Assembly: GCA_026416125.1 (NCBI GenBank)
Contig: JAOAFT010000005.1
Location: 56,594 to 120,593, forward strand
Source: Bacteroidota bacterium
GTDB taxonomy: Bacteria; Bacteroidota; Ignavibacteria; UBA10030
Length of the DNA: 64,000 bases
Direction of reading: 5' to 3'
Shown here: positions 1-64,000 of the stretch, piece after piece
Numbering within the stretch: position 1 is the first letter of the stretch
Layout of the letters: the number at the start of each line of letters is the position of its first letter
Notes under the pieces: generated by a model
Seen by the model: the letters and a program-made list of their open reading frames with translations, nothing else
Database searches by the model: none
Told to the model about the DNA's origin: nothing
Made by a program: the position numbers and the translations under genes

Positions 1-3000
1 ACTCTGTGAGAAATGCGTTGTAGAGTTCATCGGTTGCACCACCGGTTAATCGTTCAAGTTCTTGACTTGTTCGATTCTTTTTTAGTAACCGTGTTTCAAC
101 AATACTTTCTGCAGCTCGAATAAGGTCCGAACGGTGTCGTTCTTGTGACTTTCGTACATGGTAGAGTAAGTTTGCATACTCATTGACTGGGAGTGTGCGC
201 AATCGCTCTGAAACATTGCTTTGAAATGTACGAAGATCTCCACCGCGAAAAATTCCAAGCAACGGGGTAACTGCGTGTTGAATGCTCTTTCGCGTCGCAG
301 GCGGGAGATATCCACGAAATCTCTTCTCACTATCACGCGACTGTATGAAAGCAACTTCCCCTGCAACAGGTGAATAGTACCCCCCCTGTCGTTGCATGGG
401 TTCACCGCATCCAATCTTTATACGAACTTTTTCTGTAATTCCATGATTTGCAAGCCAAACATGAAGATCGTACTTCGCTTTCATGTAAAACGCTGCAGCT
501 GGAGCCTCACCAATTTGTTGGCTTAAGTCGGAACCAGCGATGAATATCTCACACAAGATTTCGGTAAACCGTTCTTGTGGAGTTTGTGTACTCCGTCTGC
601 TTTGCGTTGCATAATCCCATACATGGTCAAGATATTGCCCAATATTTTTTACGGATACTACATCTTCAAACAATGGAATTGACCACACAGATGGTAACTC
701 TGCGTCAGGATGTTCTCGTTGTGTTTGCTCTCTTCGAGCACGGAGTTTCCGTTCTAAACTTATAAGTGCTTCTGGTTTTGTCGACAAACTAATTTGGATT
801 GCTAGCACCATGCCAGCATTCCCATAACTTCCACAGATTGCATTAATTTCATGAATGTTATAGACAGTGGTGTCGACTGCAAACTGATCTCGAGCTGTAA
901 TCATTCCCTGTTGTATACGCGGTGTAATAACTACTCGCTGAAGTATATCCCTATATTGTATGACTTCATTAAGTAGTTCCTCGTCAAATCGGTGTTCAAC
1001 AATGATAGGAATAAGAGCATGGAGTTGTTTCCTGAGCTTTTTATTTAGGACAAAGTAGTATTCGAGCATTCTTTTGCGTTGTGCTCGGAGCTCGAGCATT
1101 TTTCGTTCATATCGATCATTATGTTGCCACAGCACTTTCACCGGATCACGTCGGAGGTGGAGTTTCGTGGCTAGCGTTTTTAATGGTGTCATCGGTACTG
1201 CAAAAGGTAACACCCCACGGTACCGTAATTCAAGCTGATGGGTTAACGATGTAATCTCATCTAAGAGCTCAGTAAACCGCTCGTTCCGTTCAGAGAGATG
1301 CTCTAATTCAAACAGTATATCACTACTTACAGGTGCTTTTGGTTCCACACGTTGAATAGAATAGAGGATGCGGGCCATTTTCCGCACATTTTCCATAACA
1401 ACAGATGCTACAAGTCTGTGTCCTTGTCCTGATGGTCTGTTACTACCGTCCCAGTCACTCCAAAACGAAATGAGTGTGGGAATCTCATCGTTTGAAAATA
1501 GCTTTGCAAAACATTCTCCACGTACGAGCGTTGCATAATCGAGGAGAATTTCATCAGCTTCATCTTTAGACGAAATTGATACGTTGATCCCAATAAATTC
1601 ATCGTAGAAGGACTGTGTTACTCTCTCAAGTAACTCTTGCGGTGGTTTTTGATTCTTTAGGAAAATTGAAATTACTTCATTGAGAAGTAATTCCGTTTTC
1701 AGTGAGTACATTTGAGTTGGGTGAACTGTACGATCGTGTGTTCTAAGCCTAAAGAGTTCCCGTCGGCGTTCGAGAGAGTCCTTCATAAATTCACGATCGA
1801 GTCTTGTTTCTAATGAGCGTCCATTATCTTGCAAAGTTTGGCGTATGAGTTCTTCCTGTAGCAAAGCTCGATCAAGTAATTGGGTTCTGAACTGTTCTAA
1901 CCGTTGTGGAAGGAAAGTACTAAGAAATTCACGATACGCTGTTTCAACGTTGTCCCCAACCAACTTTACAAAGTAATGCCCAAAGGATTTTGACGCTCCA
2001 CGTTCATAGAGATACTGTGAGAATTCTTCCCACAACCGAGATAATTCTCGTTCACGTTGTGCTTTTGAAACAGTTTTCGTAAGAGGCAAACAAATCCTGT
2101 TGTACTGTGCTGACTCATCACTGATAAGTCTATTCAAATGGATAAGGAGTGTCCGTGTTTTATAGAGGAGTGTCTCTGCGCCATCAACACCGCCTAATGT
2201 GAGACGAAATGTTGTTCGACCTGCTTCATATCCGGCTTCAGTACGAGCAAAAGTCGATAGTGGAAGCATTCCAATACCTCGTCGAGCTAAGCTCGAGGCA
2301 AGCCAGTCGAGCGATAAGCCAGAAGGCAACAATTCAATTTTGAGTAGTGGGTACATACTCCCTGTGGGAGGAATAATCGATATTTTATACGGATTCCGTT
2401 CTGCTGGGAGTTGGCGCGAAGCTTCGCACAGTGCTTCAGTCCGTTCACAGAACAATGAATTCCGAAGTCGCCAGTACGCTTCTACAGCCTCTTTACTTCC
2501 ACGGTAAAATAAATAGCAGAGAAAAATGGCACTGTAGTTCGGTGTAATACGCTGAGTTATTTCTACGAACTGTCGACGCGTTGCCTCTTGCGGAATCTCA
2601 ACAACAGCAAGTCTTGCACCAGCAAGACAATCAGTCTTCGACATGGAGTGTACTGTAATAACGGACTGTGCCTGAGCACTTGTACATTCACCGCGTTGGA
2701 CTAACTCGTGAGCAATTTCACGAACTGTTTTTATATGTGGCAATTCGCGTACCGGCGCCACATTTTGGTAGGATAAATCGTCAATGACAGTGATTCCATG
2801 TGTTAAGCAGTACGATACAAGTTTTCGAATTTGATGTTCACTGAAAATCCTCCCAGTTGCATTGTGTGGATTGTTGATAACAAGTGCACCATACAATGGC
2901 CAAGATGGATATTCACGACATAATGCTTCAATCTTTTCAATAATCCCTTCTGCATCGAGTTCATACTCTGACGTGAGTGGCACAGCATGAACAACAGGAA

Positions 3001-4477
3001 AACATTGTTCGTACGACCAACTCAAATCAGGAATAACAACCTCCCGTATCCCACAGTGAAAACCAAGAACTCCAAGGGCAGTACGCGACGATCCACTCAC
3101 AATTGTACAGGCACGTGGATCATACTGTGGTTGATGCTTAAGAAATACCGCCAAGAAACTCCGTTGAAGAGTATTGAGCCACTCATCATTCTCGATATTG
3201 GTAAAGAATTGTTCGAGTAGTGTGTACACATCGAGTGAACCAAACTCATCGAGGTATGAAGTACTCCATTTCTTTGTAAGGTATGTGGTGAATCGCTCAG
3301 TTTTTATTGCTATTTTCCCAATGTATGTGTCAAGAAACTCTGCGTATGAGTCTACAGCTGTTGTAATCGCTCTTTCGATGCTTTTCAGATTTGCTTCGAA
3401 CGATTCACTTACATATGAAGAGTGTGTAAATCCTTCGAAAACTGGTACCACAGAAAGATTGTGTGAGTCGCTGCAAGTTGGGAAGTACCGTTCTCGATAT
3501 TCCAACAATGTTATGAGTAATTCAACTTCTGCAGCAGAGGGTGTCCCCTTTAAGTTAAAGTGTACATTCTCAACAACATTCAAAAAATCAGCATTACCAA
3601 GTAGAAATACAATAGATAGTTTTCGAAGATAGGGTGAAAAAATTCCGGGTGTAAGAAACCGCACAACGCGATGTACAAGTTTCGCTTCTCGAGCAAGCGA
3701 CAAATGATTTGGTACGTCGTTGACCTCAAGGAAAAATAGAGGATATTCAATGCTTTGAGTCCGATAATATCGACGAGTCTTTTCTGTAACACGGTCACCC
3801 AAGACGATAAATGTTGGTTGACTCTTCTGAGATCGGCAGTATTCCTGAACGTACGCTCGTGCTTCGTCCTCGTCCTCTGGAAGGGATTGAAATATCAAGT
3901 TCGGCAATTCTTGCAACAGTGGTGAGATGGTGTACCTATAGAGAAGTATCTGAACTGGTACATCCACCATGTACTCATTGAGTGCAAAGAAAAAAATTCG
4001 AAGCGCTTCATGGATACCTCCCGAAGCAAGAATCATTTCACGTCGTCCGGATTGTTCACCGGTATCATACTCAAGCGGCTCCTGTTGGTTCTTCAGCCAA
4101 TCACAGAGTGCCTTAATTAGCGCATGTGGATTCTTTCGAGCGTACCCTCCACGAGGCATATATGGTGAACTCTTTTGGATGGTTCGCACAAGATACTCGA
4201 GCTTATGCTTTTCTTCTTTTCCCCAACCAAGATAATCTAGAATTTCATTGAGTGATTGTTCGTTTAAATCTTCCCTTTGCACATCGATACCGAGTGCAAT
4301 ACGGAGAAAAGTTGAAGAGAGCCGACTATCTTGTAACGGATTTCCAATGTGAAAATTAATGCGCTCTTCCGGAGCAACGGAGGATGCTGCAGTAATTTCA
4401 CTAATTTCCGACACACGAGCTGATTTAACTGGCTTCAGTCGGAATGCATGATTTGTCTCATTCACGTTCTGTACCAT
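1..4477 (-). CDS. Aminotransferase-phosphoenolpyruvate carboxylase fusion protein (3' end outside window)
   Basis: The reading frame is open from an ATG at 4477 to the left edge, at least 1492 codons, so the C-terminus is missing. Residues about 350-780 form a fold-type I PLP aminotransferase: NNPHNATG near 537, IDDLSYQ near 564, the PLP-lysine motif SMSKTDCLAGAR with Lys614, and the substrate-carboxylate Arg758 in FRLTLGG. Residues 30-330 look like a further, lysine-less aminotransferase-like segment. From about 790 the chain resembles PEP carboxylase: TVHPTQ with His919 (family TAHPTE), SDWDGSN near 1007 (family GGDRDGN), IPLFED, AGSDLSQQIG near 1314 (family GYSDSxKD) and GCGEPMQRQGG near 1356 (family GRGGxxGRGG). 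The last deviates at positions that are normally catalytic. Predicted chemistry is PEP to oxaloacetate, then transamination to aspartate. No clear Shine-Dalgarno is seen. It lies 34 bases after the SPFH gene, probably in one operon. The domain calls are firm; the joint activity is inference. Confidence 0.8.
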   Translation of the reverse strand, partial: MVQNVNETNHAFRLKPVKSARVSEISEITAASSVAPEERINFHIGNPLQDSRLSSTFLRIALGIDVQREDLNEQSLNEILDYLGWGKEEKHKLEYLVRTIQKSSPYMPRGGYARKNPHALIKALCDWLKNQQEPLEYDTGEQSGRREMILASGGIHEALRIFFFALNEYMVDVPVQILLYRYTISPLLQELPNLIFQSLPEDEDEARAYVQEYCRSQKSQPTFIVLGDRVTEKTRRYYRTQSIEYPLFFLEVNDVPNHLSLAREAKLVHRVVRFLTPGIFSPYLRKLSIVFLLGNADFLNVVENVHFNLKGTPSAAEVELLITLLEYRERYFPTCSDSHNLSVVPVFEGFTHSSYVSESFEANLKSIERAITTAVDSYAEFLDTYIGKIAIKTERFTTYLTKKWSTSYLDEFGSLDVYTLLEQFFTNIENDEWLNTLQRSFLAVFLKHQPQYDPRACTIVSGSSRTALGVLGFHCGIREVVIPDLSWSYEQCFPVVHAVPLTSEYELDAEGIIEKIEALCREYPSWPLYGALVINNPHNATGRIFSEHQIRKLVSYCLTHGITVIDDLSYQNVAPVRELPHIKTVREIAHELVQRGECTSAQAQSVITVHSMSKTDCLAGARLAVVEIPQEATRRQFVEITQRITPNYSAIFLCYLFYRGSKEAVEAYWRLRNSLFCERTEALCEASRQLPAERNPYKISIIPPTGSMYPLLKIELLPSGLSLDWLASSLARRGIGMLPLSTFARTEAGYEAGRTTFRLTLGGVDGAETLLYKTRTLLIHLNRLISDESAQYNRICLPLTKTVSKAQRERELSRLWEEFSQYLYERGASKSFGHYFVKLVGDNVETAYREFLSTFLPQRLEQFRTQLLDRALLQEELIRQTLQDNGRSLETRLDREFMKDSLERRRELFRLRTHDRTVHPTQMYSLKTELLLNEVISIFLKNQKPPQELLERVTQSFYDEFIGINVSISSKDEADEILLDYATLVRGECFAKLFSNDEIPTLISFWSDWDGSNRPSGQGHRLVASVVMENVRKMARILYSIQRVEPKAPVSSDILFELEHLSERNERFTELLDEITSLTHQLELRYRGVLPFAVPMTPLKTLATKLHLRRDPVKVLWQHNDRYERKMLELRAQRKRMLEYYFVLNKKLRKQLHALIPIIVEHRFDEELLNEVIQYRDILQRVVITPRIQQGMITARDQFAVDTTVYNIHEINAICGSYGNAGMVLAIQISLSTKPEALISLERKLRARREQTQREHPDAELPSVWSIPLFEDVVSVKNIGQYLDHVWDYATQSRRSTQTPQERFTEILCEIFIAGSDLSQQIGEAPAAAFYMKAKYDLHVWLANHGITEKVRIKIGCGEPMQRQGGYYSPVAGEVAFIQSRDSEKRFRGYLPPATRKSIQHAVTPLLGIFRGGDLRTFQSNVSERLRTLPVNEYANLLYHVRKSQERHRSDLIRAAESIVETRLLKKNRTSQELERLTGGATDELYNAFLTE

Positions 4478-4511
4478 TACACTGTAGGAACACGAGTGGA
4501 GCCTAGTTCTT

Positions 4512-5489
4512 TCACTTATTCATTTCTTTTTGCTGGTTTGCCTTTCCTTCAAGTGCCTTTGCAAGAAGTGTTTGGAACATCCCAAGCAATTCGGCACCAC
4601 GAGAAAGTTCCTGGGGAGTCAAGGAGATAACAGTCCGAGCATTCTTTAAACTTTGACTTGCTTCTGCTAATCGTGCTGCTTGCGGTGTAAGCATCAACAA
4701 TTCCGGACTACTCTTAAGAAGTTCAAGCTCTTCGCGTTCAAATGCAAGCCGCATCCGATTTCGCTCTAACTCATCTTGTAATTGCCGTTTCGCAATCTCA
4801 GATTCTTTCTCAAGCTCTTTTGCTTTCAGTTCTGCTTTCTTTAATGCCACAGCATGCTCCATTTCTGCAATTTCTTCGTCAGCTTTCAATTTTGCCTTCG
4901 CTGCAGCTGTTCGAGCTTCATTATTGAGTTTCTCGGTTTTCTCTAAAATTCGCGCTTGTTCTTGTTGACGTAGTGCTTCAGCAATTTGCGAATCCGTGGG
5001 TTCTAGTGATTGTACAACCAAAGAAATAAGCTCTACACCAAATTTCTCTTTCGTAATCCCACTCTTCGAATTTAAATACTCAAGGAGTCCTTGTGAAGAA
5101 AGAGCACTAATTTCTGTTCTCTCTGTGTATTCTTTAATCAATCCTTGGAGCAAAACTTGTACTTCTTCTGCGGCACGCGCAACAGCATCAGTATTCCAAC
5201 CTCCAACACGGATAAGTGCATGTATATATTCTAATGAAGGTGCAACGGATCCAAGTATTTTAACCCGTACTCCTAAATTCCCAGCAGCTGTCGCTTCAAC
5301 AGTCAACTGAATTGGTTGTGTCGTTCGTTTTATTGGTAAACTAAAATGACGTGGATAGAAAGATGCTTTCCGAATACCAATTTTCCCATCAGTTTCATAA
5401 AGTACAATAACTTCTGGTCTTCGTACCCGGTACTCAAAAAGGAATAGTAGTATACCACATACAACTAACACTCCAATAAGTATTTCCAT
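4512..5489 (-). CDS. SPFH-domain (band 7-like) membrane protein
   Basis: This 325-residue protein has one N-terminal membrane segment (about residues 3-19), a beta-rich region with SPFH/prohibitin-like character (about 30-180), and a long charged helical region rich in Ala, Glu and Lys (about 185-265) typical of flotillin or band-7 coiled coils. Proteins of this type form membrane-bound oligomeric scaffolds, and no enzyme motif is visible. The start is supported by a strong AAAGGAGG nine bases upstream of the ATG. It is the first gene before the aminotransferase-PEPC fusion and probably shares its transcript, so a membrane-scaffold role for the fusion enzyme is possible but unproven. Assignment to a specific SPFH subfamily is not possible by eye. 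Confidence 0.7.
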   Translation of the reverse strand: MEILIGVLVVCGILLFLFEYRVRRPEVIVLYETDGKIGIRKASFYPRHFSLPIKRTTQPIQLTVEATAAGNLGVRVKILGSVAPSLEYIHALIRVGGWNTDAVARAAEEVQVLLQGLIKEYTERTEISALSSQGLLEYLNSKSGITKEKFGVELISLVVQSLEPTDSQIAEALRQQEQARILEKTEKLNNEARTAAAKAKLKADEEIAEMEHAVALKKAELKAKELEKESEIAKRQLQDELERNRMRLAFEREELELLKSSPELLMLTPQAARLAEASQSLKNARTVISLTPQELSRGAELLGMFQTLLAKALEGKANQQKEMNK

Positions 5490-5556
5490 CGAATAGATCC
5501 TCCTTTAACTTGTAATCGTTTTTCGCGTTCTTCCTTCAGGTATGTAAATTTTCACC

Positions 5557-5599
5557 TAGGAAATACTACCCCCCACCCCGTTCAATATTGTATTTCCTA
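5557..5599. repeat. Perfect 10-bp inverted repeat upstream of the SPFH/PEPC-fusion operon
   Basis: Arms TAGGAAATAC (5557-5566) and GTATTTCCTA (5590-5599) are perfectly complementary and separated by 23 bases that include a run of C residues. The repeat lies 68-110 bases upstream of the SPFH start codon. There is no U-tract, so it is not an obvious terminator; an operator or a 5'-leader hairpin are both possible. The remaining sequence of the 5490-5778 gap holds no gene or RNA that I can recognise. Confidence 0.45.
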
Positions 5600-5778
5600 A
5601 TAAATTTTTGAAGATACCTCGCATTAGTACCCCTATAGAATAAAATAAGTTTTTTGATATTATCAAGCTTTTTCTAGTCACTTAAACAATTTCAGTAAAA
5701 TTTTTAGATCGCACTTCTCCAAGGTTTACAATGACCTTTTGAGAATAGTGTTCACATACAACAGGATGATTGATTACT

Positions 5779-7983
5779 TCACACCGGTTTCAAATTTGCA
5801 TATCTCACAAGGAGTTGTTTTCTCCCAAAATGTTCGAATTCAACAATCGCTTTTTGTGATTCGCCCTTTCCATCTATAGCTAACACCTTTCCTACACCGA
5901 ATACATCGTGTTGGACACACACACCTCGTTTTAGAGTGACTGCACGCTGTGGTTCATGTTCATACGATGGTATTGGATCAACACACTCAAAGATATTTCT
6001 TCCTTGTTGAGCGTGCTTTTGTTGCACAACATTTTGAAATCCTTTTCGCTGTACATGTGATAGTCTGCGGTACTCTACTCGCTCCCCATGAATTTCTGAA
6101 AGGAATCGAGAGTGTTGAGGATATGTTACATCACCATATCGATACCGAAGTCGTGTATATGTAAGGTAGAGTTTCAATTCTGCCCTAGTAATGCCTACAT
6201 AGAACAATCGTCGTTCTTCCTCGATATCAAAGGTATCGACCGTTGAAGTATAGAAAGGGAGTAGCCCCTCTTCAAGACCTGCAATGAAAACCACAGGGAA
6301 CTCAAGTCCTTTACTCGCATGGAGTGTCATAAGCGTTATAGCATTTCGTCTTCCTTCCCATGTGTCAATGTCGGATACGAGTGCGACCTCTTCGAGAAAA
6401 TCTTCAAGCGTGGTATTGGGATTGTCATGAGTATATTCAGATAAAGCTGACAGTAATTCTTGAACATTTTCCCATCTGTTACGAGCTTCGAGAGTTTGTT
6501 CTTCTTTAAATATCTTTAAGATACCAAGCTCGTCAACAAGTGCCCGCGCCCATTCGCTCAACGACATACTAGTACGGAGACCATCGTATTTTTTTAAAAA
6601 CGATAAAAATAATGTAATCGATTGTTTTGCTCGGTCAGTTATATCGGGTACACTGTCGATTTGACAAAGAACATCGTAAAGCTTCAGCGAATGTTTCTCT
6701 GCAAAACGCCGAATGTGTTCAACGGATGCGTCACCAATACCTCGTGGAGGATAGTTTATAATCCGAAGCAAACTTTCTTCATCATACGGATTAGTAAGTA
6801 CACGAAAGTATGCAAGAAGATCTTTAATTTCCTTTCGTTCATAGAAGCGTATTCCACCGACGATTTCATATGGTATACCATTCCGACGGAATGCATCTTC
6901 AAGCGCTCGCGACTGGGCATTCGTTCGATAAAGTACAACAAAGTCTTTTAAATCTAATTTCCGTCGGTGGAGTTCTTTCTGTATAGCACGAACAATTTGT
7001 ACTCCTTCATCTTTTTCATCGCTGCATTCAAGTACTGTAACAGGATCGCCTTCTGCATTATCTGTCCAAAGCTCTTTCTTTAGCTGGTGCACATTATAAC
7101 GAATCAAACGATCAGCAACTGATATGATCGTTTTCGTAGAGCGGTAGTTCTGTTCGAGTCGAAACACTCTACAATCAGAATAATCTTTTTCAAAGTTTAG
7201 AATATTTTGAATATCAGCACCACGAAATGAATATATACTTTGGGCATCATCTCCTACAACTGCAATATTTCTATACCTTGCACCAAGGAGCTGAACCATT
7301 CGATATTGAGCTGGATTAGTATCCTGAAACTCATCGACGAGGATGTACCGAAAACGGTGTTGGTACTTTTCGAGTAAAGCAGGATACCGTTGAAACAGTA
7401 CGATAGGTTTAACCAGTAAATCATCAAAATCCATCGCATTACTTTCGTTAAGTTGCCTCTCGTACTCTTTATAGATTTCGGCAACTAAGTTATCAATCGT
7501 CTCTCTTGCCTCTTGTGCAACTTGTGCTGGCGTAAGGTACTGATTTTTTGCTACGCTTATTCGTGAACGTACAATGTGAGGGTGAAGCATTTGTGTTGAA
7601 ATATTCAATTTTTCCATTACCCGCTTAACAACACTCAGAGAATCGTCACTATCGTAAATAGAGAACGATCGCGTATACTGCAGCAGCATACTCTCTTTTC
7701 GTAATACCCTGGCAAACATTGAGTGAAATGTTCCCATCCAGAGATTTCGTGCCTCATTTCCAATGAGTGCTTGTATACGGGTTTTCATCTCATTCGCAGC
7801 TTTGTTCGTAAACGTGAGTGCAAGAATCTGTTCTGGTGGAACACCAAGAGTGAGAAGATATGCGACACGGTATGTAAGTACACGTGTTTTTCCACTCCCT
7901 GCACCGGCAATAACCATAACCGGGCCATCAATAGCTTCTACTGCTTGTCGTTGTACTGGATTAAGTTCTTGAAGGAATTTCAT
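5779..7983 (-). CDS. pcrA: ATP-dependent DNA helicase, PcrA/UvrD family
   Basis: This is a superfamily 1A 3'-5' helicase of nucleotide excision repair, mismatch repair and replication-fork maintenance. From the ATG at 7983 it has 734 residues, the usual PcrA length. The family motifs appear in order: Q-motif LNPVQRQA, Walker A GAGSGKTR, DEFQDTN (motif II), GDDAQSIYSFRGAD (III), QNYRST (IV), TLHASKGLEFP (V) and FYVGITRA (VI). The C-terminal residues (VCVQHDVFGVGKV onward) match the Tudor-like tail of PcrA that contacts RNA polymerase. A start 15 codons upstream is open, but the conserved sequence begins at MKFLQELNPVQ. The gene stands alone, divergent from the outer-membrane protein at 8159. 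Confidence 0.93.
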   Translation of the reverse strand: MKFLQELNPVQRQAVEAIDGPVMVIAGAGSGKTRVLTYRVAYLLTLGVPPEQILALTFTNKAANEMKTRIQALIGNEARNLWMGTFHSMFARVLRKESMLLQYTRSFSIYDSDDSLSVVKRVMEKLNISTQMLHPHIVRSRISVAKNQYLTPAQVAQEARETIDNLVAEIYKEYERQLNESNAMDFDDLLVKPIVLFQRYPALLEKYQHRFRYILVDEFQDTNPAQYRMVQLLGARYRNIAVVGDDAQSIYSFRGADIQNILNFEKDYSDCRVFRLEQNYRSTKTIISVADRLIRYNVHQLKKELWTDNAEGDPVTVLECSDEKDEGVQIVRAIQKELHRRKLDLKDFVVLYRTNAQSRALEDAFRRNGIPYEIVGGIRFYERKEIKDLLAYFRVLTNPYDEESLLRIINYPPRGIGDASVEHIRRFAEKHSLKLYDVLCQIDSVPDITDRAKQSITLFLSFLKKYDGLRTSMSLSEWARALVDELGILKIFKEEQTLEARNRWENVQELLSALSEYTHDNPNTTLEDFLEEVALVSDIDTWEGRRNAITLMTLHASKGLEFPVVFIAGLEEGLLPFYTSTVDTFDIEEERRLFYVGITRAELKLYLTYTRLRYRYGDVTYPQHSRFLSEIHGERVEYRRLSHVQRKGFQNVVQQKHAQQGRNIFECVDPIPSYEHEPQRAVTLKRGVCVQHDVFGVGKVLAIDGKGESQKAIVEFEHFGRKQLLVRYANLKPV

Positions 7984-8158
7984 AATCACCACATAGAAAA
8001 ACCGTGTGTAGTGTAAGAAATTTTTCATCTATGAGCAAGTAATGTGGTATCGTTTTGTATTTAGTATTTATCCTATACTTACACATAGAATAATTTTATA
8101 AATATCTTTATCTTGTAAAACAAGTAACTTTTAATCAAAAATACGAGGAATGGTTCTT

Positions 8159-8980
8159 ATGAAGGATATGATCGTTGTTTCCTTGATGATCATTTTTTTA
8201 ACATCACCGTCTCTCACACAAAGTTTCAATATTCTCTGTCCCTACATAGGTTCAATTACAAGTGAATACTCAAGCGATGTCCGACAAGTTCGATTGCACG
8301 ATAAGTCTTCAATGGCTGGAATCTTTTTTCAATCGATAACACCCGAAACATATCAATGGAACCTCTTTGGATACTACGCTCCTAACATCAACTACGGTAC
8401 TGTGTTCGGGGGACACATTGCTTTTGATTACTACGTCCCCCTTTGCTACTCTGAAAACAAACGTTCTTCTCAGAACATTGTTGCTGGATGTGGTTCAGAG
8501 TACATCCATATCAACATCGACGCAAACAACAACATTTCACCTTTTACTGATTTTACCATCTCGAACTCAATTACTGTTCCATACGTTCGAGCCGGTTACC
8601 AACACATCATCCACAGTACTCACTGGAGGATTTCTTTGTTTCCTTGGATCGGTGTTCAATATCAACATATCCGTGGTAAGCTCCGATTTGAAATGGATCC
8701 TCCTGGTCCAACGCCTTTATTCCGAAGAGAAGAAAACATCGGAAGCAATAAATATTTTGCTCTTACAGGTCTTAATGTCAATACACGTTTCTTTCACGTA
8801 CTTGAGATTGAAGCTAAATACTATGGTGCATTCCGAAACAACGAACACCACTCTAACGCATCGTGGATGGTTAACGTTTACTTATCCCGTTCACTGGGAC
8901 TTTCGTACAGAGGAAAGTATATAGAATTCTCAAATGGGTACGATATTTACAACATCGTTGGTATTGCACTAATACTGTAG
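8159..8980 (+). CDS. Predicted outer-membrane beta-barrel protein, function unknown
   Basis: I do not recognise the family. The 273-residue protein starts with a signal peptide (MKDMIVVSLMIIFLTSPSLTQ) and then shows alternating aromatic/polar strands with many Tyr, Asn and His residues, as in small outer-membrane barrels. The last strand ends in IVGIALIL. The ATG at 8159 is preferred over one at 8150 because GAGGA lies 9 bases before it and because it gives a clean signal peptide. The gene is single, divergent from the helicase, with an AT-rich upstream region. It could be a porin-like or structural envelope protein; no ligand can be proposed. Confidence 0.6.
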   Translation: MKDMIVVSLMIIFLTSPSLTQSFNILCPYIGSITSEYSSDVRQVRLHDKSSMAGIFFQSITPETYQWNLFGYYAPNINYGTVFGGHIAFDYYVPLCYSENKRSSQNIVAGCGSEYIHINIDANNNISPFTDFTISNSITVPYVRAGYQHIIHSTHWRISLFPWIGVQYQHIRGKLRFEMDPPGPTPLFRREENIGSNKYFALTGLNVNTRFFHVLEIEAKYYGAFRNNEHHSNASWMVNVYLSRSLGLSYRGKYIEFSNGYDIYNIVGIALIL

Positions 8981-9055
8981 ACCAATCTCGGTAACGTATC
9001 ACTCCCACATTATATAGCTATTTTTCGACGAACTCCGAAATTATACTGTGAAAAT

Positions 9056-9087
9056 TTTGCAGTTCATGGAAAAATTGGCTAAATTTG
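9056..9087 (+). promoter_or_regulatory. Candidate Bacteroidota-type promoter of glgA
   Basis: TTTG (9056-9059), a 20-base spacer and TAAATTTG (9080-9087) match the known Bacteroidota pattern of -33 TTTG and -7 TAnnTTTG. Transcription would start near 9093, about 30 bases before the glgA ATG. Chance matches are possible in this AT-rich sequence. Confidence 0.4.
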
Positions 9088-9124
9088 GAGGTAACGACTA
9101 TTACTATTAAATATGTGAAGGACT

Positions 9125-10606
9125 ATGTCAAAACCTCTGAATGTTCTTTTTGTCACAAGCGAAGTTGAGCCTTTTTCTAAAACAGGTGGTCTTGCCGATG
9201 TCTCAAGTGCCCTCCCGAAAGCTATTAAAGATCTTGGCCATGAAATTCGAATCATAACACCAAGGTATCGTTTCATCAGCGAGCGAAAGTTTAAACTTCA
9301 CGATATTATACGGCTACGCGAAATACCCATCCCCGTTGGATCAACGATGTACATTGGCCATGTAAAATCATCGTTCATCTGTAATTTAAAAGAAAAAGTT
9401 CAAGTCTACTTCCTTGACAATCAAGAATACTTCGGCCGTGACGGTATTTACCAGAGCCCAACCACAAAGAAAGATTATAAAGACAACGATGAACGGTTTA
9501 CATTTTTTGCGCGTGGTGTACTAGAAACACTCAAGCACCTTGGATGGGCACCTGATATTATACACTGTAATGACTGGCAAACAGCTTTAATTCCCGCTTA
9601 CCTTAAAACCATCTATAAAACTGATACATTTTTTGAAAACACAAAGACTATTTTTACCATTCACAACATGGCATACCAGGGGATTTTCCCGTATGAATCT
9701 TTTGTGAAAACAAACTTACCAAAGGAACTTTTCTCCCCACAAGGGGTTGAGGCATACGGTAATTTCAATTTTTTGAAAACTGGAATTGTTTTCGCAGACG
9801 CTATTACAACTGTAAGTGAAAAATACGCAGAAGAAATTTGCACAAATGACGAAATTGGAGCCGGATTGAGTAATCTGCTTTCTTCACGGAAGAGTACTCT
9901 TTACGGTATTGTAAACGGTATTGACGATAATATCTGGAACCCTGCTACAGATGATTTCATCTATCGAAAGTATGATGTAAAATCAATCGAAGCAAAATAT
10001 GACAATAAGAAAGCTCTCATCAACAAGCTTGGCCTTGATAATTCAAAAGAAATACCTCTTATTGGCACAATAGGACGAATGGTAGAATTGAAGGGTTATG
10101 ATCTCCTCGTCTCTGTTCTCGAAGAGATTCTCAAACTTGACGTCCTGATGGTTATTCTCTCATCAGGGGACAAAGACCTCGAAAAGAAATTCGAGGCTCT
10201 TCAAAAAAAACATCCAAAGAAGTTTAACCTCATAATCGGGTACAACGAAGAAATGGCTCATCTCATTGAAGCTGGATGCGACATGTTTTTAATGCCATCA
10301 AAATTTGAACCATGTGGCCTTAACCAGATGTATAGCATGCGATACGGTACCGTACCAATTGTTCATGCTACCGGTGGTCTTGACGATACAGTAGAAGATT
10401 ATCAAGGGAATGGTAAAGGCACCGGTTTTAAGTTTTACAAATATGACCCAAAAGAATTATTGAAAACCATTCAACGGGCACTCAAAGTATACCAACAACC
10501 TGAAGAATGGAAAAAAATAATGCGAAACGGAATGCTACTCGACTTCTCATGGAAAAATTCTGCACGAAAGTACCTAAACCTTTACAAAGAAGTACTCAAA
10601 CACTAG
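9125..10606 (+). CDS. glgA: Glycogen (starch) synthase, GT5 family
   Basis: The enzyme transfers glucose from ADP-glucose (or UDP-glucose) to the non-reducing end of alpha-1,4-glucan in the cytoplasm. The 493 residues are the normal GlgA length. The nucleotide-sugar motif KTGGLADV contains Lys19. HCNDWQTAL and FTIHNMAYQG lie in the N-terminal Rossmann domain, VNGIDDNIWNP in the linker, and EPCGLNQMYSMRYGTVPIV with ATGGLDDTV in the C-terminal Rossmann domain. No other glycogen gene is adjacent; the following gene encodes a surface lipoprotein. The ATG at 9125 directly precedes the conserved N-terminal strand. Confidence is high; the choice of nucleotide sugar is not readable from sequence. Confidence 0.95.
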   Translation: MSKPLNVLFVTSEVEPFSKTGGLADVSSALPKAIKDLGHEIRIITPRYRFISERKFKLHDIIRLREIPIPVGSTMYIGHVKSSFICNLKEKVQVYFLDNQEYFGRDGIYQSPTTKKDYKDNDERFTFFARGVLETLKHLGWAPDIIHCNDWQTALIPAYLKTIYKTDTFFENTKTIFTIHNMAYQGIFPYESFVKTNLPKELFSPQGVEAYGNFNFLKTGIVFADAITTVSEKYAEEICTNDEIGAGLSNLLSSRKSTLYGIVNGIDDNIWNPATDDFIYRKYDVKSIEAKYDNKKALINKLGLDNSKEIPLIGTIGRMVELKGYDLLVSVLEEILKLDVLMVILSSGDKDLEKKFEALQKKHPKKFNLIIGYNEEMAHLIEAGCDMFLMPSKFEPCGLNQMYSMRYGTVPIVHATGGLDDTVEDYQGNGKGTGFKFYKYDPKELLKTIQRALKVYQQPEEWKKIMRNGMLLDFSWKNSARKYLNLYKEVLKH

Positions 10607-10678
10607 AATGCATTCCCATCTACAGGATATTCATATCATTGTCAATGATAACAACTTAGGTAAGGTAGTAGTGTATTT

Positions 10679-11851
10679 ATGAAACAACAGATCAGTCTCA
10701 TCGTTTTCCTTTTTCTATTCGTCCTACCGATAACCGATGGATGTGTTGAAGCACCAAACTCGGTTGGATCTGACGTTTTACCATCTACTGATTCACCGTC
10801 GCTCCAGGTCGCTACACTTGTCGCGACTGATCATGAGGTAAAGCAATTTTTTTCCAACACAACACTACTGAATATGTTCTGCGTAGGGAAATACCAATTG
10901 TATGAAGCATGGGGATTCCTTGGGTTCTATGGGTTCCCCGATACTTTCACAAACATTTCTGTAAGGAATGCCTTTATCCGCTTGAAAGCTCGCTATCATT
11001 TTGGTGATAGTGCAAGTACAATAGCATTCAACATTCACCGCCTCAAGAAACCATGGTTCGGCGATTCACTTTCTGTAGATTCGCTTAAACTGTTTGCAAA
11101 CGACTACTACGATGCACGAACTATCATTACTTTCTCACAAACACTTGGCGATTCAGAATATGCCTACGTCGACATCCCAGACACCCACATGGTTCGCCTC
11201 TGGTTACAAACGACGAATGATAGTCTCCACTACAACTACGGTTTACTATTTGAGCCAACGAACACATCAATTATTATGGGGTTTTCATCATACTATGCAA
11301 CAGACACATCTGCAATACCTCTTCTCTGTGTTGAATACGAAAAGAATGGAACTCAACAGACATTTATTCACCACCTAAGTACATCGCGTTACGTTGCAAG
11401 CGCACCGTACTCCTTTGTTGTTACTGACCCATCACTTGTCTATGCTCAAAACGGTGTATCGTACCGAACTCTTTTACGATTCGATATATCTTCAGTACCA
11501 AACCCATCGATAATTAATTCAGCAACGTTAACATTCGTACTAAACCCTGTGCATTCGATTCTAACTCGTGCAGCACATGATTCAATCCTTGTATCACAAG
11601 TCAACGTTGATGGTTCTCTTTCATTCCCATGGTTAACTTACAGTACAGTAACAACGGATTCACTTGGAAACAAAATTTACACTGTTGATATTCGAAGTGC
11701 AGTTGCAAGCTGGGTTCGGAATCGATACCCAGCACACATTGTTGTCATGGGATATGGTGAAAGCTCAACATTTGACAAATTTGCATTCTATGGCCCATCA
11801 GCACCTGATGCACTAAAACCACGTATTGAGGTCGTATACACACAAAGGTAA
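10679..11851 (+). CDS. DNRLRE-type surface lipoprotein, function unknown
   Basis: The 390-residue protein has a signal peptide followed by an imperfect lipobox (PITDGC, Cys22), suggesting a lipid-anchored envelope protein. The C-terminal half contains RTLLRFDISSVP and INSATLTF, the hallmark strands of the DNRLRE/CBM96-like beta-sandwich family found in secreted proteins. A weaker copy (AFIRLKARYHFGD) lies in the N-terminal half, so there may be two sandwich domains. No catalytic motif is visible. The stop codon is four bases before the next start, and the next gene encodes an outer-membrane barrel, so the two are probably co-transcribed. Binding of a polysaccharide or a structural role is possible; neither is demonstrated by the sequence. 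Confidence 0.6.
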   Translation: MKQQISLIVFLFLFVLPITDGCVEAPNSVGSDVLPSTDSPSLQVATLVATDHEVKQFFSNTTLLNMFCVGKYQLYEAWGFLGFYGFPDTFTNISVRNAFIRLKARYHFGDSASTIAFNIHRLKKPWFGDSLSVDSLKLFANDYYDARTIITFSQTLGDSEYAYVDIPDTHMVRLWLQTTNDSLHYNYGLLFEPTNTSIIMGFSSYYATDTSAIPLLCVEYEKNGTQQTFIHHLSTSRYVASAPYSFVVTDPSLVYAQNGVSYRTLLRFDISSVPNPSIINSATLTFVLNPVHSILTRAAHDSILVSQVNVDGSLSFPWLTYSTVTTDSLGNKIYTVDIRSAVASWVRNRYPAHIVVMGYGESSTFDKFAFYGPSAPDALKPRIEVVYTQR

Positions 11852-11855
11852 GTTT

Positions 11856-13079
11856 ATGAAAACATTTCTAAAATCTTTCATCGCTTGTACTTTGATACCC
11901 TCTCTCCTTTTTGGTGGTGGTTCCTCATACTCACGGTATGGTATTGGTGACCTTCTGTACTTTGGTGGAAATCGTGCATACGCACTTGGTGGGTGTGGTA
12001 TCGCAACACTCCACTCCGAGTACCTCAATCAATTTAACCCAGCAGGATTATCAAAGTTGCTCATTACCCAATTTTCGAGTGCATTCGAAAACAATACAAT
12101 ATCTTCCTCAACAAGGTACGGGTCATCGAAATATAACACGTACGGGTTTCAATCGTTTTTTATTGCTATTCCGATTTCAATTGACAATGGAATTGCACTA
12201 AGCATGGAGTATACGCCCTATAGTAGTGTAGCATACGCAATTCGCCGAACGACGGTACTCCCTCACGGAACATCAACTAACACATACTATGGAACTGGGG
12301 GGATTGCTTTTTTAGGAGTTGGTCTTTCACTCTCTCTTACAGATAATCTCCACCTCGGACTTAAAGTGGCGAATTATTTTGGGAAAAACGAACAATACAT
12401 CAAAGCTGACTACGATGTATACTACGACGCAGACTACGAGCGTTCTACGTACTACAATGGCTTTGGTACTACTGTAGGTGTACTGTACGAGCATATTGGT
12501 AAAGAATTAAATATACCATCGCTTGAAACTCTTTCACTCGGACTAATTTTCTCTCCCCCAACCCAACTCTCAGCTAATGATATTGCATACTATCCGCTTT
12601 ATGACACAACAGTAACAAAGAGGAAGGGAAACTCAGAACTTCCATTTTCGTTTGGAATTGGTGCATCGTATGTATTAAAAAACACTTATCAACTTTTAAC
12701 TGACTTCCATTACCAACAATGGGCTTCAGCAAAACACTTCGGAAGAGTAAATCAAGACCTCAGGAATGCTTTTCGTTTTGCACTTGGTGTCGAACGACTT
12801 CCCCAGTTCCGTCAACCCTCGTTTTGGCAACGAACCGCCTACCGACTCGGAGCGTATTACCATGCTACGTATTACAATATTCATGGTCGTGGAATTGATG
12901 AATACGGTTTTACTGCAGGTATAGGCTTACCTCTGGGAACACTTGGTAAACTCGATGTCGCATTCCAATACGGTGTACGGGGAACAACAGCATACGATTT
13001 GCAACGTGATACGTTCTACCGCATATCACTTGGTGTTACAGTACGAGAACAATGGTTTATTCAATTTGAAGAGGAATGA
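11856..13079 (+). CDS. Outer-membrane beta-barrel protein, 'SSYSRYGIGD' family
   Basis: From the ATG at 11856 the protein has 407 residues with a signal peptide ending near SLLFGGG, followed by SSYSRYGIGD, ALGGCGIAT and NPAGLS. This N-terminal signature recurs in Bacteroidota outer-membrane proteins distantly like the FadL/TodX fold. The rest is strand-like with abundant Tyr and Gly. The start follows AGGTAAG and lies 5 bases after the previous stop; an upstream in-frame start at 11826 would lack a signal peptide at its N-terminus. It lies between the DNRLRE lipoprotein and rpiB, 4 bases from the latter. The function in this family is not established; a transport or assembly role for hydrophobic substrates is only a fold-based guess. 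Confidence 0.7.
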   Translation: MKTFLKSFIACTLIPSLLFGGGSSYSRYGIGDLLYFGGNRAYALGGCGIATLHSEYLNQFNPAGLSKLLITQFSSAFENNTISSSTRYGSSKYNTYGFQSFFIAIPISIDNGIALSMEYTPYSSVAYAIRRTTVLPHGTSTNTYYGTGGIAFLGVGLSLSLTDNLHLGLKVANYFGKNEQYIKADYDVYYDADYERSTYYNGFGTTVGVLYEHIGKELNIPSLETLSLGLIFSPPTQLSANDIAYYPLYDTTVTKRKGNSELPFSFGIGASYVLKNTYQLLTDFHYQQWASAKHFGRVNQDLRNAFRFALGVERLPQFRQPSFWQRTAYRLGAYYHATYYNIHGRGIDEYGFTAGIGLPLGTLGKLDVAFQYGVRGTTAYDLQRDTFYRISLGVTVREQWFIQFEEE

Positions 13080-13083
13080 TCCA

Positions 13084-13539
13084 ATGATTGCACTTGGTAG
13101 TGACCATGCTGGTTTCCAGTATAAAGAAAAAATAAAAGAACTTCTTATATCACTACATCTTGAGTACAAAGACTATGGAACGTTTTCGCCAGATTCAACC
13201 GATTACCCTGACTATGCATCGCGTGTTTCAAATGCTATCCTAAAGGGTGAAGCCGAACGAGGAATTCTTATATGTGGAACAGGGATTGGAATGTCAATCG
13301 CTGCGAATAAATTTCCAGGAATTCGAGCTGCTGTTTGTGAATCTATTGACTCTGCTCGTTTAGCACGTGAACATAACGATGCAAATATTCTTTGTTTGGG
13401 CGAACGGATCACACCGTGGGAGAAAGCAATTGAGATTGTCAAAGTATTTCTAACAACCGAGTTTGAAAATGGCGAGCGTCATTGTCGTCGAGTAAACAAG
13501 TTAAATACTCTTCCACAAGCCCTGGGAGATCATACATGA
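13084..13539 (+). CDS. rpiB: Ribose-5-phosphate isomerase B (RpiB/LacAB family)
   Basis: This cytoplasmic enzyme interconverts ribose 5-phosphate and ribulose 5-phosphate in the non-oxidative pentose phosphate pathway. The 151-residue protein has the N-terminal phosphate-binding GSDHAGF, the [13 protein letters not shown] loop with the proton-transfer cysteine, and [11 protein letters not shown] with the conserved His. The ATG at 13084 is chosen because homology begins with [11 protein letters not shown]; a longer frame reaches back into the barrel gene. The stop overlaps the glyA start in ATGA, implying translational coupling with serine hydroxymethyltransferase. An allose-6-phosphate isomerase activity is possible in this family but the context gives no support. 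Confidence 0.93.
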
Positions 13540-14834
13540 GCATTCTCAATTCGAAAGATCCAGAAATTTTTCAAGCAATTCGAAACGAGGTAGAACGCCA
13601 ACACTCAAAACTCGAACTCATAGCATCTGAAAATTTTGTAAGCCTTGCTGTGCTCGAAGCCCTCGGGAGTGTTTTAACAAACAAGTACGCAGAAGGGTAT
13701 CCAGGAAAACGATACTACGGTGGTTGCGAATTTGTCGATATCGCAGAGAACTTGGCACGTGAGAGAGTAAAGCTACTCTTCAATGCTGCGTATGCAAATG
13801 TCCAACCGCACTCTGGTTCACAAGCAAATATGGCCGTATATTTTACATTCTTAAAACCAGGTGATACTGTACTTGGTATGAATCTCTCCCACGGTGGTCA
13901 CCTTACTCACGGTTCACCAGTAAATTTCTCAGGACAGCTCTACCGCTTCATTGCTTACGGTGTCTCACCAGAAACCGGCAGAATTGACTACAACGAAGTT
14001 GAAGACATCGCAAAACGTGAAAAACCTAAAATGATCACTGTAGGAGCAAGTGCTTATTCACGCAATATCGATTACAAAGCATTCCGTGAAATAGCAGATC
14101 GTGTCGGTGCCTTCCTCTTTGCTGATATAGCACACCCAGCAGGTCTTATTGCCGCAAAACTTCACAACGATCCTTTACCATACTGCCACGTCGTTACCTC
14201 GACAACACATAAAACTCTCAGAGGTCCACGGGGTGGTCTCATCCTTATGGGGAACGATTTTGAAAACCCCTTCGGTTATATAGCTCCCAAAAGTGGCCGT
14301 AAAAAAATGATGTCGGAACTACTCGATGCAATGGTTATTCCAGGTGTTCAAGGTGGACCGCTCATGCATGTAATTGCTGCTAAAGCAGTTGGCTTTGGTG
14401 AAAATTTACAACCCGAATTCCGAACATATGCAGAGCAAATCATTAAAAACGCTCGCACACTTGCAACTGCACTCATGAGACGAGGGTACACTATTGTTTC
14501 AGGCGGAACAGATAACCACCTGATGCTTATCGACCTTCGCAATAAAAATTGTACAGGAAAAGAGGCACAGGAAGCACTTGATCATGCAGGAATAACTGTC
14601 AATAAAAATACGGTTCCATTTGACGATAAATCACCCCTCATTACGAGTGGCATCCGAATAGGAACACCAGCTGTAACTACCCGCGGCATGAAGGAACAAG
14701 AAATGGAACTTATTGCCGAATTTATAGATAGAGTACTAACACACCGTACCGATGAGTCCGTGCTCACTGCTGTGAGGAAATCCGTCTATGAACTCTGTGA
14801 ACAATTCCCCCTCTACCCTGAATTACGGAAGTAA
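13536..14834 (+). CDS. glyA: Serine hydroxymethyltransferase
   Basis: This PLP enzyme converts serine and tetrahydrofolate to glycine and 5,10-methylenetetrahydrofolate, the main one-carbon source. From the ATG at 13536 it has 432 residues, normal for bacterial GlyA. Visible motifs are [36 protein letters not shown], the aspartate loop FADIAHPAG, and the PLP-lysine segment [16 protein letters not shown]. The start overlaps the rpiB stop (ATGA). tatC follows 8 bases later. Nothing is missing from the active site, so it should be active. Confidence 0.97.
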
Positions 14835-14842
14835 TATGATGT

Positions 14843-15625
14843 ATGGCAATACACACTTCTTTACTTCATCTGTTGTCAAAAAAACAGTCAGCCTCATCAG
14901 ATGATACAACGAAAGAAATGTCTTTCCTCGAACACCTCGAGGAACTCCGATGGCAAATCATCAAAGCACTTATCGGATTTTTCGTTGCAACATTTCTTTG
15001 TGCACTCTATGCTGACTTCATCGTACAAGACCTATTGCTTACGCCAATTAAATCAGTTGGCATTAAAACTCAGGTACTTTCACCGTATGGAATTCTCTTG
15101 TTGTACATGGAGTCAATACTCATTTGTGGCATCATCCTTAGTATGCCCTACACACTCTATTGCCTTTGGAAATTTGTTGCACCAGGTCTCCTTCCCAACG
15201 AACGCCACTATATCTCACGAATCGTAGCTCTAACGTCATTGTGCTTTTTCGCGGGGGTAGCATTTGGTTACTTCATTCTCCTTCCAACAGCACTTCATTT
15301 CTTTGCAACATTCGGTACAGAGTATATTGAACTCAACGTCGCTCTCGATCAATACATCAGTTTTATGTTGGCTCTCCTTCTCGGAGCAGGACTCGTGTTC
15401 GAACTCCCGATGATTTCTTTCTTCCTTACGAAAATGGGACTACTTACTCCATCCTTCATGCGTAAGTATCGACGTCATGCTCTTGTCCTCATACTTATTA
15501 TCTCTGCTATCGTAACACCAACCCCTGATGCATTGACACAAATTCTCCTTGCTGCACCGATGTTTTTACTCTACGAAATTAGTATCTTAGTATCGTCGAT
15601 TAGTTATCGTTCACCTGTATCCTAA
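14843..15625 (+). CDS. tatC: Sec-independent protein translocase TatC
   Basis: TatC is the inner-membrane receptor for twin-arginine signal peptides. The 260-residue protein contains the conserved cytoplasmic N-terminal motif MSFLEHLEELRW (Glu side chains that contact the RR motif), six predicted membrane segments, and the signature PGLLPNERHYISR after the second segment. The C-terminal segments contain VTPTPDALTQILLAAPM. No tatA/tatB is next to it in this window. It lies 8 bases after glyA and 6 bases before the polyprenyl diphosphate synthase gene, so it belongs to the rpiB-glyA-tatC operon. Confidence 0.95.
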   Translation: MAIHTSLLHLLSKKQSASSDDTTKEMSFLEHLEELRWQIIKALIGFFVATFLCALYADFIVQDLLLTPIKSVGIKTQVLSPYGILLLYMESILICGIILSMPYTLYCLWKFVAPGLLPNERHYISRIVALTSLCFFAGVAFGYFILLPTALHFFATFGTEYIELNVALDQYISFMLALLLGAGLVFELPMISFFLTKMGLLTPSFMRKYRRHALVLILIISAIVTPTPDALTQILLAAPMFLLYEISILVSSISYRSPVS

Positions 15626-15631
15626 AGTTCC

Positions 15632-16621
15632 ATGAGTGAGAAAGTTCCTCTATCGCTTGACAAAATTCGAAAACCGGTTGAAACGGAACTCGAGAATTTT
15701 GAAAAACTCTTTCGTCAAACGTTACGTTCTTCCGTTCCACTTGTCAACCTGATTGCGCGCTACATTACTCGCCAACGTGGAAAACGGGTTCGCCCATTAT
15801 TAATTTTTCTTAGTGCAAAGCTCTGTGGTGCAATTACACAACGGACCTTTAACGGTGCACTCCTTGTAGAACTTCTCCACACAGCAACTCTCATTCACGA
15901 TGACGTCGTCGATAATGCTGATACTCGACGTGGTGTCGCATCTATCAACGCTATATGGAATAACAAAATCGCTGTTATCATGGGAGATTTCCTGCTTTCC
16001 CGCGGATTACTCACAGCTCTAGAACATGGTGATATCGATTTTTTAAAAAGTACATCGCATGCAGCGCGACGCATGACTGAGGGAGAACTTCTTCAACTTC
16101 AGAAGAGTAGACAATTAAACATTACCGAAGAAACATACATTGAGATAATTCGTTCAAAAACTGCTGCACTTTTTGCTTCGTGTACTGAAATTGGTGCAGC
16201 TAGTGTAACCAAAAATCCAACTTTAATTGAACGCCTTCGCCTGTATGGCGAGAAAACTGGAATGGTCTTCCAAATTCGAGATGATATCCTCGACTATACA
16301 GGAAGCAGATCCTCAATCGGCAAACCTACTGTTTCTGATATTCGGGATAAGAAAATTACCCTTCCCCTCCTTCTTGCCATGAAGAATGCATCACCATCCG
16401 ATGCAAAACATGCTTTAAGTATTATCAAAAAGGGTATACAATCTAAATCTATTCAGTGGCTCTTACAGTTCATTAACGAGCATCGTGGAATAGAATCATC
16501 AATTGAATACGCAGAAGCGTTCGCACAAGAAGCACTGGCTCTCATTGCTCCGTTTGATAACTCTGATGCAAAGGAATCACTTCAAGAGTTTGTAACATTT
16601 TCTCTCTACAGAAAAAAATAA
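15632..16621 (+). CDS. Polyprenyl diphosphate synthase (trans-isoprenyl diphosphate synthase)
   Basis: The 329-residue enzyme condenses isopentenyl diphosphate with allylic diphosphates to make long-chain prenyl diphosphates for quinones or other lipids. The first aspartate-rich motif is LIHDDVVDNADTRRG and the second is FQIRDDILDYTG. The GKRVRPLL motif near residue 50 binds the IPP diphosphate. Length and motif spacing fit the octaprenyl/heptaprenyl class rather than short-chain farnesyl synthases, but chain length cannot be read reliably. It ends the rpiB-glyA-tatC operon and is convergent with the DUF971 gene three bases away. The product could feed the GGGP synthase homologue or the UbiA enzyme in this window. 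Confidence 0.9.
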   Translation: MSEKVPLSLDKIRKPVETELENFEKLFRQTLRSSVPLVNLIARYITRQRGKRVRPLLIFLSAKLCGAITQRTFNGALLVELLHTATLIHDDVVDNADTRRGVASINAIWNNKIAVIMGDFLLSRGLLTALEHGDIDFLKSTSHAARRMTEGELLQLQKSRQLNITEETYIEIIRSKTAALFASCTEIGAASVTKNPTLIERLRLYGEKTGMVFQIRDDILDYTGSRSSIGKPTVSDIRDKKITLPLLLAMKNASPSDAKHALSIIKKGIQSKSIQWLLQFINEHRGIESSIEYAEAFAQEALALIAPFDNSDAKESLQEFVTFSLYRKK

Positions 16622-16624
16622 TTT

Positions 16625-16942
16625 TTACTTTGATTTACATAATGGACATTCACAAAGTTCTCGCAGCATGTTCCATGTGTAAATCCCGGCAGAATGTCCA
16701 TCAGCCCAATAAAACTGAATTCCATAATTCCCCACAGGTTCCATTCTGAGCACATCATACTTCCCCGGCATATCCGATTGTGGCAAGGGAGTATATTTCC
16801 GCCACAAAATAGTTTCTCCTCTGCACTCTGCACATGGACACTTCGTACGGAGGGTATTTAGCGTTATTTCCCCCTCGTGTCCATCATTCCACGAGATTGA
16901 AAGAATACCTCTCGTACTAACTTTTATGCAACGTGGTACCAT
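16625..16942 (-). CDS. DUF971 domain protein
   Basis: This 105-residue protein consists of one DUF971 domain (the N-terminal domain of gamma-butyrobetaine hydroxylases in other proteins). It has two CxxC pairs, CPCAEC near residue 35 and CECPLC near the C-terminus, which could bind a metal. WNDGHEG and WADGHSAGIYTW are the repeated signature strands. Stand-alone members are widespread in bacteria and their role is not settled; links to iron-sulfur cluster biology have been proposed. The gene is single, convergent with the polyprenyl synthase and divergent from clpS. Confidence 0.8.
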   Translation of the reverse strand: MVPRCIKVSTRGILSISWNDGHEGEITLNTLRTKCPCAECRGETILWRKYTPLPQSDMPGKYDVLRMEPVGNYGIQFYWADGHSAGIYTWNMLRELCECPLCKSK

Positions 16943-17068
16943 AAAACTGCCTCAAACAACACATTCAATTACCAAATATGGGAAAATTTTTACAAATATC
17001 TATAATTCTGTTTTTCTTGAATACTCATGCAATTTTCAGTATTTTGAAAGAGATGGAGGTGGTAGTAT

Positions 17069-17347
17069 ATGAGTAAAGCTCCATTACATAAGCCAGAACA
17101 CGATGTAGATGTACTCGTTGATCATCCAGCAACAGTGATTCTTTTTAATGATAATGTCCACACATTCGATGAAGTTATTCACCAGCTTATCAAAGCACTG
17201 GGATGTTCAACAGCAAAGGCTGAAGAACTAACATGGCAAGTACACACAAATGGGAAAGCTGCTGTGTACGAAGGGCCAATGAATGAGTGTCTTCGGGTCT
17301 CATCAATTCTTGAAGAAATAGCGTTACACACACAAATTGAAGTATAA
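17069..17347 (+). CDS. clpS: ATP-dependent Clp protease adaptor ClpS
   Basis: ClpS delivers N-degron substrates to ClpA/ClpC-ClpP. The 92-residue protein shows the core [15 protein letters not shown], which forms the N-end residue pocket (Asn-Asp and the following helix), and [12 protein letters not shown], which contains the His and other surface residues of the adaptor fold. GGAGGTGG lies about 7 bases before the ATG. alaS follows after 15 bases, so the two are probably co-transcribed. No clpA/clpC is present in the window. Confidence 0.92.
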
Positions 17348-17362
17348 GGAACTATCCATTCT

Positions 17363-20164
17363 ATGACATCGAGTGAAATCAGAGAGAGTTTTTTACAATT
17401 TTTCAAACAAAAAGGTCATACAATCGTTCCTAGTTCTCCTGTTATACCGTATAACGATCCTACACTTTTGTTTACGAATGCAGGGATGAATCAATTCAAG
17501 GATGTGTTCCTAGGAACTGGTACACGACCATATACACGTGCAGTAGACACCCAAAAATGCATTCGAGTAAGTGGAAAACATAATGATCTTGAAGAAGTTG
17601 GACGCGATACTTACCACCATACTTTTTTCGAGATGCTTGGCAATTGGTCGTTTGGCGATTACTATAAAAAAGAGGCAATTGCATGGGCTTGGGAACTCTT
17701 AACAGAAGTATGGAAACTTCCAAAACACCGTCTTTGGGCTACCGTCTACAAAGAGGACGATGAGGCAGAAGAACTCTGGAAAAGTATTACAGATATCGAT
17801 CACTCGCACATACTACGTTTCGGAGAAAAAGAAAACTTCTGGGAAATGGGCGAAACTGGCCCCTGTGGACCTTGTTCCGAAATTCACATTGATAGAACAC
17901 CCACTGCCTCAGCAACCGCATCGATGGTAAATGCTGGAAGCCCAGATCTTATCGAAATATGGAACCTTGTTTTTATACAATTCAACAGAGATGAGAGCGG
18001 TGCATTAACGCCTCTCCCTGCAAAACACGTTGATACTGGGATGGGATTTGAGCGTATATGCGCAGTACTACAAAATAAAACATCTAACTATGAGACAGAC
18101 GTATTTTCGCCACTCATTAACGCAATCTGTGATTTAACACATCATTCATATGCTGGAACACTTCCCTCTCCAAAACCAACCCGACAAGAAGAAATTGATG
18201 TAGCTATAAGGGTTATCGCTGACCACATCCGGACACTTACCTTTGCTATTGGGGACGGAGCTCTCCCAACGAATGAAGGACGCGGCTACGTTCTACGACG
18301 AATTCTCAGGCGAGCAGCTCGTTTTGGTAGAACATTGAACATGCACGAAGCATTCATATACAAACTTGTTCCCACGCTTGTTGAGACAATGGGTTCACTA
18401 TTCCCCGAAATCCGAACATACCAAGACCATATTCAAAAAGTGATTAAAGGTGAAGAAGAAGCGTTTAACGCGACACTCGATCGCGGCTTAGAGCGATTCG
18501 AAGAAATAGCAAGGAAGTCGATTGCAAACAATCAGAGAACGATTGCTGGCGAAGAGGTCTTCCGTCTTTATGATACATACGGATTCCCTGTTGATCTCAC
18601 AGCTCTCTTAGCTCAAGAGAAGGGGCTTACATTGGATATGGCAGGATTTGATTCTCTGATGGAGTTACAACGTTCACGTTCTCGCGAATCCAGTAAGGCT
18701 TCTGTCTCAATGGCAAAAAAGCTATTTTCACTTGGATCGCGTTCCCTGCCACCAACAATATTTGTTGGCTATACTGAGCTCGAATGCGAAGCCACCGTGA
18801 TTGACCAATTCGATACATTTGTTGTACTCGATCGAACACCATTTTATGCAGAATCCGGTGGACAAGTTGGCGATACTGGAGTTCTCTATACACAGGAAGG
18901 CCCTTTTAACGTACAAGATACCCAAAAAGATGCTGATGTCTTTGGACACAACGTTATTGAGCCACTCCCCAATCTTGTTGGCCAAAAGGTGCGTGCTGTT
19001 GTCCATAAAGATCGCCGCCTCTCAATTATGCGGAATCACTCAGCCACACATCTTCTCCACAACGCACTTCGGACTATTTTAGGACCCCATGTCCAACAAG
19101 CCGGTTCGCACGTGGCACCTGATTATCTCCGCTTCGATTTTACGCACTACAGTAAAGTTACAGAAGATGAACTTGAAGCGATAGAAACACTTGTAAATCA
19201 AAAAATCGCGGAAAATATACCTCGTACTCCAGGATTAAATAATATTCCATTCGAAGAAGCGAAAAAATTAGGTGCACTCATGTTTTTTGGTGATAAGTAT
19301 GGAGATTTGGTAAATGTTATTCAATTTGGGAATTTCAGTATAGAATTCTGTGGTGGCACACATGTTCAATCGACTGGTGAAATTAAGTATTTCAAAATCA
19401 TAAGTGAAGGAAGTATTGCAAGTGGTATCCGACGTATTGAAGCAGTAACGAATTCGCATGCACTCGAAGCGTTGAAATTACAAGATAGAACGATCAATGA
19501 CCGTATCGATTCACTCACATACGAAATTACACAGCTTCGTAGTATAATCGATGAACTTGATTCCGAAAAGCAGGATTGCTACAAGAAAGAACTCCACCTC
19601 ATCGCAGAGAACCTAGCAACTTTACGATCTCTACCTCCCGTACCGAATGTAGCTTCGAACGAACTCAGTTCTCACTTTGCTTTACGGAAAGCAACTGTGA
19701 ATAAGCTTATAACCTTTGCAGAACGTATCTCTGAGCTACGAAAACAAATTGAGAAAGAGCGTACACAAGCACGCCTACAGTCAAAAACTCTGCTCATTGA
19801 AACACTCATACAAAATGCTCGCACCATCAACGGACATCGTATTGCAACAGGAATTGTTCCTGCTGAATCACTTGATGAACTAAAAGCACTTGGTGATACA
19901 CTCCGCACGAAATTGCAAAGCGGCGTAGGTGTATTAGCAACTATCCTTGATGGGAAAGTACAACTGGTATGCGTCGTAACTGATGATCTTCTTTCGTCAA
20001 ACAGAGCGCATGCTGGCGCTATTGTTAGCGCCATTGCAAAACTCATAAACGGTGGTGGAGGCGGTAAGCCACATTTAGCAACAGCTGGTGGAAAAGACAC
20101 AACCAAACTGAATGAAGCACTCGCTGCCGTTGATTCTATTGTTCGTACTGCACTACAATCATGA
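17363..20164 (+). CDS. alaS: Alanyl-tRNA synthetase
   Basis: This class II synthetase charges tRNA-Ala and clears Ser/Gly mischarging. The 933-residue chain is slightly longer than the common bacterial length of about 875. In order it has the catalytic core (FTNAGMNQFKDVFLG, GNWSFGDYYKKEA, ETGPCGPCSEI), the tRNA-recognition helices (GRGYVLRRILRRAARFG), the editing domain with the zinc-type motifs HSATHLLHNAL and CGGTH, and the C-terminal oligomerisation domain ending in GGGGGKPHLATAGGKD. All expected residues are visible. It follows clpS by 15 bases. The next start codon (20184) lies 19 bases after the stop. Confidence 0.97.
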   Translation: MTSSEIRESFLQFFKQKGHTIVPSSPVIPYNDPTLLFTNAGMNQFKDVFLGTGTRPYTRAVDTQKCIRVSGKHNDLEEVGRDTYHHTFFEMLGNWSFGDYYKKEAIAWAWELLTEVWKLPKHRLWATVYKEDDEAEELWKSITDIDHSHILRFGEKENFWEMGETGPCGPCSEIHIDRTPTASATASMVNAGSPDLIEIWNLVFIQFNRDESGALTPLPAKHVDTGMGFERICAVLQNKTSNYETDVFSPLINAICDLTHHSYAGTLPSPKPTRQEEIDVAIRVIADHIRTLTFAIGDGALPTNEGRGYVLRRILRRAARFGRTLNMHEAFIYKLVPTLVETMGSLFPEIRTYQDHIQKVIKGEEEAFNATLDRGLERFEEIARKSIANNQRTIAGEEVFRLYDTYGFPVDLTALLAQEKGLTLDMAGFDSLMELQRSRSRESSKASVSMAKKLFSLGSRSLPPTIFVGYTELECEATVIDQFDTFVVLDRTPFYAESGGQVGDTGVLYTQEGPFNVQDTQKDADVFGHNVIEPLPNLVGQKVRAVVHKDRRLSIMRNHSATHLLHNALRTILGPHVQQAGSHVAPDYLRFDFTHYSKVTEDELEAIETLVNQKIAENIPRTPGLNNIPFEEAKKLGALMFFGDKYGDLVNVIQFGNFSIEFCGGTHVQSTGEIKYFKIISEGSIASGIRRIEAVTNSHALEALKLQDRTINDRIDSLTYEITQLRSIIDELDSEKQDCYKKELHLIAENLATLRSLPPVPNVASNELSSHFALRKATVNKLITFAERISELRKQIEKERTQARLQSKTLLIETLIQNARTINGHRIATGIVPAESLDELKALGDTLRTKLQSGVGVLATILDGKVQLVCVVTDDLLSSNRAHAGAIVSAIAKLINGGGGGKPHLATAGGKDTTKLNEALAAVDSIVRTALQS

Positions 20165-20183
20165 TCTTATAAAGATACTTATA

Positions 20184-20936
20184 ATGGGTACACTTTCCAC
20201 TTTTAACAAGTTGCTACAAATCAAAGAACAACGAGGATGTGGGTACTTAGTACTTATTGACCCAGATAAAATGAATGGCACCCACCTCGAACGTTTCATC
20301 CGTTCAGCTGAACATACAGATGTCGATGCTTACCTTGTTGGTGGAAGCTTGCTTGTAAATCATGAATTCGAACAAGTGCTAACTATCATTAAGCAACATA
20401 CAACAAAACCGGTTATTATTTTCCCGGGGAGCCTTTTTCAGGTTTCAGCAAGGGCTGATGCCATCTTGTTTCTCACACTCATTAGTGGTCGCAATCCAGA
20501 TTTTCTTATCGGTAACCAAGTGATCGCAGCTCCTATACTTAAGCGAATAGGACTCGAGGCAATTCCTACAGGATATTTACTCATCGAAGGTGGTTGTGTG
20601 ACGTCAGCCGAATTTATGAGTAATACACGTCCCATCCCACGAACGAAAATCGACATCGCCCTTGCCCATGCACTTGCTGGTGAACTTCTTGGTCTTAAAC
20701 TGTTATACCTCGAAGCGGGTAGTGGTGCACAGTACTCAATTCCTCCAGAAATGATCTCGGTCATTCACGCACATTGTTCTCTTCCTCTTATTGTTGGAGG
20801 TGGTATTCGTACACCAGATGAAGCAAGAGAAAAAGTCCGTGCAGGTGCGTCGTTTATCGTCACTGGCACAATAATCGAAGAGAATAGTACTACCTCTCTT
20901 CTCCAACAATTTGCAGATGCAATTCACATGAGGTAA
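20184..20936 (+). CDS. Geranylgeranylglyceryl/heptaprenylglyceryl phosphate synthase family protein
   Basis: The family joins a prenyl diphosphate to sn-glycerol-1-phosphate, the first ether-lipid step in archaea, and also occurs in some bacteria. The 250-residue TIM barrel carries LIDPDK near the N-terminus, VGGSLL, IIFPGS, SGRNPDFLIGN, the YLEAGSGA loop that binds the product, and GGGIRTPDEA plus VTGTIIE for phosphate. An upstream in-frame start overlaps alaS, but homology begins at MGTLSTFNKLL. It is followed 5 bases later by gmhA. Bacteroidota members studied to date make prenylglyceryl phosphates, so a true lipid role is plausible. Prenyl chain length is not certain by eye. Confidence 0.88.
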   Translation: MGTLSTFNKLLQIKEQRGCGYLVLIDPDKMNGTHLERFIRSAEHTDVDAYLVGGSLLVNHEFEQVLTIIKQHTTKPVIIFPGSLFQVSARADAILFLTLISGRNPDFLIGNQVIAAPILKRIGLEAIPTGYLLIEGGCVTSAEFMSNTRPIPRTKIDIALAHALAGELLGLKLLYLEAGSGAQYSIPPEMISVIHAHCSLPLIVGGGIRTPDEAREKVRAGASFIVTGTIIEENSTTSLLQQFADAIHMR

Positions 20937-20941
20937 ATCGT

Positions 20942-21547
20942 ATGAAAGATCACACTCTTAGTAAAACGTACAGGCATAAGTTTATCAGCGATTCACTTCA
21001 AGCAAGCAGTGAAATAAAATTAAAAATTCTCGAATATTGTCTCCAAGATATTGACCATGCGATCACTATGCTCATTGACGTCTTAAAGAGCGGGAAGAAA
21101 GTGCTTCTGTGTGGCAACGGAGGAAGCGCTGCCGATGCCCAACACCTTGCTGCAGAGTTTGTTATCAGACTTAGTCCTCGAATCCAACGTCGTGGTCTCC
21201 CAGCAATCGCATTAACAACAGATACTTCTATTCTTACAGCGGGCTCAAATGATTTCGGGTACAATGAAGTGTTTGCTCGCGCGGTTGAAGCTCTTGGTGT
21301 GGAAGGAGATCTCCTCATTGGTATTTCTACAAGCGGTACCTCCGAAAGTGTCAATAAAGCGTTTCATAAAGCTCGAAGTTTGAAAATGAAAACAATTGGT
21401 CTTCTCGGCAAAGATGGTGGAACATCGAAGGAACTTGTTGATCTTGCCATCATTGTTCCATCAAACGACACACAACGGATTCAAGAAGGACAAATAACTA
21501 TTGGACACATCATTTTTCAGGCCGTCGAAGAGGAGCTCTTTGGTTAA
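20942..21547 (+). CDS. gmhA: SIS-domain phosphoheptose isomerase
   Basis: GmhA converts sedoheptulose 7-phosphate to D-glycero-D-manno-heptose 7-phosphate, the first step toward heptose for lipopolysaccharide cores. The 201-residue protein is the normal length and contains GNGGSAADAQHLAAEF, TDTSILTAGSNDFGY, GISTSGTSESVNKAF and the C-terminal IQEGQITIGHIIFQ helix whose His and Glu are catalytic. It lies between the GGGP synthase homologue and a polyprenyl glycosylphosphotransferase, consistent with envelope glycan synthesis. A related SIS protein such as DiaA is possible but the catalytic residues favour GmhA. Confidence 0.88.
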   Translation: MKDHTLSKTYRHKFISDSLQASSEIKLKILEYCLQDIDHAITMLIDVLKSGKKVLLCGNGGSAADAQHLAAEFVIRLSPRIQRRGLPAIALTTDTSILTAGSNDFGYNEVFARAVEALGVEGDLLIGISTSGTSESVNKAFHKARSLKMKTIGLLGKDGGTSKELVDLAIIVPSNDTQRIQEGQITIGHIIFQAVEEELFG

Positions 21548-21559
21548 TAGCTTACTCGT

Positions 21560-22933
21560 ATGAAACAGAAAAAGCAGAACGATGTTATAATCCCCTTGCT
21601 CACCATACTTGCTGATGTCGTGACAATTGAGCTCTCGTTTCTTTTGGCATATTGGTTACGATTTTACTCACCTCTTACTTACTATATTCCTGTTACCCTT
21701 GGTATTCCACCATTGGAAGCGTATGTGAAAGCTTCTCTCTACACACTGCCCATCTGGATCTGGCTTTTCAAACGACGTGGTTTATATAAACAGCGACGAA
21801 TTACTCACTTCTCAGATGAATTCTTCTCTATTATCCGTATTGTTGTACTCGCATTACTTCTCATTGCTGGTGCAGCGTTCTTTTACCGTGAATTCTCATA
21901 CTCACGTGGGGTGTACATACTTGTTGGCGTCGTTGCCCTTGTACTCTTAACACTCGTACGGTATGGCATGTTTCACTTCGAACGTTGGTGGTATAAACAC
22001 GGGCACGACGTTAAAAACATTCTCATCATTGGTACAGGCGAGCATGCTAAAAGCCTTTTTAACTACTTCAATCTTCACCCAGAGCTTGGCTATACACCAA
22101 AAGGGATTGTCGATAAACCACCTGTAGAAACAATCCCAGAACTTCTACGAACACAACACATTGATACCATTATTCTTACCTTTTCCTCTACTGAACACTC
22201 AGAAATCTATGAAATTGTGAGAGCTTGCGAAGGAATGGATGTTGAAATAATGTTCGTTCCAACTATTCTTGATGTTATGACAAGTCAAGTACGAATTCAA
22301 TACTTTGAGCGTACTCCACTCCTCTCAATCAAAACACCAGCACTTTCAACATGGAATCGTTTTGTGAAACGAGTCTTTGACATTATTTTTTCCCTGTTTG
22401 TTCTTGTCGTACTTGCTCCACTGTACCTTCTCATTATAGTACTGATTAAACTCGATTCGAAAGGACCTATCTTCTATCTCCAAGAGCGCATCGGGCTTGA
22501 TGGAAAAGTATTCCATGTTATTAAGTTTCGATCGATGAAAGTTGATGCCGAAAAAGAAACTGGTCCCGTGTGGGCTAAGAAAGACGACCCTCGCACAACA
22601 CGTGTCGGAAAATTTTTACGACGCTTCAGTTTAGATGAACTTCCACAATTCATTAATGTACTCAAAGGTGACATGAGTATAGTGGGACCTCGACCTGAGC
22701 GTCCTTTCTTTGTTGAACAGTTTAGGAAAGAAATCCCTAAGTACCTCGATCGACATCGTGTCAAAACAGGGATGACAGGATGGGCACAAGTCAATGGACT
22801 TCGAGGAAATGCACCAATTGCAGAGCGAACGAAGTACGATTTATACTACATCGAGAATTGGTCACTCGTTTTCGACCTTAAGATTATCGCAAAAACTGTA
22901 TACGCTGTACTTTTTGGCAAAGATGCATACTAA
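21560..22933 (+). CDS. Undecaprenyl-phosphate sugar-1-phosphate transferase (WbaP/WcaJ type)
   Basis: This inner-membrane enzyme starts assembly of an exopolysaccharide or O-antigen unit by moving a sugar-1-phosphate onto undecaprenyl phosphate. The 457-residue chain has four or five N-terminal membrane segments, a Rossmann-like middle domain (NILIIGTGEHAKSL), one re-entrant membrane helix near residue 275, and the C-terminal catalytic domain with FRSMKVDAEKETGP, SLDELPQFINVLKGDMSIVGPRPE and TGMTGWAQVNG. The Asp-Glu pair in LDELPQ and the GPRP loop are the expected catalytic features. Sugar specificity is unknown. It follows gmhA by 12 bases. Confidence 0.92.
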   Translation: MKQKKQNDVIIPLLTILADVVTIELSFLLAYWLRFYSPLTYYIPVTLGIPPLEAYVKASLYTLPIWIWLFKRRGLYKQRRITHFSDEFFSIIRIVVLALLLIAGAAFFYREFSYSRGVYILVGVVALVLLTLVRYGMFHFERWWYKHGHDVKNILIIGTGEHAKSLFNYFNLHPELGYTPKGIVDKPPVETIPELLRTQHIDTIILTFSSTEHSEIYEIVRACEGMDVEIMFVPTILDVMTSQVRIQYFERTPLLSIKTPALSTWNRFVKRVFDIIFSLFVLVVLAPLYLLIIVLIKLDSKGPIFYLQERIGLDGKVFHVIKFRSMKVDAEKETGPVWAKKDDPRTTRVGKFLRRFSLDELPQFINVLKGDMSIVGPRPERPFFVEQFRKEIPKYLDRHRVKTGMTGWAQVNGLRGNAPIAERTKYDLYYIENWSLVFDLKIIAKTVYAVLFGKDAY

Positions 22934-22948
22934 GAAAGTACTACAGCC

Positions 22949-23281
22949 ATGGTAGCAGCAACACTCCTCATCCTCCATTTTTGCGCAGCTGTGTATGCGT
23001 TCCTAAAATATAAACGGGAATCTCTTACTGAGGGTCTTCTTGCTGTCGGACTTATGCTGATTGTGTTTGCAGTAGGGTGGACTATTTCATCTCTGATAAC
23101 AAACAGTATTTTTTCAATCGAAGCTTTCCACCAATGGTACTATCGACCCCTCGAATCCTCTTTTTGGGTGAGTGTTCGAAGAGAATTTAACAGCGATACT
23201 ATATCTTTACTTATTCTATCACTCGGTGAATTAATCTTTTACTACGTAATATTCTTCCCCTCTAAAAAACAATCTTCGTAA
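22949..23281 (+). CDS. Small membrane protein, function unknown
   Basis: I do not recognise this 110-residue protein. It has three predicted membrane segments (about residues 3-20, 27-50 and 84-103) joined by short loops with conserved-looking aromatic residues (HQWYYRPLESSFWV). It starts 15 bases after the glycosylphosphotransferase stop and is probably the last gene of that operon. It converges on the TonB gene with 8 bases between stops. A helper of polysaccharide export is possible from position only. Confidence 0.55.
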   Translation: MVAATLLILHFCAAVYAFLKYKRESLTEGLLAVGLMLIVFAVGWTISSLITNSIFSIEAFHQWYYRPLESSFWVSVRREFNSDTISLLILSLGELIFYYVIFFPSKKQSS

Positions 23282-23289
23282 GAAACCAT

Positions 23290-24033
23290 TCATTGAGCAA
23301 TAAAGTAGAACGTTACTATACATAGTTGCTCGACTTGAGGATATTTGCGATCGAGTGGTTGGAATTTCCACTTCTTCACTTCGTTTATCGCAACTGCCTC
23401 AAGTCGCGGTTCCGCCTTTTGGATAGGAATTACTGAGGATACAGTTCCATCGGGGCGTACAGAGACTTGTAATCGTATTTGCGCAGATACAGTAACACCT
23501 TTTGGATAGTGTGGAAGTTCACCGCTTATTTTCGAACGTGTTCCCCCTCCCTGCCATTCAAGCGAATACTCAACGCCTTTCGGTAATGAGCTCCCACTAC
23601 CTTCCAGAGTATTCCCCAAAGAAGGAAACGGCTTTTCACTCCTCGATTGTTGGCCGTACTGTTGCTTTGCGATGGCTTCACCATAGCTTTCGCCCTGCTT
23701 CCGGGAATATGTTTGTGGTTCAACTGTTTCCGACTGTTTTTCGACACTTGTAGCAGAAAATACCTCATTGGATAAGTCAGGCATCCGACGCGTTGGTAAC
23801 GATACAGAAGTTTGAATCTCTTCTTTAGAAGAGACCTGTTCGGCTGTTGTACTTTCACTCATCTGTTGATTAACATTCTGGAAAGGTACTGATGAGGTCG
23901 GAGTCCCCCATAAAACTTCTACAAAATTGTGGTTGAGTGCTTGTGGGAGTTTTAAAAATGCCAAAAGAATCAGAATACATCCATGGATTACTACTGAAAC
24001 AAACCAACTCAATTTTGAAGATTTCATACTCAC
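23290..24033 (-). CDS. TonB-like energy transducer
   Basis: The 247-residue protein has one N-terminal membrane helix (VVIHGCILILLAFL), a low-complexity periplasmic linker rich in Ser, Gln and Glu, and a C-terminal TonB fold: QIRLQVSVRPDGTVSSV, AVAINEVKKWKFQPL and CIVTFYFIAQ. The protein would carry energy from the ExbB-ExbD motor to the outer membrane. Its GTG start overlaps the ExbD stop (GTGA); an ATG two codons later is an equal alternative. It is the last of three motor genes behind the TPR/barrel/SPOR cluster. It could also act as a TolA analogue, since tolB and pal are absent here. Confidence 0.85.
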   Translation of the reverse strand: MSMKSSKLSWFVSVVIHGCILILLAFLKLPQALNHNFVEVLWGTPTSSVPFQNVNQQMSESTTAEQVSSKEEIQTSVSLPTRRMPDLSNEVFSATSVEKQSETVEPQTYSRKQGESYGEAIAKQQYGQQSRSEKPFPSLGNTLEGSGSSLPKGVEYSLEWQGGGTRSKISGELPHYPKGVTVSAQIRLQVSVRPDGTVSSVIPIQKAEPRLEAVAINEVKKWKFQPLDRKYPQVEQLCIVTFYFIAQ

Positions 24034-24437
24034 TTTTCAGCAGGTGCTGTCGCAATAAAAAAGCGGACTGCTCCAGCAGATTTTGCAATATCCATAACAT
24101 CAACCGTCTGTTGGAGTGTCACTGAACGATCTGCATGGATAACAACGAGGTCGTTTGGTCTTTGCTCAAGGAGAGTTGCTAATGAATTACGCAATGCTGA
24201 TAGTGAAATATTGAGATTATTGAGATATACTCTACCATCAGCAGTGATGGTAATGGTGATTTGGCCTTTTGTTTCTTGTTCTTGATGAACAGCACGTGGT
24301 AAATGAACCTTTATACCTGATTGTATGACAAATGCTGAAGAAAGAAGAAAAAAGATGAGTAGCTGGAGTACAACATCTGTAAGCGAAGCATATGAAAACG
24401 CCACAATATACTTACGCTCATTACTCCGAAATTTCAT
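24030..24437 (-). CDS. ExbD/TolR-family biopolymer transport protein
   Basis: The 135-residue protein has a single membrane helix near residues 17-37 (LTDVVLQLLIFFLLSSAFV). Its Asp20 is the conserved proton-path residue of ExbD/TolR. The periplasmic domain follows, with the usual LPRAVHQEQ, ITADGRVYLNN and DLVVIHADRSV elements. It would form a pentamer-dimer motor with the adjacent ExbB-like protein. It ends in an overlap with the TonB start and begins 9 bases after the ExbB-like stop. Whether it works with TonB or in a Tol-like role cannot be told from sequence alone. Confidence 0.9.
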   Translation of the reverse strand: MKFRSNERKYIVAFSYASLTDVVLQLLIFFLLSSAFVIQSGIKVHLPRAVHQEQETKGQITITITADGRVYLNNLNISLSALRNSLATLLEQRPNDLVVIHADRSVTLQQTVDVMDIAKSAGAVRFFIATAPAEK

Positions 24438-24446
24438 ACTTCTACC

Positions 24447-25082
24447 CTATTTCCCAGATTCTGCATTGAGGCTCCCTGAGCGTACCATATCGAGGAAGTC
24501 TTCGGATGCGCTTTCGAGCTCGAAAATAACACGATTCACTTTCGAGACAAAGTAATTGTAAAAACCAAGCGTTGGAATCCCTACAATTAAGCCAAACGCT
24601 GTTGTAAGTAGTGCTTCCCAAATACCGCCTGCAAGATTCGCTGGAGTTGCTGTTCCACCGAGTACTTCGATTGTTCTGAAAGCACCTATCATCCCTGTAA
24701 CTGTACCAAGAAATCCAAGGAGTGGTGCAATGCCAGCTATATTTGCAAGTATTCCTAGACGTTCCTCAAGATAGTAAGCTTCTTCCTTTCCTGCGTTCTC
24801 AATCGCTTCCCGTACACGTTCAGGACCTTCTGGATACTTAATTAAACCGTGTTTCAGAATATTTGCAATTGGAGCTTTTGTTTTTGAACAAAAGTCTATC
24901 CCATCATGAATATCTCCACGTTGAAGTACTACTTTAAGCTGCAAGAGAAACCGCTGGGGATCAACTTGTGCTTTTCGAAGTACCCACCATCGCTCAATAA
25001 TTACTGCAAGAGCTATCATTGAACATCCAAGAATAAACCACATAAGTACTCCACCACGTACAAAGAGCTCAAATGCACTCAT
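24447..25082 (-). CDS. MotA/TolQ/ExbB proton-channel family protein
   Basis: The 211-residue protein has three membrane segments: an N-terminal one (GVLMWFILGCSMIALAVII) and two in the C-terminal half around IAGIAPLLGFLGTVTGMIGAF and GGIWEALLTTAFGLIVGIPTL. The last two carry the conserved family motifs, including the Thr/Ser channel residues. Together with the ExbD-like protein downstream it forms a proton-driven motor. It lies between the SPOR-domain gene and exbD in the operon, with gaps of 19 and 9 bases. Confidence 0.92.
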   Translation of the reverse strand: MSAFELFVRGGVLMWFILGCSMIALAVIIERWWVLRKAQVDPQRFLLQLKVVLQRGDIHDGIDFCSKTKAPIANILKHGLIKYPEGPERVREAIENAGKEEAYYLEERLGILANIAGIAPLLGFLGTVTGMIGAFRTIEVLGGTATPANLAGGIWEALLTTAFGLIVGIPTLGFYNYFVSKVNRVIFELESASEDFLDMVRSGSLNAESGK

Positions 25083-25101
25083 ACCGATATTCCTCTACAT
25101 G

Positions 25102-25773
25102 TTAACGCTGCGTAACCTTATCGATGATATAACTTGAACGAAGTTGTGTACCGAATGAAAGCACAGCTTTTTTGGCGTCCTCCCGTGTTGGATACTTTCC
25201 TATACAAACACGATACCATGTTCCCTTTTTCAATGCTACTTTTTCAACAAATGCTGGGTATCCTGCAACTTGAAGATTTTCACTTATTTCATCAGCGCGT
25301 TTTTTCTCCTTGAATGCAATAACCTGGATAGTATATTCTCCTTCCATTGTTGCTATATCCACTTGTTTCTCAACACCATCCATTTCACCTTTTGTTGCTT
25401 CTTCAGTTTTAATTTGTTGGTCAGCATTTGTGGTATCTAGCAAAGCAATTTGAGTTGTATCAGGTTGTACTGGTGGAGGTACTGTTGGTTGTACTTGTTG
25501 GTCTTGAACAATAGGAGGAAATGGCTCTTCCTCTACTATTTGTGTGACGGTGGATTTCTTTCCCCATAATTTAATAATCCCCTTTTTATTTAGAAAGTAT
25601 GCTCCTGCACCCAATAGCAAAATAACTATAAGAATAATAAGAATAATACTTCCTGCGCCACCTCCATCACTGGTATTTTGCTTTTTTTGTTTTGGCTTTT
25701 GCTTTTGTGAAATTGGTGCTGATGGGGTTTCCTCTTCAAAACTAACATCATCAAGTAAATTTAAGTCAGGCAT
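25102..25773 (-). CDS. SPOR-domain membrane protein
   Basis: The 223-residue protein has an acidic/Lys-rich cytoplasmic N-terminus, one membrane helix (SIILIILIVILLLGAGAYFL, about residues 42-61), a Pro/Gln/Thr-rich periplasmic linker, and a C-terminal SPOR domain (YTIQVIAFKEKKRADEI to the end). SPOR domains bind denuded peptidoglycan at division sites or elsewhere in the wall. Lying between a barrel gene and an ExbB-ExbD-TonB motor, it may couple that system to the cell wall. The order barrel, SPOR, motor is shared by the whole cluster here. Confidence 0.85.
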   Translation of the reverse strand: MPDLNLLDDVSFEEETPSAPISQKQKPKQKKQNTSDGGGAGSIILIILIVILLLGAGAYFLNKKGIIKLWGKKSTVTQIVEEEPFPPIVQDQQVQPTVPPPVQPDTTQIALLDTTNADQQIKTEEATKGEMDGVEKQVDIATMEGEYTIQVIAFKEKKRADEISENLQVAGYPAFVEKVALKKGTWYRVCIGKYPTREDAKKAVLSFGTQLRSSYIIDKVTQR

Positions 25774-25809
25774 TGAACACCCCTCCTCTCTTAAAATTTG
25801 TTAAACAAT

Positions 25810-27474
25810 TTACCATCGCATGTATAGTCCTATATGTATTGTAACTGGTTCATTCTTATAGTGCAACCAGTGTGAGTACATTGTGTTTGTTAGATTAAGT
25901 ATCTGAAAAGTTCCACGAACGTTTGAGGTAAAATCATACTCACCACCTGCATCTACCACAAAGTATGGTGGTAGTAGTTTCGTATTTAACCCCACATTTG
26001 TTCGTTCACCTATGTAGCGGGTCTTTAAGCTTGAACGTATATTTTCTGTAAACTCATGGTACCACTGTGCATGGAACTCAAACGATGGTACGTATGGTAC
26101 CACTTGACCACTACTTGTTTTCATTGTTTTTGCCCATAGTTGTGTTGAAAAATAATCATTTACATTGAACTTTGCAACCACTTCTCCCAAAAACGCTACA
26201 TCCGTCACAGTTTCATATTGTGTTGCCTGCCATACACCCTGGGATACTTCACTGAGAAGAGGGTAATCTTTTACTTTTTGGAGCGACACTTGAGCTTTGG
26301 AACGGAACATTGAATTCCAGTTAGATTCAATTCCAAACACACCTGCATCAGTAATTGATGGATGGAGGATGCTTGACGACGAATGTATGTACGGACACAA
26401 AGTAAGCAATGAAAAAACGCTCGAAGGTTGAACCATCGGTTGGTATGCAATGGAGAAAATATGGCCTGCAATGAGTTCAGAGAATACTCGAATATTCGGG
26501 GAAAGGCGTATTAAATTTTGGCCAAGCATTCCTTTACACCACGCAATATTCAATGCACCTTCAACGTTGATAGTGTTCCACTCATACCGTTGACTCCATG
26601 TGTGTATAAGTATACCGCTAAGATCGCTTGTACCAACAAAAAGCTGTACACGCGTACCAACAGGGATCTGTTTAGTAATATTGAATTGAGTCGTTCCCTC
26701 AAGAATTATTCTATTTTCAATCCTCATTGCAGTTGTATCAGAAATTCTTAACGAGTACAATTCAAGCGATACATCACTCCGTGGATATTCGTAGAATTCT
26801 GACATTAGAGCACGAAGAGTACCTAACGAAACAATTCGATCGTGACTTGGTGTACGTGAACCATAAAACTTATACTTCCCGCGTGTATATCGGAAAGTTC
26901 CTGAAGCACTTGCCGAGGTCACCAAACTTGGAATTGTTACCTGTCCACGTGAGGAAAATTCAACGCTGCCATGTGAACGATCTGTATATGGTGCATAACC
27001 TTTTGAAATATAATAAGTCGCACTTCCACTAAGAAAAGTATTCGCTACTTCATCACTATGGTTTATTTCAACAGCATACGTTGAGTACATTCCACCACTG
27101 GCACGAGCATATCCTCTATTGAATTTCTTTGAGTACTTGCTAAACCACCGGTCTATTGCATAGATATTGACAAAGGGGCTTTTTTCCTCCACTCGTTGAG
27201 CGAGAGAACTACTTTTTAATTCAATTAACGGTGCTTCTTGTTTTTCACCAGCTTGAAGTTCAATCGATGGAGAACCAAGGATAACGTACTCTGGTAACCG
27301 AATTGTTGGAAGCAGCAGTTCCCTCCGTTCCATCACTAGTGTATCTACTGAGTCAACAGTTTCAAAAGGTGGAATTGGTCGAGGTTTTGAGTCTAGTGTT
27401 TGACACTGTACACTCCAAGATCCCATACAAAGAAAAAGAAATATTGCATATCGCTGAAACAAGGAGTATGACAT
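25810..27474 (-). CDS. Outer-membrane beta-barrel protein, TonB-receptor-like without plug
   Basis: From the ATG at 27474 the 554-residue protein has a signal peptide (MSYSLFQRYAIFLFLCMGSW and onward, cleavage near CQT), a Pro-rich N-terminal stretch of about 100 residues, and then a barrel-like region with amphipathic strands up to the terminal GLYMRW. The C-terminal part (FEFHAQWYHEFTENIRSSL, VDAGGEYDF, FQILNLTNTMYS) resembles the last strands of TonB-dependent receptors, but there is no plug domain. The start overlaps the region just behind the TPR stop (4 bases apart). With ExbB/ExbD/TonB downstream, it may be the outer-membrane partner of that motor. Confidence 0.7.
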   Translation of the reverse strand: MSYSLFQRYAIFLFLCMGSWSVQCQTLDSKPRPIPPFETVDSVDTLVMERRELLLPTIRLPEYVILGSPSIELQAGEKQEAPLIELKSSSLAQRVEEKSPFVNIYAIDRWFSKYSKKFNRGYARASGGMYSTYAVEINHSDEVANTFLSGSATYYISKGYAPYTDRSHGSVEFSSRGQVTIPSLVTSASASGTFRYTRGKYKFYGSRTPSHDRIVSLGTLRALMSEFYEYPRSDVSLELYSLRISDTTAMRIENRIILEGTTQFNITKQIPVGTRVQLFVGTSDLSGILIHTWSQRYEWNTINVEGALNIAWCKGMLGQNLIRLSPNIRVFSELIAGHIFSIAYQPMVQPSSVFSLLTLCPYIHSSSSILHPSITDAGVFGIESNWNSMFRSKAQVSLQKVKDYPLLSEVSQGVWQATQYETVTDVAFLGEVVAKFNVNDYFSTQLWAKTMKTSSGQVVPYVPSFEFHAQWYHEFTENIRSSLKTRYIGERTNVGLNTKLLPPYFVVDAGGEYDFTSNVRGTFQILNLTNTMYSHWLHYKNEPVTIHIGLYMRW

Positions 27475-27478
27475 GTTA

Positions 27479-30400
27479 CTATTGGAGCTTTTGTAACCTT
27501 CGTTTAGCTTCATCATGAAAATCGGAGCGAACATTGAGGCGCATTACTTCCTCATATGCTTTCCGTGCTTGTTGAACATCGTTCAATGATTCATATGCAT
27601 TTCCTATACCGAGGTAGGCACGCGCTATATAGCTTTCGTATGCCGGGAAGAGATACTTCACCCGAAGATAGGTTTTAATTGCATTCATCCATTCTCCTCG
27701 AATACTGTACAGATCTCCAAGCATGCAGTAAGCCTCTGCAGCTAAAGTATCTTTCCGTTGGCTTACAATATTTTGTAATAAGCTCTCTGCTGTGCGATAA
27801 TCCTTTACTTCAACTGCAATTCGTGACCGTGTTAGTCTAGCTATATCACTGAATGCAAATGAGTTGTACCGTTGTAGTACTGTGTCTAAATACTTTTGTG
27901 CCCTTTGCTTATCACCACGATCATAGTAGAATCGCCCAAGTTCTACGAGAGCTTCTGCTCGTATAGTGCTGTCAGTACTCTGTGAACACTCTTGGAATAG
28001 TTTTTGTGATTCATCGTACTTAAGCAAAAATCGATAGAGATTTGCAAGGTGGAGTTTTGCTTGTTCTTTCCGATGTTTTGGTATAGTGTGGTGTTCAATG
28101 ATAGCTTCATACGTTTGCACCACGGTATTGGTATCTTCAAGTTCTAATGCACACCGAGCAATTCCCATATAGGCATCGGCGATAAACTTCGAAGTGGGGT
28201 ACCTTCGGGTAAAATTATTATATTCTCTCATTGCGTTTCGATAATCTTTTTGGAGCTCATAGAGTTCACTTTTCTTCATCCACACCCGCTCTCCATGAGG
28301 AGAATCGGAGTATGTTGCAAGGTATTCATCAAGCATGGAAAATATCCCTCGTTCATTTCGTTCAGCACTGTAACAATAGTAGAGCGCTGTAAAAACATCT
28401 GGGATATATTCATTTGTAGGATAGCGTCGTATGACTTCCTCGTATGTACGTCGTGCAGCACTGTAATTTCTGATGTTATAGTAACAATCACCAAGACTGT
28501 AGAGTGCTTTCGGAAGGATGTCACTCTGTGGATATCGTTGAATGAGCGTTTGGAAATCTTTGATTGCATCAGTGTATTCCCGACGCTGCATGTTAATATA
28601 CCCCATCGCATAGTATGCATCATCTGCATACTGTGATTGTGGTAATTGTTTTCCTAAAGCCTCAAACGCTTTATACGCTTCAGCATAATCCTGCAAGCGG
28701 TAATAACTTTGCCCAATCTGATAGCGTGCATACTCCACCGCGGTACTTTCTGGAAACATACGAACGACTGTACGATAGCTCAGTACCGCACGTTTATAGT
28801 CTCTCTGTGCATAATACGAATCCGCAATCCGCATGCGAGCATCGAGGACGTAGTTGCTCCGGGGAAATTCTGCGATGAGTTTTTCAAATATCTCTATAGC
28901 TTTCGAAAAGTTGTTCTGTTTAAAGTAAACCCAGCCGAGTCCATAGTATGCTCGTTCTCGATCTCGTTTCGTACCACGCTCAACAAGCATTTGGTAATAG
29001 GAAAGAGCAGAAACATACTTCTTTTCTCGGTACTCTGCCTCACCAAGTAACCACAGTGCCTCATTAGCAAGATCATGAGTCGAATAGCGTGTATAAAATG
29101 CTTTCAACTCCAAAACAGCTTTCCCATACTGATGGAGAAGGTAATAACATCGACCACGTTGAAATAGAGCGAGAGAGCGGAGTTCTTCTCTTGCTGTTGT
29201 ATCCTCGACAACGCTCGTAAAATACCGAACAGCTTCTGAGTATCGTTGTTCACGTATCATGCCCTCACCAAGCCATCGCAGTGCATCAGCTTTATATTGC
29301 GAAGGGGGCTTTAGTGACAAGATCGTTTCGAAATAGCTACTTGCTTCCTTCCAAGACCGTTGTTCGTACAAAATGATACCAGATTCTAAGAGGGCTTTTT
29401 CGGACCACTCACTTCGTGGAGTAGTATTGGCTATGGTATTATATATTTGAAGTGCTGAATCAGAAACACCAAGGAGCTGATATGTTCTCCCCAATTGAAA
29501 TAAGGCCGGTATAGAGTACTCAGTTCTCTCCCGTGCTAGTTGAGAAAATATATTTATAGCATCACGATAGCGTGATTGTTTTAAAAACGTCCACCCTATG
29601 CTGTACCGTGCTTCGGGTTCACGAGAGTGGTGGGGATAACGATTGGAAATTTTCTCATACTGTTCTCGTGCATCACTGTATCGCGCAAGTTGGTAGAGAT
29701 ACTCTGCAATAAGAAAATCAACTGTAAGTTTTAATTCCTCTCGCGTTATAGCTGTACTACACTGCTGAAGTACCGATAGAGCAAGGTCATACTGCTTCAT
29801 GTGCGCATAACATTCAGCCACACGGATGCACGCTTGTTCTGACAAAGAACTCTTTGGTACAAGGATACGCAACGAATCGTACCACTGTATAGCTTTTGAG
29901 AAATTTCCCACCTGCTGGTAGGTCCATCCAAGAGAATAGAGAGCATACTCATAGAGGCGATTCTTTTTCCCTTGCTCAAATGAAAACATGAAAAACTTTA
30001 ATGCATCAGTATAGGAACCATCGCTAAGGTACGATTCTCCAATCCAGTACGCTGCCTCACCAATGTATTCTGATTCTGGATATCTTTCGAGGACTATTTT
30101 CAATGCATCGACTGCTGCTCTAAACTTTTGTTGTTGAAGGAGTACTTCACCTTTTCGAAAATATGCTTTTGGTGTATATCGTGAGTTTGAATATGAACGG
30201 ATAAAGTCATCGTACCCCCGTAGAGCTTCTGAGTAACGTCGCAAGTGAAAGTAGCATTCTACACGAAGAAAGGAGACTTCATCTCTGTGAATGCTCTGTG
30301 GATATTTTACTAAAAAAGTTTCGAATTCCTGGAGAGCAAAATGAAATAAACTATCGCGAAATAAACCAATGGCTACATGGTAGTCTTGTTCCTCTGAAAC

Positions 30401-30508
30401 GTTGGGGTAATGAAGCTGTGGCTTTTCTTGTGCAATACCAATAAAGAAACACAATCCTACTATGCCTAAGAATCGAATAATTTGTCCGCGCAGAGAGTAG
30501 TATACCAT
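27479..30508 (-). CDS. Large periplasmic TPR-repeat protein
   Basis: The 1009-residue protein has an N-terminal signal peptide (about residues 9-27) and then an almost unbroken series of tetratricopeptide repeats, roughly 25 by eye, recognisable by recurring A-x-Y-x-x-G-x-x-Y and Y-P-x-S patterns. It resembles long YbgF/BamD-like TPR proteins of Bacteroidota that scaffold envelope complexes. No catalytic domain is seen. It is the first gene of the TPR-barrel-SPOR-ExbB-ExbD-TonB cluster, and its stop is 4 bases from the barrel start. Binding partners are probably the cluster products, by inference only. Confidence 0.85.
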   Translation of the reverse strand: MVYYSLRGQIIRFLGIVGLCFFIGIAQEKPQLHYPNVSEEQDYHVAIGLFRDSLFHFALQEFETFLVKYPQSIHRDEVSFLRVECYFHLRRYSEALRGYDDFIRSYSNSRYTPKAYFRKGEVLLQQQKFRAAVDALKIVLERYPESEYIGEAAYWIGESYLSDGSYTDALKFFMFSFEQGKKNRLYEYALYSLGWTYQQVGNFSKAIQWYDSLRILVPKSSLSEQACIRVAECYAHMKQYDLALSVLQQCSTAITREELKLTVDFLIAEYLYQLARYSDAREQYEKISNRYPHHSREPEARYSIGWTFLKQSRYRDAINIFSQLARERTEYSIPALFQLGRTYQLLGVSDSALQIYNTIANTTPRSEWSEKALLESGIILYEQRSWKEASSYFETILSLKPPSQYKADALRWLGEGMIREQRYSEAVRYFTSVVEDTTAREELRSLALFQRGRCYYLLHQYGKAVLELKAFYTRYSTHDLANEALWLLGEAEYREKKYVSALSYYQMLVERGTKRDRERAYYGLGWVYFKQNNFSKAIEIFEKLIAEFPRSNYVLDARMRIADSYYAQRDYKRAVLSYRTVVRMFPESTAVEYARYQIGQSYYRLQDYAEAYKAFEALGKQLPQSQYADDAYYAMGYINMQRREYTDAIKDFQTLIQRYPQSDILPKALYSLGDCYYNIRNYSAARRTYEEVIRRYPTNEYIPDVFTALYYCYSAERNERGIFSMLDEYLATYSDSPHGERVWMKKSELYELQKDYRNAMREYNNFTRRYPTSKFIADAYMGIARCALELEDTNTVVQTYEAIIEHHTIPKHRKEQAKLHLANLYRFLLKYDESQKLFQECSQSTDSTIRAEALVELGRFYYDRGDKQRAQKYLDTVLQRYNSFAFSDIARLTRSRIAVEVKDYRTAESLLQNIVSQRKDTLAAEAYCMLGDLYSIRGEWMNAIKTYLRVKYLFPAYESYIARAYLGIGNAYESLNDVQQARKAYEEVMRLNVRSDFHDEAKRRLQKLQ

Positions 30509-30553
30509 TTGAAGTCTGTCTGTGAATATACTCTTTGTTCTTGATATTCCTGG

Positions 30554-30877
30554 TTAGACTATTGTACGACGGAGTTTTACCTTTAAGTCGTGTATTTGTT
30601 GTCGTATTTGTACAAGCTTTGCTTTCTCTTTCTTCGCTATTGCTTCATCACGCAATTTCTTCAACCGTCGAATTTCCTGTTTCATCGATGTTTTATTTTC
30701 TGCCATAGCCCTGTGATGTTTATGAGCATCAATACCCAATGCTGTACACAATGCAGGGAGAAGTTTCTCCTTATGCATTGTTGAATAGCCTTTTACGGCA
30801 TCATGTTCCAATCCTTCAGCTATTTTCCGAAGTTCTGCAACAGTCATCTTCGCCAATTGCTCATACGTGTAATTCAT
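30554..30877 (-). CDS. Small basic protein with Rho-N/SAP-like helix pair
   Basis: The 107-residue protein has an N-terminal segment (LAKMTVAELRKIAEGL and KEKLLPALCTALGI) with the leucine pattern of Rho N-terminal/SAP-like domains, which bind nucleic acid in other proteins. A strongly basic helical tail follows (KQEIRRLKKLRDEAIAKKEK onward) that could form a coiled coil. A SD-like AGGAGG lies about 5 bases before the ATG. It sits between carB and the TPR gene on the same strand. I do not know a defined function. Confidence 0.6.
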   Translation of the reverse strand: MNYTYEQLAKMTVAELRKIAEGLEHDAVKGYSTMHKEKLLPALCTALGIDAHKHHRAMAENKTSMKQEIRRLKKLRDEAIAKKEKAKLVQIRQQIHDLKVKLRRTIV

Positions 30878-30982
30878 ACTCTACCTCCTTAGACTTTGGT
30901 ACACACTTCATTCGTTTCTGTTCAAATAGCACTCTATACGTTCGTACAGCTTAGTGTTTACGCAATCGTCACCTACAGCTCA

Positions 30983-32806
30983 TTAACGAATGCCAATGTA
31001 CTCCTGGATACTTTTTACTGACATACTGTTTTCTCGTTGTTCAGCTATTGCTTTTACAGCTGCTGCTGCAGCTGTAAGTGTTGTAACAAGCGAAACACCA
31101 TTTGCGAGTGCAGCCCATCCAATTGCATATTCATCTGTATGAGATTCTTTTCCGTGTGGTGTGTTAACAATGAGTTGAATTTTTCCATTCTTAATGTAAT
31201 CAACAACGTTTGGCCTACCTTCATTCACTTTATTGATTTTTTCACATTGGATACCATGCTCGTTAAAAAACCGCGCAGTACCATCCGTTGCAACAATTGA
31301 AAAACCTAAATTCAAAAAACTTTTTCCAATTTCGAGAGCTAGTTGATTTTTATCGTGATCATTGACACTGAAAAACACCGTTCCATGGGTAGGTAATGTA
31401 TTCCCTGCACTTATTTGTGATTTTGCATATGATTCGCCAAAACTCTGTGATATCCCCATCACTTCTCCAGTTGAACGCATTTCTGGCCCTAGAAACACTG
31501 GAGTTTGAGGAAACTTATTGAATGGGAAAACCGCTTCTTTTGCAGCTACGTGCGCTATCAGACGGAAATCATAGTCTTTGTACCCAAGTTCCTCGATTGT
31601 TCTTCCCACCATAACTTTCGCTGCAATCTTTGCTAGTGGAATCCCTGTTGCCTTGCTTACAAATGGTACTGTCCGTGAAGCTCGAGGATTTACTTCAAGT
31701 ACATAGACTGTATCATCTTTTAATGCATATTGCACATTCATTAACCCAACAACTTTCAGTGCCTTTGCAAGTTTAATTGTGTAGGTTACGATATCATGGT
31801 AGCTCTTTTCAGAAATTTTATATGGTGGAAGAATGCAAGCACTATCGCCAGAATGGATTCCAGCTTCTTCAATGTGTTCCATCACACCGCCGATGAGCAC
31901 ATCTTTCCCATCTGCTACACAATCAACATCGAATTCTATTGCATTGTCGAGAAATTTATCAATGAGCACTGGATGATCAGGTGATACATCAACTGCTTTT
32001 CGCATGTAATCCCGCACAGCATCTTTTGTGTAGCAAACTTCCATGGCACGACCACCAAGTACATACGATGGACGTACCAACACTGGAAAGCCAATTTGTT
32101 CAGCAACTAACACAGCATTGTTAATAGTATACGCAGTACCATACTTTGGGTGAGGTATATTGAGTTTGCGCAATAACGCACCGAAACGCTCTCGATCTTC
32201 CGCAATGTCAATGCTCTCTGCCGACGTGCCAAGGATTCTAACACCATGCGCCTCTAAAGCCTTTGATATCTTCAATGGTGTTTGTCCACCGAAACTAACA
32301 ATAACACCAGATGGTTCTTCGTAATCACAGATATTTAGGACATCTTCCAGTGTCAGTGGTTCGAAATATAACTTATCTGTCGTATCGTAATCTGTTGAAA
32401 CAGTTTCTGGGTTACAATTGATCATTATTGTTTCATAGCCTTCTTCACGGAGGGCCATAACACCATGGACACAGCAATAGTCAAATTCAATACCTTGACC
32501 AATTCGATTTGGCCCACCACCGAGAATAATTACTTTCTTCCGATTGCTTTTTATTGATTCATTTTCGCGTTCGTATGTAGAGTAATGGTATGGTGTCGAC
32601 GCCTCAAATTCGGCAGCACAGGTATCAACCGTTTTAAAAACTGGGATAATCCCCCACTTTTTCCGGAGCATACGAATTGTTGCCTCTTCCACTCCCCACA
32701 GCGTTGCAAGCTGCTTATCTGAAAATCCATACTCTTTTGCTTTTCGGAGTATTTCTGGTGTTACTCGTTCACATGCATTATGTTTCTCACGACTCTTAGC
32801 ACTCAT
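30983..32806 (-). CDS. carB: Carbamoyl-phosphate synthase large subunit, C-terminal half (split gene)
   Basis: The 607-residue protein corresponds to the second half of CarB: the end of the oligomerisation domain (LRKAKEYGFSDKQLATLWGV), the carbamoyl-phosphate-forming ATP-grasp domain (VLGGGPNRIGQGIEFDYCCVH homologue, PETVSTDYDT, VRPSYVLGGRAMEV, LEVNPRASRTVPFVSK), and the C-terminal MGS-like allosteric domain (NEGRPNVVDYIKNG). It phosphorylates carbamate made from the first-half product. It lies 36 bases after the N-terminal half, in the same frame, separated by one TAA stop; GAGGAG lies about 15 bases before the ATG. About 28 extra linker residues relative to fused CarB argue for a true split. 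carA is not in the window. Confidence 0.93.
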   Translation of the reverse strand: MSAKSREKHNACERVTPEILRKAKEYGFSDKQLATLWGVEEATIRMLRKKWGIIPVFKTVDTCAAEFEASTPYHYSTYERENESIKSNRKKVIILGGGPNRIGQGIEFDYCCVHGVMALREEGYETIMINCNPETVSTDYDTTDKLYFEPLTLEDVLNICDYEEPSGVIVSFGGQTPLKISKALEAHGVRILGTSAESIDIAEDRERFGALLRKLNIPHPKYGTAYTINNAVLVAEQIGFPVLVRPSYVLGGRAMEVCYTKDAVRDYMRKAVDVSPDHPVLIDKFLDNAIEFDVDCVADGKDVLIGGVMEHIEEAGIHSGDSACILPPYKISEKSYHDIVTYTIKLAKALKVVGLMNVQYALKDDTVYVLEVNPRASRTVPFVSKATGIPLAKIAAKVMVGRTIEELGYKDYDFRLIAHVAAKEAVFPFNKFPQTPVFLGPEMRSTGEVMGISQSFGESYAKSQISAGNTLPTHGTVFFSVNDHDKNQLALEIGKSFLNLGFSIVATDGTARFFNEHGIQCEKINKVNEGRPNVVDYIKNGKIQLIVNTPHGKESHTDEYAIGWAALANGVSLVTTLTAAAAAVKAIAEQRENSMSVKSIQEYIGIR

Positions 32807-32842
32807 AAAGATTTCAATAAACTCCTCAATGTTTTTACATAA

Positions 32843-34315
32843 TTATACCCGATATTGTATAAGTTCTTCTTCGAAATCAACAATTTGCTTTATGTTTGAC
32901 AAAAACCATGGATCTATATGAGTAATCTTGTAAATTTCATCAATCGATATCCCTAATTGGAGTGCATATCGAATATAGAAAATATTTCCTGCACGTGGTG
33001 TTTTCAGTCGATCGAGTACTCGTTTCCTCCATTCCACTTTTTCATCATCATCTAAAGAACGGACATCAAGGATATCTTTCCCATCTGCACCGAGCCCAAA
33101 ACGTCCTTGTTCAAGAGAACGAAGTGCCTTTTGAAATGCCTCTTTGAATGTTCTTCCAATCGCCATCACTTCGCCGACGGACTTCATTTGAACACCAAGA
33201 ACATCGTCAACGCTCTTGAATTTTTCAAAATCCCATCGTGGTATTTTTACAACACAGTAGTCTATTGTTGGTTCAAAAGAGGCAGGAGTTTTCTTTGTAA
33301 TATCATTAGGAATTTCATCCAATGTGTACCCAACAGCTAATTTCGCAGCCATTTTCGCAATTGGAAAACCAGTTGCTTTCGAAGCAAGTGCTGAGGAACG
33401 TGATACACGCGGATTCATTTCAATTACAAGCATGCGTCCAGTTCGTGGATTCACAGCAAATTGAATGTTTGAACCACCTGTTTCCACACCAATTTCACGA
33501 ATAACTTTCCGTGCAGCATCCCGCATTTGCTGATACTCTTTATCAGTAAGTGTTTGTGCTGGTGCAACAGTTATAGAATCTCCTGTATGAATTCCCATTG
33601 GATCAAAATTTTCAATGGGGCAAATGATAACTACATTATCGTTCAAATCACGCATAACCTCAAGTTCATATTCTTTCCATCCAATGACTGATTCTTCTAC
33701 AAGTACTTGTGTAATTGGACTTGCATGCAATCCACGAACAACTTTCTCTTTAAATTCTTCAATATTGTATGCAATACCACCTCCAGTACCTCCAAGTGTA
33801 AACGAAGGACGAATAATAATAGGAAACCCAATGTCTTCTGCGATAGCCATCGCTTCATCGAGAGAATGAACAAATCCACCACGAGCACATTCTAACCCTA
33901 CCCGTTCAACTGCTTCTTTAAATAACTCTCGGTCTTCAGCTTTTTTTATTGCCTCGAGCTTTGCACCAATGAGTTCTACTCCATACTTGTCTAACACACC
34001 ATTCTCTGCAAGTGCAACAGCAATATTCAACGCTGTCTGTCCCCCCATCGTTGGGAGCAGTGCATCGGGACGTTCTCGCTCAATTATTTTTTCGACAAAG
34101 AATGGTGTCAACGGTTCAATGTACGTTGCATCGGCAAATTCTGGATCTGTCATTATCGTGGCAGGATTACTGTTAACAAGAATTACACGGTAACCTTCTT
34201 GCTTCAGTACTCGACAGGCTTGCGTACCAGAATAATCGAATTCGCATGCTTGACCAATTATGATTGGGCCAGACCCTATAATAAGGATTGATTCAATATC
34301 TGTTCGTTTTGGCAC
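32843..34315 (-). CDS. carB: Carbamoyl-phosphate synthase large subunit, N-terminal half (split gene)
   Basis: The 490-residue protein holds the carboxyphosphate-forming ATP-grasp domain and the start of the oligomerisation domain: [63 protein letters not shown] and the final [19 protein letters not shown]. It ends where fused CarB would continue. The start is GTG at 34315, with AGGAG about 14 bases upstream. Together with the downstream half (607 residues) it gives a complete CarB. The pair makes carbamoyl phosphate for pyrimidines and arginine from glutamine, bicarbonate and two ATP. Split large subunits are known in Aquifex and some archaea. Confidence 0.94.
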
Positions 34316-34367
34316 TTCTTATCTTCTATCTCCTACATGGTCTTAAATTGCTGTTATTTAATAATGT

Positions 34368-34396
34368 AATATAGACAGAACTGTTTTTCGATTCAA
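34368..34396 (-). promoter_or_regulatory. Candidate promoter of the split carB operon
   Basis: On the minus strand TTGAAT (34396-34391), a 17-base spacer and TATATT (34373-34368) resemble a sigma-70 promoter. Transcription would begin near 34361, about 45 bases before the GTG start. The match is by eye in AT-rich sequence. Confidence 0.35.
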
Positions 34397-34480
34397 TTGA
34401 TTTTTTTCTTCTGCACATTCCTCTATTGTCCCACCATGAACGAAAAAATTTGTATATTACTGTTGAGAAAGGAATCAGTT

Positions 34481-37234
34481 ATGAAGAGCATTGATAGTTT
34501 CCATACACAGTCAACATTAACAATTCAGGGAAAACAATATACCTACTATTCACTCCCTTTGCTGGAAGAGACTCTTGGCATCTCTTTATCTCGACTTCCT
34601 TTCTCGATACGCATACTCCTTGAAAATCTTCTCCGAAAGGAAGATGGTCGTGCTGTCACTCGATCACACATTGAAACATTGGCACGGTGGTCCCCCTCAA
34701 TCCAGTACGACAGTGAACTATCATTTATGCCAGGGAGAGTGCTTCTCCAAGACTTTACAGGTGTACCATGTGTCGTTGATTTAGCAGTAATGCGAGATGC
34801 TGTTGTTGCATTAGGAGAGGATCCAAGTATTATTAATCCTCTACACCCCGTTGATTTAGTCATTGATCACTCGCTCATTGTTGATGAATATGGAACTCCA
34901 ACTGCGCTACACACAAATACAGCTTTGGAATTCCAGCGAAACAAGGAGCGTTACATATTTCTCAAGTGGGGACAGCAAGCATTCAAAAACTTCCGTGTAA
35001 TTCCCCCTGGTACTGGAATAATTCATCAAGTAAATCTAGAATATCTTGCCACTGTAGTAACAACTGAAGAACATGAAGGCGAACTCTTTGCTTATCCAGA
35101 TACAGTTGTCGGGACCGATTCTCATACTACCATGATTAATGGGTTAGGAGTACTTGGATGGGGAGTTGGTGGAATTGAAGCAGAAGCAGTGATGCTTGGG
35201 CAGCCTATTGCTATGCTGATACCTCAAGTTGTTGGAGTAAAGCTTGTTGGCAAACTTCCAGCTGGTACAACAGCAACAGATCTTGTGCTTACAGTAACAC
35301 AAACACTCCGTAAAAAAGGCGTTGTTGGAAAATTTGTAGAGTTTTATGGTGATGGTTTAAATTCCCTCTCTCTCTCCGATCGAGCAACAATAGCCAACAT
35401 GGCTCCAGAATATGGTGCTACCACAGGTTTTTTCCCTGTGGACAACGTAACAATTGAATACTTACGCTTAACTGGGCGCAATGAGAATCATTGTACCTTT
35501 GTCGAAACCTACTTGCGTTCACAACATCTTTTCAGAACCTCTACTACATCCGACCCAGAATTCTCAGAAACTGTAACGATTGATCTTAGTTCCGTTGAAC
35601 CAGGCATAGCAGGCCCAAAACGGCCTCACGATCGGATTCCACTTACAAGTGTTAAGCAATCATTTCGAAACACCATTGTTGAGATTTTCAACGCAAAGAA
35701 CGAAGCGTGTGCCTCTGAAACTATTGAACAATGGATTCATGGTGCTCACAACGTCTCAGCTCCTCCTTTCATGAACGAAGTACCAATCACTATTGGTTCA
35801 GAAACTTTTTCTTTAAAACATGGTGACGTTGTTATCGCTGCAATAACTAGTTGCACAAATACATCAAATCCAAGTGTACTTATTGCTGCTGGCCTCTTAG
35901 CACAAAAAGCTCTAACGTTTGGCTTACGACCGAAACCATGGGTAAAGACGAGTTTCGCACCAGGTTCAAAAGTTGTAACACAATACCTTGAACGAGCAGG
36001 ATTGCTCAACGCACTTGAACAACTTGGTTTTTTCATCGTTGGGTATGGATGTACAACATGCATTGGAAACAGTGGCCCTCTCCCTGAGCCTATTGCAAAT
36101 GCTATACAAAACAATGGATTAGTAACGGCATCAGTACTTTCTGGAAATCGTAATTTTGAAGGTCGAGTTCACCCTCTCGTCCGTATTAACTATCTTGCTT
36201 CACCACCACTCGTTGTTGCATACGCCCTAGCAGGAACCGTTAATATCGATTTCATGAATGATCCCATAGGGAAAACACTCGAAGGTAGAGATATTTATCT
36301 CAAAGACATTTATCCAACCGATGAAGAAATTAACACACTTATCCGAGAAAATGTTAAAAAAGAAATGTTCACCACAGAATATGCAAATGTCTTCTCAGGC
36401 AATTCACACTGGCAAGAATTACCAATTCCTACAGGTATGCAGTACCAGTGGAACCCATTGTCGACCTATATAAAGCCAGCTCCATATTTCCAAAACTTTT
36501 CGCGGGAACCACATCCACTTTCCGATATTCGTGGAGCCCGTGTCCTAATAATGCTAGGTGATTCAATAACAACAGACCACATTTCACCTGCTGGCTCTTT
36601 CTCAGAAAATACCCCAGCTGGACAATACCTATTATCCCTTGGCATACAAAAGAAAGATTTCAACCAGTATGGAACACGACGTGGAAATCACGAAGTTATG
36701 ATGAGAGGAACATTTGCGAACATCAGAATAAAAAACCGTCTTGTACCAGGTACCGAAGGAGGGTATACACTCCATCCATCCTCATCAAAACCAATGAGCA
36801 TCTTCGATGCAGCAATGAAATATAAATCTGAAAATGTGCCACTTATTGTTCTTGCTGGTAAAGAGTATGGTTCAGGGTCATCACGAGATTGGGCCGCGAA
36901 AGGTCCAGCTCTTCTTGGCGTAAAAGCCGTAATCGCCGAAAGCTTCGAACGTATACACCGAAGCAATCTTATAGGAATGGGGATTTTACCTCTCCAGTTT
37001 GAAGAAGGAGAAAATGCCAACAGTCTTCAACTTACAGGTCTTGAAACATATACAATTGAAGGCATCGAAAGAGATCTTTATCCCCGTAAAAAATTGACTG
37101 TAACCGCAACCACAAGCGATGGAAATGTTAAACAATTCAAAGTACTCTGCCGCATCGATACGCTAAATGAGCTTGACTATTATATCCATGGTGGTGTACT
37201 TCCATTTGTACTACGGAATCTCCTTGCTTCTTGA
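34481..37234 (+). CDS. acnA: Aconitate hydratase (AcnA/IRP1 type)
   Basis: This TCA-cycle [4Fe-4S] enzyme isomerises citrate and isocitrate. From the ATG at 34481 it has 917 residues, matching AcnA. Cluster ligands lie in ITSCTNTSNPSVL and YGCTTCIGNSGP; GTDSHTTMINGLGVLGWGVGG and the swivel-domain KEYGSGSSRDWAAKG carry substrate-binding Arg and Ser residues. AGAAAGGA lies 8 bases before this ATG, which also opens the conserved sequence; the longer frame begins 84 bases upstream. It stands alone, divergent from carB and 58 bases before the next gene. Confidence 0.97.
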   Translation: MKSIDSFHTQSTLTIQGKQYTYYSLPLLEETLGISLSRLPFSIRILLENLLRKEDGRAVTRSHIETLARWSPSIQYDSELSFMPGRVLLQDFTGVPCVVDLAVMRDAVVALGEDPSIINPLHPVDLVIDHSLIVDEYGTPTALHTNTALEFQRNKERYIFLKWGQQAFKNFRVIPPGTGIIHQVNLEYLATVVTTEEHEGELFAYPDTVVGTDSHTTMINGLGVLGWGVGGIEAEAVMLGQPIAMLIPQVVGVKLVGKLPAGTTATDLVLTVTQTLRKKGVVGKFVEFYGDGLNSLSLSDRATIANMAPEYGATTGFFPVDNVTIEYLRLTGRNENHCTFVETYLRSQHLFRTSTTSDPEFSETVTIDLSSVEPGIAGPKRPHDRIPLTSVKQSFRNTIVEIFNAKNEACASETIEQWIHGAHNVSAPPFMNEVPITIGSETFSLKHGDVVIAAITSCTNTSNPSVLIAAGLLAQKALTFGLRPKPWVKTSFAPGSKVVTQYLERAGLLNALEQLGFFIVGYGCTTCIGNSGPLPEPIANAIQNNGLVTASVLSGNRNFEGRVHPLVRINYLASPPLVVAYALAGTVNIDFMNDPIGKTLEGRDIYLKDIYPTDEEINTLIRENVKKEMFTTEYANVFSGNSHWQELPIPTGMQYQWNPLSTYIKPAPYFQNFSREPHPLSDIRGARVLIMLGDSITTDHISPAGSFSENTPAGQYLLSLGIQKKDFNQYGTRRGNHEVMMRGTFANIRIKNRLVPGTEGGYTLHPSSSKPMSIFDAAMKYKSENVPLIVLAGKEYGSGSSRDWAAKGPALLGVKAVIAESFERIHRSNLIGMGILPLQFEEGENANSLQLTGLETYTIEGIERDLYPRKKLTVTATTSDGNVKQFKVLCRIDTLNELDYYIHGGVLPFVLRNLLAS

Positions 37235-37292
37235 ACCTCATATTTTTTTTCGTACATTAGCATTGTAGTTCTCATTAAGTTAACGACCTGTG

Positions 37293-38864
37293 ATGAGGGT
37301 GGAGGCAGTGGCAAGCAATAAAAAGTATCAAGTCATTTTTACTGGTCAACTCGAAGATGGCGCGGATCCTCACGAAGTCAAGCGACGATTAGCGGAAACT
37401 TTCAAAACATCGATTGACAGGATTGAAAAACTTTTTACAAGTGCTCCAACTCTTATCAATACCAACCTCGACGAAAGTGCTGCTCGATCGTATGTCGAAA
37501 CACTTGCATCGATTGGTGTCCGATGCACAATGGAACCAATGCCAGAGACATTTACACTCCAATCTCAACCGACTCAATCACAGACGAAGCATCCACTATA
37601 CTCAGCACAACTATCGAAAGAGCATATCGTTAAAGGAGTTCTTATAGCATCAGCACTAACCGTTTTATTTGTTCTTTACATTTTTCTTATTCTAGGAATT
37701 TTCCAGAATTTTATATTTCACATTGACCAAAATACCGATTGGCTCGAAGAATTCCCAAATGGGTTAGGTATTGTTGTGTACTGCATTGTTACGATAGTGT
37801 ACCTCTGCACGCTTGGAGCGCTTATAAAAGTATTTTTCTGGACTCCACAGAAAAAGCAACCTAGTGTTACACTCTCCAGAAAAAAAGAACAAACACTCTT
37901 CTCGTTCGTGGAAAAGTTGTGTACAACACTTGGTGTAAAACCACCTACAACAGTAGAAGTAAACCTTAGTACCTCTATCACACTTGAATACAAACAAGGT
38001 TTATTGAGTTTCCTCGAAGAACAACAAACTCTCGTAATAGGACTGTCACTTCTTACTCATTTGACGCTTGCAGAATTCGCCTGTGTACTTGCAAACAATT
38101 TTGCTAACTATAGAAGCCCTTTCCACACACGTATCTACTTCTTTATTAAAAGTATCATCTTTTTCTTCCATAAAGCTGCTTATTCAAACGATTCTATTGA
38201 CTCACGTTTACTGCTCTCAAAAAACACAGCAAGTAACATTGTTACACGGCTTTTCTTTTCTTGCCTTCTTTTGTTTAGTTCTTTAGTAAAAAAGATATGT
38301 ATTCTCTTTCTCGCTATTGCTCATGCAATAAGTAAACGGTACGTGTACAAACTAGAATTCGAAGCTGATAAGTGTGCAGCATCTATAACTAGCCATGAAA
38401 TATTTGAAGCGACCTTGTTCAAACAGTATCTTTCTACACATGTACAGGAGGAGGCTTTTGATACTCTTCGTAAAGAACGGAAACCAAATGATCGAGCACT
38501 TCCCAATAACTTCCCAGAGCTTACTGTACAACTTCTCAGACAAAAAACAGATGAAGATCTTAAAGTTCTAAAAGCACAATTTTTTTCGTACTCAACAAAA
38601 GAATTATTAAAACCTCCCCCAAGTGAGCGCATTCAACAAGCGAAGAAACGGCCCGTGAAAGGTGGATATACAAACGACAAACCTGCACAATCGATTGTAA
38701 CTCAATACGAAGAAATATCTCGTACTTTAACCCTTCGGTTATACAAAGAACAGCTCACTATACAATTTTCACCGCAAGACTTAATACCAACATCAGAATA
38801 TCTCAATCCTCCACAAAGCGATGATATGATCCTTAACGATACTACAGATCGAGGTTTTTTCTAA
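37293..38864 (+). CDS. M48-like membrane protein lacking the HExxH zinc motif
   Basis: The 523-residue protein has an N-terminal alpha/beta domain (YQVIFTGQLEDG, about residues 11-90) of the kind found ahead of some M48 peptidases, two membrane segments (about 111-130 and 155-175), and an M48-like region. The helix LTLAEFACVLANNFANY aligns with the M48 zinc helix, but HExxH is replaced by N268-N269-F-A-N272. The downstream ExxxD of M48 proteases is kept as E355-FEA-D359 in KLEFEADKCA. It is therefore probably not a zinc protease. Start choice is between ATG 37293 and an adjacent GTG. The gene is single, 58 bases after acnA. Family assignment is by pattern and moderately certain. Confidence 0.6.
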   Translation: MRVEAVASNKKYQVIFTGQLEDGADPHEVKRRLAETFKTSIDRIEKLFTSAPTLINTNLDESAARSYVETLASIGVRCTMEPMPETFTLQSQPTQSQTKHPLYSAQLSKEHIVKGVLIASALTVLFVLYIFLILGIFQNFIFHIDQNTDWLEEFPNGLGIVVYCIVTIVYLCTLGALIKVFFWTPQKKQPSVTLSRKKEQTLFSFVEKLCTTLGVKPPTTVEVNLSTSITLEYKQGLLSFLEEQQTLVIGLSLLTHLTLAEFACVLANNFANYRSPFHTRIYFFIKSIIFFFHKAAYSNDSIDSRLLLSKNTASNIVTRLFFSCLLLFSSLVKKICILFLAIAHAISKRYVYKLEFEADKCAASITSHEIFEATLFKQYLSTHVQEEAFDTLRKERKPNDRALPNNFPELTVQLLRQKTDEDLKVLKAQFFSYSTKELLKPPPSERIQQAKKRPVKGGYTNDKPAQSIVTQYEEISRTLTLRLYKEQLTIQFSPQDLIPTSEYLNPPQSDDMILNDTTDRGFF

Positions 38865-38895
38865 GTATATAGATTCAGTTTATATTTATCACACT

Positions 38896-41031
38896 TTACG
38901 GTGCAAATGGAAATGAAAGATTTTGGTAGTATTCAAGAGTTGTATCTGGCTTTTCGAACCATTCTGGAAAAGGTCGTCGTGAAAATGTTTGGAAGTACAA
39001 ACAGCACGCATTTTTCCACCACCGTGCTTCTTTCTCTTGAATAGTCAAGAGCATACGAACATGATCAAAACGCTCTTCATCAATTTGATGTTCAAGTGTG
39101 TTCCACAACCGTTGCATCTTTCGTACACTATCAACACCAGCAGAGTAGCAGTAACAGAGTTCTTCCCACAATGTTCTTCCTGAACGCATCCTATAATCCC
39201 ATGGTACGTGGTGAAACCAGAGCAAATATTTTTCTGGGCAAAGTTCAAGTGTTCCAAATTGAAGTGCAACTGGACTAAAATACTGAGCTACTGCATTACT
39301 ACCCTTAGCAGTTCTATCGAACCCAATGCCAAGTGTATCTGCACGATGATAGTATACAGAAGTCCAGTCTGCTCTATGTTTATCTTTAATCCAAGGTGCA
39401 GGTCCATAGTGATGATCCCATCCCATAATATGATGAAGTCCTAACGGGGTCATGTAGAGCACAGCTGCTTCTCTTGAGATCATCATAATTTGCTTGACTA
39501 TCAGAACAAATTCGTTATTGTTTGTAAACGTTAATCGAATCCACTCCTGAGCAATTTCCTCAGAGGAAAGAGAATGATCCCATGCTAATCGGCCAAACGC
39601 ATACCAATTTGCTTGTCCAAACAAATGCCCTGTCCAATTTCTCTCATTTCCTGTATTCGCAACACCAGCGATTCCTGTCACGTTATGTCCAAAAAGAGAG
39701 CCATCGATAACTTTAGCTACAATCGATCCTTCCCCTTTTGCATAAGTATCGGAATCTAAACACTCCTTAAAGAGAGGAGCAAGATATACAAGATGTGTTC
39801 CTTGACCAAGATATTCTTGGGTAATCTGAAATTCTGCTACAAGTGGAGTGTTCGGCATACCCCCAAATAAGGGATGAAATGGTTCACGGGGTTGAAAATC
39901 AATAGGGCCATTCTTTACCTGAATTAATACATTCGAGTGGAATGTTCCATCCAATGGTTTGAATTCATTATATGCTTGTTTTGCCCGATCTTCTGGAATA
40001 GAGTTGTCATAAACAAACGCACGCCACATAACAATACCATTGTATGGTGCAAGAGCTTCTGCAAGCATATTTGCCCCATCAGCATGGCTTCGACCGTAAT
40101 TCTGAGGCCCTGGTTGTCCTTCAGAATTTGCTTTAACGAGGAATCCACCAAAATCTGGAATAAGTGAATATATTTCAGAGACCTTTCGACGCCACCACGA
40201 ACGTACTTCGGGTATCAAAGGATCAGCAGTATGCATGCCACCAATTTCTATAGGTGCACTGAACCGTGCTGTCAGATAGACCTTTAAACCGTATGGGCGG
40301 AAAACATTTGCTAATGCAGCTACTTTCCTCAAGTACTGTGGTGTAAGGACATAGGCATTTGCATTTACGTTTGTTAAAACAGTACCATTGATCCCAATAG
40401 ATGCATTCGCTCTTGCATAGTCACGGTACCGTGGATCAATATATTCTGGAAGCTTATGCCAATCCCACAATGATAATCCTGCATAACCACGCTCTACCTT
40501 CCTGTCAAGATTATCCCAATGATTTAAAACACGAATTTTTATTTTAGGAATGGAAATAATCGAAAGTTTCGTAATGTCTGAGTGCGTGCCAATCAATCGT
40601 AAAAAATGAAAAGTGCCATACAATACTGCTTTGTCTGAATTCCCTGTTATGACAATACACTGCTTTCCATTGATCCGTATAGATAGAATCATAAAACCCT
40701 CATCCCCAAGTTCCCTCCTTTTTACTTCTCGTACCACGGTTCGAAGTATAGGAGAACTCGTTGTACCGCAGAGAAGTGTCCCGTCATTTTTAACTTCATA
40801 AACTTCATTCACCTTACAACCAAGATAATTGGATAGTGCATAGCGTAACTCCTCGCGAATAACATTCATAGTTTCAGTTGAATCAACAACAATGAATTCT
40901 TTTATGTACGCTCGATATGTGTTAAGCACCTTACTATCTGTTATTCTCTCGTACCTCAACCATAACCGATACCCATCCTCTGCAAAGGTGGTAAATGTAA
41001 AAACAATAAGAAGTATAAAGTATCGTCTCAT
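38896..41031 (-). CDS. Secreted GH67 alpha-glucuronidase
   Basis: GH67 enzymes release (4-O-methyl)glucuronic acid from the non-reducing end of xylo-oligosaccharides. From the ATG at 41031 the 711-residue protein has a signal peptide (MRRYFILLIVFTFTTF) and then the GH67 modules: an N-terminal beta domain, the catalytic TIM barrel and a helical C-terminal domain. Clear motifs are RVLNHWDNLD, ERGYAGLSLWDW, ANSEGQPGP with the general acid Glu, AEFQITQEYLGQG and HHIMGWDHHYGPAPW. A start 30 codons upstream would bury the signal peptide. The gene is isolated: no xylanase, xylosidase or SusCD-like pair is near. Family assignment is firm; a periplasmic site is inferred. Confidence 0.9.
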   Translation of the reverse strand: MRRYFILLIVFTFTTFAEDGYRLWLRYERITDSKVLNTYRAYIKEFIVVDSTETMNVIREELRYALSNYLGCKVNEVYEVKNDGTLLCGTTSSPILRTVVREVKRRELGDEGFMILSIRINGKQCIVITGNSDKAVLYGTFHFLRLIGTHSDITKLSIISIPKIKIRVLNHWDNLDRKVERGYAGLSLWDWHKLPEYIDPRYRDYARANASIGINGTVLTNVNANAYVLTPQYLRKVAALANVFRPYGLKVYLTARFSAPIEIGGMHTADPLIPEVRSWWRRKVSEIYSLIPDFGGFLVKANSEGQPGPQNYGRSHADGANMLAEALAPYNGIVMWRAFVYDNSIPEDRAKQAYNEFKPLDGTFHSNVLIQVKNGPIDFQPREPFHPLFGGMPNTPLVAEFQITQEYLGQGTHLVYLAPLFKECLDSDTYAKGEGSIVAKVIDGSLFGHNVTGIAGVANTGNERNWTGHLFGQANWYAFGRLAWDHSLSSEEIAQEWIRLTFTNNNEFVLIVKQIMMISREAAVLYMTPLGLHHIMGWDHHYGPAPWIKDKHRADWTSVYYHRADTLGIGFDRTAKGSNAVAQYFSPVALQFGTLELCPEKYLLWFHHVPWDYRMRSGRTLWEELCYCYSAGVDSVRKMQRLWNTLEHQIDEERFDHVRMLLTIQEKEARWWKNACCLYFQTFSRRPFPEWFEKPDTTLEYYQNLSFPFAP

Positions 41032-41119
41032 TTTTTTACCATACCATATTAGTACTATGATATTTTTATGTAATGTACAATATCGTTCTTTAAGACTCAA
41101 AATTTTACTCTCAAGAATC

Positions 41120-41151
41120 ATTTGCTATTCATAAACACAATCATTACTTTT
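41120..41151 (+). promoter_or_regulatory. Candidate Bacteroidota-type promoter of the nfeD-slipin-pol operon
   Basis: TTTG (41120-41123), a 20-base spacer and TACTTTTC (41144-41151; seven of eight to TAnnTTTG) lie about 49 bases before the nfeD start. The spacer length equals that of the glgA candidate. Confidence 0.35.
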
Positions 41152-41199
41152 CCTGAAGGGTAGAGCAAAAAAACAAGTAAGGAGAGATATTCTTTTCAT

Positions 41200-42501
41200 A
41201 TGAGAAAGAAATTGTTGATTATCACTGCTGCATCCGTAGTATTTTACTTTTCATTTAAAAGCGTTTCTGCACAAACCGTTTACCTACTAAAAATTGATGG
41301 AACAATAAATCCCGCAACAGCAGAATACATAGAGCGAGGATTAACAACTGCTCAAGAAAAAGGTGTTAAGTGTATAGTCATTCAACTTAATACACCTGGT
41401 GGTTTGTTAAAATCAACACGAGCAATTGTAACGTCTATTCTCGAATCCGACATACCAATAGTAGTTTATGTTGCCCCTGGCGGTGCGCATGCTGGTTCTG
41501 CAGGTGTATTTATCACAATGGCTGCACACATTGCAGCAATGGCACCTGGTACAAATATTGGTGCAGCACACCCAGTTGGACTTCAGGGACAAGCCGATTC
41601 CATTATGAATGAAAAAGCAACGAATGATGCCGCCGCATTTATTCGTGCTATTGCGGAAAAACGGAAGCGAAATTTATCGTGGGCCGAAGATGCAGTACGA
41701 AAAAGTCTCTCAATAAGCGACAAAGAAGCCCTTGAAAAAAACGTTATTGATATCATCGCAACGAATGTTCAGGACCTTTTGCAGCAAATCGATGGACGTG
41801 AAGTTGAAACATCCAAAGGGATTGTCCGTCTCTCAACAAAAGATGCCTCACTCATCGTAGACGAAATGGCTTGGAGTGAAAAGATCTTAGACATTATTAG
41901 TGACCCAAACATTGCCTACATACTATTTTTACTCGGCATCTATGGCTTAATTTTCGAACTCTATAACCCTGGTGCTATTGTACCAGGAGTTATTGGAGTC
42001 ATTAGCTTAATCCTTGCCTTCTATAGCATGCACACACTTCCGATAAATTATGCCGGGTTAGCCCTCATCATTGTTGGAATTATACTTTTTCTCCTCGAAA
42101 TAAAAATTGTTAGCCATGGTCTTCTTTCAATCGGTGGTATTCTATGCTTATTTCTAGGATCAATCATGTTAATTCGTACACCTTCAGGATTAGAGATTAT
42201 GCAAATTTCATGGACCGTGATAGTTTTTTCGGTAATTCTCACAACACTATTTTTTTTAGTATTAGTAACACTTGGACTTAAAGCACAAAAACGGAAGCCA
42301 ACAACTGGAGAAGAAGGACTTATAGGCGAAATTGGAGAAGCCCTTGAAAACTTGACACCACATGGCATGGTACGCGTCCATGGAGAACTATGGAAAGCGG
42401 TAAGTACTTTAGGGAAAATCCCTAAAGGTACTTTGGTTCGAATTTCTAGAGTTGAAAATTTAACTCTCTATGTTGAACCATTACAACGAAAGGAGACATA
42501 A
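41200..42501 (+). CDS. NfeD-family membrane serine protease (ClpP/SppA-like)
   Basis: The 433-residue protein has a signal peptide or anchor (about residues 4-24), a ClpP/SppA-fold protease domain (about 26-220), four or five membrane helices (about 235-370) and a C-terminal OB-fold NfeD domain. The likely nucleophile Ser is in GGAHAGSAGVF; IQLNTPGGLL and GTNIGAAHPV are the other crotonase-like loops. The base Lys is probably in the NEKATNDAAAF helix. Archaeal relatives cleave the C-terminus of their partner stomatin. The slipin gene follows with no gap (TAA then ATG), matching the classic NfeD-stomatin pair. AAGGAG lies about 14 bases before the ATG. Confidence 0.92.
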   Translation: MRKKLLIITAASVVFYFSFKSVSAQTVYLLKIDGTINPATAEYIERGLTTAQEKGVKCIVIQLNTPGGLLKSTRAIVTSILESDIPIVVYVAPGGAHAGSAGVFITMAAHIAAMAPGTNIGAAHPVGLQGQADSIMNEKATNDAAAFIRAIAEKRKRNLSWAEDAVRKSLSISDKEALEKNVIDIIATNVQDLLQQIDGREVETSKGIVRLSTKDASLIVDEMAWSEKILDIISDPNIAYILFLLGIYGLIFELYNPGAIVPGVIGVISLILAFYSMHTLPINYAGLALIIVGIILFLLEIKIVSHGLLSIGGILCLFLGSIMLIRTPSGLEIMQISWTVIVFSVILTTLFFLVLVTLGLKAQKRKPTTGEEGLIGEIGEALENLTPHGMVRVHGELWKAVSTLGKIPKGTLVRISRVENLTLYVEPLQRKET

Positions 42502-43266
42502 ATGGCCTCAGGATTTTTCTTGATACTTGTTGCAATTTTTTTTCTTGTTATTCTTGCCTCAAATTCGATTAAAATACTCCGTGAGTATGAACGTGGTGTC
42601 GTATTTCGATTAGGACGACTTCTTGGAGTAAAGGGCCCTGGTCTAATATGGTTATGGCCTGGCATCGATCGGATGGTAAAAGTAAGTCTTCGTACCGTTG
42701 TGATGGATGTTCCATCACAAGATGTTATTACTCAAGACAACGTTTCCATCAAAGTAAACGCAGTGGTATACTTCCGAGTTATACAACCACAGAAAGCTGT
42801 AATTGAGGTTGAAAATTATCTGTTTGCAACATCACAACTTTCACAAACCACTCTCCGGAGCGTTCTTGGCCAATCAGAACTCGATGACTTGCTTTCACAA
42901 CGTGAAAAAATTAACCAGAAATTGCAACAAATTATCGATGCTCATACAGAACCATGGGGTGTTAAAGTTGTTACTGTAGAAGTAAAACAAATCGATTTAC
43001 CTCAAGAAATGCAACGCGCAATGGCTAAACAAGCTGAAGCTGAACGCGAACGTCGATCAAAGGTTATAGCTGCAGAAGGCGAATATCAAGCTTCACAACG
43101 TCTTGCTGATGCAGCAAAAATTCTCAGCGAACAACCAAGTGCTCTTACGCTAAGGTATCTTCAAACGTTGCGCGAAATTGCAACCGAAAACAATTCAACT
43201 ACTATTTTCCCTGTTCCTATTGACTTACTGAAACCATTCTTAGAATTAGAACAGAGAAAAAGATAA
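42502..43266 (+). CDS. Slipin/stomatin-like SPFH protein
   Basis: The 254-residue protein has one N-terminal membrane hairpin or helix (about residues 4-23) and a complete SPFH domain: [40 protein letters not shown] and [25 protein letters not shown] helical tail with [20 protein letters not shown] follows, the standard slipin signature. Slipins oligomerise on membranes and are substrates or partners of the NfeD protease encoded directly upstream. The next gene, a polymerase homologue, starts 7 bases later. Confidence 0.95.
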
Positions 43267-43273
43267 GTAATGG

Positions 43274-45607
43274 ATGAGTGAGCTTCTCTATGGACATAAC
43301 CCTGAACCTGGTATTGTCGCTGTACACCATGTAACAGACCAGCACATACGAATTTACAAACGTGTAGAGGGAAAAATTCAACATGTTGATGTTGAGTTTT
43401 TTCCCTTTTTTTTTCTTACCGATAAATTCCTGCTCGCTAATTTTTCTAAACAATACTGGCTTAAAGAACTCCATGGAACAAATCCATTTCGTTACATTGC
43501 TGTATTTCGTCGGTGGAGCGACATGTGGGATGCTGTTCACCATGCCGTTAAATCCTACAGTGAAATCATCCACAAACGTATTTCTTCCTATACTGAAATA
43601 CCATCCATATTTCTTAGAAATGATCCAGTATATCAATTCCTTCTACAATCCGGAATTACATTATTCAAAGGTTTGCAATATGATAATCTCAAAATCACAT
43701 GGATCGACCTCCAAAAAGTAGAGAGCACAATTGATTCAAAAAAAAGAAAAACACATACAACACCACACTTTTGTTTAACAGCTCTAACAAACGATGGATT
43801 AACATTCAAACAAAGTTCAAAAAAACACAACATTAAAAAAGTCATCAATGATTTTATCCGTTTCATTTGCGTTTCTGATCCAGACATACTCATAGGAGAA
43901 AATCTTACCGGGGATATTTTCCCATTTCTCATAAATATAAGCTCATCCTTGAATATACCATTACCACTTGGACGGGATATGTCTCCACCTCGGCACCGTA
44001 CCAATCGCCTCCCATTCTATACAACAGAAACATTCAGCAATCCTATTGAAATCATAGGACGTCACACACTTGATATTTATCCCATTGTTAAAACTTTTGA
44101 ACACCACCTTCCAAGTAACGATTTAATCTCTCTTGACTCTCTTGCAGAAGCTGTAGGATATTTTACAAACATTAACAACACTGATTTTATAAGTAAAGAT
44201 TCTCGAGAAAAATGTCCAAACGTTATCTCGGAACGTTCTATATCCAGAGTCAATATCCTTAAAGATCTTACCAACAAATATCTTCCGCTCGCTATACACA
44301 TAGCTCAACTCTGCCCTCTTCCTCTTTCAACTATACTACAGCTCAATGACTGTTATTATATTGAGTCTATAGTAATCCGTGAGTACATACGACATCGGCA
44401 TTCTCTTCCCCAGCACCAAATTCTCGCAAAACAATACTTTCACCATTCCGAAATATTTCAAACTGGCATATTTCAAAACATTCTCTACCTAAAAATAGAA
44501 TCGCTCTATTACACAGCTATAAAAAAAATTCAAATTACTCCGCAATCGGACCAATTAAATATTGTCCGGGAACTTCGAACAACTATTGAGCACAAAATTT
44601 CTCAAGAAGTTGAATATTTTACACCACAAGTGAAAGTTCTTCTAATACTTCTCAATGCTCTTCCGCTCATGGTGGGGAATCCTCGAACGCTATTTAACGA
44701 CAATTCTAACGCAGAGGTTGCACATGAGTCAACAACCTCCCTTCTCCATACTATTGTGCAAACGTTAGATCGTTTCAATATTATTCCATTACACCTAGAG
44801 CGAGATACTCTTTACGTTGCCCTTCCCGATAATGTAAAAGGTATTAAAGAAGAAGAGGCTCTCTTGGAACGAATTAATGCTTCACTTATTCCACCTCTTT
44901 CTCTTACACGCATCCATTCATACAAAGCAATGCTCTCTCATCGCCGTCGGAGTTTTGCATTACTCCACCACAACCAGAAATTAACCATTGCTGGAACGTC
45001 CCTCTATAACAAGAATGCAGAGCCATTCTTACGTCTATTTACCATAGAGTGTATACGAGGCCTTCTTGAAAACGATTTTGTAAGACTTCATGAATGCTAC
45101 ATCCATTACTATACTTCAATCATTAATCATTCATGGAGTCCCATGGACTTTTGTAGAATTGAGGTAGCTAAAATGAGCTTACATGAGTATATAGCTTCTT
45201 TGAAAAATCCTAACGCTATCCCTACACCAGGCATGGAAGCTGCAGTAAGAGCTATGCGAAACGTTAAACCAGGTGACCATATAGTTTACTTCATCGGTGG
45301 TACGCATGCAGATGTAAAAGTCACAGAACACTCCATCCTTATCGATGAATGGAATCCTCTATCTCCGAATGAAAATACAGCATTTTACATTGCTCGACTT
45401 CGAGATGTTATCGATCGATTTAAAGAATTCTTCTCACCTACAACTTTTGAATCTGTTTTTAGTCTTGATTCTCTGTTTCAAATTGAATCATCATTAGCAC
45501 TTCGAGTGAAACGCTCTACATTTATACCTAAATCAACACACGATAACCAACTTCTCTATATCGAACAGCCAAGAATCGAGCTTGATCAATCTGATAGTTC
45601 AAATTAA
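43274..45607 (+). CDS. Family-B DNA polymerase homologue with degenerate catalytic motifs
   Basis: The 777-residue protein follows the layout of bacterial family-B polymerases: N-terminal domain, exonuclease-like domain, palm/fingers and thumb. The motif positions are recognisable but altered. Exo I has D145-L-Q147 instead of DxE, Exo II lacks the FD of NxxxFD, and Exo III has Asn for Tyr. Motif A reads LK407-IESLYY where DxxSLYP is expected. Motif B reads L457-ILL-N461-ALPL where KxxxNSxYG is expected. Motif C reads E509-RDTLYV where DTDxxY is expected. All three metal-binding or nucleotide-binding sites are thus damaged although the frame is uninterrupted. It probably lacks polymerase and exonuclease activity. 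It starts 7 bases after slipin, in the same operon. A structural or DNA-binding role is inference. Confidence 0.72.
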   Translation: MSELLYGHNPEPGIVAVHHVTDQHIRIYKRVEGKIQHVDVEFFPFFFLTDKFLLANFSKQYWLKELHGTNPFRYIAVFRRWSDMWDAVHHAVKSYSEIIHKRISSYTEIPSIFLRNDPVYQFLLQSGITLFKGLQYDNLKITWIDLQKVESTIDSKKRKTHTTPHFCLTALTNDGLTFKQSSKKHNIKKVINDFIRFICVSDPDILIGENLTGDIFPFLINISSSLNIPLPLGRDMSPPRHRTNRLPFYTTETFSNPIEIIGRHTLDIYPIVKTFEHHLPSNDLISLDSLAEAVGYFTNINNTDFISKDSREKCPNVISERSISRVNILKDLTNKYLPLAIHIAQLCPLPLSTILQLNDCYYIESIVIREYIRHRHSLPQHQILAKQYFHHSEIFQTGIFQNILYLKIESLYYTAIKKIQITPQSDQLNIVRELRTTIEHKISQEVEYFTPQVKVLLILLNALPLMVGNPRTLFNDNSNAEVAHESTTSLLHTIVQTLDRFNIIPLHLERDTLYVALPDNVKGIKEEEALLERINASLIPPLSLTRIHSYKAMLSHRRRSFALLHHNQKLTIAGTSLYNKNAEPFLRLFTIECIRGLLENDFVRLHECYIHYYTSIINHSWSPMDFCRIEVAKMSLHEYIASLKNPNAIPTPGMEAAVRAMRNVKPGDHIVYFIGGTHADVKVTEHSILIDEWNPLSPNENTAFYIARLRDVIDRFKEFFSPTTFESVFSLDSLFQIESSLALRVKRSTFIPKSTHDNQLLYIEQPRIELDQSDSSN

Positions 45608-45626
45608 TCTAAATCACATCTAGTGC

Positions 45627-45655
45627 TTGCTTTTTTCAATGTTGAATTGTACAAT
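45627..45655 (+). promoter_or_regulatory. Candidate promoter and long leader of the cold-shock gene
   Basis: TTGCTT (45627-45632), a 17-base spacer and TACAAT (45650-45655) resemble a sigma-70 promoter. It would give a 5' leader of roughly 205 bases up to the ATG at 45869, similar to the long leaders of cold-shock mRNAs. No other gene is seen in 45608-45868. Confidence 0.35.
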
Positions 45656-45868
45656 TGGATTGTAATTCACTGCACCGATTTTGTTGTATGCGTGGAGGTG
45701 TTCTGTAGGCAGTAACGATGTTTGAAATGTTGTTGTAGTATGGTTTCGATGCTCACATTTGCGTTTTTCTTTCCCACCACGTTACACGCTTCGCAGGTAC
45801 ACAGACGTCCATTGTCTTAGTAACAAAATTTCGGTGTGATGTTTAACAGTTGACGGGAAGTGACGTCT

Positions 45869-46072
45869 ATGGAACAGGGTACAGTAAAGTGGTTTAATAA
45901 TGCCAAAGGGTATGGATTTATCAAGCGGCAATCTGGCGAAGATGTCTTTGTGCATTATAAATCCATCAACTCCGAAGGTTATAAAACACTCGCAGAAGGT
46001 GATAAAGTAGAATTCGAAGTTGAGCAAGGACCAAAAGGTTTACAAGCAGTAAAAGTAACTAAGCTCACCTAA
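45869..46072 (+). CDS. Cold-shock domain protein
   Basis: This 67-residue single-domain protein binds single-stranded RNA/DNA and melts mRNA structure. The RNP1 motif KGYGFIKR and RNP2 motif DVFVHY are intact, preceded by GTVKWFN. GGGAAG lies about 9 bases before the ATG at 45869; a GTG nine bases upstream would add three residues and place the SD inside the frame. It is downstream of the polymerase homologue but has its own long leader and a possible promoter, so it is probably transcribed alone. Which csp paralogue it is cannot be told. Confidence 0.95.
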
Positions 46073-46168
46073 TACATACTAAAAACAAAGGATATTCCTC
46101 TAGGGTTATTTTCTGTGTTGAGCAATTGTTTTTATCGAACAGAAACTAACTCAGGGGAGTACTCTTTA

Positions 46169-46780
46169 CTATAAGAGTGGAACTTTTGTCTTAGAAGTAG
46201 TTTGTAGTATTTGCCGAAGTAGTGTATAAAAGCGAGCCAAGGGAAAACCAACAACATTGTAGTAACACCCATTGATACGATCAATGAACACAGCACCATA
46301 GTCATCTTGTATACCATATGCTCCCGCTTTGTCCATTGGTGACCCAGATTTGACATACCGTTCAATTTCATCTTGTTCTAAAGCACGAAAGTGAACCTCC
46401 GTTTTTTCAACAGCAGTCTGTTTCACCATCGTTTCAGCATCAACTAGTGCAATCCCTGTGTAAACATAGTGAGACTTATTACTCAATAAATGCAGCATCC
46501 GTTTTGCATCAGTTGGCGATTTAGGTTTTCCCAAAATATGATGATTGCATACAACGATTGTATCTGCACCAATTATAATACCTTTTCTAACCCGTTTTGC
46601 AACTTTAAGTGCCTTCTTTAAGGCTAACTGTTCAACATTTTCAGCGGGAGTGTAGCGTTTATTAAAAACTTCACGAATATGAGCCGGCATCACTCTGAAT
46701 CGTAAGCCAAGTTGCTTTAGCAGCTTTTTCCTTCTTGGGGATTGCGATGCGAGCACAAGAGGTACATGTATATCCATCAT
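46169..46780 (-). CDS. Maf-family nucleotide pyrophosphatase
   Basis: Maf proteins hydrolyse non-canonical or canonical NTPs such as dTTP/UTP (YhdE type) or m7GTP (YceF type) to monophosphates. The 203-residue protein has the N-terminal LVLASQSPRRKKLL loop, the catalytic GADTIV with the conserved Asp, GKPKSPTDAKRML, VYTGIALVD and the YVKSGSPMDKAGAYGIQ signature. It matches the YhdE-like subgroup better than YceF by the SGSPMDKAGAYGIQ motif. Two adjacent ATG codons (46780 and 46777) are candidate starts; no SD is visible because a terminator hairpin lies just upstream. Confidence 0.93.
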   Translation of the reverse strand: MMDIHVPLVLASQSPRRKKLLKQLGLRFRVMPAHIREVFNKRYTPAENVEQLALKKALKVAKRVRKGIIIGADTIVVCNHHILGKPKSPTDAKRMLHLLSNKSHYVYTGIALVDAETMVKQTAVEKTEVHFRALEQDEIERYVKSGSPMDKAGAYGIQDDYGAVFIDRINGCYYNVVGFPLARFYTLLRQILQTTSKTKVPLL

Positions 46781-46783
46781 AAA

Positions 46784-46817
46784 CAAAAAAAGCGATTCTT
46801 AAAAGTAAATCGCTTAC
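46784..46817 (-). terminator. Rho-independent terminator after the FN3 protein gene
   Basis: On the minus strand an 8-bp stem (AAGCGATT pairing with AATCGCTT; 46808-46815 with 46790-46797) and a 10-base loop is followed by a run of T residues. It lies between the FN3 gene stop (46851) and the maf start. Confidence 0.75.
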
Positions 46818-46850
46818 TCATCAAGGATAAAGATAGAAGTAAATGGAACT

Positions 46851-47258
46851 CTAACGGAACATTGCTTTAATGCTACCCCATGTCCGGCGAGCTGTCGAAC
46901 TGAGGTACGATACAGTACAAATAGATGAATGACTTTGGCTGTTGTCAGTGAATATAACTATCACTTTATAGTAATAAATTGATGCTTCAGCTTTAAACAC
47001 TGAACGGTCAATAAATTCGTACTGGGAATTATTACCTTTTGGGAAAACTGAAGCAACGTGTATAAAGACAGCTCCTTGTCCGCCACTTCGCCAAATTTGA
47101 TACTCTTTTACTCCACTTTCATCGCCACTCTTCCATTGCACTACAATGTTATCACCAGAAGTACGCGCAGTAGGACCCTCAATTATAACTTGCCCCCCTA
47201 ATGCAAGAATACTCCCTACAAACGCAATAAGTACTATTGAGTTAAACTTCTTAACCAT
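46851..47258 (-). CDS. Small secreted fibronectin type III-like protein
   Basis: The 135-residue protein has a signal peptide (about residues 1-22) and one FN3-like beta sandwich: NIVVQWKSGDESGVKEYQIWRS, FIDRSVFKAEASIYYYKVIV and SICTVSYL follow the FN3 strand pattern, with the buried Trp in strand B and a Tyr in strand F. A basic tail ends it (ARRTWGSIKAMFR). A single free-standing FN3 domain with a conserved-looking tail suggests an envelope-anchored or binding module, but I know no defined function. It is monocistronic, bounded by the DMT gene upstream and a terminator downstream. Confidence 0.6.
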   Translation of the reverse strand: MVKKFNSIVLIAFVGSILALGGQVIIEGPTARTSGDNIVVQWKSGDESGVKEYQIWRSGGQGAVFIHVASVFPKGNNSQYEFIDRSVFKAEASIYYYKVIVIFTDNSQSHSSICTVSYLSSTARRTWGSIKAMFR

Positions 47259-47333
47259 ACATTCATAACATAAAACTTATGATTGAAAAACTCAAGTACT
47301 TTTTTTCAATCAATGATATTCCTGTGTTATACG

Positions 47334-48203
47334 TCAATTACGATATTGCTCTCTGTCGAATAGTTGGCTTACCAAAACACCAACTATCGTGAGAATACCA
47401 CCAATAACTCCACTAGTAGTTGGAGCTTCTCCCAAGATTACAAATGCAAAGCAGGTTGCAATAACTGGTTCCAAAGAAAAAATGATCGCACTTCTGCTGG
47501 GAGTTGTATCCTTTTGATAGTTCGCTTGTAAAAAAAGAGCAAGAATTGTTGGAACCAGCGTTAAGTATAGTAACACTAATACATCGTCAAGTTTTAGTTC
47601 TTTCGGAGGGGGTTCAATAAATGTGAAAGGCAACGTTAATAAAGACGTAATGAAAAATTGCATGAATGTTAAGTGTACTGGGCTATAGCGTTTACTACAC
47701 GAATCAAGCAAAACAATATACAATCCAAAAGTAACTGCACAAAGCAATGTTAACAGATCACCAAAATTTATTCCCTCAGTTTGAGGTGAGGTGAGAAGAT
47801 ACAATCCAATAACGACAATAACTACACCTACCCCTGTTGCACTACTCGGCATCCTTTTTTGGAGAATAAATTGGAATAGTGGAGCAAAGATCACCATCAA
47901 TCCTGTAATAAAAGCGGACTTCGATGCAGTAGTGAACGTTAAACCAAAAGTTTGTGTAATAAAACCAATGAATAACAATATACCAAGTATACTTCCTGCT
48001 CGTATTGAACCACTCGTTAGATTCTTAACCTTTGTCCACGAAATAATACCAAAAAAAAGTGTTGCTAAAAAAAACCGATAAAGTAAGTAGTGAAAAACTG
48101 GAATTGAATTAAACAAGTACTTCGTGAGCGCAAAAGTACTTCCCCACGCGATCGTCAGTGAAAGTAGTACAAGTTCTGCTCGGAGCCTTTTGTTTACTTT
48201 CAT
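47334..48203 (-). CDS. EamA/DMT-family transporter
   Basis: The 289-residue inner-membrane protein has ten predicted membrane segments in two EamA repeats of about 140 residues (first: SLTIAWGSTFALTKYLF; second: GDLLTLLCAVTFGLYIVLLD). The second repeat ends with the typical SLEPVIATCFAFVILGE and GVIGGILTIVGVL. Such proteins export metabolites, often amino acids; the substrate here is unknown. The start overlaps the stop of the DUF362 gene (ATGA), so it is the last gene of the purF operon. Confidence 0.9.
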   Translation of the reverse strand: MKVNKRLRAELVLLSLTIAWGSTFALTKYLFNSIPVFHYLLYRFFLATLFFGIISWTKVKNLTSGSIRAGSILGILLFIGFITQTFGLTFTTASKSAFITGLMVIFAPLFQFILQKRMPSSATGVGVVIVVIGLYLLTSPQTEGINFGDLLTLLCAVTFGLYIVLLDSCSKRYSPVHLTFMQFFITSLLTLPFTFIEPPPKELKLDDVLVLLYLTLVPTILALFLQANYQKDTTPSRSAIIFSLEPVIATCFAFVILGEAPTTSGVIGGILTIVGVLVSQLFDREQYRN

Positions 48204-49351
48204 ATTTCCTCACTGAGAGCGGTGTACTGTTGAAACAATCGCCCCCACTGAGAATTCTCTTTCCACTGTTCAAAAACTTTTTTGTCCTTGAACGGCCATC
48301 GATAGTAATCATGGTAGATTTCTGAAGCAGCAACAAACAAGTGTACGAGCGGTGTTCGGAAGAAAAAGTGTTGTAACCGTTTAAGAGGTCCAAACCACAA
48401 TATATCCCCTGCCTTGCTGACAGCATTATCCCCTACACGAAATTGCCAATTTTCATTTGACAAATCGTCACCAACAATTACAATATCCCTCGGGTTGCCA
48501 CATCCCAAATTGCGGAGATGAGCAAGGCGAATGTAAGGAATTGAGAGAGGATCAAAACCCATCAATTTTGCAGCAACAGCATCGATTGCAACTTGATCTG
48601 CACTACAGAGAATGACATTTTTTTCGACAGGATACATCGTACGCGGTCCAGGTCCATTGCCTGCTGTAGTACCATCCATCACTGCAAAAATTCCAGTATG
48701 GATCTCTTTTTGAATTGTCAACAGATCAACGAGTGTTTCGTGAATCCATGTATGTGTGTAGTGCCGTAATGTATTTAACAACCCACCAAAAGCATTTTTC
48801 ATTGCACCTGTAGTAGTTGTATAGATATGGCACTTAACAGTAGGAAGATGAACTATATTTTTTCCGAAAAAGAAATCCGGCAATAATATTCCTCCTTCAA
48901 AGATTTGATCCAGAACAAGAAGTGTATGTTTAGGGGTATAAGGAACCCATTTCATGTCTTCATTTTTAAAATTAAAAAGAACAGGCACTTGATATTTTTT
49001 AAAAATGGGTACATAGTTATTTAGGTCTTCACCTTTGAATGCATCTGTAACAACCGTTTTATTTTGAACAGAGACAAGGTCAGTGTAACCAGAGTTTCGT
49101 AAAGCAAGTATTGTACCTTCAAGTTGCCATGGTGTTGTATTTGCACCAGGAAAAGGAAAGTGCCAGGAGATGTTATCTTTGAGTATGGTTGTTACATTTT
49201 TCAAAAGTGCTTGGTCGACTTGAGCAAGTTCCAAACATCGTTGAATATCTTGAAGTACTGTTGCTGAATTTGTTCGGACAACAGCTACTCGTGGGGGAAA
49301 AGATGGCATGTCATAAAGAGGCGTTGGTGATTTTGGTGTTGGAAATTTCAT
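48200..49351 (-). CDS. DUF362-domain protein
   Basis: The 383-residue protein carries the DUF362 domain: RVAVVRTNSATV near the N-terminus, INLPTVK-like segment IVHLPTVKCHIYTTTTGAMKN, FGGLLNTLRHYTHTW, VMDGTTAGNGPGPR and ADQVAIDAVAAKLMGFDP. DUF362 proteins often accompany iron-sulfur domains, but none is visible here. A function is not established. It overlaps UbiA upstream and the transporter downstream by four bases each (ATGA), strongly suggesting translational coupling. Confidence 0.82.
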   Translation of the reverse strand: MKFPTPKSPTPLYDMPSFPPRVAVVRTNSATVLQDIQRCLELAQVDQALLKNVTTILKDNISWHFPFPGANTTPWQLEGTILALRNSGYTDLVSVQNKTVVTDAFKGEDLNNYVPIFKKYQVPVLFNFKNEDMKWVPYTPKHTLLVLDQIFEGGILLPDFFFGKNIVHLPTVKCHIYTTTTGAMKNAFGGLLNTLRHYTHTWIHETLVDLLTIQKEIHTGIFAVMDGTTAGNGPGPRTMYPVEKNVILCSADQVAIDAVAAKLMGFDPLSIPYIRLAHLRNLGCGNPRDIVIVGDDLSNENWQFRVGDNAVSKAGDILWFGPLKRLQHFFFRTPLVHLFVAASEIYHDYYRWPFKDKKVFEQWKENSQWGRLFQQYTALSEEI

Positions 49352-50259
49352 GGCTTGCCAGCACTTACAATATCATTGAAGTAAATAATAATAATACATA
49401 CAATAAACCATGCTCCTATAGTAAATAACAATGGCCTATCTGTTAAGATTATATGTGTGGGATTATCTTCGATATTATTGTTTCTAATAAGATACATATA
49501 ACGAAACACGCCAAAAAGCACAAAAACAGTGGTAAAAATGAGATTTTCTGTTTTGAATACCGCTATTGTCCTCTCTGCAACAGTGTAGAGTGCATAGGAG
49601 ATTGCTACACCAGCAGCAGCTATTGTTATGAGTTGATCTAAAAAGTCTACTGTGTAAAATTGCAACACTATCCTTGCGTGTTTTTCGCAACCTTTTCCAT
49701 GGGATGTTAAAACAAGTTCACTCCGTCGCTTCGATATCGCTAGGAATAGCGAAAGGAAAAGCGTACAGAGAACAAGCCAATGAGATATTACAACGTTTAT
49801 AACATAGGCTCCTGCTAACACACGTAACATAAATCCCGTTGCTATGATAAACACATCCACAAGTACAACACTTTTCAAGTAGTATGAATAGAAGATATTT
49901 ACTAACATGTACAACCCAATAATAATTTTAACCGTGGTAGTTAAAGTAATACTGAATCCTACTGCTAAAATAAAAATAAAAACAGCAAGCATTAAAGCTT
50001 CAACTGGACGTACAGCTCCCGATGCAATCGGTCGATTCTTTTTTATTGGATGGAGTGCATCTTCTTCCTTATCAATGATATCATTGATAATGTAAACGAA
50101 ACTCGATGCGAATGAAAAAGCGCCAAATGCTTGAAGTGCTTCCAATACATATTCAGCTTCAAAAAGGTGCTTCGAAAAAATTAGCGGTGCAAGGAGAAAA
50201 ACATTCTTTGCCCACTGCTCACACCGTATCAACCGAAGATACAACTTTATCGTATTCAC
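49348..50259 (-). CDS. UbiA-family prenyltransferase (decaprenyl-phosphate phosphoribosyltransferase-like)
   Basis: The 303-residue protein has about nine membrane helices and the two Asp-rich UbiA motifs. The first is NDIIDKEEDALHPIKKNRPI, which matches the decaprenyl-phosphate 5-phosphoribosyltransferase group (NDxxDxxxDxxHPxKxxRPIASG); the second is near SKRRSELVL. That enzyme moves phosphoribose from PRPP to a polyprenyl phosphate. The gene lies 16 bases after mutL and overlaps DUF362. A homogentisate or DGGGP-type enzyme is less likely because of the HPxKKNRPIASG signature. The final lipid product is unknown. Confidence 0.85.
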   Translation of the reverse strand: MNTIKLYLRLIRCEQWAKNVFLLAPLIFSKHLFEAEYVLEALQAFGAFSFASSFVYIINDIIDKEEDALHPIKKNRPIASGAVRPVEALMLAVFIFILAVGFSITLTTTVKIIIGLYMLVNIFYSYYLKSVVLVDVFIIATGFMLRVLAGAYVINVVISHWLVLCTLFLSLFLAISKRRSELVLTSHGKGCEKHARIVLQFYTVDFLDQLITIAAAGVAISYALYTVAERTIAVFKTENLIFTTVFVLFGVFRYMYLIRNNNIEDNPTHIILTDRPLLFTIGAWFIVCIIIIYFNDIVSAGKP

Positions 50260-50275
50260 AATTTCTTACCTTCTT

Positions 50276-52111
50276 TCATGTTCTCCCAAATCTTTTGTCA
50301 AGTTCTTCCAGCGGTATTTTTATTAACACCGGTCGTCCGTGTGGACATACATACGGCATTTTCGTTAAGAAAAGTTGCTCAATAAGAACTAACATCTCCT
50401 GCGATGTCAAGGGATCGCCAGCTTTGATTGCTGCCTTACAGGCAAATGATTTAGCTAGATTATCATGAATGTCTCGAATCCCTGCGTGTTCATTGGCTTT
50501 ATATTCATCTAACACTTCTTGGAGAATCTTCCGTTCATTCCCGATACGAACATCTGCAGGAATACCTTCAAGCACAACCGTATTCTTGCCAAAGAGTTTA
50601 ACAACGAATCCTATTTGGGCCAAGTACGGTTGAAGTTCTTTTACCAACGCATACTCTGAAGGATGTAACTCGATTGTTTCTGGAAAAAGCAGCTGTTGCG
50701 ACGTCGGAAGGCTATTTTGAAAATTATTTAACACACGTTCATACAGAATTCTTTCGTGCGCGACATGTTGATCAACGATCATCAACCCTGATTTAATTGA
50801 AGAAATGATATACTTATTATGGACTTGCCAAAGCGTTTGACTACTTGCATACTGAAGTCCTCCACTATGTGGAATGATTTGATTACCCTCGAAATCAACT
50901 GTTATGTGTGGATGAGATACTGGTGCAATTGATTCTTCATAACCAAGAATAATTCCCCTTTGAGTTAATTGCTGATGAAGTCCATGCTCAGTTTTAATGG
51001 AAAAAATTGGAACTGTAGAATACTGAATCGGATGAGAAGTACTATTCTGTTTTTTTGTTCGTACCATCGAATCACCTTGCTCCACTGCACTCCCTTCTCG
51101 AATTGATACGTTAGGGATAATATCTCCTTCCGCTAAAGCACGCCGGACTGCTGAAAGCACAATTTTGAAAATATCCGATTCGTTTTCAAATTTTACTTCA
51201 TATTTCGATGGGTGTACATTGACATCGATCTTCCGTGGATTAATTGTCAAATATAGTATGAAAAATGGAAACACAGAGCTAGTAAGAAGGTGTTCATATG
51301 CTTGAAAAACAGCATGACTTATAAGTTTACTATAAATAAATCGACCATTCAGAAAAATATAGTGTTCAGCCCGATTTTTCCGAGCTAACTCAGGTGTTCC
51401 AATGAATCCATACAGTGAAAGGAATTCAAGTTCTTCTTTGACTTCTAGGAGTAATTCTGTTGTCCTTTTCCCAAAAATATTTTGAATTCTTTGAACATAG
51501 TTACTACTTTTCACATCAATGAGAACCTCATTGTCACTTGTGTACTTCCATCCAAGCCCTGGATATGCAAGCGCATAACGAACAACGACATCAGTTATAT
51601 TCCTCAATTCTGTTTGATTTGTTTTTAAAAAATTTCTTCTCGCAGGTGTATTGTAAAACAAATTCTTAACTGCTATAGATGTTCCAACATCGCATGATAC
51701 CTTACTCCGTTCTCTTATTTCATCGTTTTCAATTCGAATGAGTGTCCCGAGATCATCACCATGTTGGCGTGTTTTCATTTCAACATGAGACACTGCAGCA
51801 ATTGAAGCGAGCGCTTCTCCACGAAAACCAAGTGTTACAATATGCTCTAAGTCGTCTGTGGTACGAATTTTACTCGTCGCATGACGACGAAATGCCATTG
51901 AAGCATCTTCGTCTGACATTCCTTCACCGTCATCAATTACGTGGATGAGCGATTTCCCTGCCTCTCTTACATGGACATGAATTCTGGTTGCGCCTGCATC
52001 GATTGAATTCTCAATTAATTCTTTTACAACAGAGGCGGGCCGTTGTATTACTTCACCCGCTGCTATCTTGTTTGCGAGTTCCGGAGCCATGATTTGTATT
52101 TTTCGAGCCAT
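50276..52111 (-). CDS. mutL: DNA mismatch repair protein MutL
   Basis: MutL couples mismatch recognition by MutS to strand incision. From the ATG at 52111 it has 611 residues. The N-terminal GHKL ATPase shows ELIENSIDAGAT, IDDGEGM and TLGFRGEALASIAAVS; the C-terminal dimer domain has VDQHVAHERILYE, close to the metal-binding DQHAx2Ex4E endonuclease motif, plus ACKAAIKAGD and CPHGRP. It is thus probably a nicking MutL. The longer frame overlaps ftsY; homology begins at MARKIQIMAPELANKIAAGE. It lies between ftsY and ubiA in the purF operon. Confidence 0.95.
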   Translation of the reverse strand: MARKIQIMAPELANKIAAGEVIQRPASVVKELIENSIDAGATRIHVHVREAGKSLIHVIDDGEGMSDEDASMAFRRHATSKIRTTDDLEHIVTLGFRGEALASIAAVSHVEMKTRQHGDDLGTLIRIENDEIRERSKVSCDVGTSIAVKNLFYNTPARRNFLKTNQTELRNITDVVVRYALAYPGLGWKYTSDNEVLIDVKSSNYVQRIQNIFGKRTTELLLEVKEELEFLSLYGFIGTPELARKNRAEHYIFLNGRFIYSKLISHAVFQAYEHLLTSSVFPFFILYLTINPRKIDVNVHPSKYEVKFENESDIFKIVLSAVRRALAEGDIIPNVSIREGSAVEQGDSMVRTKKQNSTSHPIQYSTVPIFSIKTEHGLHQQLTQRGIILGYEESIAPVSHPHITVDFEGNQIIPHSGGLQYASSQTLWQVHNKYIISSIKSGLMIVDQHVAHERILYERVLNNFQNSLPTSQQLLFPETIELHPSEYALVKELQPYLAQIGFVVKLFGKNTVVLEGIPADVRIGNERKILQEVLDEYKANEHAGIRDIHDNLAKSFACKAAIKAGDPLTSQEMLVLIEQLFLTKMPYVCPHGRPVLIKIPLEELDKRFGRT

Positions 52112-52133
52112 TCTTGTACTCTTCTCGCTGATT

Positions 52134-53087
52134 TCACGCTGATTGCCGCATTCCTTCGAATAACGCTTCAATGAAAATAGTACGATCAAAAGGTTGAAGG
52201 TCATCAATACCTTCCCCAATACCAACGTATTTCACTGGAATTGATTGTTGGTGAGTAATAGCAAGCACAATGCCACCTTTTGCTGTACCATCAAGTTTTG
52301 TGAGAACTATCCCAGTGACATTCACTGCATCATGAAAATATTTTACCTGATGCAAACCATTTTGCCCAGTGGTTGCATCTAGTACTAAAAGTACTTCATG
52401 CGGTGCACCCGGGAGACGTTTCCCAAGCACTCGTTTAATTTTTTTGAGCTCTTCCATAAGTGGAGCCTTTGTGTGAAGTCGACCAGCAGTATCAATTATA
52501 ACAACCGAAGCATCTTTTGCTAATGCAGAACTCAACGCATCGTAAGCAACTGCTGCTGGATCACTTCCTTGTTTTTGTTGAACTATTTCAACGCCTGCAC
52601 GTCGTGCCCATATTTCAAGTTGCTCATTTGCAGCAGCTCGAAATGTATCACCGGCACCGATGACAACCTTATATCCACTCTGTTTGTAACGATATGCAAG
52701 CTTACCAATTGTAGTAGTTTTTCCAACACCGTTAACTCCTACAACCATTATTACGTACGGTTTCTGATCAATTCTACTAAATGCCGGTTCTTGCATATGT
52801 AACACATCGTGTTCCAATATTTTTGCTATTTCTTCCTTTATATATGTCAACAACGATTGCACATGTTCATATCCTTCCCTCTTTACTCGCTCTCGTAACC
52901 GTTCAAGAAGAAGTGTTGTCATATCAACCCCAACATCGGCTTCGAGAAGGACATGTTCAAGCTCTTCTAATAGCTCAGAATCAATTTTCGACTTCCCCGC
53001 TACGATTGCTTGAACACGTTGAATAAGCGCTGTACGGGTTTTTGATAAACCTAGTGAAAATTTAGCTATGGACTCAAATATTCCCAT
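52134..53087 (-). CDS. ftsY: Signal recognition particle receptor FtsY
   Basis: FtsY is the membrane-associated GTPase receptor for SRP-ribosome complexes. From the ATG at 53087 it has 317 residues: a short N-terminal A-domain remnant, the N domain helices (about 1-100), then the G domain with VVGVNGVGKTTTIGKLA (G1), DTFRAAA (insertion box), VIIDTAGRLHTK, TKLDGTAKGG and PVKYVGIGEGIDDLQPF. Its amphipathic N-terminus suits membrane docking. It starts 11 bases after the pgsA stop. The upstream extension in the same frame overlaps pgsA and is rejected. Confidence 0.96.
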   Translation of the reverse strand: MGIFESIAKFSLGLSKTRTALIQRVQAIVAGKSKIDSELLEELEHVLLEADVGVDMTTLLLERLRERVKREGYEHVQSLLTYIKEEIAKILEHDVLHMQEPAFSRIDQKPYVIMVVGVNGVGKTTTIGKLAYRYKQSGYKVVIGAGDTFRAAANEQLEIWARRAGVEIVQQKQGSDPAAVAYDALSSALAKDASVVIIDTAGRLHTKAPLMEELKKIKRVLGKRLPGAPHEVLLVLDATTGQNGLHQVKYFHDAVNVTGIVLTKLDGTAKGGIVLAITHQQSIPVKYVGIGEGIDDLQPFDRTIFIEALFEGMRQSA

Positions 53088-53098
53088 TATTACTTCTA

Positions 53099-53650
53099 CT
53101 ATCCTTGAGTAATGGAACGACCAATGTATAATCGTTGTGCATACACAATAAGCGATATCAACATGAAGAGGACACTCAACCACAAAACAATATCAGTGAT
53201 TGGTTTGAGCGATTCCCACTGGAGTGTACGTAGCAAAAAGAAACATGCAATGAGTGTTACCGCAATTTTCCCAGGCCAATTCGATTGAGGAACAATCCCT
53301 TTTCTCTGCTTAATGATGAATGCTCCAAGTACTATCAGTACGTCGCGAATAAGCACAAGTATAACATACCAGAGCGGTATTTCGTTGAGAATAACCAACA
53401 CTATGGCATAGACACCGATAGCAATTTTATCAGCAAGTGGATCTAAGACTTTGCCGACTTCTGTTACTTGGTGATACAAACGTGCAAAATATCCATCTAA
53501 AAAATCCGTTGCAAGTGCTACTAAAATAAGAATAACAGCGTACACTCGATTATTCGGGAATTCAATGCTTACACAGTATACAATCGGTACAACCAGTACA
53601 ATTCGTAATGCACTTAGGATATTTGAAATTGTCCAAATACGATTTTGCAT
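53099..53650 (-). CDS. pgsA: CDP-diacylglycerol-glycerol-3-phosphate 3-phosphatidyltransferase
   Basis: This inner-membrane enzyme makes phosphatidylglycerol phosphate, the first committed step of phosphatidylglycerol synthesis. The 183-residue protein has four or five membrane helices and the CDP-alcohol phosphotransferase motif DFLDGYFARLYHQVTEVGKV followed by LDPLADK, giving Dx2DGx2ARx8Gx3Dx3D. The ATG shares one base with the purF stop (TAATG), and ftsY follows 11 bases downstream. Other CDP-alcohol transferases have the same motif, but length and pattern fit PgsA best. Confidence 0.9.
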   Translation of the reverse strand: MQNRIWTISNILSALRIVLVVPIVYCVSIEFPNNRVYAVILILVALATDFLDGYFARLYHQVTEVGKVLDPLADKIAIGVYAIVLVILNEIPLWYVILVLIRDVLIVLGAFIIKQRKGIVPQSNWPGKIAVTLIACFFLLRTLQWESLKPITDIVLWLSVLFMLISLIVYAQRLYIGRSITQG

Positions 53651-55146
53651 TAAATATCGTTTTGATTCTTCGATGCTTCAGGATCGACCGGAATTGGATA
53701 CTCACCACTAAAACAAGCAGTACAGTAATGTTTGCTACATCCATTGGGTGCTGCCTCAAGTAACTTTTCCATCGAAAGGTACTTGAGCGAATCAACACTT
53801 AGTTCTTGACGAATTCTTTCAATGTCACCATTCAACCGATTGGCAATTAATTCTTCCTTCTTTGGAAAATCCATCCCATAGTAACAAGGAAATCGAATTG
53901 GTGGGCTTGTAACACGGAAGTGAACTTCTAGAGGGTCTGCTTCTCGAATAAGCTTGATAAGTTGTCGTGATGTAGTACCACGCACAATCGAGTCGTCAAC
54001 AACAACAACTCGTCGCCCTTTAAGCACTCCTTTTACCGTATTAAACTTTGTTTTCACTTTTATCTCACGATGATTTTGTTCGGGTTGAATAAACGTACGC
54101 CCAACGTAGTGACTTCGAATTAAGCCTAATTCCAATCGAACATCGTAGCCCAACTTCTTACTTTCGGAAACATACCCAAGTGTTGCTGTATTGCTAGAAT
54201 CTGGCACGTTAATAACGATAACCCTATCATCTGCTGAATGGGGTATAACGGGAGATTCACGAGCAAGGAGTTTTCCAAGTTTTCGTCGTACTTTATCGAC
54301 ATTCTCACCAAATATTTTGCTATCAGGTCGAGAAAAGTAAATGTACTCAAAAATGCAATGGTGTGGTTGGACAGGCACATCATTAATTCGTAGCGAGCGT
54401 ACTTCACCTGTTGCCACACTTTGGTCATCAATAACAATGAGTTCACCTGGTTCAACATCACGGATGTACTCTGCCCCGATGATATCAAAAGCACACGTTT
54501 CTGAAGCAACAACGTATGCAGAATCAACCTTTCCTAACGCTAAGGGTCGAATTCCATATGGATCTCTTGCAGCAAGGAGACATGTATCCGTTAAGAGTAC
54601 GCAACTATACGCTCCTTGAACTGTTTGAAAGGCTTCCAGAATCTGTTCTATTTGAGTTATACGCCTACTTCGAGCTGCAAGGTGAAGAAGTATCTCGCTA
54701 TCGGAAGTGGATTGGAAAATAGTACCTTCTTCTTCCAGTTTTTTTCTTAAAGTTCTATAGTTCGTCAAATTACCATTATGTGCTAATGCAAGATTGCCGT
54801 TCTTGTAATTAACAACAAATGGTTGAATATTTGCTTTGTTCTCAGAGGCACCGGTTGTAGAATACCGATTGTGACCAATAGCAGCGGTACCTTGTAATAT
54901 AGTACGAAGTATCTTTTCATCTTTGAAAACGTCGGATACAAGCCCATCTCCTTTATAAACATTAAAACGTTTGCGGTTCTTTTCAGGAGACCATTGGCTC
55001 GTAACAATTCCAGCTGCTTCTTGTCCTCTGTGTTGGAGTGCATGGAGACCATAGTACGTTAGTACAGCAGCTTCAGGATGACCAAAAATTCCAAATACAC
55101 CACAATGACAGCGAGGTTTTTCTTTGATGTATTCAATCTTTCTCAC
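53650..55146 (-). CDS. purF: Amidophosphoribosyltransferase
   Basis: PurF makes 5-phosphoribosylamine from PRPP and glutamine, the first step of purine synthesis. The 498-residue protein has the N-terminal nucleophile region CHCGVFGIFGH with a short propeptide, ALQHRGQEAAGI and NGNLTNYRTLR in the glutaminase domain, and the PRPP loop VVVVDDSIVRGTTSRQLIKL in the phosphoribosyl domain. The start is GTG at 55146. A TTTG, 20-base spacer and TAAATTAC lie directly upstream and could form a promoter, but it would leave almost no leader. It heads the seven-gene operon. Confidence 0.95.
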   Translation of the reverse strand: MRKIEYIKEKPRCHCGVFGIFGHPEAAVLTYYGLHALQHRGQEAAGIVTSQWSPEKNRKRFNVYKGDGLVSDVFKDEKILRTILQGTAAIGHNRYSTTGASENKANIQPFVVNYKNGNLALAHNGNLTNYRTLRKKLEEEGTIFQSTSDSEILLHLAARSRRITQIEQILEAFQTVQGAYSCVLLTDTCLLAARDPYGIRPLALGKVDSAYVVASETCAFDIIGAEYIRDVEPGELIVIDDQSVATGEVRSLRINDVPVQPHHCIFEYIYFSRPDSKIFGENVDKVRRKLGKLLARESPVIPHSADDRVIVINVPDSSNTATLGYVSESKKLGYDVRLELGLIRSHYVGRTFIQPEQNHREIKVKTKFNTVKGVLKGRRVVVVDDSIVRGTTSRQLIKLIREADPLEVHFRVTSPPIRFPCYYGMDFPKKEELIANRLNGDIERIRQELSVDSLKYLSMEKLLEAAPNGCSKHYCTACFSGEYPIPVDPEASKNQNDI

Positions 55147-55189
55147 AAGTGTAATTTAGAAAAAAATTGGTGGGCTTCCAAATGAGGAA

Positions 55190-55220
55190 TAAAAAAGGGA
55201 GAGCAACACCACTCTCCCCT
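55190..55220 (-). terminator. Rho-independent terminator after the small OMP gene
   Basis: On the minus strand a stem of GGGAGAG pairing with CTCTCCC (55197-55218) is followed by six T residues. It follows the barrel gene at 55246 and precedes purF. Confidence 0.85.
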
Positions 55221-55245
55221 CTGTGTTTACTTTCAATGATGAGCG

Positions 55246-55776
55246 TTATAGTTTATAAGCTATTCCGAGCGTGAGATAACCCATTCCATATCCGAGTTCA
55301 AGTTGCCCTGCTAAGTTCGGTGTGAAATAGTATCGCCCACCAATAAAGCCACCATACAACAAATAGCTCCCAGAAGATCCAGCACCAACACCAGGACCTT
55401 CCCAAGAACTGGAAACGATATTATATCCAATCATTATACCACCATAGGTATCAATATTGCTATTTTTCAGAAAATCATAATGGTACTGACCACGAGCACC
55501 AATAATTGTATATGTATACTTCCATTTCCCACCCCAAAAATACGATTCTTCAGATGTCGCTATTCCGACTAAAGCACCAATTGAAATATTTTCATTATAA
55601 CCATAATCAACCGATGCACTGATTGGTGGCATTCCTGCTTCGCCGTACAAACCTGCAACACCACCAAGTCCAAGCATTCCTGATATAACCAAATCACCTT
55701 GCTTATACGCAATCTGTGCCTGTGAGAAAGATGCTACAAGACCAACGACAATGATTAAAAACAATATACGTTTCAT
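55246..55776 (-). CDS. Small outer-membrane beta-barrel protein
   Basis: The 176-residue protein has a clear signal peptide (MKRILFLIIVVGLVASFSQA) and a strand-rich body with alternating hydrophobic and polar residues, Gly and Tyr, ending in LTLGIAYKL. It resembles OmpW/OprF-like eight-stranded barrels in size, but no family signature is certain. A strong AAAGGAG lies 7 bases before the ATG and a terminator follows, so it is monocistronic. Its role is unknown. Confidence 0.7.
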   Translation of the reverse strand: MKRILFLIIVVGLVASFSQAQIAYKQGDLVISGMLGLGGVAGLYGEAGMPPISASVDYGYNENISIGALVGIATSEESYFWGGKWKYTYTIIGARGQYHYDFLKNSNIDTYGGIMIGYNIVSSSWEGPGVGAGSSGSYLLYGGFIGGRYYFTPNLAGQLELGYGMGYLTLGIAYKL

Positions 55777-55916
55777 ACAAGTACTCCTTTATTTGGTTGT
55801 GGATTATTTGTGATTTGTAATGTGAAACTAACCTCCATTTGCATAAATGTTTGTTGCAATATATCACACGGTGTAGTAAGATGCAATAGTGCATATGACT
55901 TATTTTTTCGATCTGA

Positions 55917-57149
55917 TTAACAGGGCCCCTTTGTGGGTTGTAACTTCACTAACAAATATACACCAATGCAACCACTGAGAAGTGATACAATGAATATTCC
56001 ATCAAATCCAAGATACACACTCAGCCAACCAGCAATAATGTTTGAGAGATAAAATGGAGCAAACCATGCATTCATCAAACCGACGTAGAGTGCCCGTTCA
56101 TTGATTGGTGCATACTCAACAGCAATGTTATACCGTAGAAATGTCTCGCCGCTAATTGTAATACCAATTAGAAAAAATACTCCATAGTAACAATACACAG
56201 ATGGTGACCATAATGCTAATGCAGTTGCACCAATCAATGTACCCCCAGTTATTATTAATCCACTCTTACTCCCTCGTCGATCTGCCAACCACCCCAATAC
56301 AATCGCACTTACCATTTGAGCAATGATTGTAATAACTGTAAATACTCCAATATAGGATTCATCTAATGAAAACTTTTGTAATGCATCGACTGTAAAAAAA
56401 GCTACGGACATATAGCTAATAACAAGAAATGACGATGCTATAAGGAATTGTCGAAATGGTTTGTTAGAAACTAAAATGTTTCTCGTTGTCACATAGAGTC
56501 GAAGAAACGAACCATGAGAAACACTTGTTGATGGTTCTTTTTCAATAACCTTCTCTTGAGCGATTAACGAACTCATCTGGAGCATCCCTGCAAGAATAAA
56601 AATACTACCATAACTCCAGGGGAAGGGTAGTATTCCAAAAATTACAACGATGAGAAAACCATTAAGGAAGCCAAGAAAAGCACCAATCGATGTTCTCAGT
56701 CCAAGAAGTTTCCCGCGGTTCGATGGACTCACAGTTTTTGCAACAAACTCACCCCATGATGGCGTTACAATCCCTGCTGTTGCTTGGTTCGATGCGTAGA
56801 GTAGTAGTAGTAGAACTAGAGCAAGTGTTGGATATGAATCCCCAAGAAAAATGATAATAATAGCAAGAAAAAAAATGTGTACCCTTTGGATAAAACCTAA
56901 TCGGACAACAATTCCTTTCTTGATTGGTACCTTGGAAAATATATTTGCAGCAATAAGTTGAGGTAATAAATACGTCAAGTAAACAATCACCGGAATAAGA
57001 CCAATAATAACATTGGTACCCCCTAGTCGTTGAACAAGAGCAGGGAGCATTGTTTCCGGTGAAAGGAGTGGGCGCGTGCTAAGGTACAATGCACCTTCAA
57101 CTAGCTGACATCGAAAATTATGACGTTCAGTATTGTTCTCAAATTCCAT
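55917..57149 (-). CDS. Major facilitator superfamily transporter
   Basis: The 410-residue inner-membrane protein has about 12 predicted helices in two six-helix halves. A variant of the MFS loop 2-3 motif follows (SPSNRGKLLGLRTSIG), and a second-half loop motif is seen in LGWLADRRGSKSG. The N-terminal cytoplasmic segment of about 25 residues is unusually polar. Substrate cannot be predicted. It lies between a monocistronic barrel gene and the receiver protein on the same strand. Confidence 0.85.
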   Translation of the reverse strand: MEFENNTERHNFRCQLVEGALYLSTRPLLSPETMLPALVQRLGGTNVIIGLIPVIVYLTYLLPQLIAANIFSKVPIKKGIVVRLGFIQRVHIFFLAIIIIFLGDSYPTLALVLLLLLYASNQATAGIVTPSWGEFVAKTVSPSNRGKLLGLRTSIGAFLGFLNGFLIVVIFGILPFPWSYGSIFILAGMLQMSSLIAQEKVIEKEPSTSVSHGSFLRLYVTTRNILVSNKPFRQFLIASSFLVISYMSVAFFTVDALQKFSLDESYIGVFTVITIIAQMVSAIVLGWLADRRGSKSGLIITGGTLIGATALALWSPSVYCYYGVFFLIGITISGETFLRYNIAVEYAPINERALYVGLMNAWFAPFYLSNIIAGWLSVYLGFDGIFIVSLLSGCIGVYLLVKLQPTKGPC

Positions 57150-57195
57150 TAATCTGCAAAATTCATTAGGAGAATGAGTTGGGTGTAAGAGCTTT

Positions 57196-57606
57196 CTATT
57201 TCTTCTTCATCAATTTTTCAGCAAACAATTCTGCTACTTTTTCAATATCGTACCCAACTTTCGAAAGGTAAACACCACCAAACCGTTCAACCATTGCTTT
57301 AAGTGTATCGTATGCATCAGCACTACAAAAAAATATCGGTGTATTACGGTTGGGGCCCTCTTTTCGAGCAAGTTGCAGGAGTGCAATACCAGGAAGATGC
57401 CCTTTGAGATGTGCATCCTTAAAATCATTATCAAGAATAATTAAATGAAATTGTTCTGTTTTCATTTTTTGCCACGTATCTACGCTAGTTGCTGTTTCAA
57501 CAATTGCGATTTCATCTTCGACTATAGCGGTCACTACTTCTAATGCGAAACCATGAGATTTTCGCATACCTTCGTCATCATCAGCAACTAATACTTTGTA
57601 TGGCAT
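57196..57606 (-). CDS. Stand-alone response-regulator receiver domain
   Basis: The 136-residue protein is a CheY-like receiver without an output domain. ADDDEG near the N-terminus holds the acidic Mg site (Asp9-Asp11), Asp59 in LIILDNDF is the phosphorylation site, and Lys of YLSKVGYD (about residue 115) is the conserved lysine. Thr/Ser at the end of beta-4 is Ser94 in FFCSADAYD. No histidine kinase is nearby. The MFS gene follows downstream and the amidohydrolase gene lies upstream, but no operon is certain. Confidence 0.88.
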   Translation of the reverse strand: MPYKVLVADDDEGMRKSHGFALEVVTAIVEDEIAIVETATSVDTWQKMKTEQFHLIILDNDFKDAHLKGHLPGIALLQLARKEGPNRNTPIFFCSADAYDTLKAMVERFGGVYLSKVGYDIEKVAELFAEKLMKKK

Positions 57607-57675
57607 ATATCTGACATCCTCTTCGCTTCAAAGTAATTCTACAAAGTTTTCAAAGGAAAAACAACATTAGTACGT

Positions 57676-59430
57676 TTACCTTCGTGTAAAGATATTTTTA
57701 CCACCAATAAACGTTTGTTCAACGTAGATGTGTGGAAGTGTACGCTCAGGAACTTCAAAGAGATCTGCCGATATTACTATAAAGTCAGCAAGTTTTCCAA
57801 CTTCAATGCTACCTTTTATTGTTTCTTCAAAACCCGCATAGGCTGCCCATGATGTAAAACTTCGCACTGCCTCAATTTTTGACATCTTTTGTTTCCCATA
57901 CCATCCATCAGAAAACGCATCATAGTCTACACTACTGAGAGGTGAAAGTTGGAAGTACTGCTGAATATCAGTAGCACTCTGTGGAAGACCACTGATACTC
58001 TTCCGAGTGCATGCAGCGTAAATTCCCAAAAGAGGGTTGACTGGTTCTACAGGAAAATCTGATCCGCTTGCCACACGGACACCTGCATCAATCATCGAGC
58101 GCCACGTAAACATCCACTGCACACGCTCGTGACCAACTCGCGCGTCTACCCAATACATATCTGAAATACACTGAACTGGCTGAATACTGGCAATAACCCC
58201 AAGTTTAGCAAAACGCTGAATATCTCCTGGAGAGACCATTTGAGCATGTTCAACACGAAACCGAATATCTCTGTTTGTTCCTTTGATTATGGATTCTTCG
58301 ATTACATCGAGAGCCATGCCATTTGCTCGATCGCCTATTGCGTGGAGACATACTTGAAAGCCATATGCTACTGCTTCATCAATGTATCGCCGTAATTCAT
58401 TACTAGACATTGTTGTTATTCCACGATTTGTAGGGTCATCAGCATACGGTTCACGGAGTGCTGCACTTCTCGATCCAAGTGATCCGTCGATAAAATATTT
58501 TACTGCACGAATTGTCAATCTATTATTTCCATACCCAATAATCGGCCCTTGCGTTTTCAATTGGTCCCATAATTCACTTCGACCATCAACGCTTGCATAA
58601 ATTCTGAGGGGAAGTTGTTCTGATTCAATAAGCTTTCGATACAGGTTATAGTGCGTTTGATCAATTGCCATATCGTGGATGGTTGTTATTCCATTAGCGA
58701 GGCATTCATCAATAGCCAAGCGTACTGCTGTTTCAAGTTCATGATCTGTTGGTGGTGGGAGGTGTTGCGTAACGAGCTCCATAGCAGCATCAAGGAGTAC
58801 GCCTGTCGGATTTCCCAAATGATCACGGATAATTTTCCCCCCTTTGGGATCTGGTGTAGATTTCGAGATACGGGCAAGTCTCAATGCTAACGAGTTAACC
58901 CAACAAGCATGTCCATCTATACGCGTAAGGTATACAGGATGTTCACCCGATATTTCATCAAGTGTAGATGCAGTAGGAAATTTTTTTGTCGGCCAAATAT
59001 TGTTGTTCCACCCCATACCACGAATCCAATATTGGCCAGGATTCTTCTTTATGTATTCAGATACTGCTGCAACTGCTTCTAACTCCGATTGTGCTCCTTC
59101 GAGGTTAACTGTTAATTTCGATAATCCAAGATCGAGCAAGTGGCAGTGAGCATCAATAAAGCCAGGGAGTACTGTTTTTCCTTCCAAATTTACTTCGGAT
59201 TTAGCATTAAAACGTAAACGTAACCAACGCTCTGAACCAACACCAACAATTCGATCGCCTTTCACAACAAATGCCTCGACAACATTGTTTTCGGTATCGA
59301 GCGTATATATACGTCCATTGTAATACAATGTGTCAACTGTTTGAACCATAAATGAGACAAGTAAACCTAAACATACAATTCCTCCCACTATTGCAACAAT
59401 AACTTGTACAGTTTTTCTTGTGAGCTTCAT
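57676..59430 (-). CDS. Membrane-anchored amidohydrolase, YtcJ-like (amidohydrolase 3 family)
   Basis: The 584-residue protein begins with a membrane anchor (about residues 8-30), then a metal-dependent amidohydrolase fold: PGFIDAHCHLLDLG with the HxH metal site, DGHACWVNSLAL, VCLHAIGDRANGMA and RVEHAQMV with further metal His residues, and ASGSDFPVEPVNP with the metal Asp. YtcJ-like proteins act on imides or amides; their natural substrate is unsettled. It is the last gene before tRNA-Phe on this strand and looks monocistronic. Confidence 0.88.
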   Translation of the reverse strand: MKLTRKTVQVIVAIVGGIVCLGLLVSFMVQTVDTLYYNGRIYTLDTENNVVEAFVVKGDRIVGVGSERWLRLRFNAKSEVNLEGKTVLPGFIDAHCHLLDLGLSKLTVNLEGAQSELEAVAAVSEYIKKNPGQYWIRGMGWNNNIWPTKKFPTASTLDEISGEHPVYLTRIDGHACWVNSLALRLARISKSTPDPKGGKIIRDHLGNPTGVLLDAAMELVTQHLPPPTDHELETAVRLAIDECLANGITTIHDMAIDQTHYNLYRKLIESEQLPLRIYASVDGRSELWDQLKTQGPIIGYGNNRLTIRAVKYFIDGSLGSRSAALREPYADDPTNRGITTMSSNELRRYIDEAVAYGFQVCLHAIGDRANGMALDVIEESIIKGTNRDIRFRVEHAQMVSPGDIQRFAKLGVIASIQPVQCISDMYWVDARVGHERVQWMFTWRSMIDAGVRVASGSDFPVEPVNPLLGIYAACTRKSISGLPQSATDIQQYFQLSPLSSVDYDAFSDGWYGKQKMSKIEAVRSFTSWAAYAGFEETIKGSIEVGKLADFIVISADLFEVPERTLPHIYVEQTFIGGKNIFTRR

Positions 59431-59464
59431 ATATCCCCTTAGAGGATAACAAAAATATGGTACA

Positions 59465-59499
59465 CAAAAAAAGCGCTGATGTAAACCCTACCAGCGCTC
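59465..59499 (-). terminator. Rho-independent terminator behind tRNA-Phe
   Basis: On the minus strand AGCGCTG pairs with CAGCGCT (59492-59498 with 59472-59478) across a 13-base loop, followed by seven T residues. It lies four bases after the tRNA. Confidence 0.85.
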
Positions 59500-59502
59500 C
59501 TG

Positions 59503-59575
59503 TGGACAGGGACGGAATCGAACCGCCGACACATGGATTTTCAGTCCATTGCTCTACCAACTGAGCTACCTGTCC
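59503..59575 (-). tRNA. tRNA-Phe (GAA)
   Basis: The 73-base gene folds into a full cloverleaf: acceptor GGACAGG/CCTGTCC, D arm GCTC-AGTTGGTA-GAGC, anticodon stem ATGGA/TCCAT with loop CTGAAAA giving anticodon GAA, variable GTGTC, and T arm GGCGG-TTCGATT-CCGTC. The discriminator is A. CCA is not encoded, because the next bases are CAG. It lies between the amidohydrolase and acyl-CoA dehydrogenase genes. Confidence 0.97.
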
Positions 59576-59587
59576 GTTCTACCAATG

Positions 59588-59624
59588 AAAAGCCCGCTTA
59601 AACAGCGTCTAAGCGGGCCTTTTG
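59588..59624 (-). terminator. Hairpin terminator after the acyl-CoA dehydrogenase gene
   Basis: GCCCGCTTA and TAAGCGGGC (59592-59600 and 59610-59618) form a 9-bp stem with a 9-base loop and short T-runs on both sides, so it could act in either direction. It separates the upstream operon from tRNA-Phe. Confidence 0.7.
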
Positions 59625-59697
59625 TTTGCCCACAGTTAAAGATAGAAGAGTTTTCTATGAAAGTCAAGGTACTCAACAATGTTTCGTATCACATAAC

Positions 59698-60840
59698 TTA
59701 GAGAATTCCATTCTTCTTTAACACATCACGAGCAATAACAAGACGTTGGATCTCACTTGTTCCCTCGAAGATACGATTAATACGTGCATCGCGATAATAA
59801 CGCTCTATTGGTAATTCTCGCGAGTATCCCATTCCACCATGAATTTGTACTGCCATATCAGTAATTTTACACAGTGCTTCCGAGCAGAACAACTTGACAT
59901 GTGCTGTTTGACGTGAGGTTGCTTTTCCTGCATCGTAGTCAAGCGCTGTTCGATATACCATAGATTCCATTGCGTAGATGTACGTTGCCATATCGGCTAA
60001 CATGAATTGAATAGCTTGGAAGTTCGAAAGTGGTTGATCAAATTGTTTCCGTTCCTTAGCAAATTTGGTGGAAAGTTCCAACAATTCTCGAGCTGCTCCA
60101 AGGCAAGCAGCGCCAAGCCCTAAACGACCAGCATCGAGGGTTTTCATAGCAATGAGAAATCCACGCCCTTCTTCACCAATCATGTTTTCTTTTGGAACAC
60201 GTACATTGTCAAAGGTTAAAGCATTTGTAATACTTCCTCGAATTCCCATTTTATGTTCAGGTGGTCCTGCGTGAAATCCCTTTGACTTTGTTTCAACAAC
60301 AAATGCAGTAATACCTCGTTCCGTTCGTGCAAAGACTGAAAGAACATCGGCAATGCCACCGTTTGTAATCCACAGTTTTTCACCATTAATGATCCAATCA
60401 TCTCCATCACGTGTCGCACGTGTTCGCAAGTTGAATGAATCAGAACCTGCAGTTGCCTCGGTGAGTGCAAACCCTCCGATAAGTTTTCCTTCAGCAAGCG
60501 GAACCAGGTATTTCTTTTTTAACTCTTCAGAACCACCAATGTAGATAGCGTTTGCCCCAATTGATTGGTGTGCACCAATGAATGTCGATGTCGATAAACA
60601 CCCACGTGCTATTTCTTCGAGTACAATGCAGTACCCTACCTCACCGAATCCACCACCACCATATTCTGTAGGAAAAGAAACACCAAGTAATCCAAGCTCA
60701 GCAATTTTTTGAATGAGTTCTTGTGGAATTCGTTCTTCTTCATCGATCTTCCGTGCGAGTGGTTTGATTTCATTTTTTGTAAAGTCTCGCACCATGTCAC
60801 GTAACATCTTTTGTTCTTCTGTGAATTCAAAATTAGTCAT
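59698..60840 (-). CDS. Acyl-CoA dehydrogenase
   Basis: This FAD enzyme oxidises acyl-CoA to trans-2-enoyl-CoA in beta-oxidation or amino-acid catabolism. The 380-residue protein has the N-terminal helical domain (FTEEQKMLRDMVRDFTKNEI), the beta domain (FALTEATAGSD, WITNGG), and the C-terminal domain with QIHGGMGYSRELPIERYYRD and INRIFEGTSEIQRLVIAR. The Glu of FEGTSE is the catalytic base. It resembles short-chain/butyryl-CoA types. It starts 16 bases after the enoyl-reductase stop. No thiolase or ETF genes are in the window. Confidence 0.93.
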   Translation of the reverse strand: MTNFEFTEEQKMLRDMVRDFTKNEIKPLARKIDEEERIPQELIQKIAELGLLGVSFPTEYGGGGFGEVGYCIVLEEIARGCLSTSTFIGAHQSIGANAIYIGGSEELKKKYLVPLAEGKLIGGFALTEATAGSDSFNLRTRATRDGDDWIINGEKLWITNGGIADVLSVFARTERGITAFVVETKSKGFHAGPPEHKMGIRGSITNALTFDNVRVPKENMIGEEGRGFLIAMKTLDAGRLGLGAACLGAARELLELSTKFAKERKQFDQPLSNFQAIQFMLADMATYIYAMESMVYRTALDYDAGKATSRQTAHVKLFCSEALCKITDMAVQIHGGMGYSRELPIERYYRDARINRIFEGTSEIQRLVIARDVLKKNGIL

Positions 60841-60856
60841 AAATTTCCCTCACTGT

Positions 60857-61705
60857 TTATTTGTGTACCTGTTGACTATGTAGCTTTAATTCAAAAAATC
60901 CAACAATATCTTCACCACCATCAACGCCAATAACGTTTCCGTTTACCCATTGAGCAGTATCCTGAGATAAGAGTGCAATTACTCGGGCAACATCCTGTGG
61001 TGTTGTTAATCTTCCCATAGGGTTCTTTCGCCGAGCTAGCTCAAGCATACTTTCATTTCCAGGAATCTTTTTAAGAGCAGGGGTTTCAGTAACACCAGCC
61101 ATGATGGCATTTGCTGTTATTCCGAGAGGTCCAAGTTCCATCGCTAACTGACGAATATGCGATTCTAAGCACGCCTTCGCTGCTGAAACGGCTCCATAGT
61201 ATGGGATCACAGTATGTCCTCCTGAGCTCGTCATACCAAAAATTCTCCCACCACGTTTCATGAGCTTTCGAGTAAGCAACCCTTGTACCCAGTAAACAAG
61301 ACTATTCGCCATCACATCGATTGTCATTTCCATTTGAGCTTGCGTTATAGCATCTTCTAGTTTATCTGCGATAAACGGTTTTAATGAGCCAAAAGCTAAG
61401 GAGTGCATCAAAATTTTTACAGTTGATTGTGGTTCTTGCTCAAATTGTTCTTGAATATCGTCCAACGTTTCATTTCGCTTAATTGCATCAGCCGCATTGA
61501 TGTTGTAGAAAATCGTTTTTGCACCAAGGTGTTTGAGTTGTTTAATAAGTTCTTGAACCTGTGGCATAGTTGCTTGTCGATCGAGGTGCACACCAATAAT
61601 GTTATACCCACACCGAGCAAGTTCAAGTGCTGTAGCAGCTCCAAAACCACTGGAGGCACCAAGAATCAATGCCCATTCATGTGCTTTTTTTACTTCATGT
61701 TTCAT
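60857..61705 (-). CDS. SDR-type enoyl-[acyl-carrier-protein] reductase-like protein
   Basis: The 282-residue protein is a short-chain dehydrogenase with the cofactor loop GASSGFGAATALELAR. Its active-site spacing is Y-x6-K (YGAVSAAK), as in FabI/FabL enoyl-ACP reductases, instead of the usual Y-x3-K. Other motifs are LMHSLAFGSLKPF, GRIFGMTSSGGHTVIPYYG and NAIMAGVTETPALKKIPG. It would reduce enoyl-ACP with NAD(P)H in the last step of fatty-acid elongation. AAGGAG lies about 14 bases before the ATG. It lies between glmS and acyl-CoA dehydrogenase; a broader SDR role is possible. Confidence 0.8.
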   Translation of the reverse strand: MKHEVKKAHEWALILGASSGFGAATALELARCGYNIIGVHLDRQATMPQVQELIKQLKHLGAKTIFYNINAADAIKRNETLDDIQEQFEQEPQSTVKILMHSLAFGSLKPFIADKLEDAITQAQMEMTIDVMANSLVYWVQGLLTRKLMKRGGRIFGMTSSGGHTVIPYYGAVSAAKACLESHIRQLAMELGPLGITANAIMAGVTETPALKKIPGNESMLELARRKNPMGRLTTPQDVARVIALLSQDTAQWVNGNVIGVDGGEDIVGFFELKLHSQQVHK

Positions 61706-61755
61706 AGTAATTCATTCTCTCCTTTATTGTGATTGTGTTCTCGTCTTTTCCAGCA

Positions 61756-63591
61756 TTATTCAACAGTAACGCTTTTCGCTAAGTTGCGTGGTTGATCAAC
61801 ATTGCACCCTCGCAACACCGCAATATAGTATGCTAAGAGTTGGAGTGGTATAACTGTCAAAAGTGGTGATAACATATCAATTGAGTGAGGAACATGAATG
61901 GTGTACTCTGCTAACCGCTGAATTTCTTCTTCACTATCGTTAACAATTGCAATAACGCGGCCATTACGGGCTCGAACTTCCTGGATATTACTGAGTACTT
62001 TTTCGTACGTTGCGTCTCGTGGTGCTATGAAAACAACAGGCATATCGTTATCAATGAGTGCTATCGGACCATGTTTCATCTCAGCTGCAGGGTATCCTTC
62101 TGCGTGAATATATGATATTTCTTTTAACTTCAACGCACCTTCGAGTGCTACTGGAAAGTTGTATCCCCGTCCTAAGTATAGAAAATTTCTTGCGTTGTAA
62201 AATTCTTGTGCGATTTTTTCAATTTGTTTTGTATCACTCAGAATCGATTGCACTTTCTCTGGAATTAAACTTAATTCATGCAATATGTTGGAAGCCTCTT
62301 GTTTGGAAAGAATTCCACGCTTTCTTCCAAGTAACACAGTAAGTAATGCTAAAACTGTCAATTGTGATGTAAATGCTTTAGTTGATGCAACACCTATTTC
62401 AGGCCCTGCATGAATGTACACCCCACCATCACTTTCACGAGCTATGGTACTTCCAACAACGTTACATATCCCAAGGACAAGTACGCCACGAGCTTTCGCT
62501 TCACGTAAGGCAGCAAGTGTATCGGCAGTTTCTCCACTTTGACTTATTACAATGACAACATCACCTTTCTGCAAAACAGGATCTCGGTATCGAAATTCTG
62601 ATGCATAATCAACTTCGACTGGTATTCGAACATACTGCTCTAGCATATACTCACCAACCAATGCAGCATGCCAGGAAGTACCACAAGCTACCAAAACGAT
62701 TCTTTGAGCATCAAGCAATTGTTTCAGCACACCATCGAGCCCACCGAGTTTAACACTACCTTCTTCGAGTAAAACACGCCCACGCATAGAGTCTTGGATC
62801 GTTTGTGGTTGCTCGTGGATCTCTTTCAGCATAAAATGTGGATACCCGCACTTTTCGATCTGTTCAACGCTAAAAGTGAGTTCCTCTATTTCACGATGTT
62901 TGTACTCATCATCAAGTGTTTTGATAGTACACGAAGTACGTGTAATTGTTGCAACTTCACCATCTTGTAGGTACACAACTTTTCGTGTGTGTGCAACCAT
63001 TGCAGAGGGATCTGAGGCAATGTACATTTCTCCATCACCGTACCCAATAACAAGAGGGCTTCCTTTTCGAGCAACAAAGAGTGTATCAGGGTAGTCAATT
63101 GTTGTAACAACTAAACCGTATGTACCTACTACTTGTTTCAAAGCCATGCGAATTGATAATTCAAAATCTTTGGTAGAGTTGTATATTTCTTCGATTAAAT
63201 GTGCAAGAACTTCTGTATCAGTTTCTGATCGGAAATGATGTCCTTTTGATTCGAGCATGGTTTTGAGTGTATGGAAATTTTCTATTACGCCGTTGTGGAT
63301 AAGCGCAATCTTCAAATGGCAATCGAAATGTGGATGAGCATTTGTTTCATTCGGAACACCGTGGGTTGCCCATCGTGTGTGCCCAATACCAATTGTTCCC
63401 CTGTACTGTGTTTGATCAAGCGCTGCAATTAAATCAGCAACTTTCCCAACGTTTTTTTTCACAGCTAGCGATCCATTGCTTAGTACAGCTATCCCAGCAG
63501 AATCATAACCACGGTACTCTAATCGCCGTAAACCATCGAGAAGAATTGGTAAAGCTTGTTTTTCCCCTAAATAGCCAACGATGCCACACAT
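61756..63591 (-). CDS. glmS: Glutamine-fructose-6-phosphate aminotransferase (isomerising)
   Basis: GlmS makes glucosamine 6-phosphate for peptidoglycan and lipopolysaccharide. The 611-residue protein has the N-terminal glutaminase with Cys2 (MCGIVGYLG), RWATHGVPNETNAHPH, and NGVIENF, and two SIS domains with CGTSWHAAL, SQSGETADTL and EGALKLKEISYIHAEGYPAAEMKHGPIAL. The tail ends in PRNLAKSVTVE, as usual. The start lies 5 bases after the pgeF stop; no glmS ribozyme is possible in so short a gap. Confidence 0.97.
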   Translation of the reverse strand: MCGIVGYLGEKQALPILLDGLRRLEYRGYDSAGIAVLSNGSLAVKKNVGKVADLIAALDQTQYRGTIGIGHTRWATHGVPNETNAHPHFDCHLKIALIHNGVIENFHTLKTMLESKGHHFRSETDTEVLAHLIEEIYNSTKDFELSIRMALKQVVGTYGLVVTTIDYPDTLFVARKGSPLVIGYGDGEMYIASDPSAMVAHTRKVVYLQDGEVATITRTSCTIKTLDDEYKHREIEELTFSVEQIEKCGYPHFMLKEIHEQPQTIQDSMRGRVLLEEGSVKLGGLDGVLKQLLDAQRIVLVACGTSWHAALVGEYMLEQYVRIPVEVDYASEFRYRDPVLQKGDVVIVISQSGETADTLAALREAKARGVLVLGICNVVGSTIARESDGGVYIHAGPEIGVASTKAFTSQLTVLALLTVLLGRKRGILSKQEASNILHELSLIPEKVQSILSDTKQIEKIAQEFYNARNFLYLGRGYNFPVALEGALKLKEISYIHAEGYPAAEMKHGPIALIDNDMPVVFIAPRDATYEKVLSNIQEVRARNGRVIAIVNDSEEEIQRLAEYTIHVPHSIDMLSPLLTVIPLQLLAYYIAVLRGCNVDQPRNLAKSVTVE

Positions 63592-63596
63592 ATGTA

Positions 63597-64000
63597 TTAT
63601 TCCTCTACAATGCCAATAAATGCTATCATTCGACCTGTTTGTGATCCATCACGGCGATACGAAAAGAACTGTTGAGGTGTACAAATCGTACATCCTTGAT
63701 GTATTTCAATATTTACACGCTCAACGCCTTCGTGAATTAATTGTTGTTGTACTTCCTCTTTAAGATTTAAATATAACTTTCTATTTCTTGAGCTCAAAAC
63801 ATTTTCTTTAAAATGTGCAGCCACATCAAAACCAACTTCGTAGCAGCAAACACCAGCACTCGGACCAATAAAACAGCGGAGTAGTGCTGGGTTAGTACAA
63901 AATCTTTTTTGCATTATCTGTATCGTCTTTCGAACAATACCAAGTGCTGCACCTCGCCACCCTGCATGGATAGCAGCAACAACATTCCTCAGTGGATCAT
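63597..64000 (-). CDS. pgeF: Polyphenol-oxidase/peptidoglycan-editing factor (PgeF/YfiH), 5' end outside window
   Basis: The frame runs in from the right edge, so the N-terminus is missing. The visible 133 residues include AAIHAGWRGAALGIVRKTI and FIGPSAGVCCYEVG, the Cu/Zn-type His and Cys motifs of the DUF152 (laccase-domain) family, and GCTICTPQQFFSYRRDGSQTGRM near the end. E. coli PgeF (YfiH) prevents misincorporation of serine into muropeptides; other members are purine nucleoside-degrading enzymes. Its position directly before glmS (5 bases) fits an envelope role. Confidence 0.88.
   Translation of the reverse strand, partial: DPLRNVVAAIHAGWRGAALGIVRKTIQIMQKRFCTNPALLRCFIGPSAGVCCYEVGFDVAAHFKENVLSSRNRKLYLNLKEEVQQQLIHEGVERVNIEIHQGCTICTPQQFFSYRRDGSQTGRMIAFIGIVEE

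What the first reader, a model, noticed from the sequence alone, without database searches (positions are those of the whole stretch)
1..4477. Aminotransferase fused to phosphoenolpyruvate carboxylase in one very large protein
One open frame of at least 1492 codons carries a PLP aminotransferase with Lys614 and Arg758, and then a PEPC domain with His919 (TVHPTQ) and further PEPC motifs. Known biochemistry makes these consecutive reactions, PEP to oxaloacetate to aspartate, so the fusion could channel oxaloacetate straight to aspartate. I know of no described enzyme of this kind.
Basis: partly seen in the sequence, partly recalled or inferred. Interest (0 to 1): 0.9.

Follow-up and report, generated by a model that had tools for sequence, protein, structure and literature searches.

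The report
Giant two-enzyme protein with membrane scaffold
One giant bacterial protein, encoded beside a predicted membrane-scaffold gene in several distantly related bacterial groups, joins an aminotransferase to a domain predicted to be a far-diverged relative of the CO2-fixing enzyme PEP carboxylase, and would make aspartate in one piece if both halves work as predicted.

The parts
1..4477 (-). Fusion gene (first 1,492 of 1,872 codons; the rest lies left of the window, L001:8859-10000)
   Evidence: relatives
2078..4444 (-). Aminotransferase half (aa 12-800), fold type I; predicted model pLDDT 87.5, pTM 0.85
3476..4057 (-). Inserted extra alpha/beta unit (about aa 141-334) with the strand/helix order of an aminotransferase large domain but no conserved lysine; reading it as a degenerate second aminotransferase domain is inference
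   Evidence: secondary structure; residues; profile self-comparison only marginal (E 0.017)
2198..3154 (-). PF00155 match (aa 442-760), the domain with the catalytic residues
2636..2638 (-). Lys614, PLP lysine position, invariant 45 of 45
2..2131 (-). PEPC-fold domain, aa 783-1492 (continues to aa 1872 left of the window)
1721..1723 (-). His919 (E. coli PEPC His138 equivalent, TVHPTQ), invariant 45 of 45
917..919 (-). Arg1187 (proposed Arg396 equivalent, third barrel strand; placed by strand order and motif only), invariant 45 of 45
665..667 (-). Glu1271 (Glu506 equivalent, metal-ligand position, PLFE), invariant 45 of 45
527..529 (-). Asp1317 (Asp543 equivalent, metal-ligand position), invariant 45 of 45
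518..520 (-). Gln1320 at the Lys546 position, Gln in 45 of 45
407..409 (-). Cys1357 at the Arg581 position (Ser 37, Cys 5, Asn 2, Ala 1 of 45)
389..391 (-). Arg1363 (Arg587 equivalent), invariant 45 of 45
4512..5489 (-). Upstream partner gene: 325-aa SPFH/band-7-like protein with an N-terminal hydrophobic stretch; stop codon 34 bases before the fusion's ATG
   Evidence: PF01145 in 15 of 25 family members, best 3.1e-9, not in the window's own copy; upstream in 63 of 65 loci; co-occurrence

Best explanation
This is a recurring two-gene unit whose large protein joins a PLP-type aminotransferase, with its catalytic residues in place, to a domain predicted to have the PEP-carboxylase fold, which likely adds bicarbonate to PEP so that the oxaloacetate would be transaminated to aspartate in the same molecule. 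Shown: the full-length fusion, invariance of the aminotransferase residues and of seven of nine PEPC positions, and the close pairing with an upstream SPFH gene. Predicted: both folds. Inferred: that the PEPC-fold domain acts on PEP with Mg2+ (Glu1271, Asp1317) and uses His919 and Arg1363 for carboxylation; that invariant Lys1354 or Arg1352 on barrel strand 7 takes over the charge of the lost Arg581; that oxaloacetate passes between the sites; and that the SPFH protein oligomerises in the membrane and holds the enzyme there, which would separate this one-way carboxylation from PEP carboxykinase in the 23 of 26 carriers that have both genes.
Against: The K546 position is Gln in 45 of 45 and the R581 position Ser, Cys, Asn or Ala in 45 of 45; in E. 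coli PEPC these are recalled as phosphate/bicarbonate-site residues, so PEP may not be the substrate. Pfam PEPC models miss this protein; hhalign probability is only 8.7 and 25.7% and a global alignment failed. Foldseek TM-scores are low (0.26-0.37 by query length, rmsd 12-23 A) and VIA rmsd to bacterial/plant PEPC is 5.4-6.7 A. The PEPC anti-correlation is weak (p 0.03) and absent inside families f1 and f6. 23 of 26 carriers have PEPCK and the own genome has a malic enzyme, so other routes to C4 acids exist. The own genome has 12 other PF00155 places. Nothing shows aspartate specificity. No membrane or oligomer test of the SPFH protein was made.
Confidence: 0.42

Rival explanations
1. The PEPC-fold domain is an active lyase or carboxylase on another small acid, because the anion-binding part of the site has changed, and the aminotransferase acts on its product or makes its substrate. 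The pair would make or break an amino acid other than aspartate.
Against: Equivalents of three of four recalled PEP-binding arginines (R396, R699, R713) and of R587 are kept; invariant Lys1354 and Arg1352 could replace the lost charge.
Confidence: 0.3
2. The enzyme runs as an aspartate degrader: aspartate is deaminated to oxaloacetate and the PEPC-fold domain decarboxylates it.
For: Carriers are enriched for PEPCK, a gluconeogenic enzyme: 23 of 26 against 32 of 74, also inside genus g8 (2 genomes with both genes, 4 with neither).
Against: The PEPC reaction is described as essentially irreversible in the carboxylating direction (PMC8100219, passage seen); PEPCK presence may only mark lifestyle.
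Confidence: 0.1
3. The PEPC-fold half is a sensor or structural pseudo-enzyme that regulates or assembles the aminotransferase on the SPFH scaffold.
For: Precedent: the phosphate-acetyltransferase domain fused to malic enzyme shows no such activity and is important for allosteric control (PMC8100219, passages seen). Two active-site positions are changed.
Against: Seven active-site positions including both metal-ligand positions are invariant in 45 of 45 relatives from several phyla, unusual for a dead domain.
Confidence: 0.15
4. Assembly or annotation artefact joining two neighbouring genes.
For: In some relatives the gene is split over frames or pieces (L097 and L021; G027, G069, G071).
Against: Uninterrupted single frames of 1,848-1,961 codons in dozens of genomes; lengths of 1,859-1,917 in the 120 proteins listed of 658 (that search only admits proteins of 0.55 to 1.75 times the query length).
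Confidence: 0.01

Closest known systems
Phosphoenolpyruvate carboxylase, bacterial/plant type (PF00311) and archaeal type (PF14010)
   Same: Predicted to share the fold along the whole domain; equivalents of His138, Glu506, Asp543 and four Arg kept; C-terminal GENG/GDNG where PEPC ends RNTG
   Different: No Pfam match in this protein; K546 and R581 positions replaced; in the loci seen it is fused behind an aminotransferase and nearly always preceded by an SPFH gene; about 1,090 residues against 883 (E. coli) or about 530 (archaeal chain)
Class I/II (fold type I) aminotransferases such as T. thermophilus AspAT and LysN
   Same: Predicted fold and catalytic residues
   Different: Interrupted by an extra alpha/beta unit of about 195 residues and a long helix; identity 13-19% in the structural rows
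BIO3-BIO1 (dethiobiotin synthetase fused to diaminopelargonate aminotransferase)
   Same: An aminotransferase fused to a neighbouring pathway enzyme, with channelling claimed in a cited title (PMC9309667, passages seen)
   Different: Different aminotransferase class, partner, reaction and hosts
SPFH/band-7 proteins (stomatin, prohibitin, flotillin, HflK/C; names recalled)
   Same: PF01145 in 15 of 25 partner proteins, best 3.1e-9
   Different: The adjacent partner is a giant metabolic-type enzyme, not the NfeD or FtsH partners that I recall for known cases

Membership tests
PEPC (PF00311/PF14010) | Recognised by the family's profile above cut-off | tested here: not met
   No match in this protein or elsewhere in its genome; 1 of 17 A1 members at E 0.01; two sub-cut-off six-frame matches in relatives
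PEPC (PF00311/PF14010) | PEPC fold over the whole domain | tested here: met
PEPC (PF00311/PF14010) | Catalytic His138, metal ligands Glu506 and Asp543, Arg587 (roles recalled) | tested here: met
   Equivalents invariant in 45 of 45; placement by hhalign and motifs
PEPC (PF00311/PF14010) | Lys546 and Arg581 (phosphate/bicarbonate site, recalled) | tested here: not met
   Gln in 45 of 45; Ser/Cys/Asn/Ala in 45 of 45
PEPC (PF00311/PF14010) | PEP- and bicarbonate-dependent oxaloacetate formation | not testable with these tools
   needs an assay
Class I/II aminotransferase (PF00155) | Profile match above cut-off | tested here: met
   53.1 bits, cut-off 19.7
Class I/II aminotransferase (PF00155) | PLP lysine, Asn, Asp, Tyr and two Arg of the active site | tested here: met
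   K614, R622, R758 in 45 of 45; N539, D567, Y570 in 37 of 37
Aspartate aminotransferase | Specificity for aspartate/oxaloacetate | tested here: inconclusive
   None of the 25 NCBIfam families shown (of 41) reached its cut-off; several specificities nearly tie in structure
SPFH/band-7 (upstream partner) | PF01145 match | tested here: met
   15 of 25 family members at E up to 1, best 3.1e-9; the window's own copy does not match alone
SPFH/band-7 (upstream partner) | Membrane anchoring and oligomeric cage | not tested
   A hydrophobic N-terminus is visible in the alignment; no structure was predicted

The most novel reading that the evidence does not exclude
A third, previously unrecognised branch of the PEP-carboxylase superfamily lives inside a 1,870-residue bifunctional 'aspartate synthase' that fixes bicarbonate onto PEP and hands oxaloacetate straight to a fused aminotransferase with a built-in pseudo-aminotransferase domain, all mounted on a dedicated SPFH membrane assembly: a bacterial CO2-to-amino-acid metabolon encoded by two genes.
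Probability: 0.27. Interest if true: 0.9.

Novelty: new variant of a known kind. Interest (0 to 1): 0.78.

Why it matters
If true, two textbook reactions at the branch point between sugar and amino-acid metabolism are covalently joined and membrane-organised in several environmental phyla, giving a natural one-enzyme route from PEP and bicarbonate to aspartate. Even if the substrate differs, it is a deeply diverged PEPC-fold domain that the source names shown call only 'aminotransferase' or PLP-dependent enzyme, with a nearly obligatory SPFH partner; that makes a role of an SPFH scaffold in carrying a metabolic enzyme directly testable.

Tried and rejected
Defence-system reading: PADLOC gave no match for either gene. 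Profile searches of the PEPC-fold half (A1, E up to 10) and of the SPFH family (A4, E up to 1) against solved-structure sequences found nothing; the fold match came only from the predicted models. Global hhalign against PEPC failed (E 0.95), so the placement of H919, R1187, R1528, R1563 and of the last barrel strand rests on strand order and motifs, not on a scored alignment. Internal comparison of the inserted unit (aa 106-356) with the active aminotransferase domain (aa 411-651) was marginal: E 0.017 against 0.037 for the best of eight control windows. My first neighbour count (60 of 64) missed genes that overlapped an extended open frame; still took a wrong frame in L063; one search corrects it to 63 of 65, the two without being L130 (no SPFH gene found) and L097 (gene split over two frames). 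Paper searches for a PEPC-aminotransferase fusion or an SPFH link: 11 papers, listing seen, none evidently on this; 0 papers; 4 papers, listing; 16 papers, 10 listed; the passages shown from two reviews (PMC8100219, PMC9309667) name no such fusion, but for the first not all matching places were shown. Only open-licence papers are held, so this is no proof of absence from print. Residue roles in E. coli PEPC are recalled: two searches for papers stating them gave nothing usable, and (6 papers on the archaeal type, listing) was used only to find PMC8100219. A second-phylum test of PEPC against fusion in Anaerolineae could not be set up. Archaeal-type PEPC sequences were not at hand, so whether they keep K546 and R581 was not checked.
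Full report
What is in the sequence. The minus-strand frame at 1-4477 is the first 1,492 codons of a 1,872-codon gene that continues left of the window without interruption (L001:8859-14477:-). Pfam finds an aminotransferase of class I/II at residues 442-760 (E 3.9e-14) and nothing else in the window part; scanned alone, the N-terminal part also shows one match below its cut-off (PF09995, E 0.078). The catalytic residues are in place: K614, R622 and R758 in 45 of 45 sequences (the 45, the window's included, were picked by me from the loci for spread and length over 1,800), and N539, D567 and Y570 in 37 of 37 (alignment A5).

Is the site alive? Placing E. coli numbering (ppc, L132) by motif and barrel-strand order gives H138, R396, E506, D543, R587, R699 and R713 as H919, R1187, E1271, D1317, R1363, R1528 and R1563, each invariant in 45 of 45; K546 is Gln in 45 of 45 and R581 is Ser 37, Cys 5, Asn 2, Ala 1. 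The roles of these E. coli residues are recalled. The last residues read GENG or GDNG in most rows where PEPC reads RNTG. This looks like a working metal site with a changed anion pocket. Invariant R1352 and K1354 next to the lost arginine are candidates for its replacement; that is inference.

Distribution. The best 120 of 658 protein relatives are all 1,859-1,917 residues long and carry PF00155. Named genomes place the family in Chloroflexota (mostly Anaerolineae), Ignavibacteriota/Bacteroidota, Acidobacteriota, Calditrichota and KSB1 (80 of 134 confirmed loci kept; the KSB1 copy is cut by its contig end). In a set of 100 genomes made of the window's own and 99 relatives, 26 carry it; the call's own tally of 49 counts ordinary aminotransferases too (my reading of rows with E below 1e-50). 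A tree of 36 rows puts the window's protein beside five Chloroflexota proteins with support 100/100, inside a clade with members of its own family and order; a sixth Chloroflexota row (L131) groups with KSB1. So the gene has probably moved between phyla.

The partner. A 325-residue gene ends 34 bases upstream on the same strand (window 4512-5489). Its family matches PF01145, SPFH/band 7, in 15 of 25 members (best 3.1e-9; the window copy alone does not match). It lies upstream on the same strand in 63 of 65 loci that hold the fusion's N-terminus and at least 900 bases before it, at distances of -12 to 485 bases. In the 100 genomes it is in 25, of which 24 carry the fusion; the extra one (G006) sits at a contig edge where the fusion would begin, and the two carriers without it (G022, G069) hold only fragments. 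Among 76 loci the next most frequent neighbour cluster reached 10.

Metabolic setting. The window's genome (98.65% complete) has no match to PF00311, PF14010, pyruvate carboxylase, or ATP- or GTP-PEPCK, but has one malic enzyme match and 12 PF00155 places besides the fusion. Among the 100 genomes, PEPC over cut-off is in 2 of 26 carriers and 22 of 74 others (p 0.03; p 0.27 and 1.0 within families f1 and f6), PEPCK-ATP in 23 of 26 against 32 of 74 (p 6e-5; p 0.002 within f1, 0.01 within f6), pyruvate carboxylase in 0 of 26 against 3 of 74. Related genomes are not independent, so these are leads.

How it most likely works. PEP, bicarbonate and Mg2+ would meet in the PEPC-fold barrel to give oxaloacetate; the fused aminotransferase would convert it to aspartate with glutamate as likely donor; the SPFH protein would hold the enzyme in a membrane-bound assembly. 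PEPC chemistry is described as essentially irreversible (PMC8100219, passage seen), so separation from PEPCK, present in most carriers, would make sense. Each of these steps is untested. The main rival is a changed substrate, because two anion-site residues are replaced.

What is known. The passages seen of two reviews do not name the fusion, and the searches listed under Tried and rejected found none. The nearest precedent for the logic is BIO3-BIO1. Each half has known relatives, but the combination, the divergence of the PEPC-fold half and the SPFH pairing were found in none of the sources searched here. I file it as a new variant of known enzyme kinds, not as a PEPC: two defining features of PEPC were tested and not met.

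Noticed in passing
G008:C20, G021:C20, G025:C136, G029:C442, G033:C7, G040:C6, G082:C20, G010:C132: A match to an ordinary aminotransferase lies within about 1 kb of the ATP-PEPCK gene in these relatives, pairing related reactions as separate genes.
   Followed up: no
genera g8, g15 and g13 of the relatives set: The fusion and ATP-PEPCK come and go together inside genera: g8 2 with both and 4 with neither, g15 1 and 1; g13 1 with both and 1 (55% complete) with the fusion only.
   Followed up: partly
L001:3-5470 (left of the window): Heat-shock cluster: ClpB-like, DnaK-like and three small heat-shock-like proteins in a row on one strand, followed on the other strand by further genes including BirA-like and CoaX-like ones (names recalled from the sequences).
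   Followed up: no
window fusion gene; tree: The window's protein is sister to five Chloroflexota proteins rather than to those of its own family, pointing to transfer between phyla.
   Followed up: partly
L130:2068-7643: A Bryobacteraceae genome has the fusion without an SPFH gene upstream; the flank holds a TonB-dependent-receptor-like gene (name recalled) and other frames.
   Followed up: no
L097, L021; G027, G069, G071: The fusion gene is split over frames or pieces in these assemblies.
   Followed up: no
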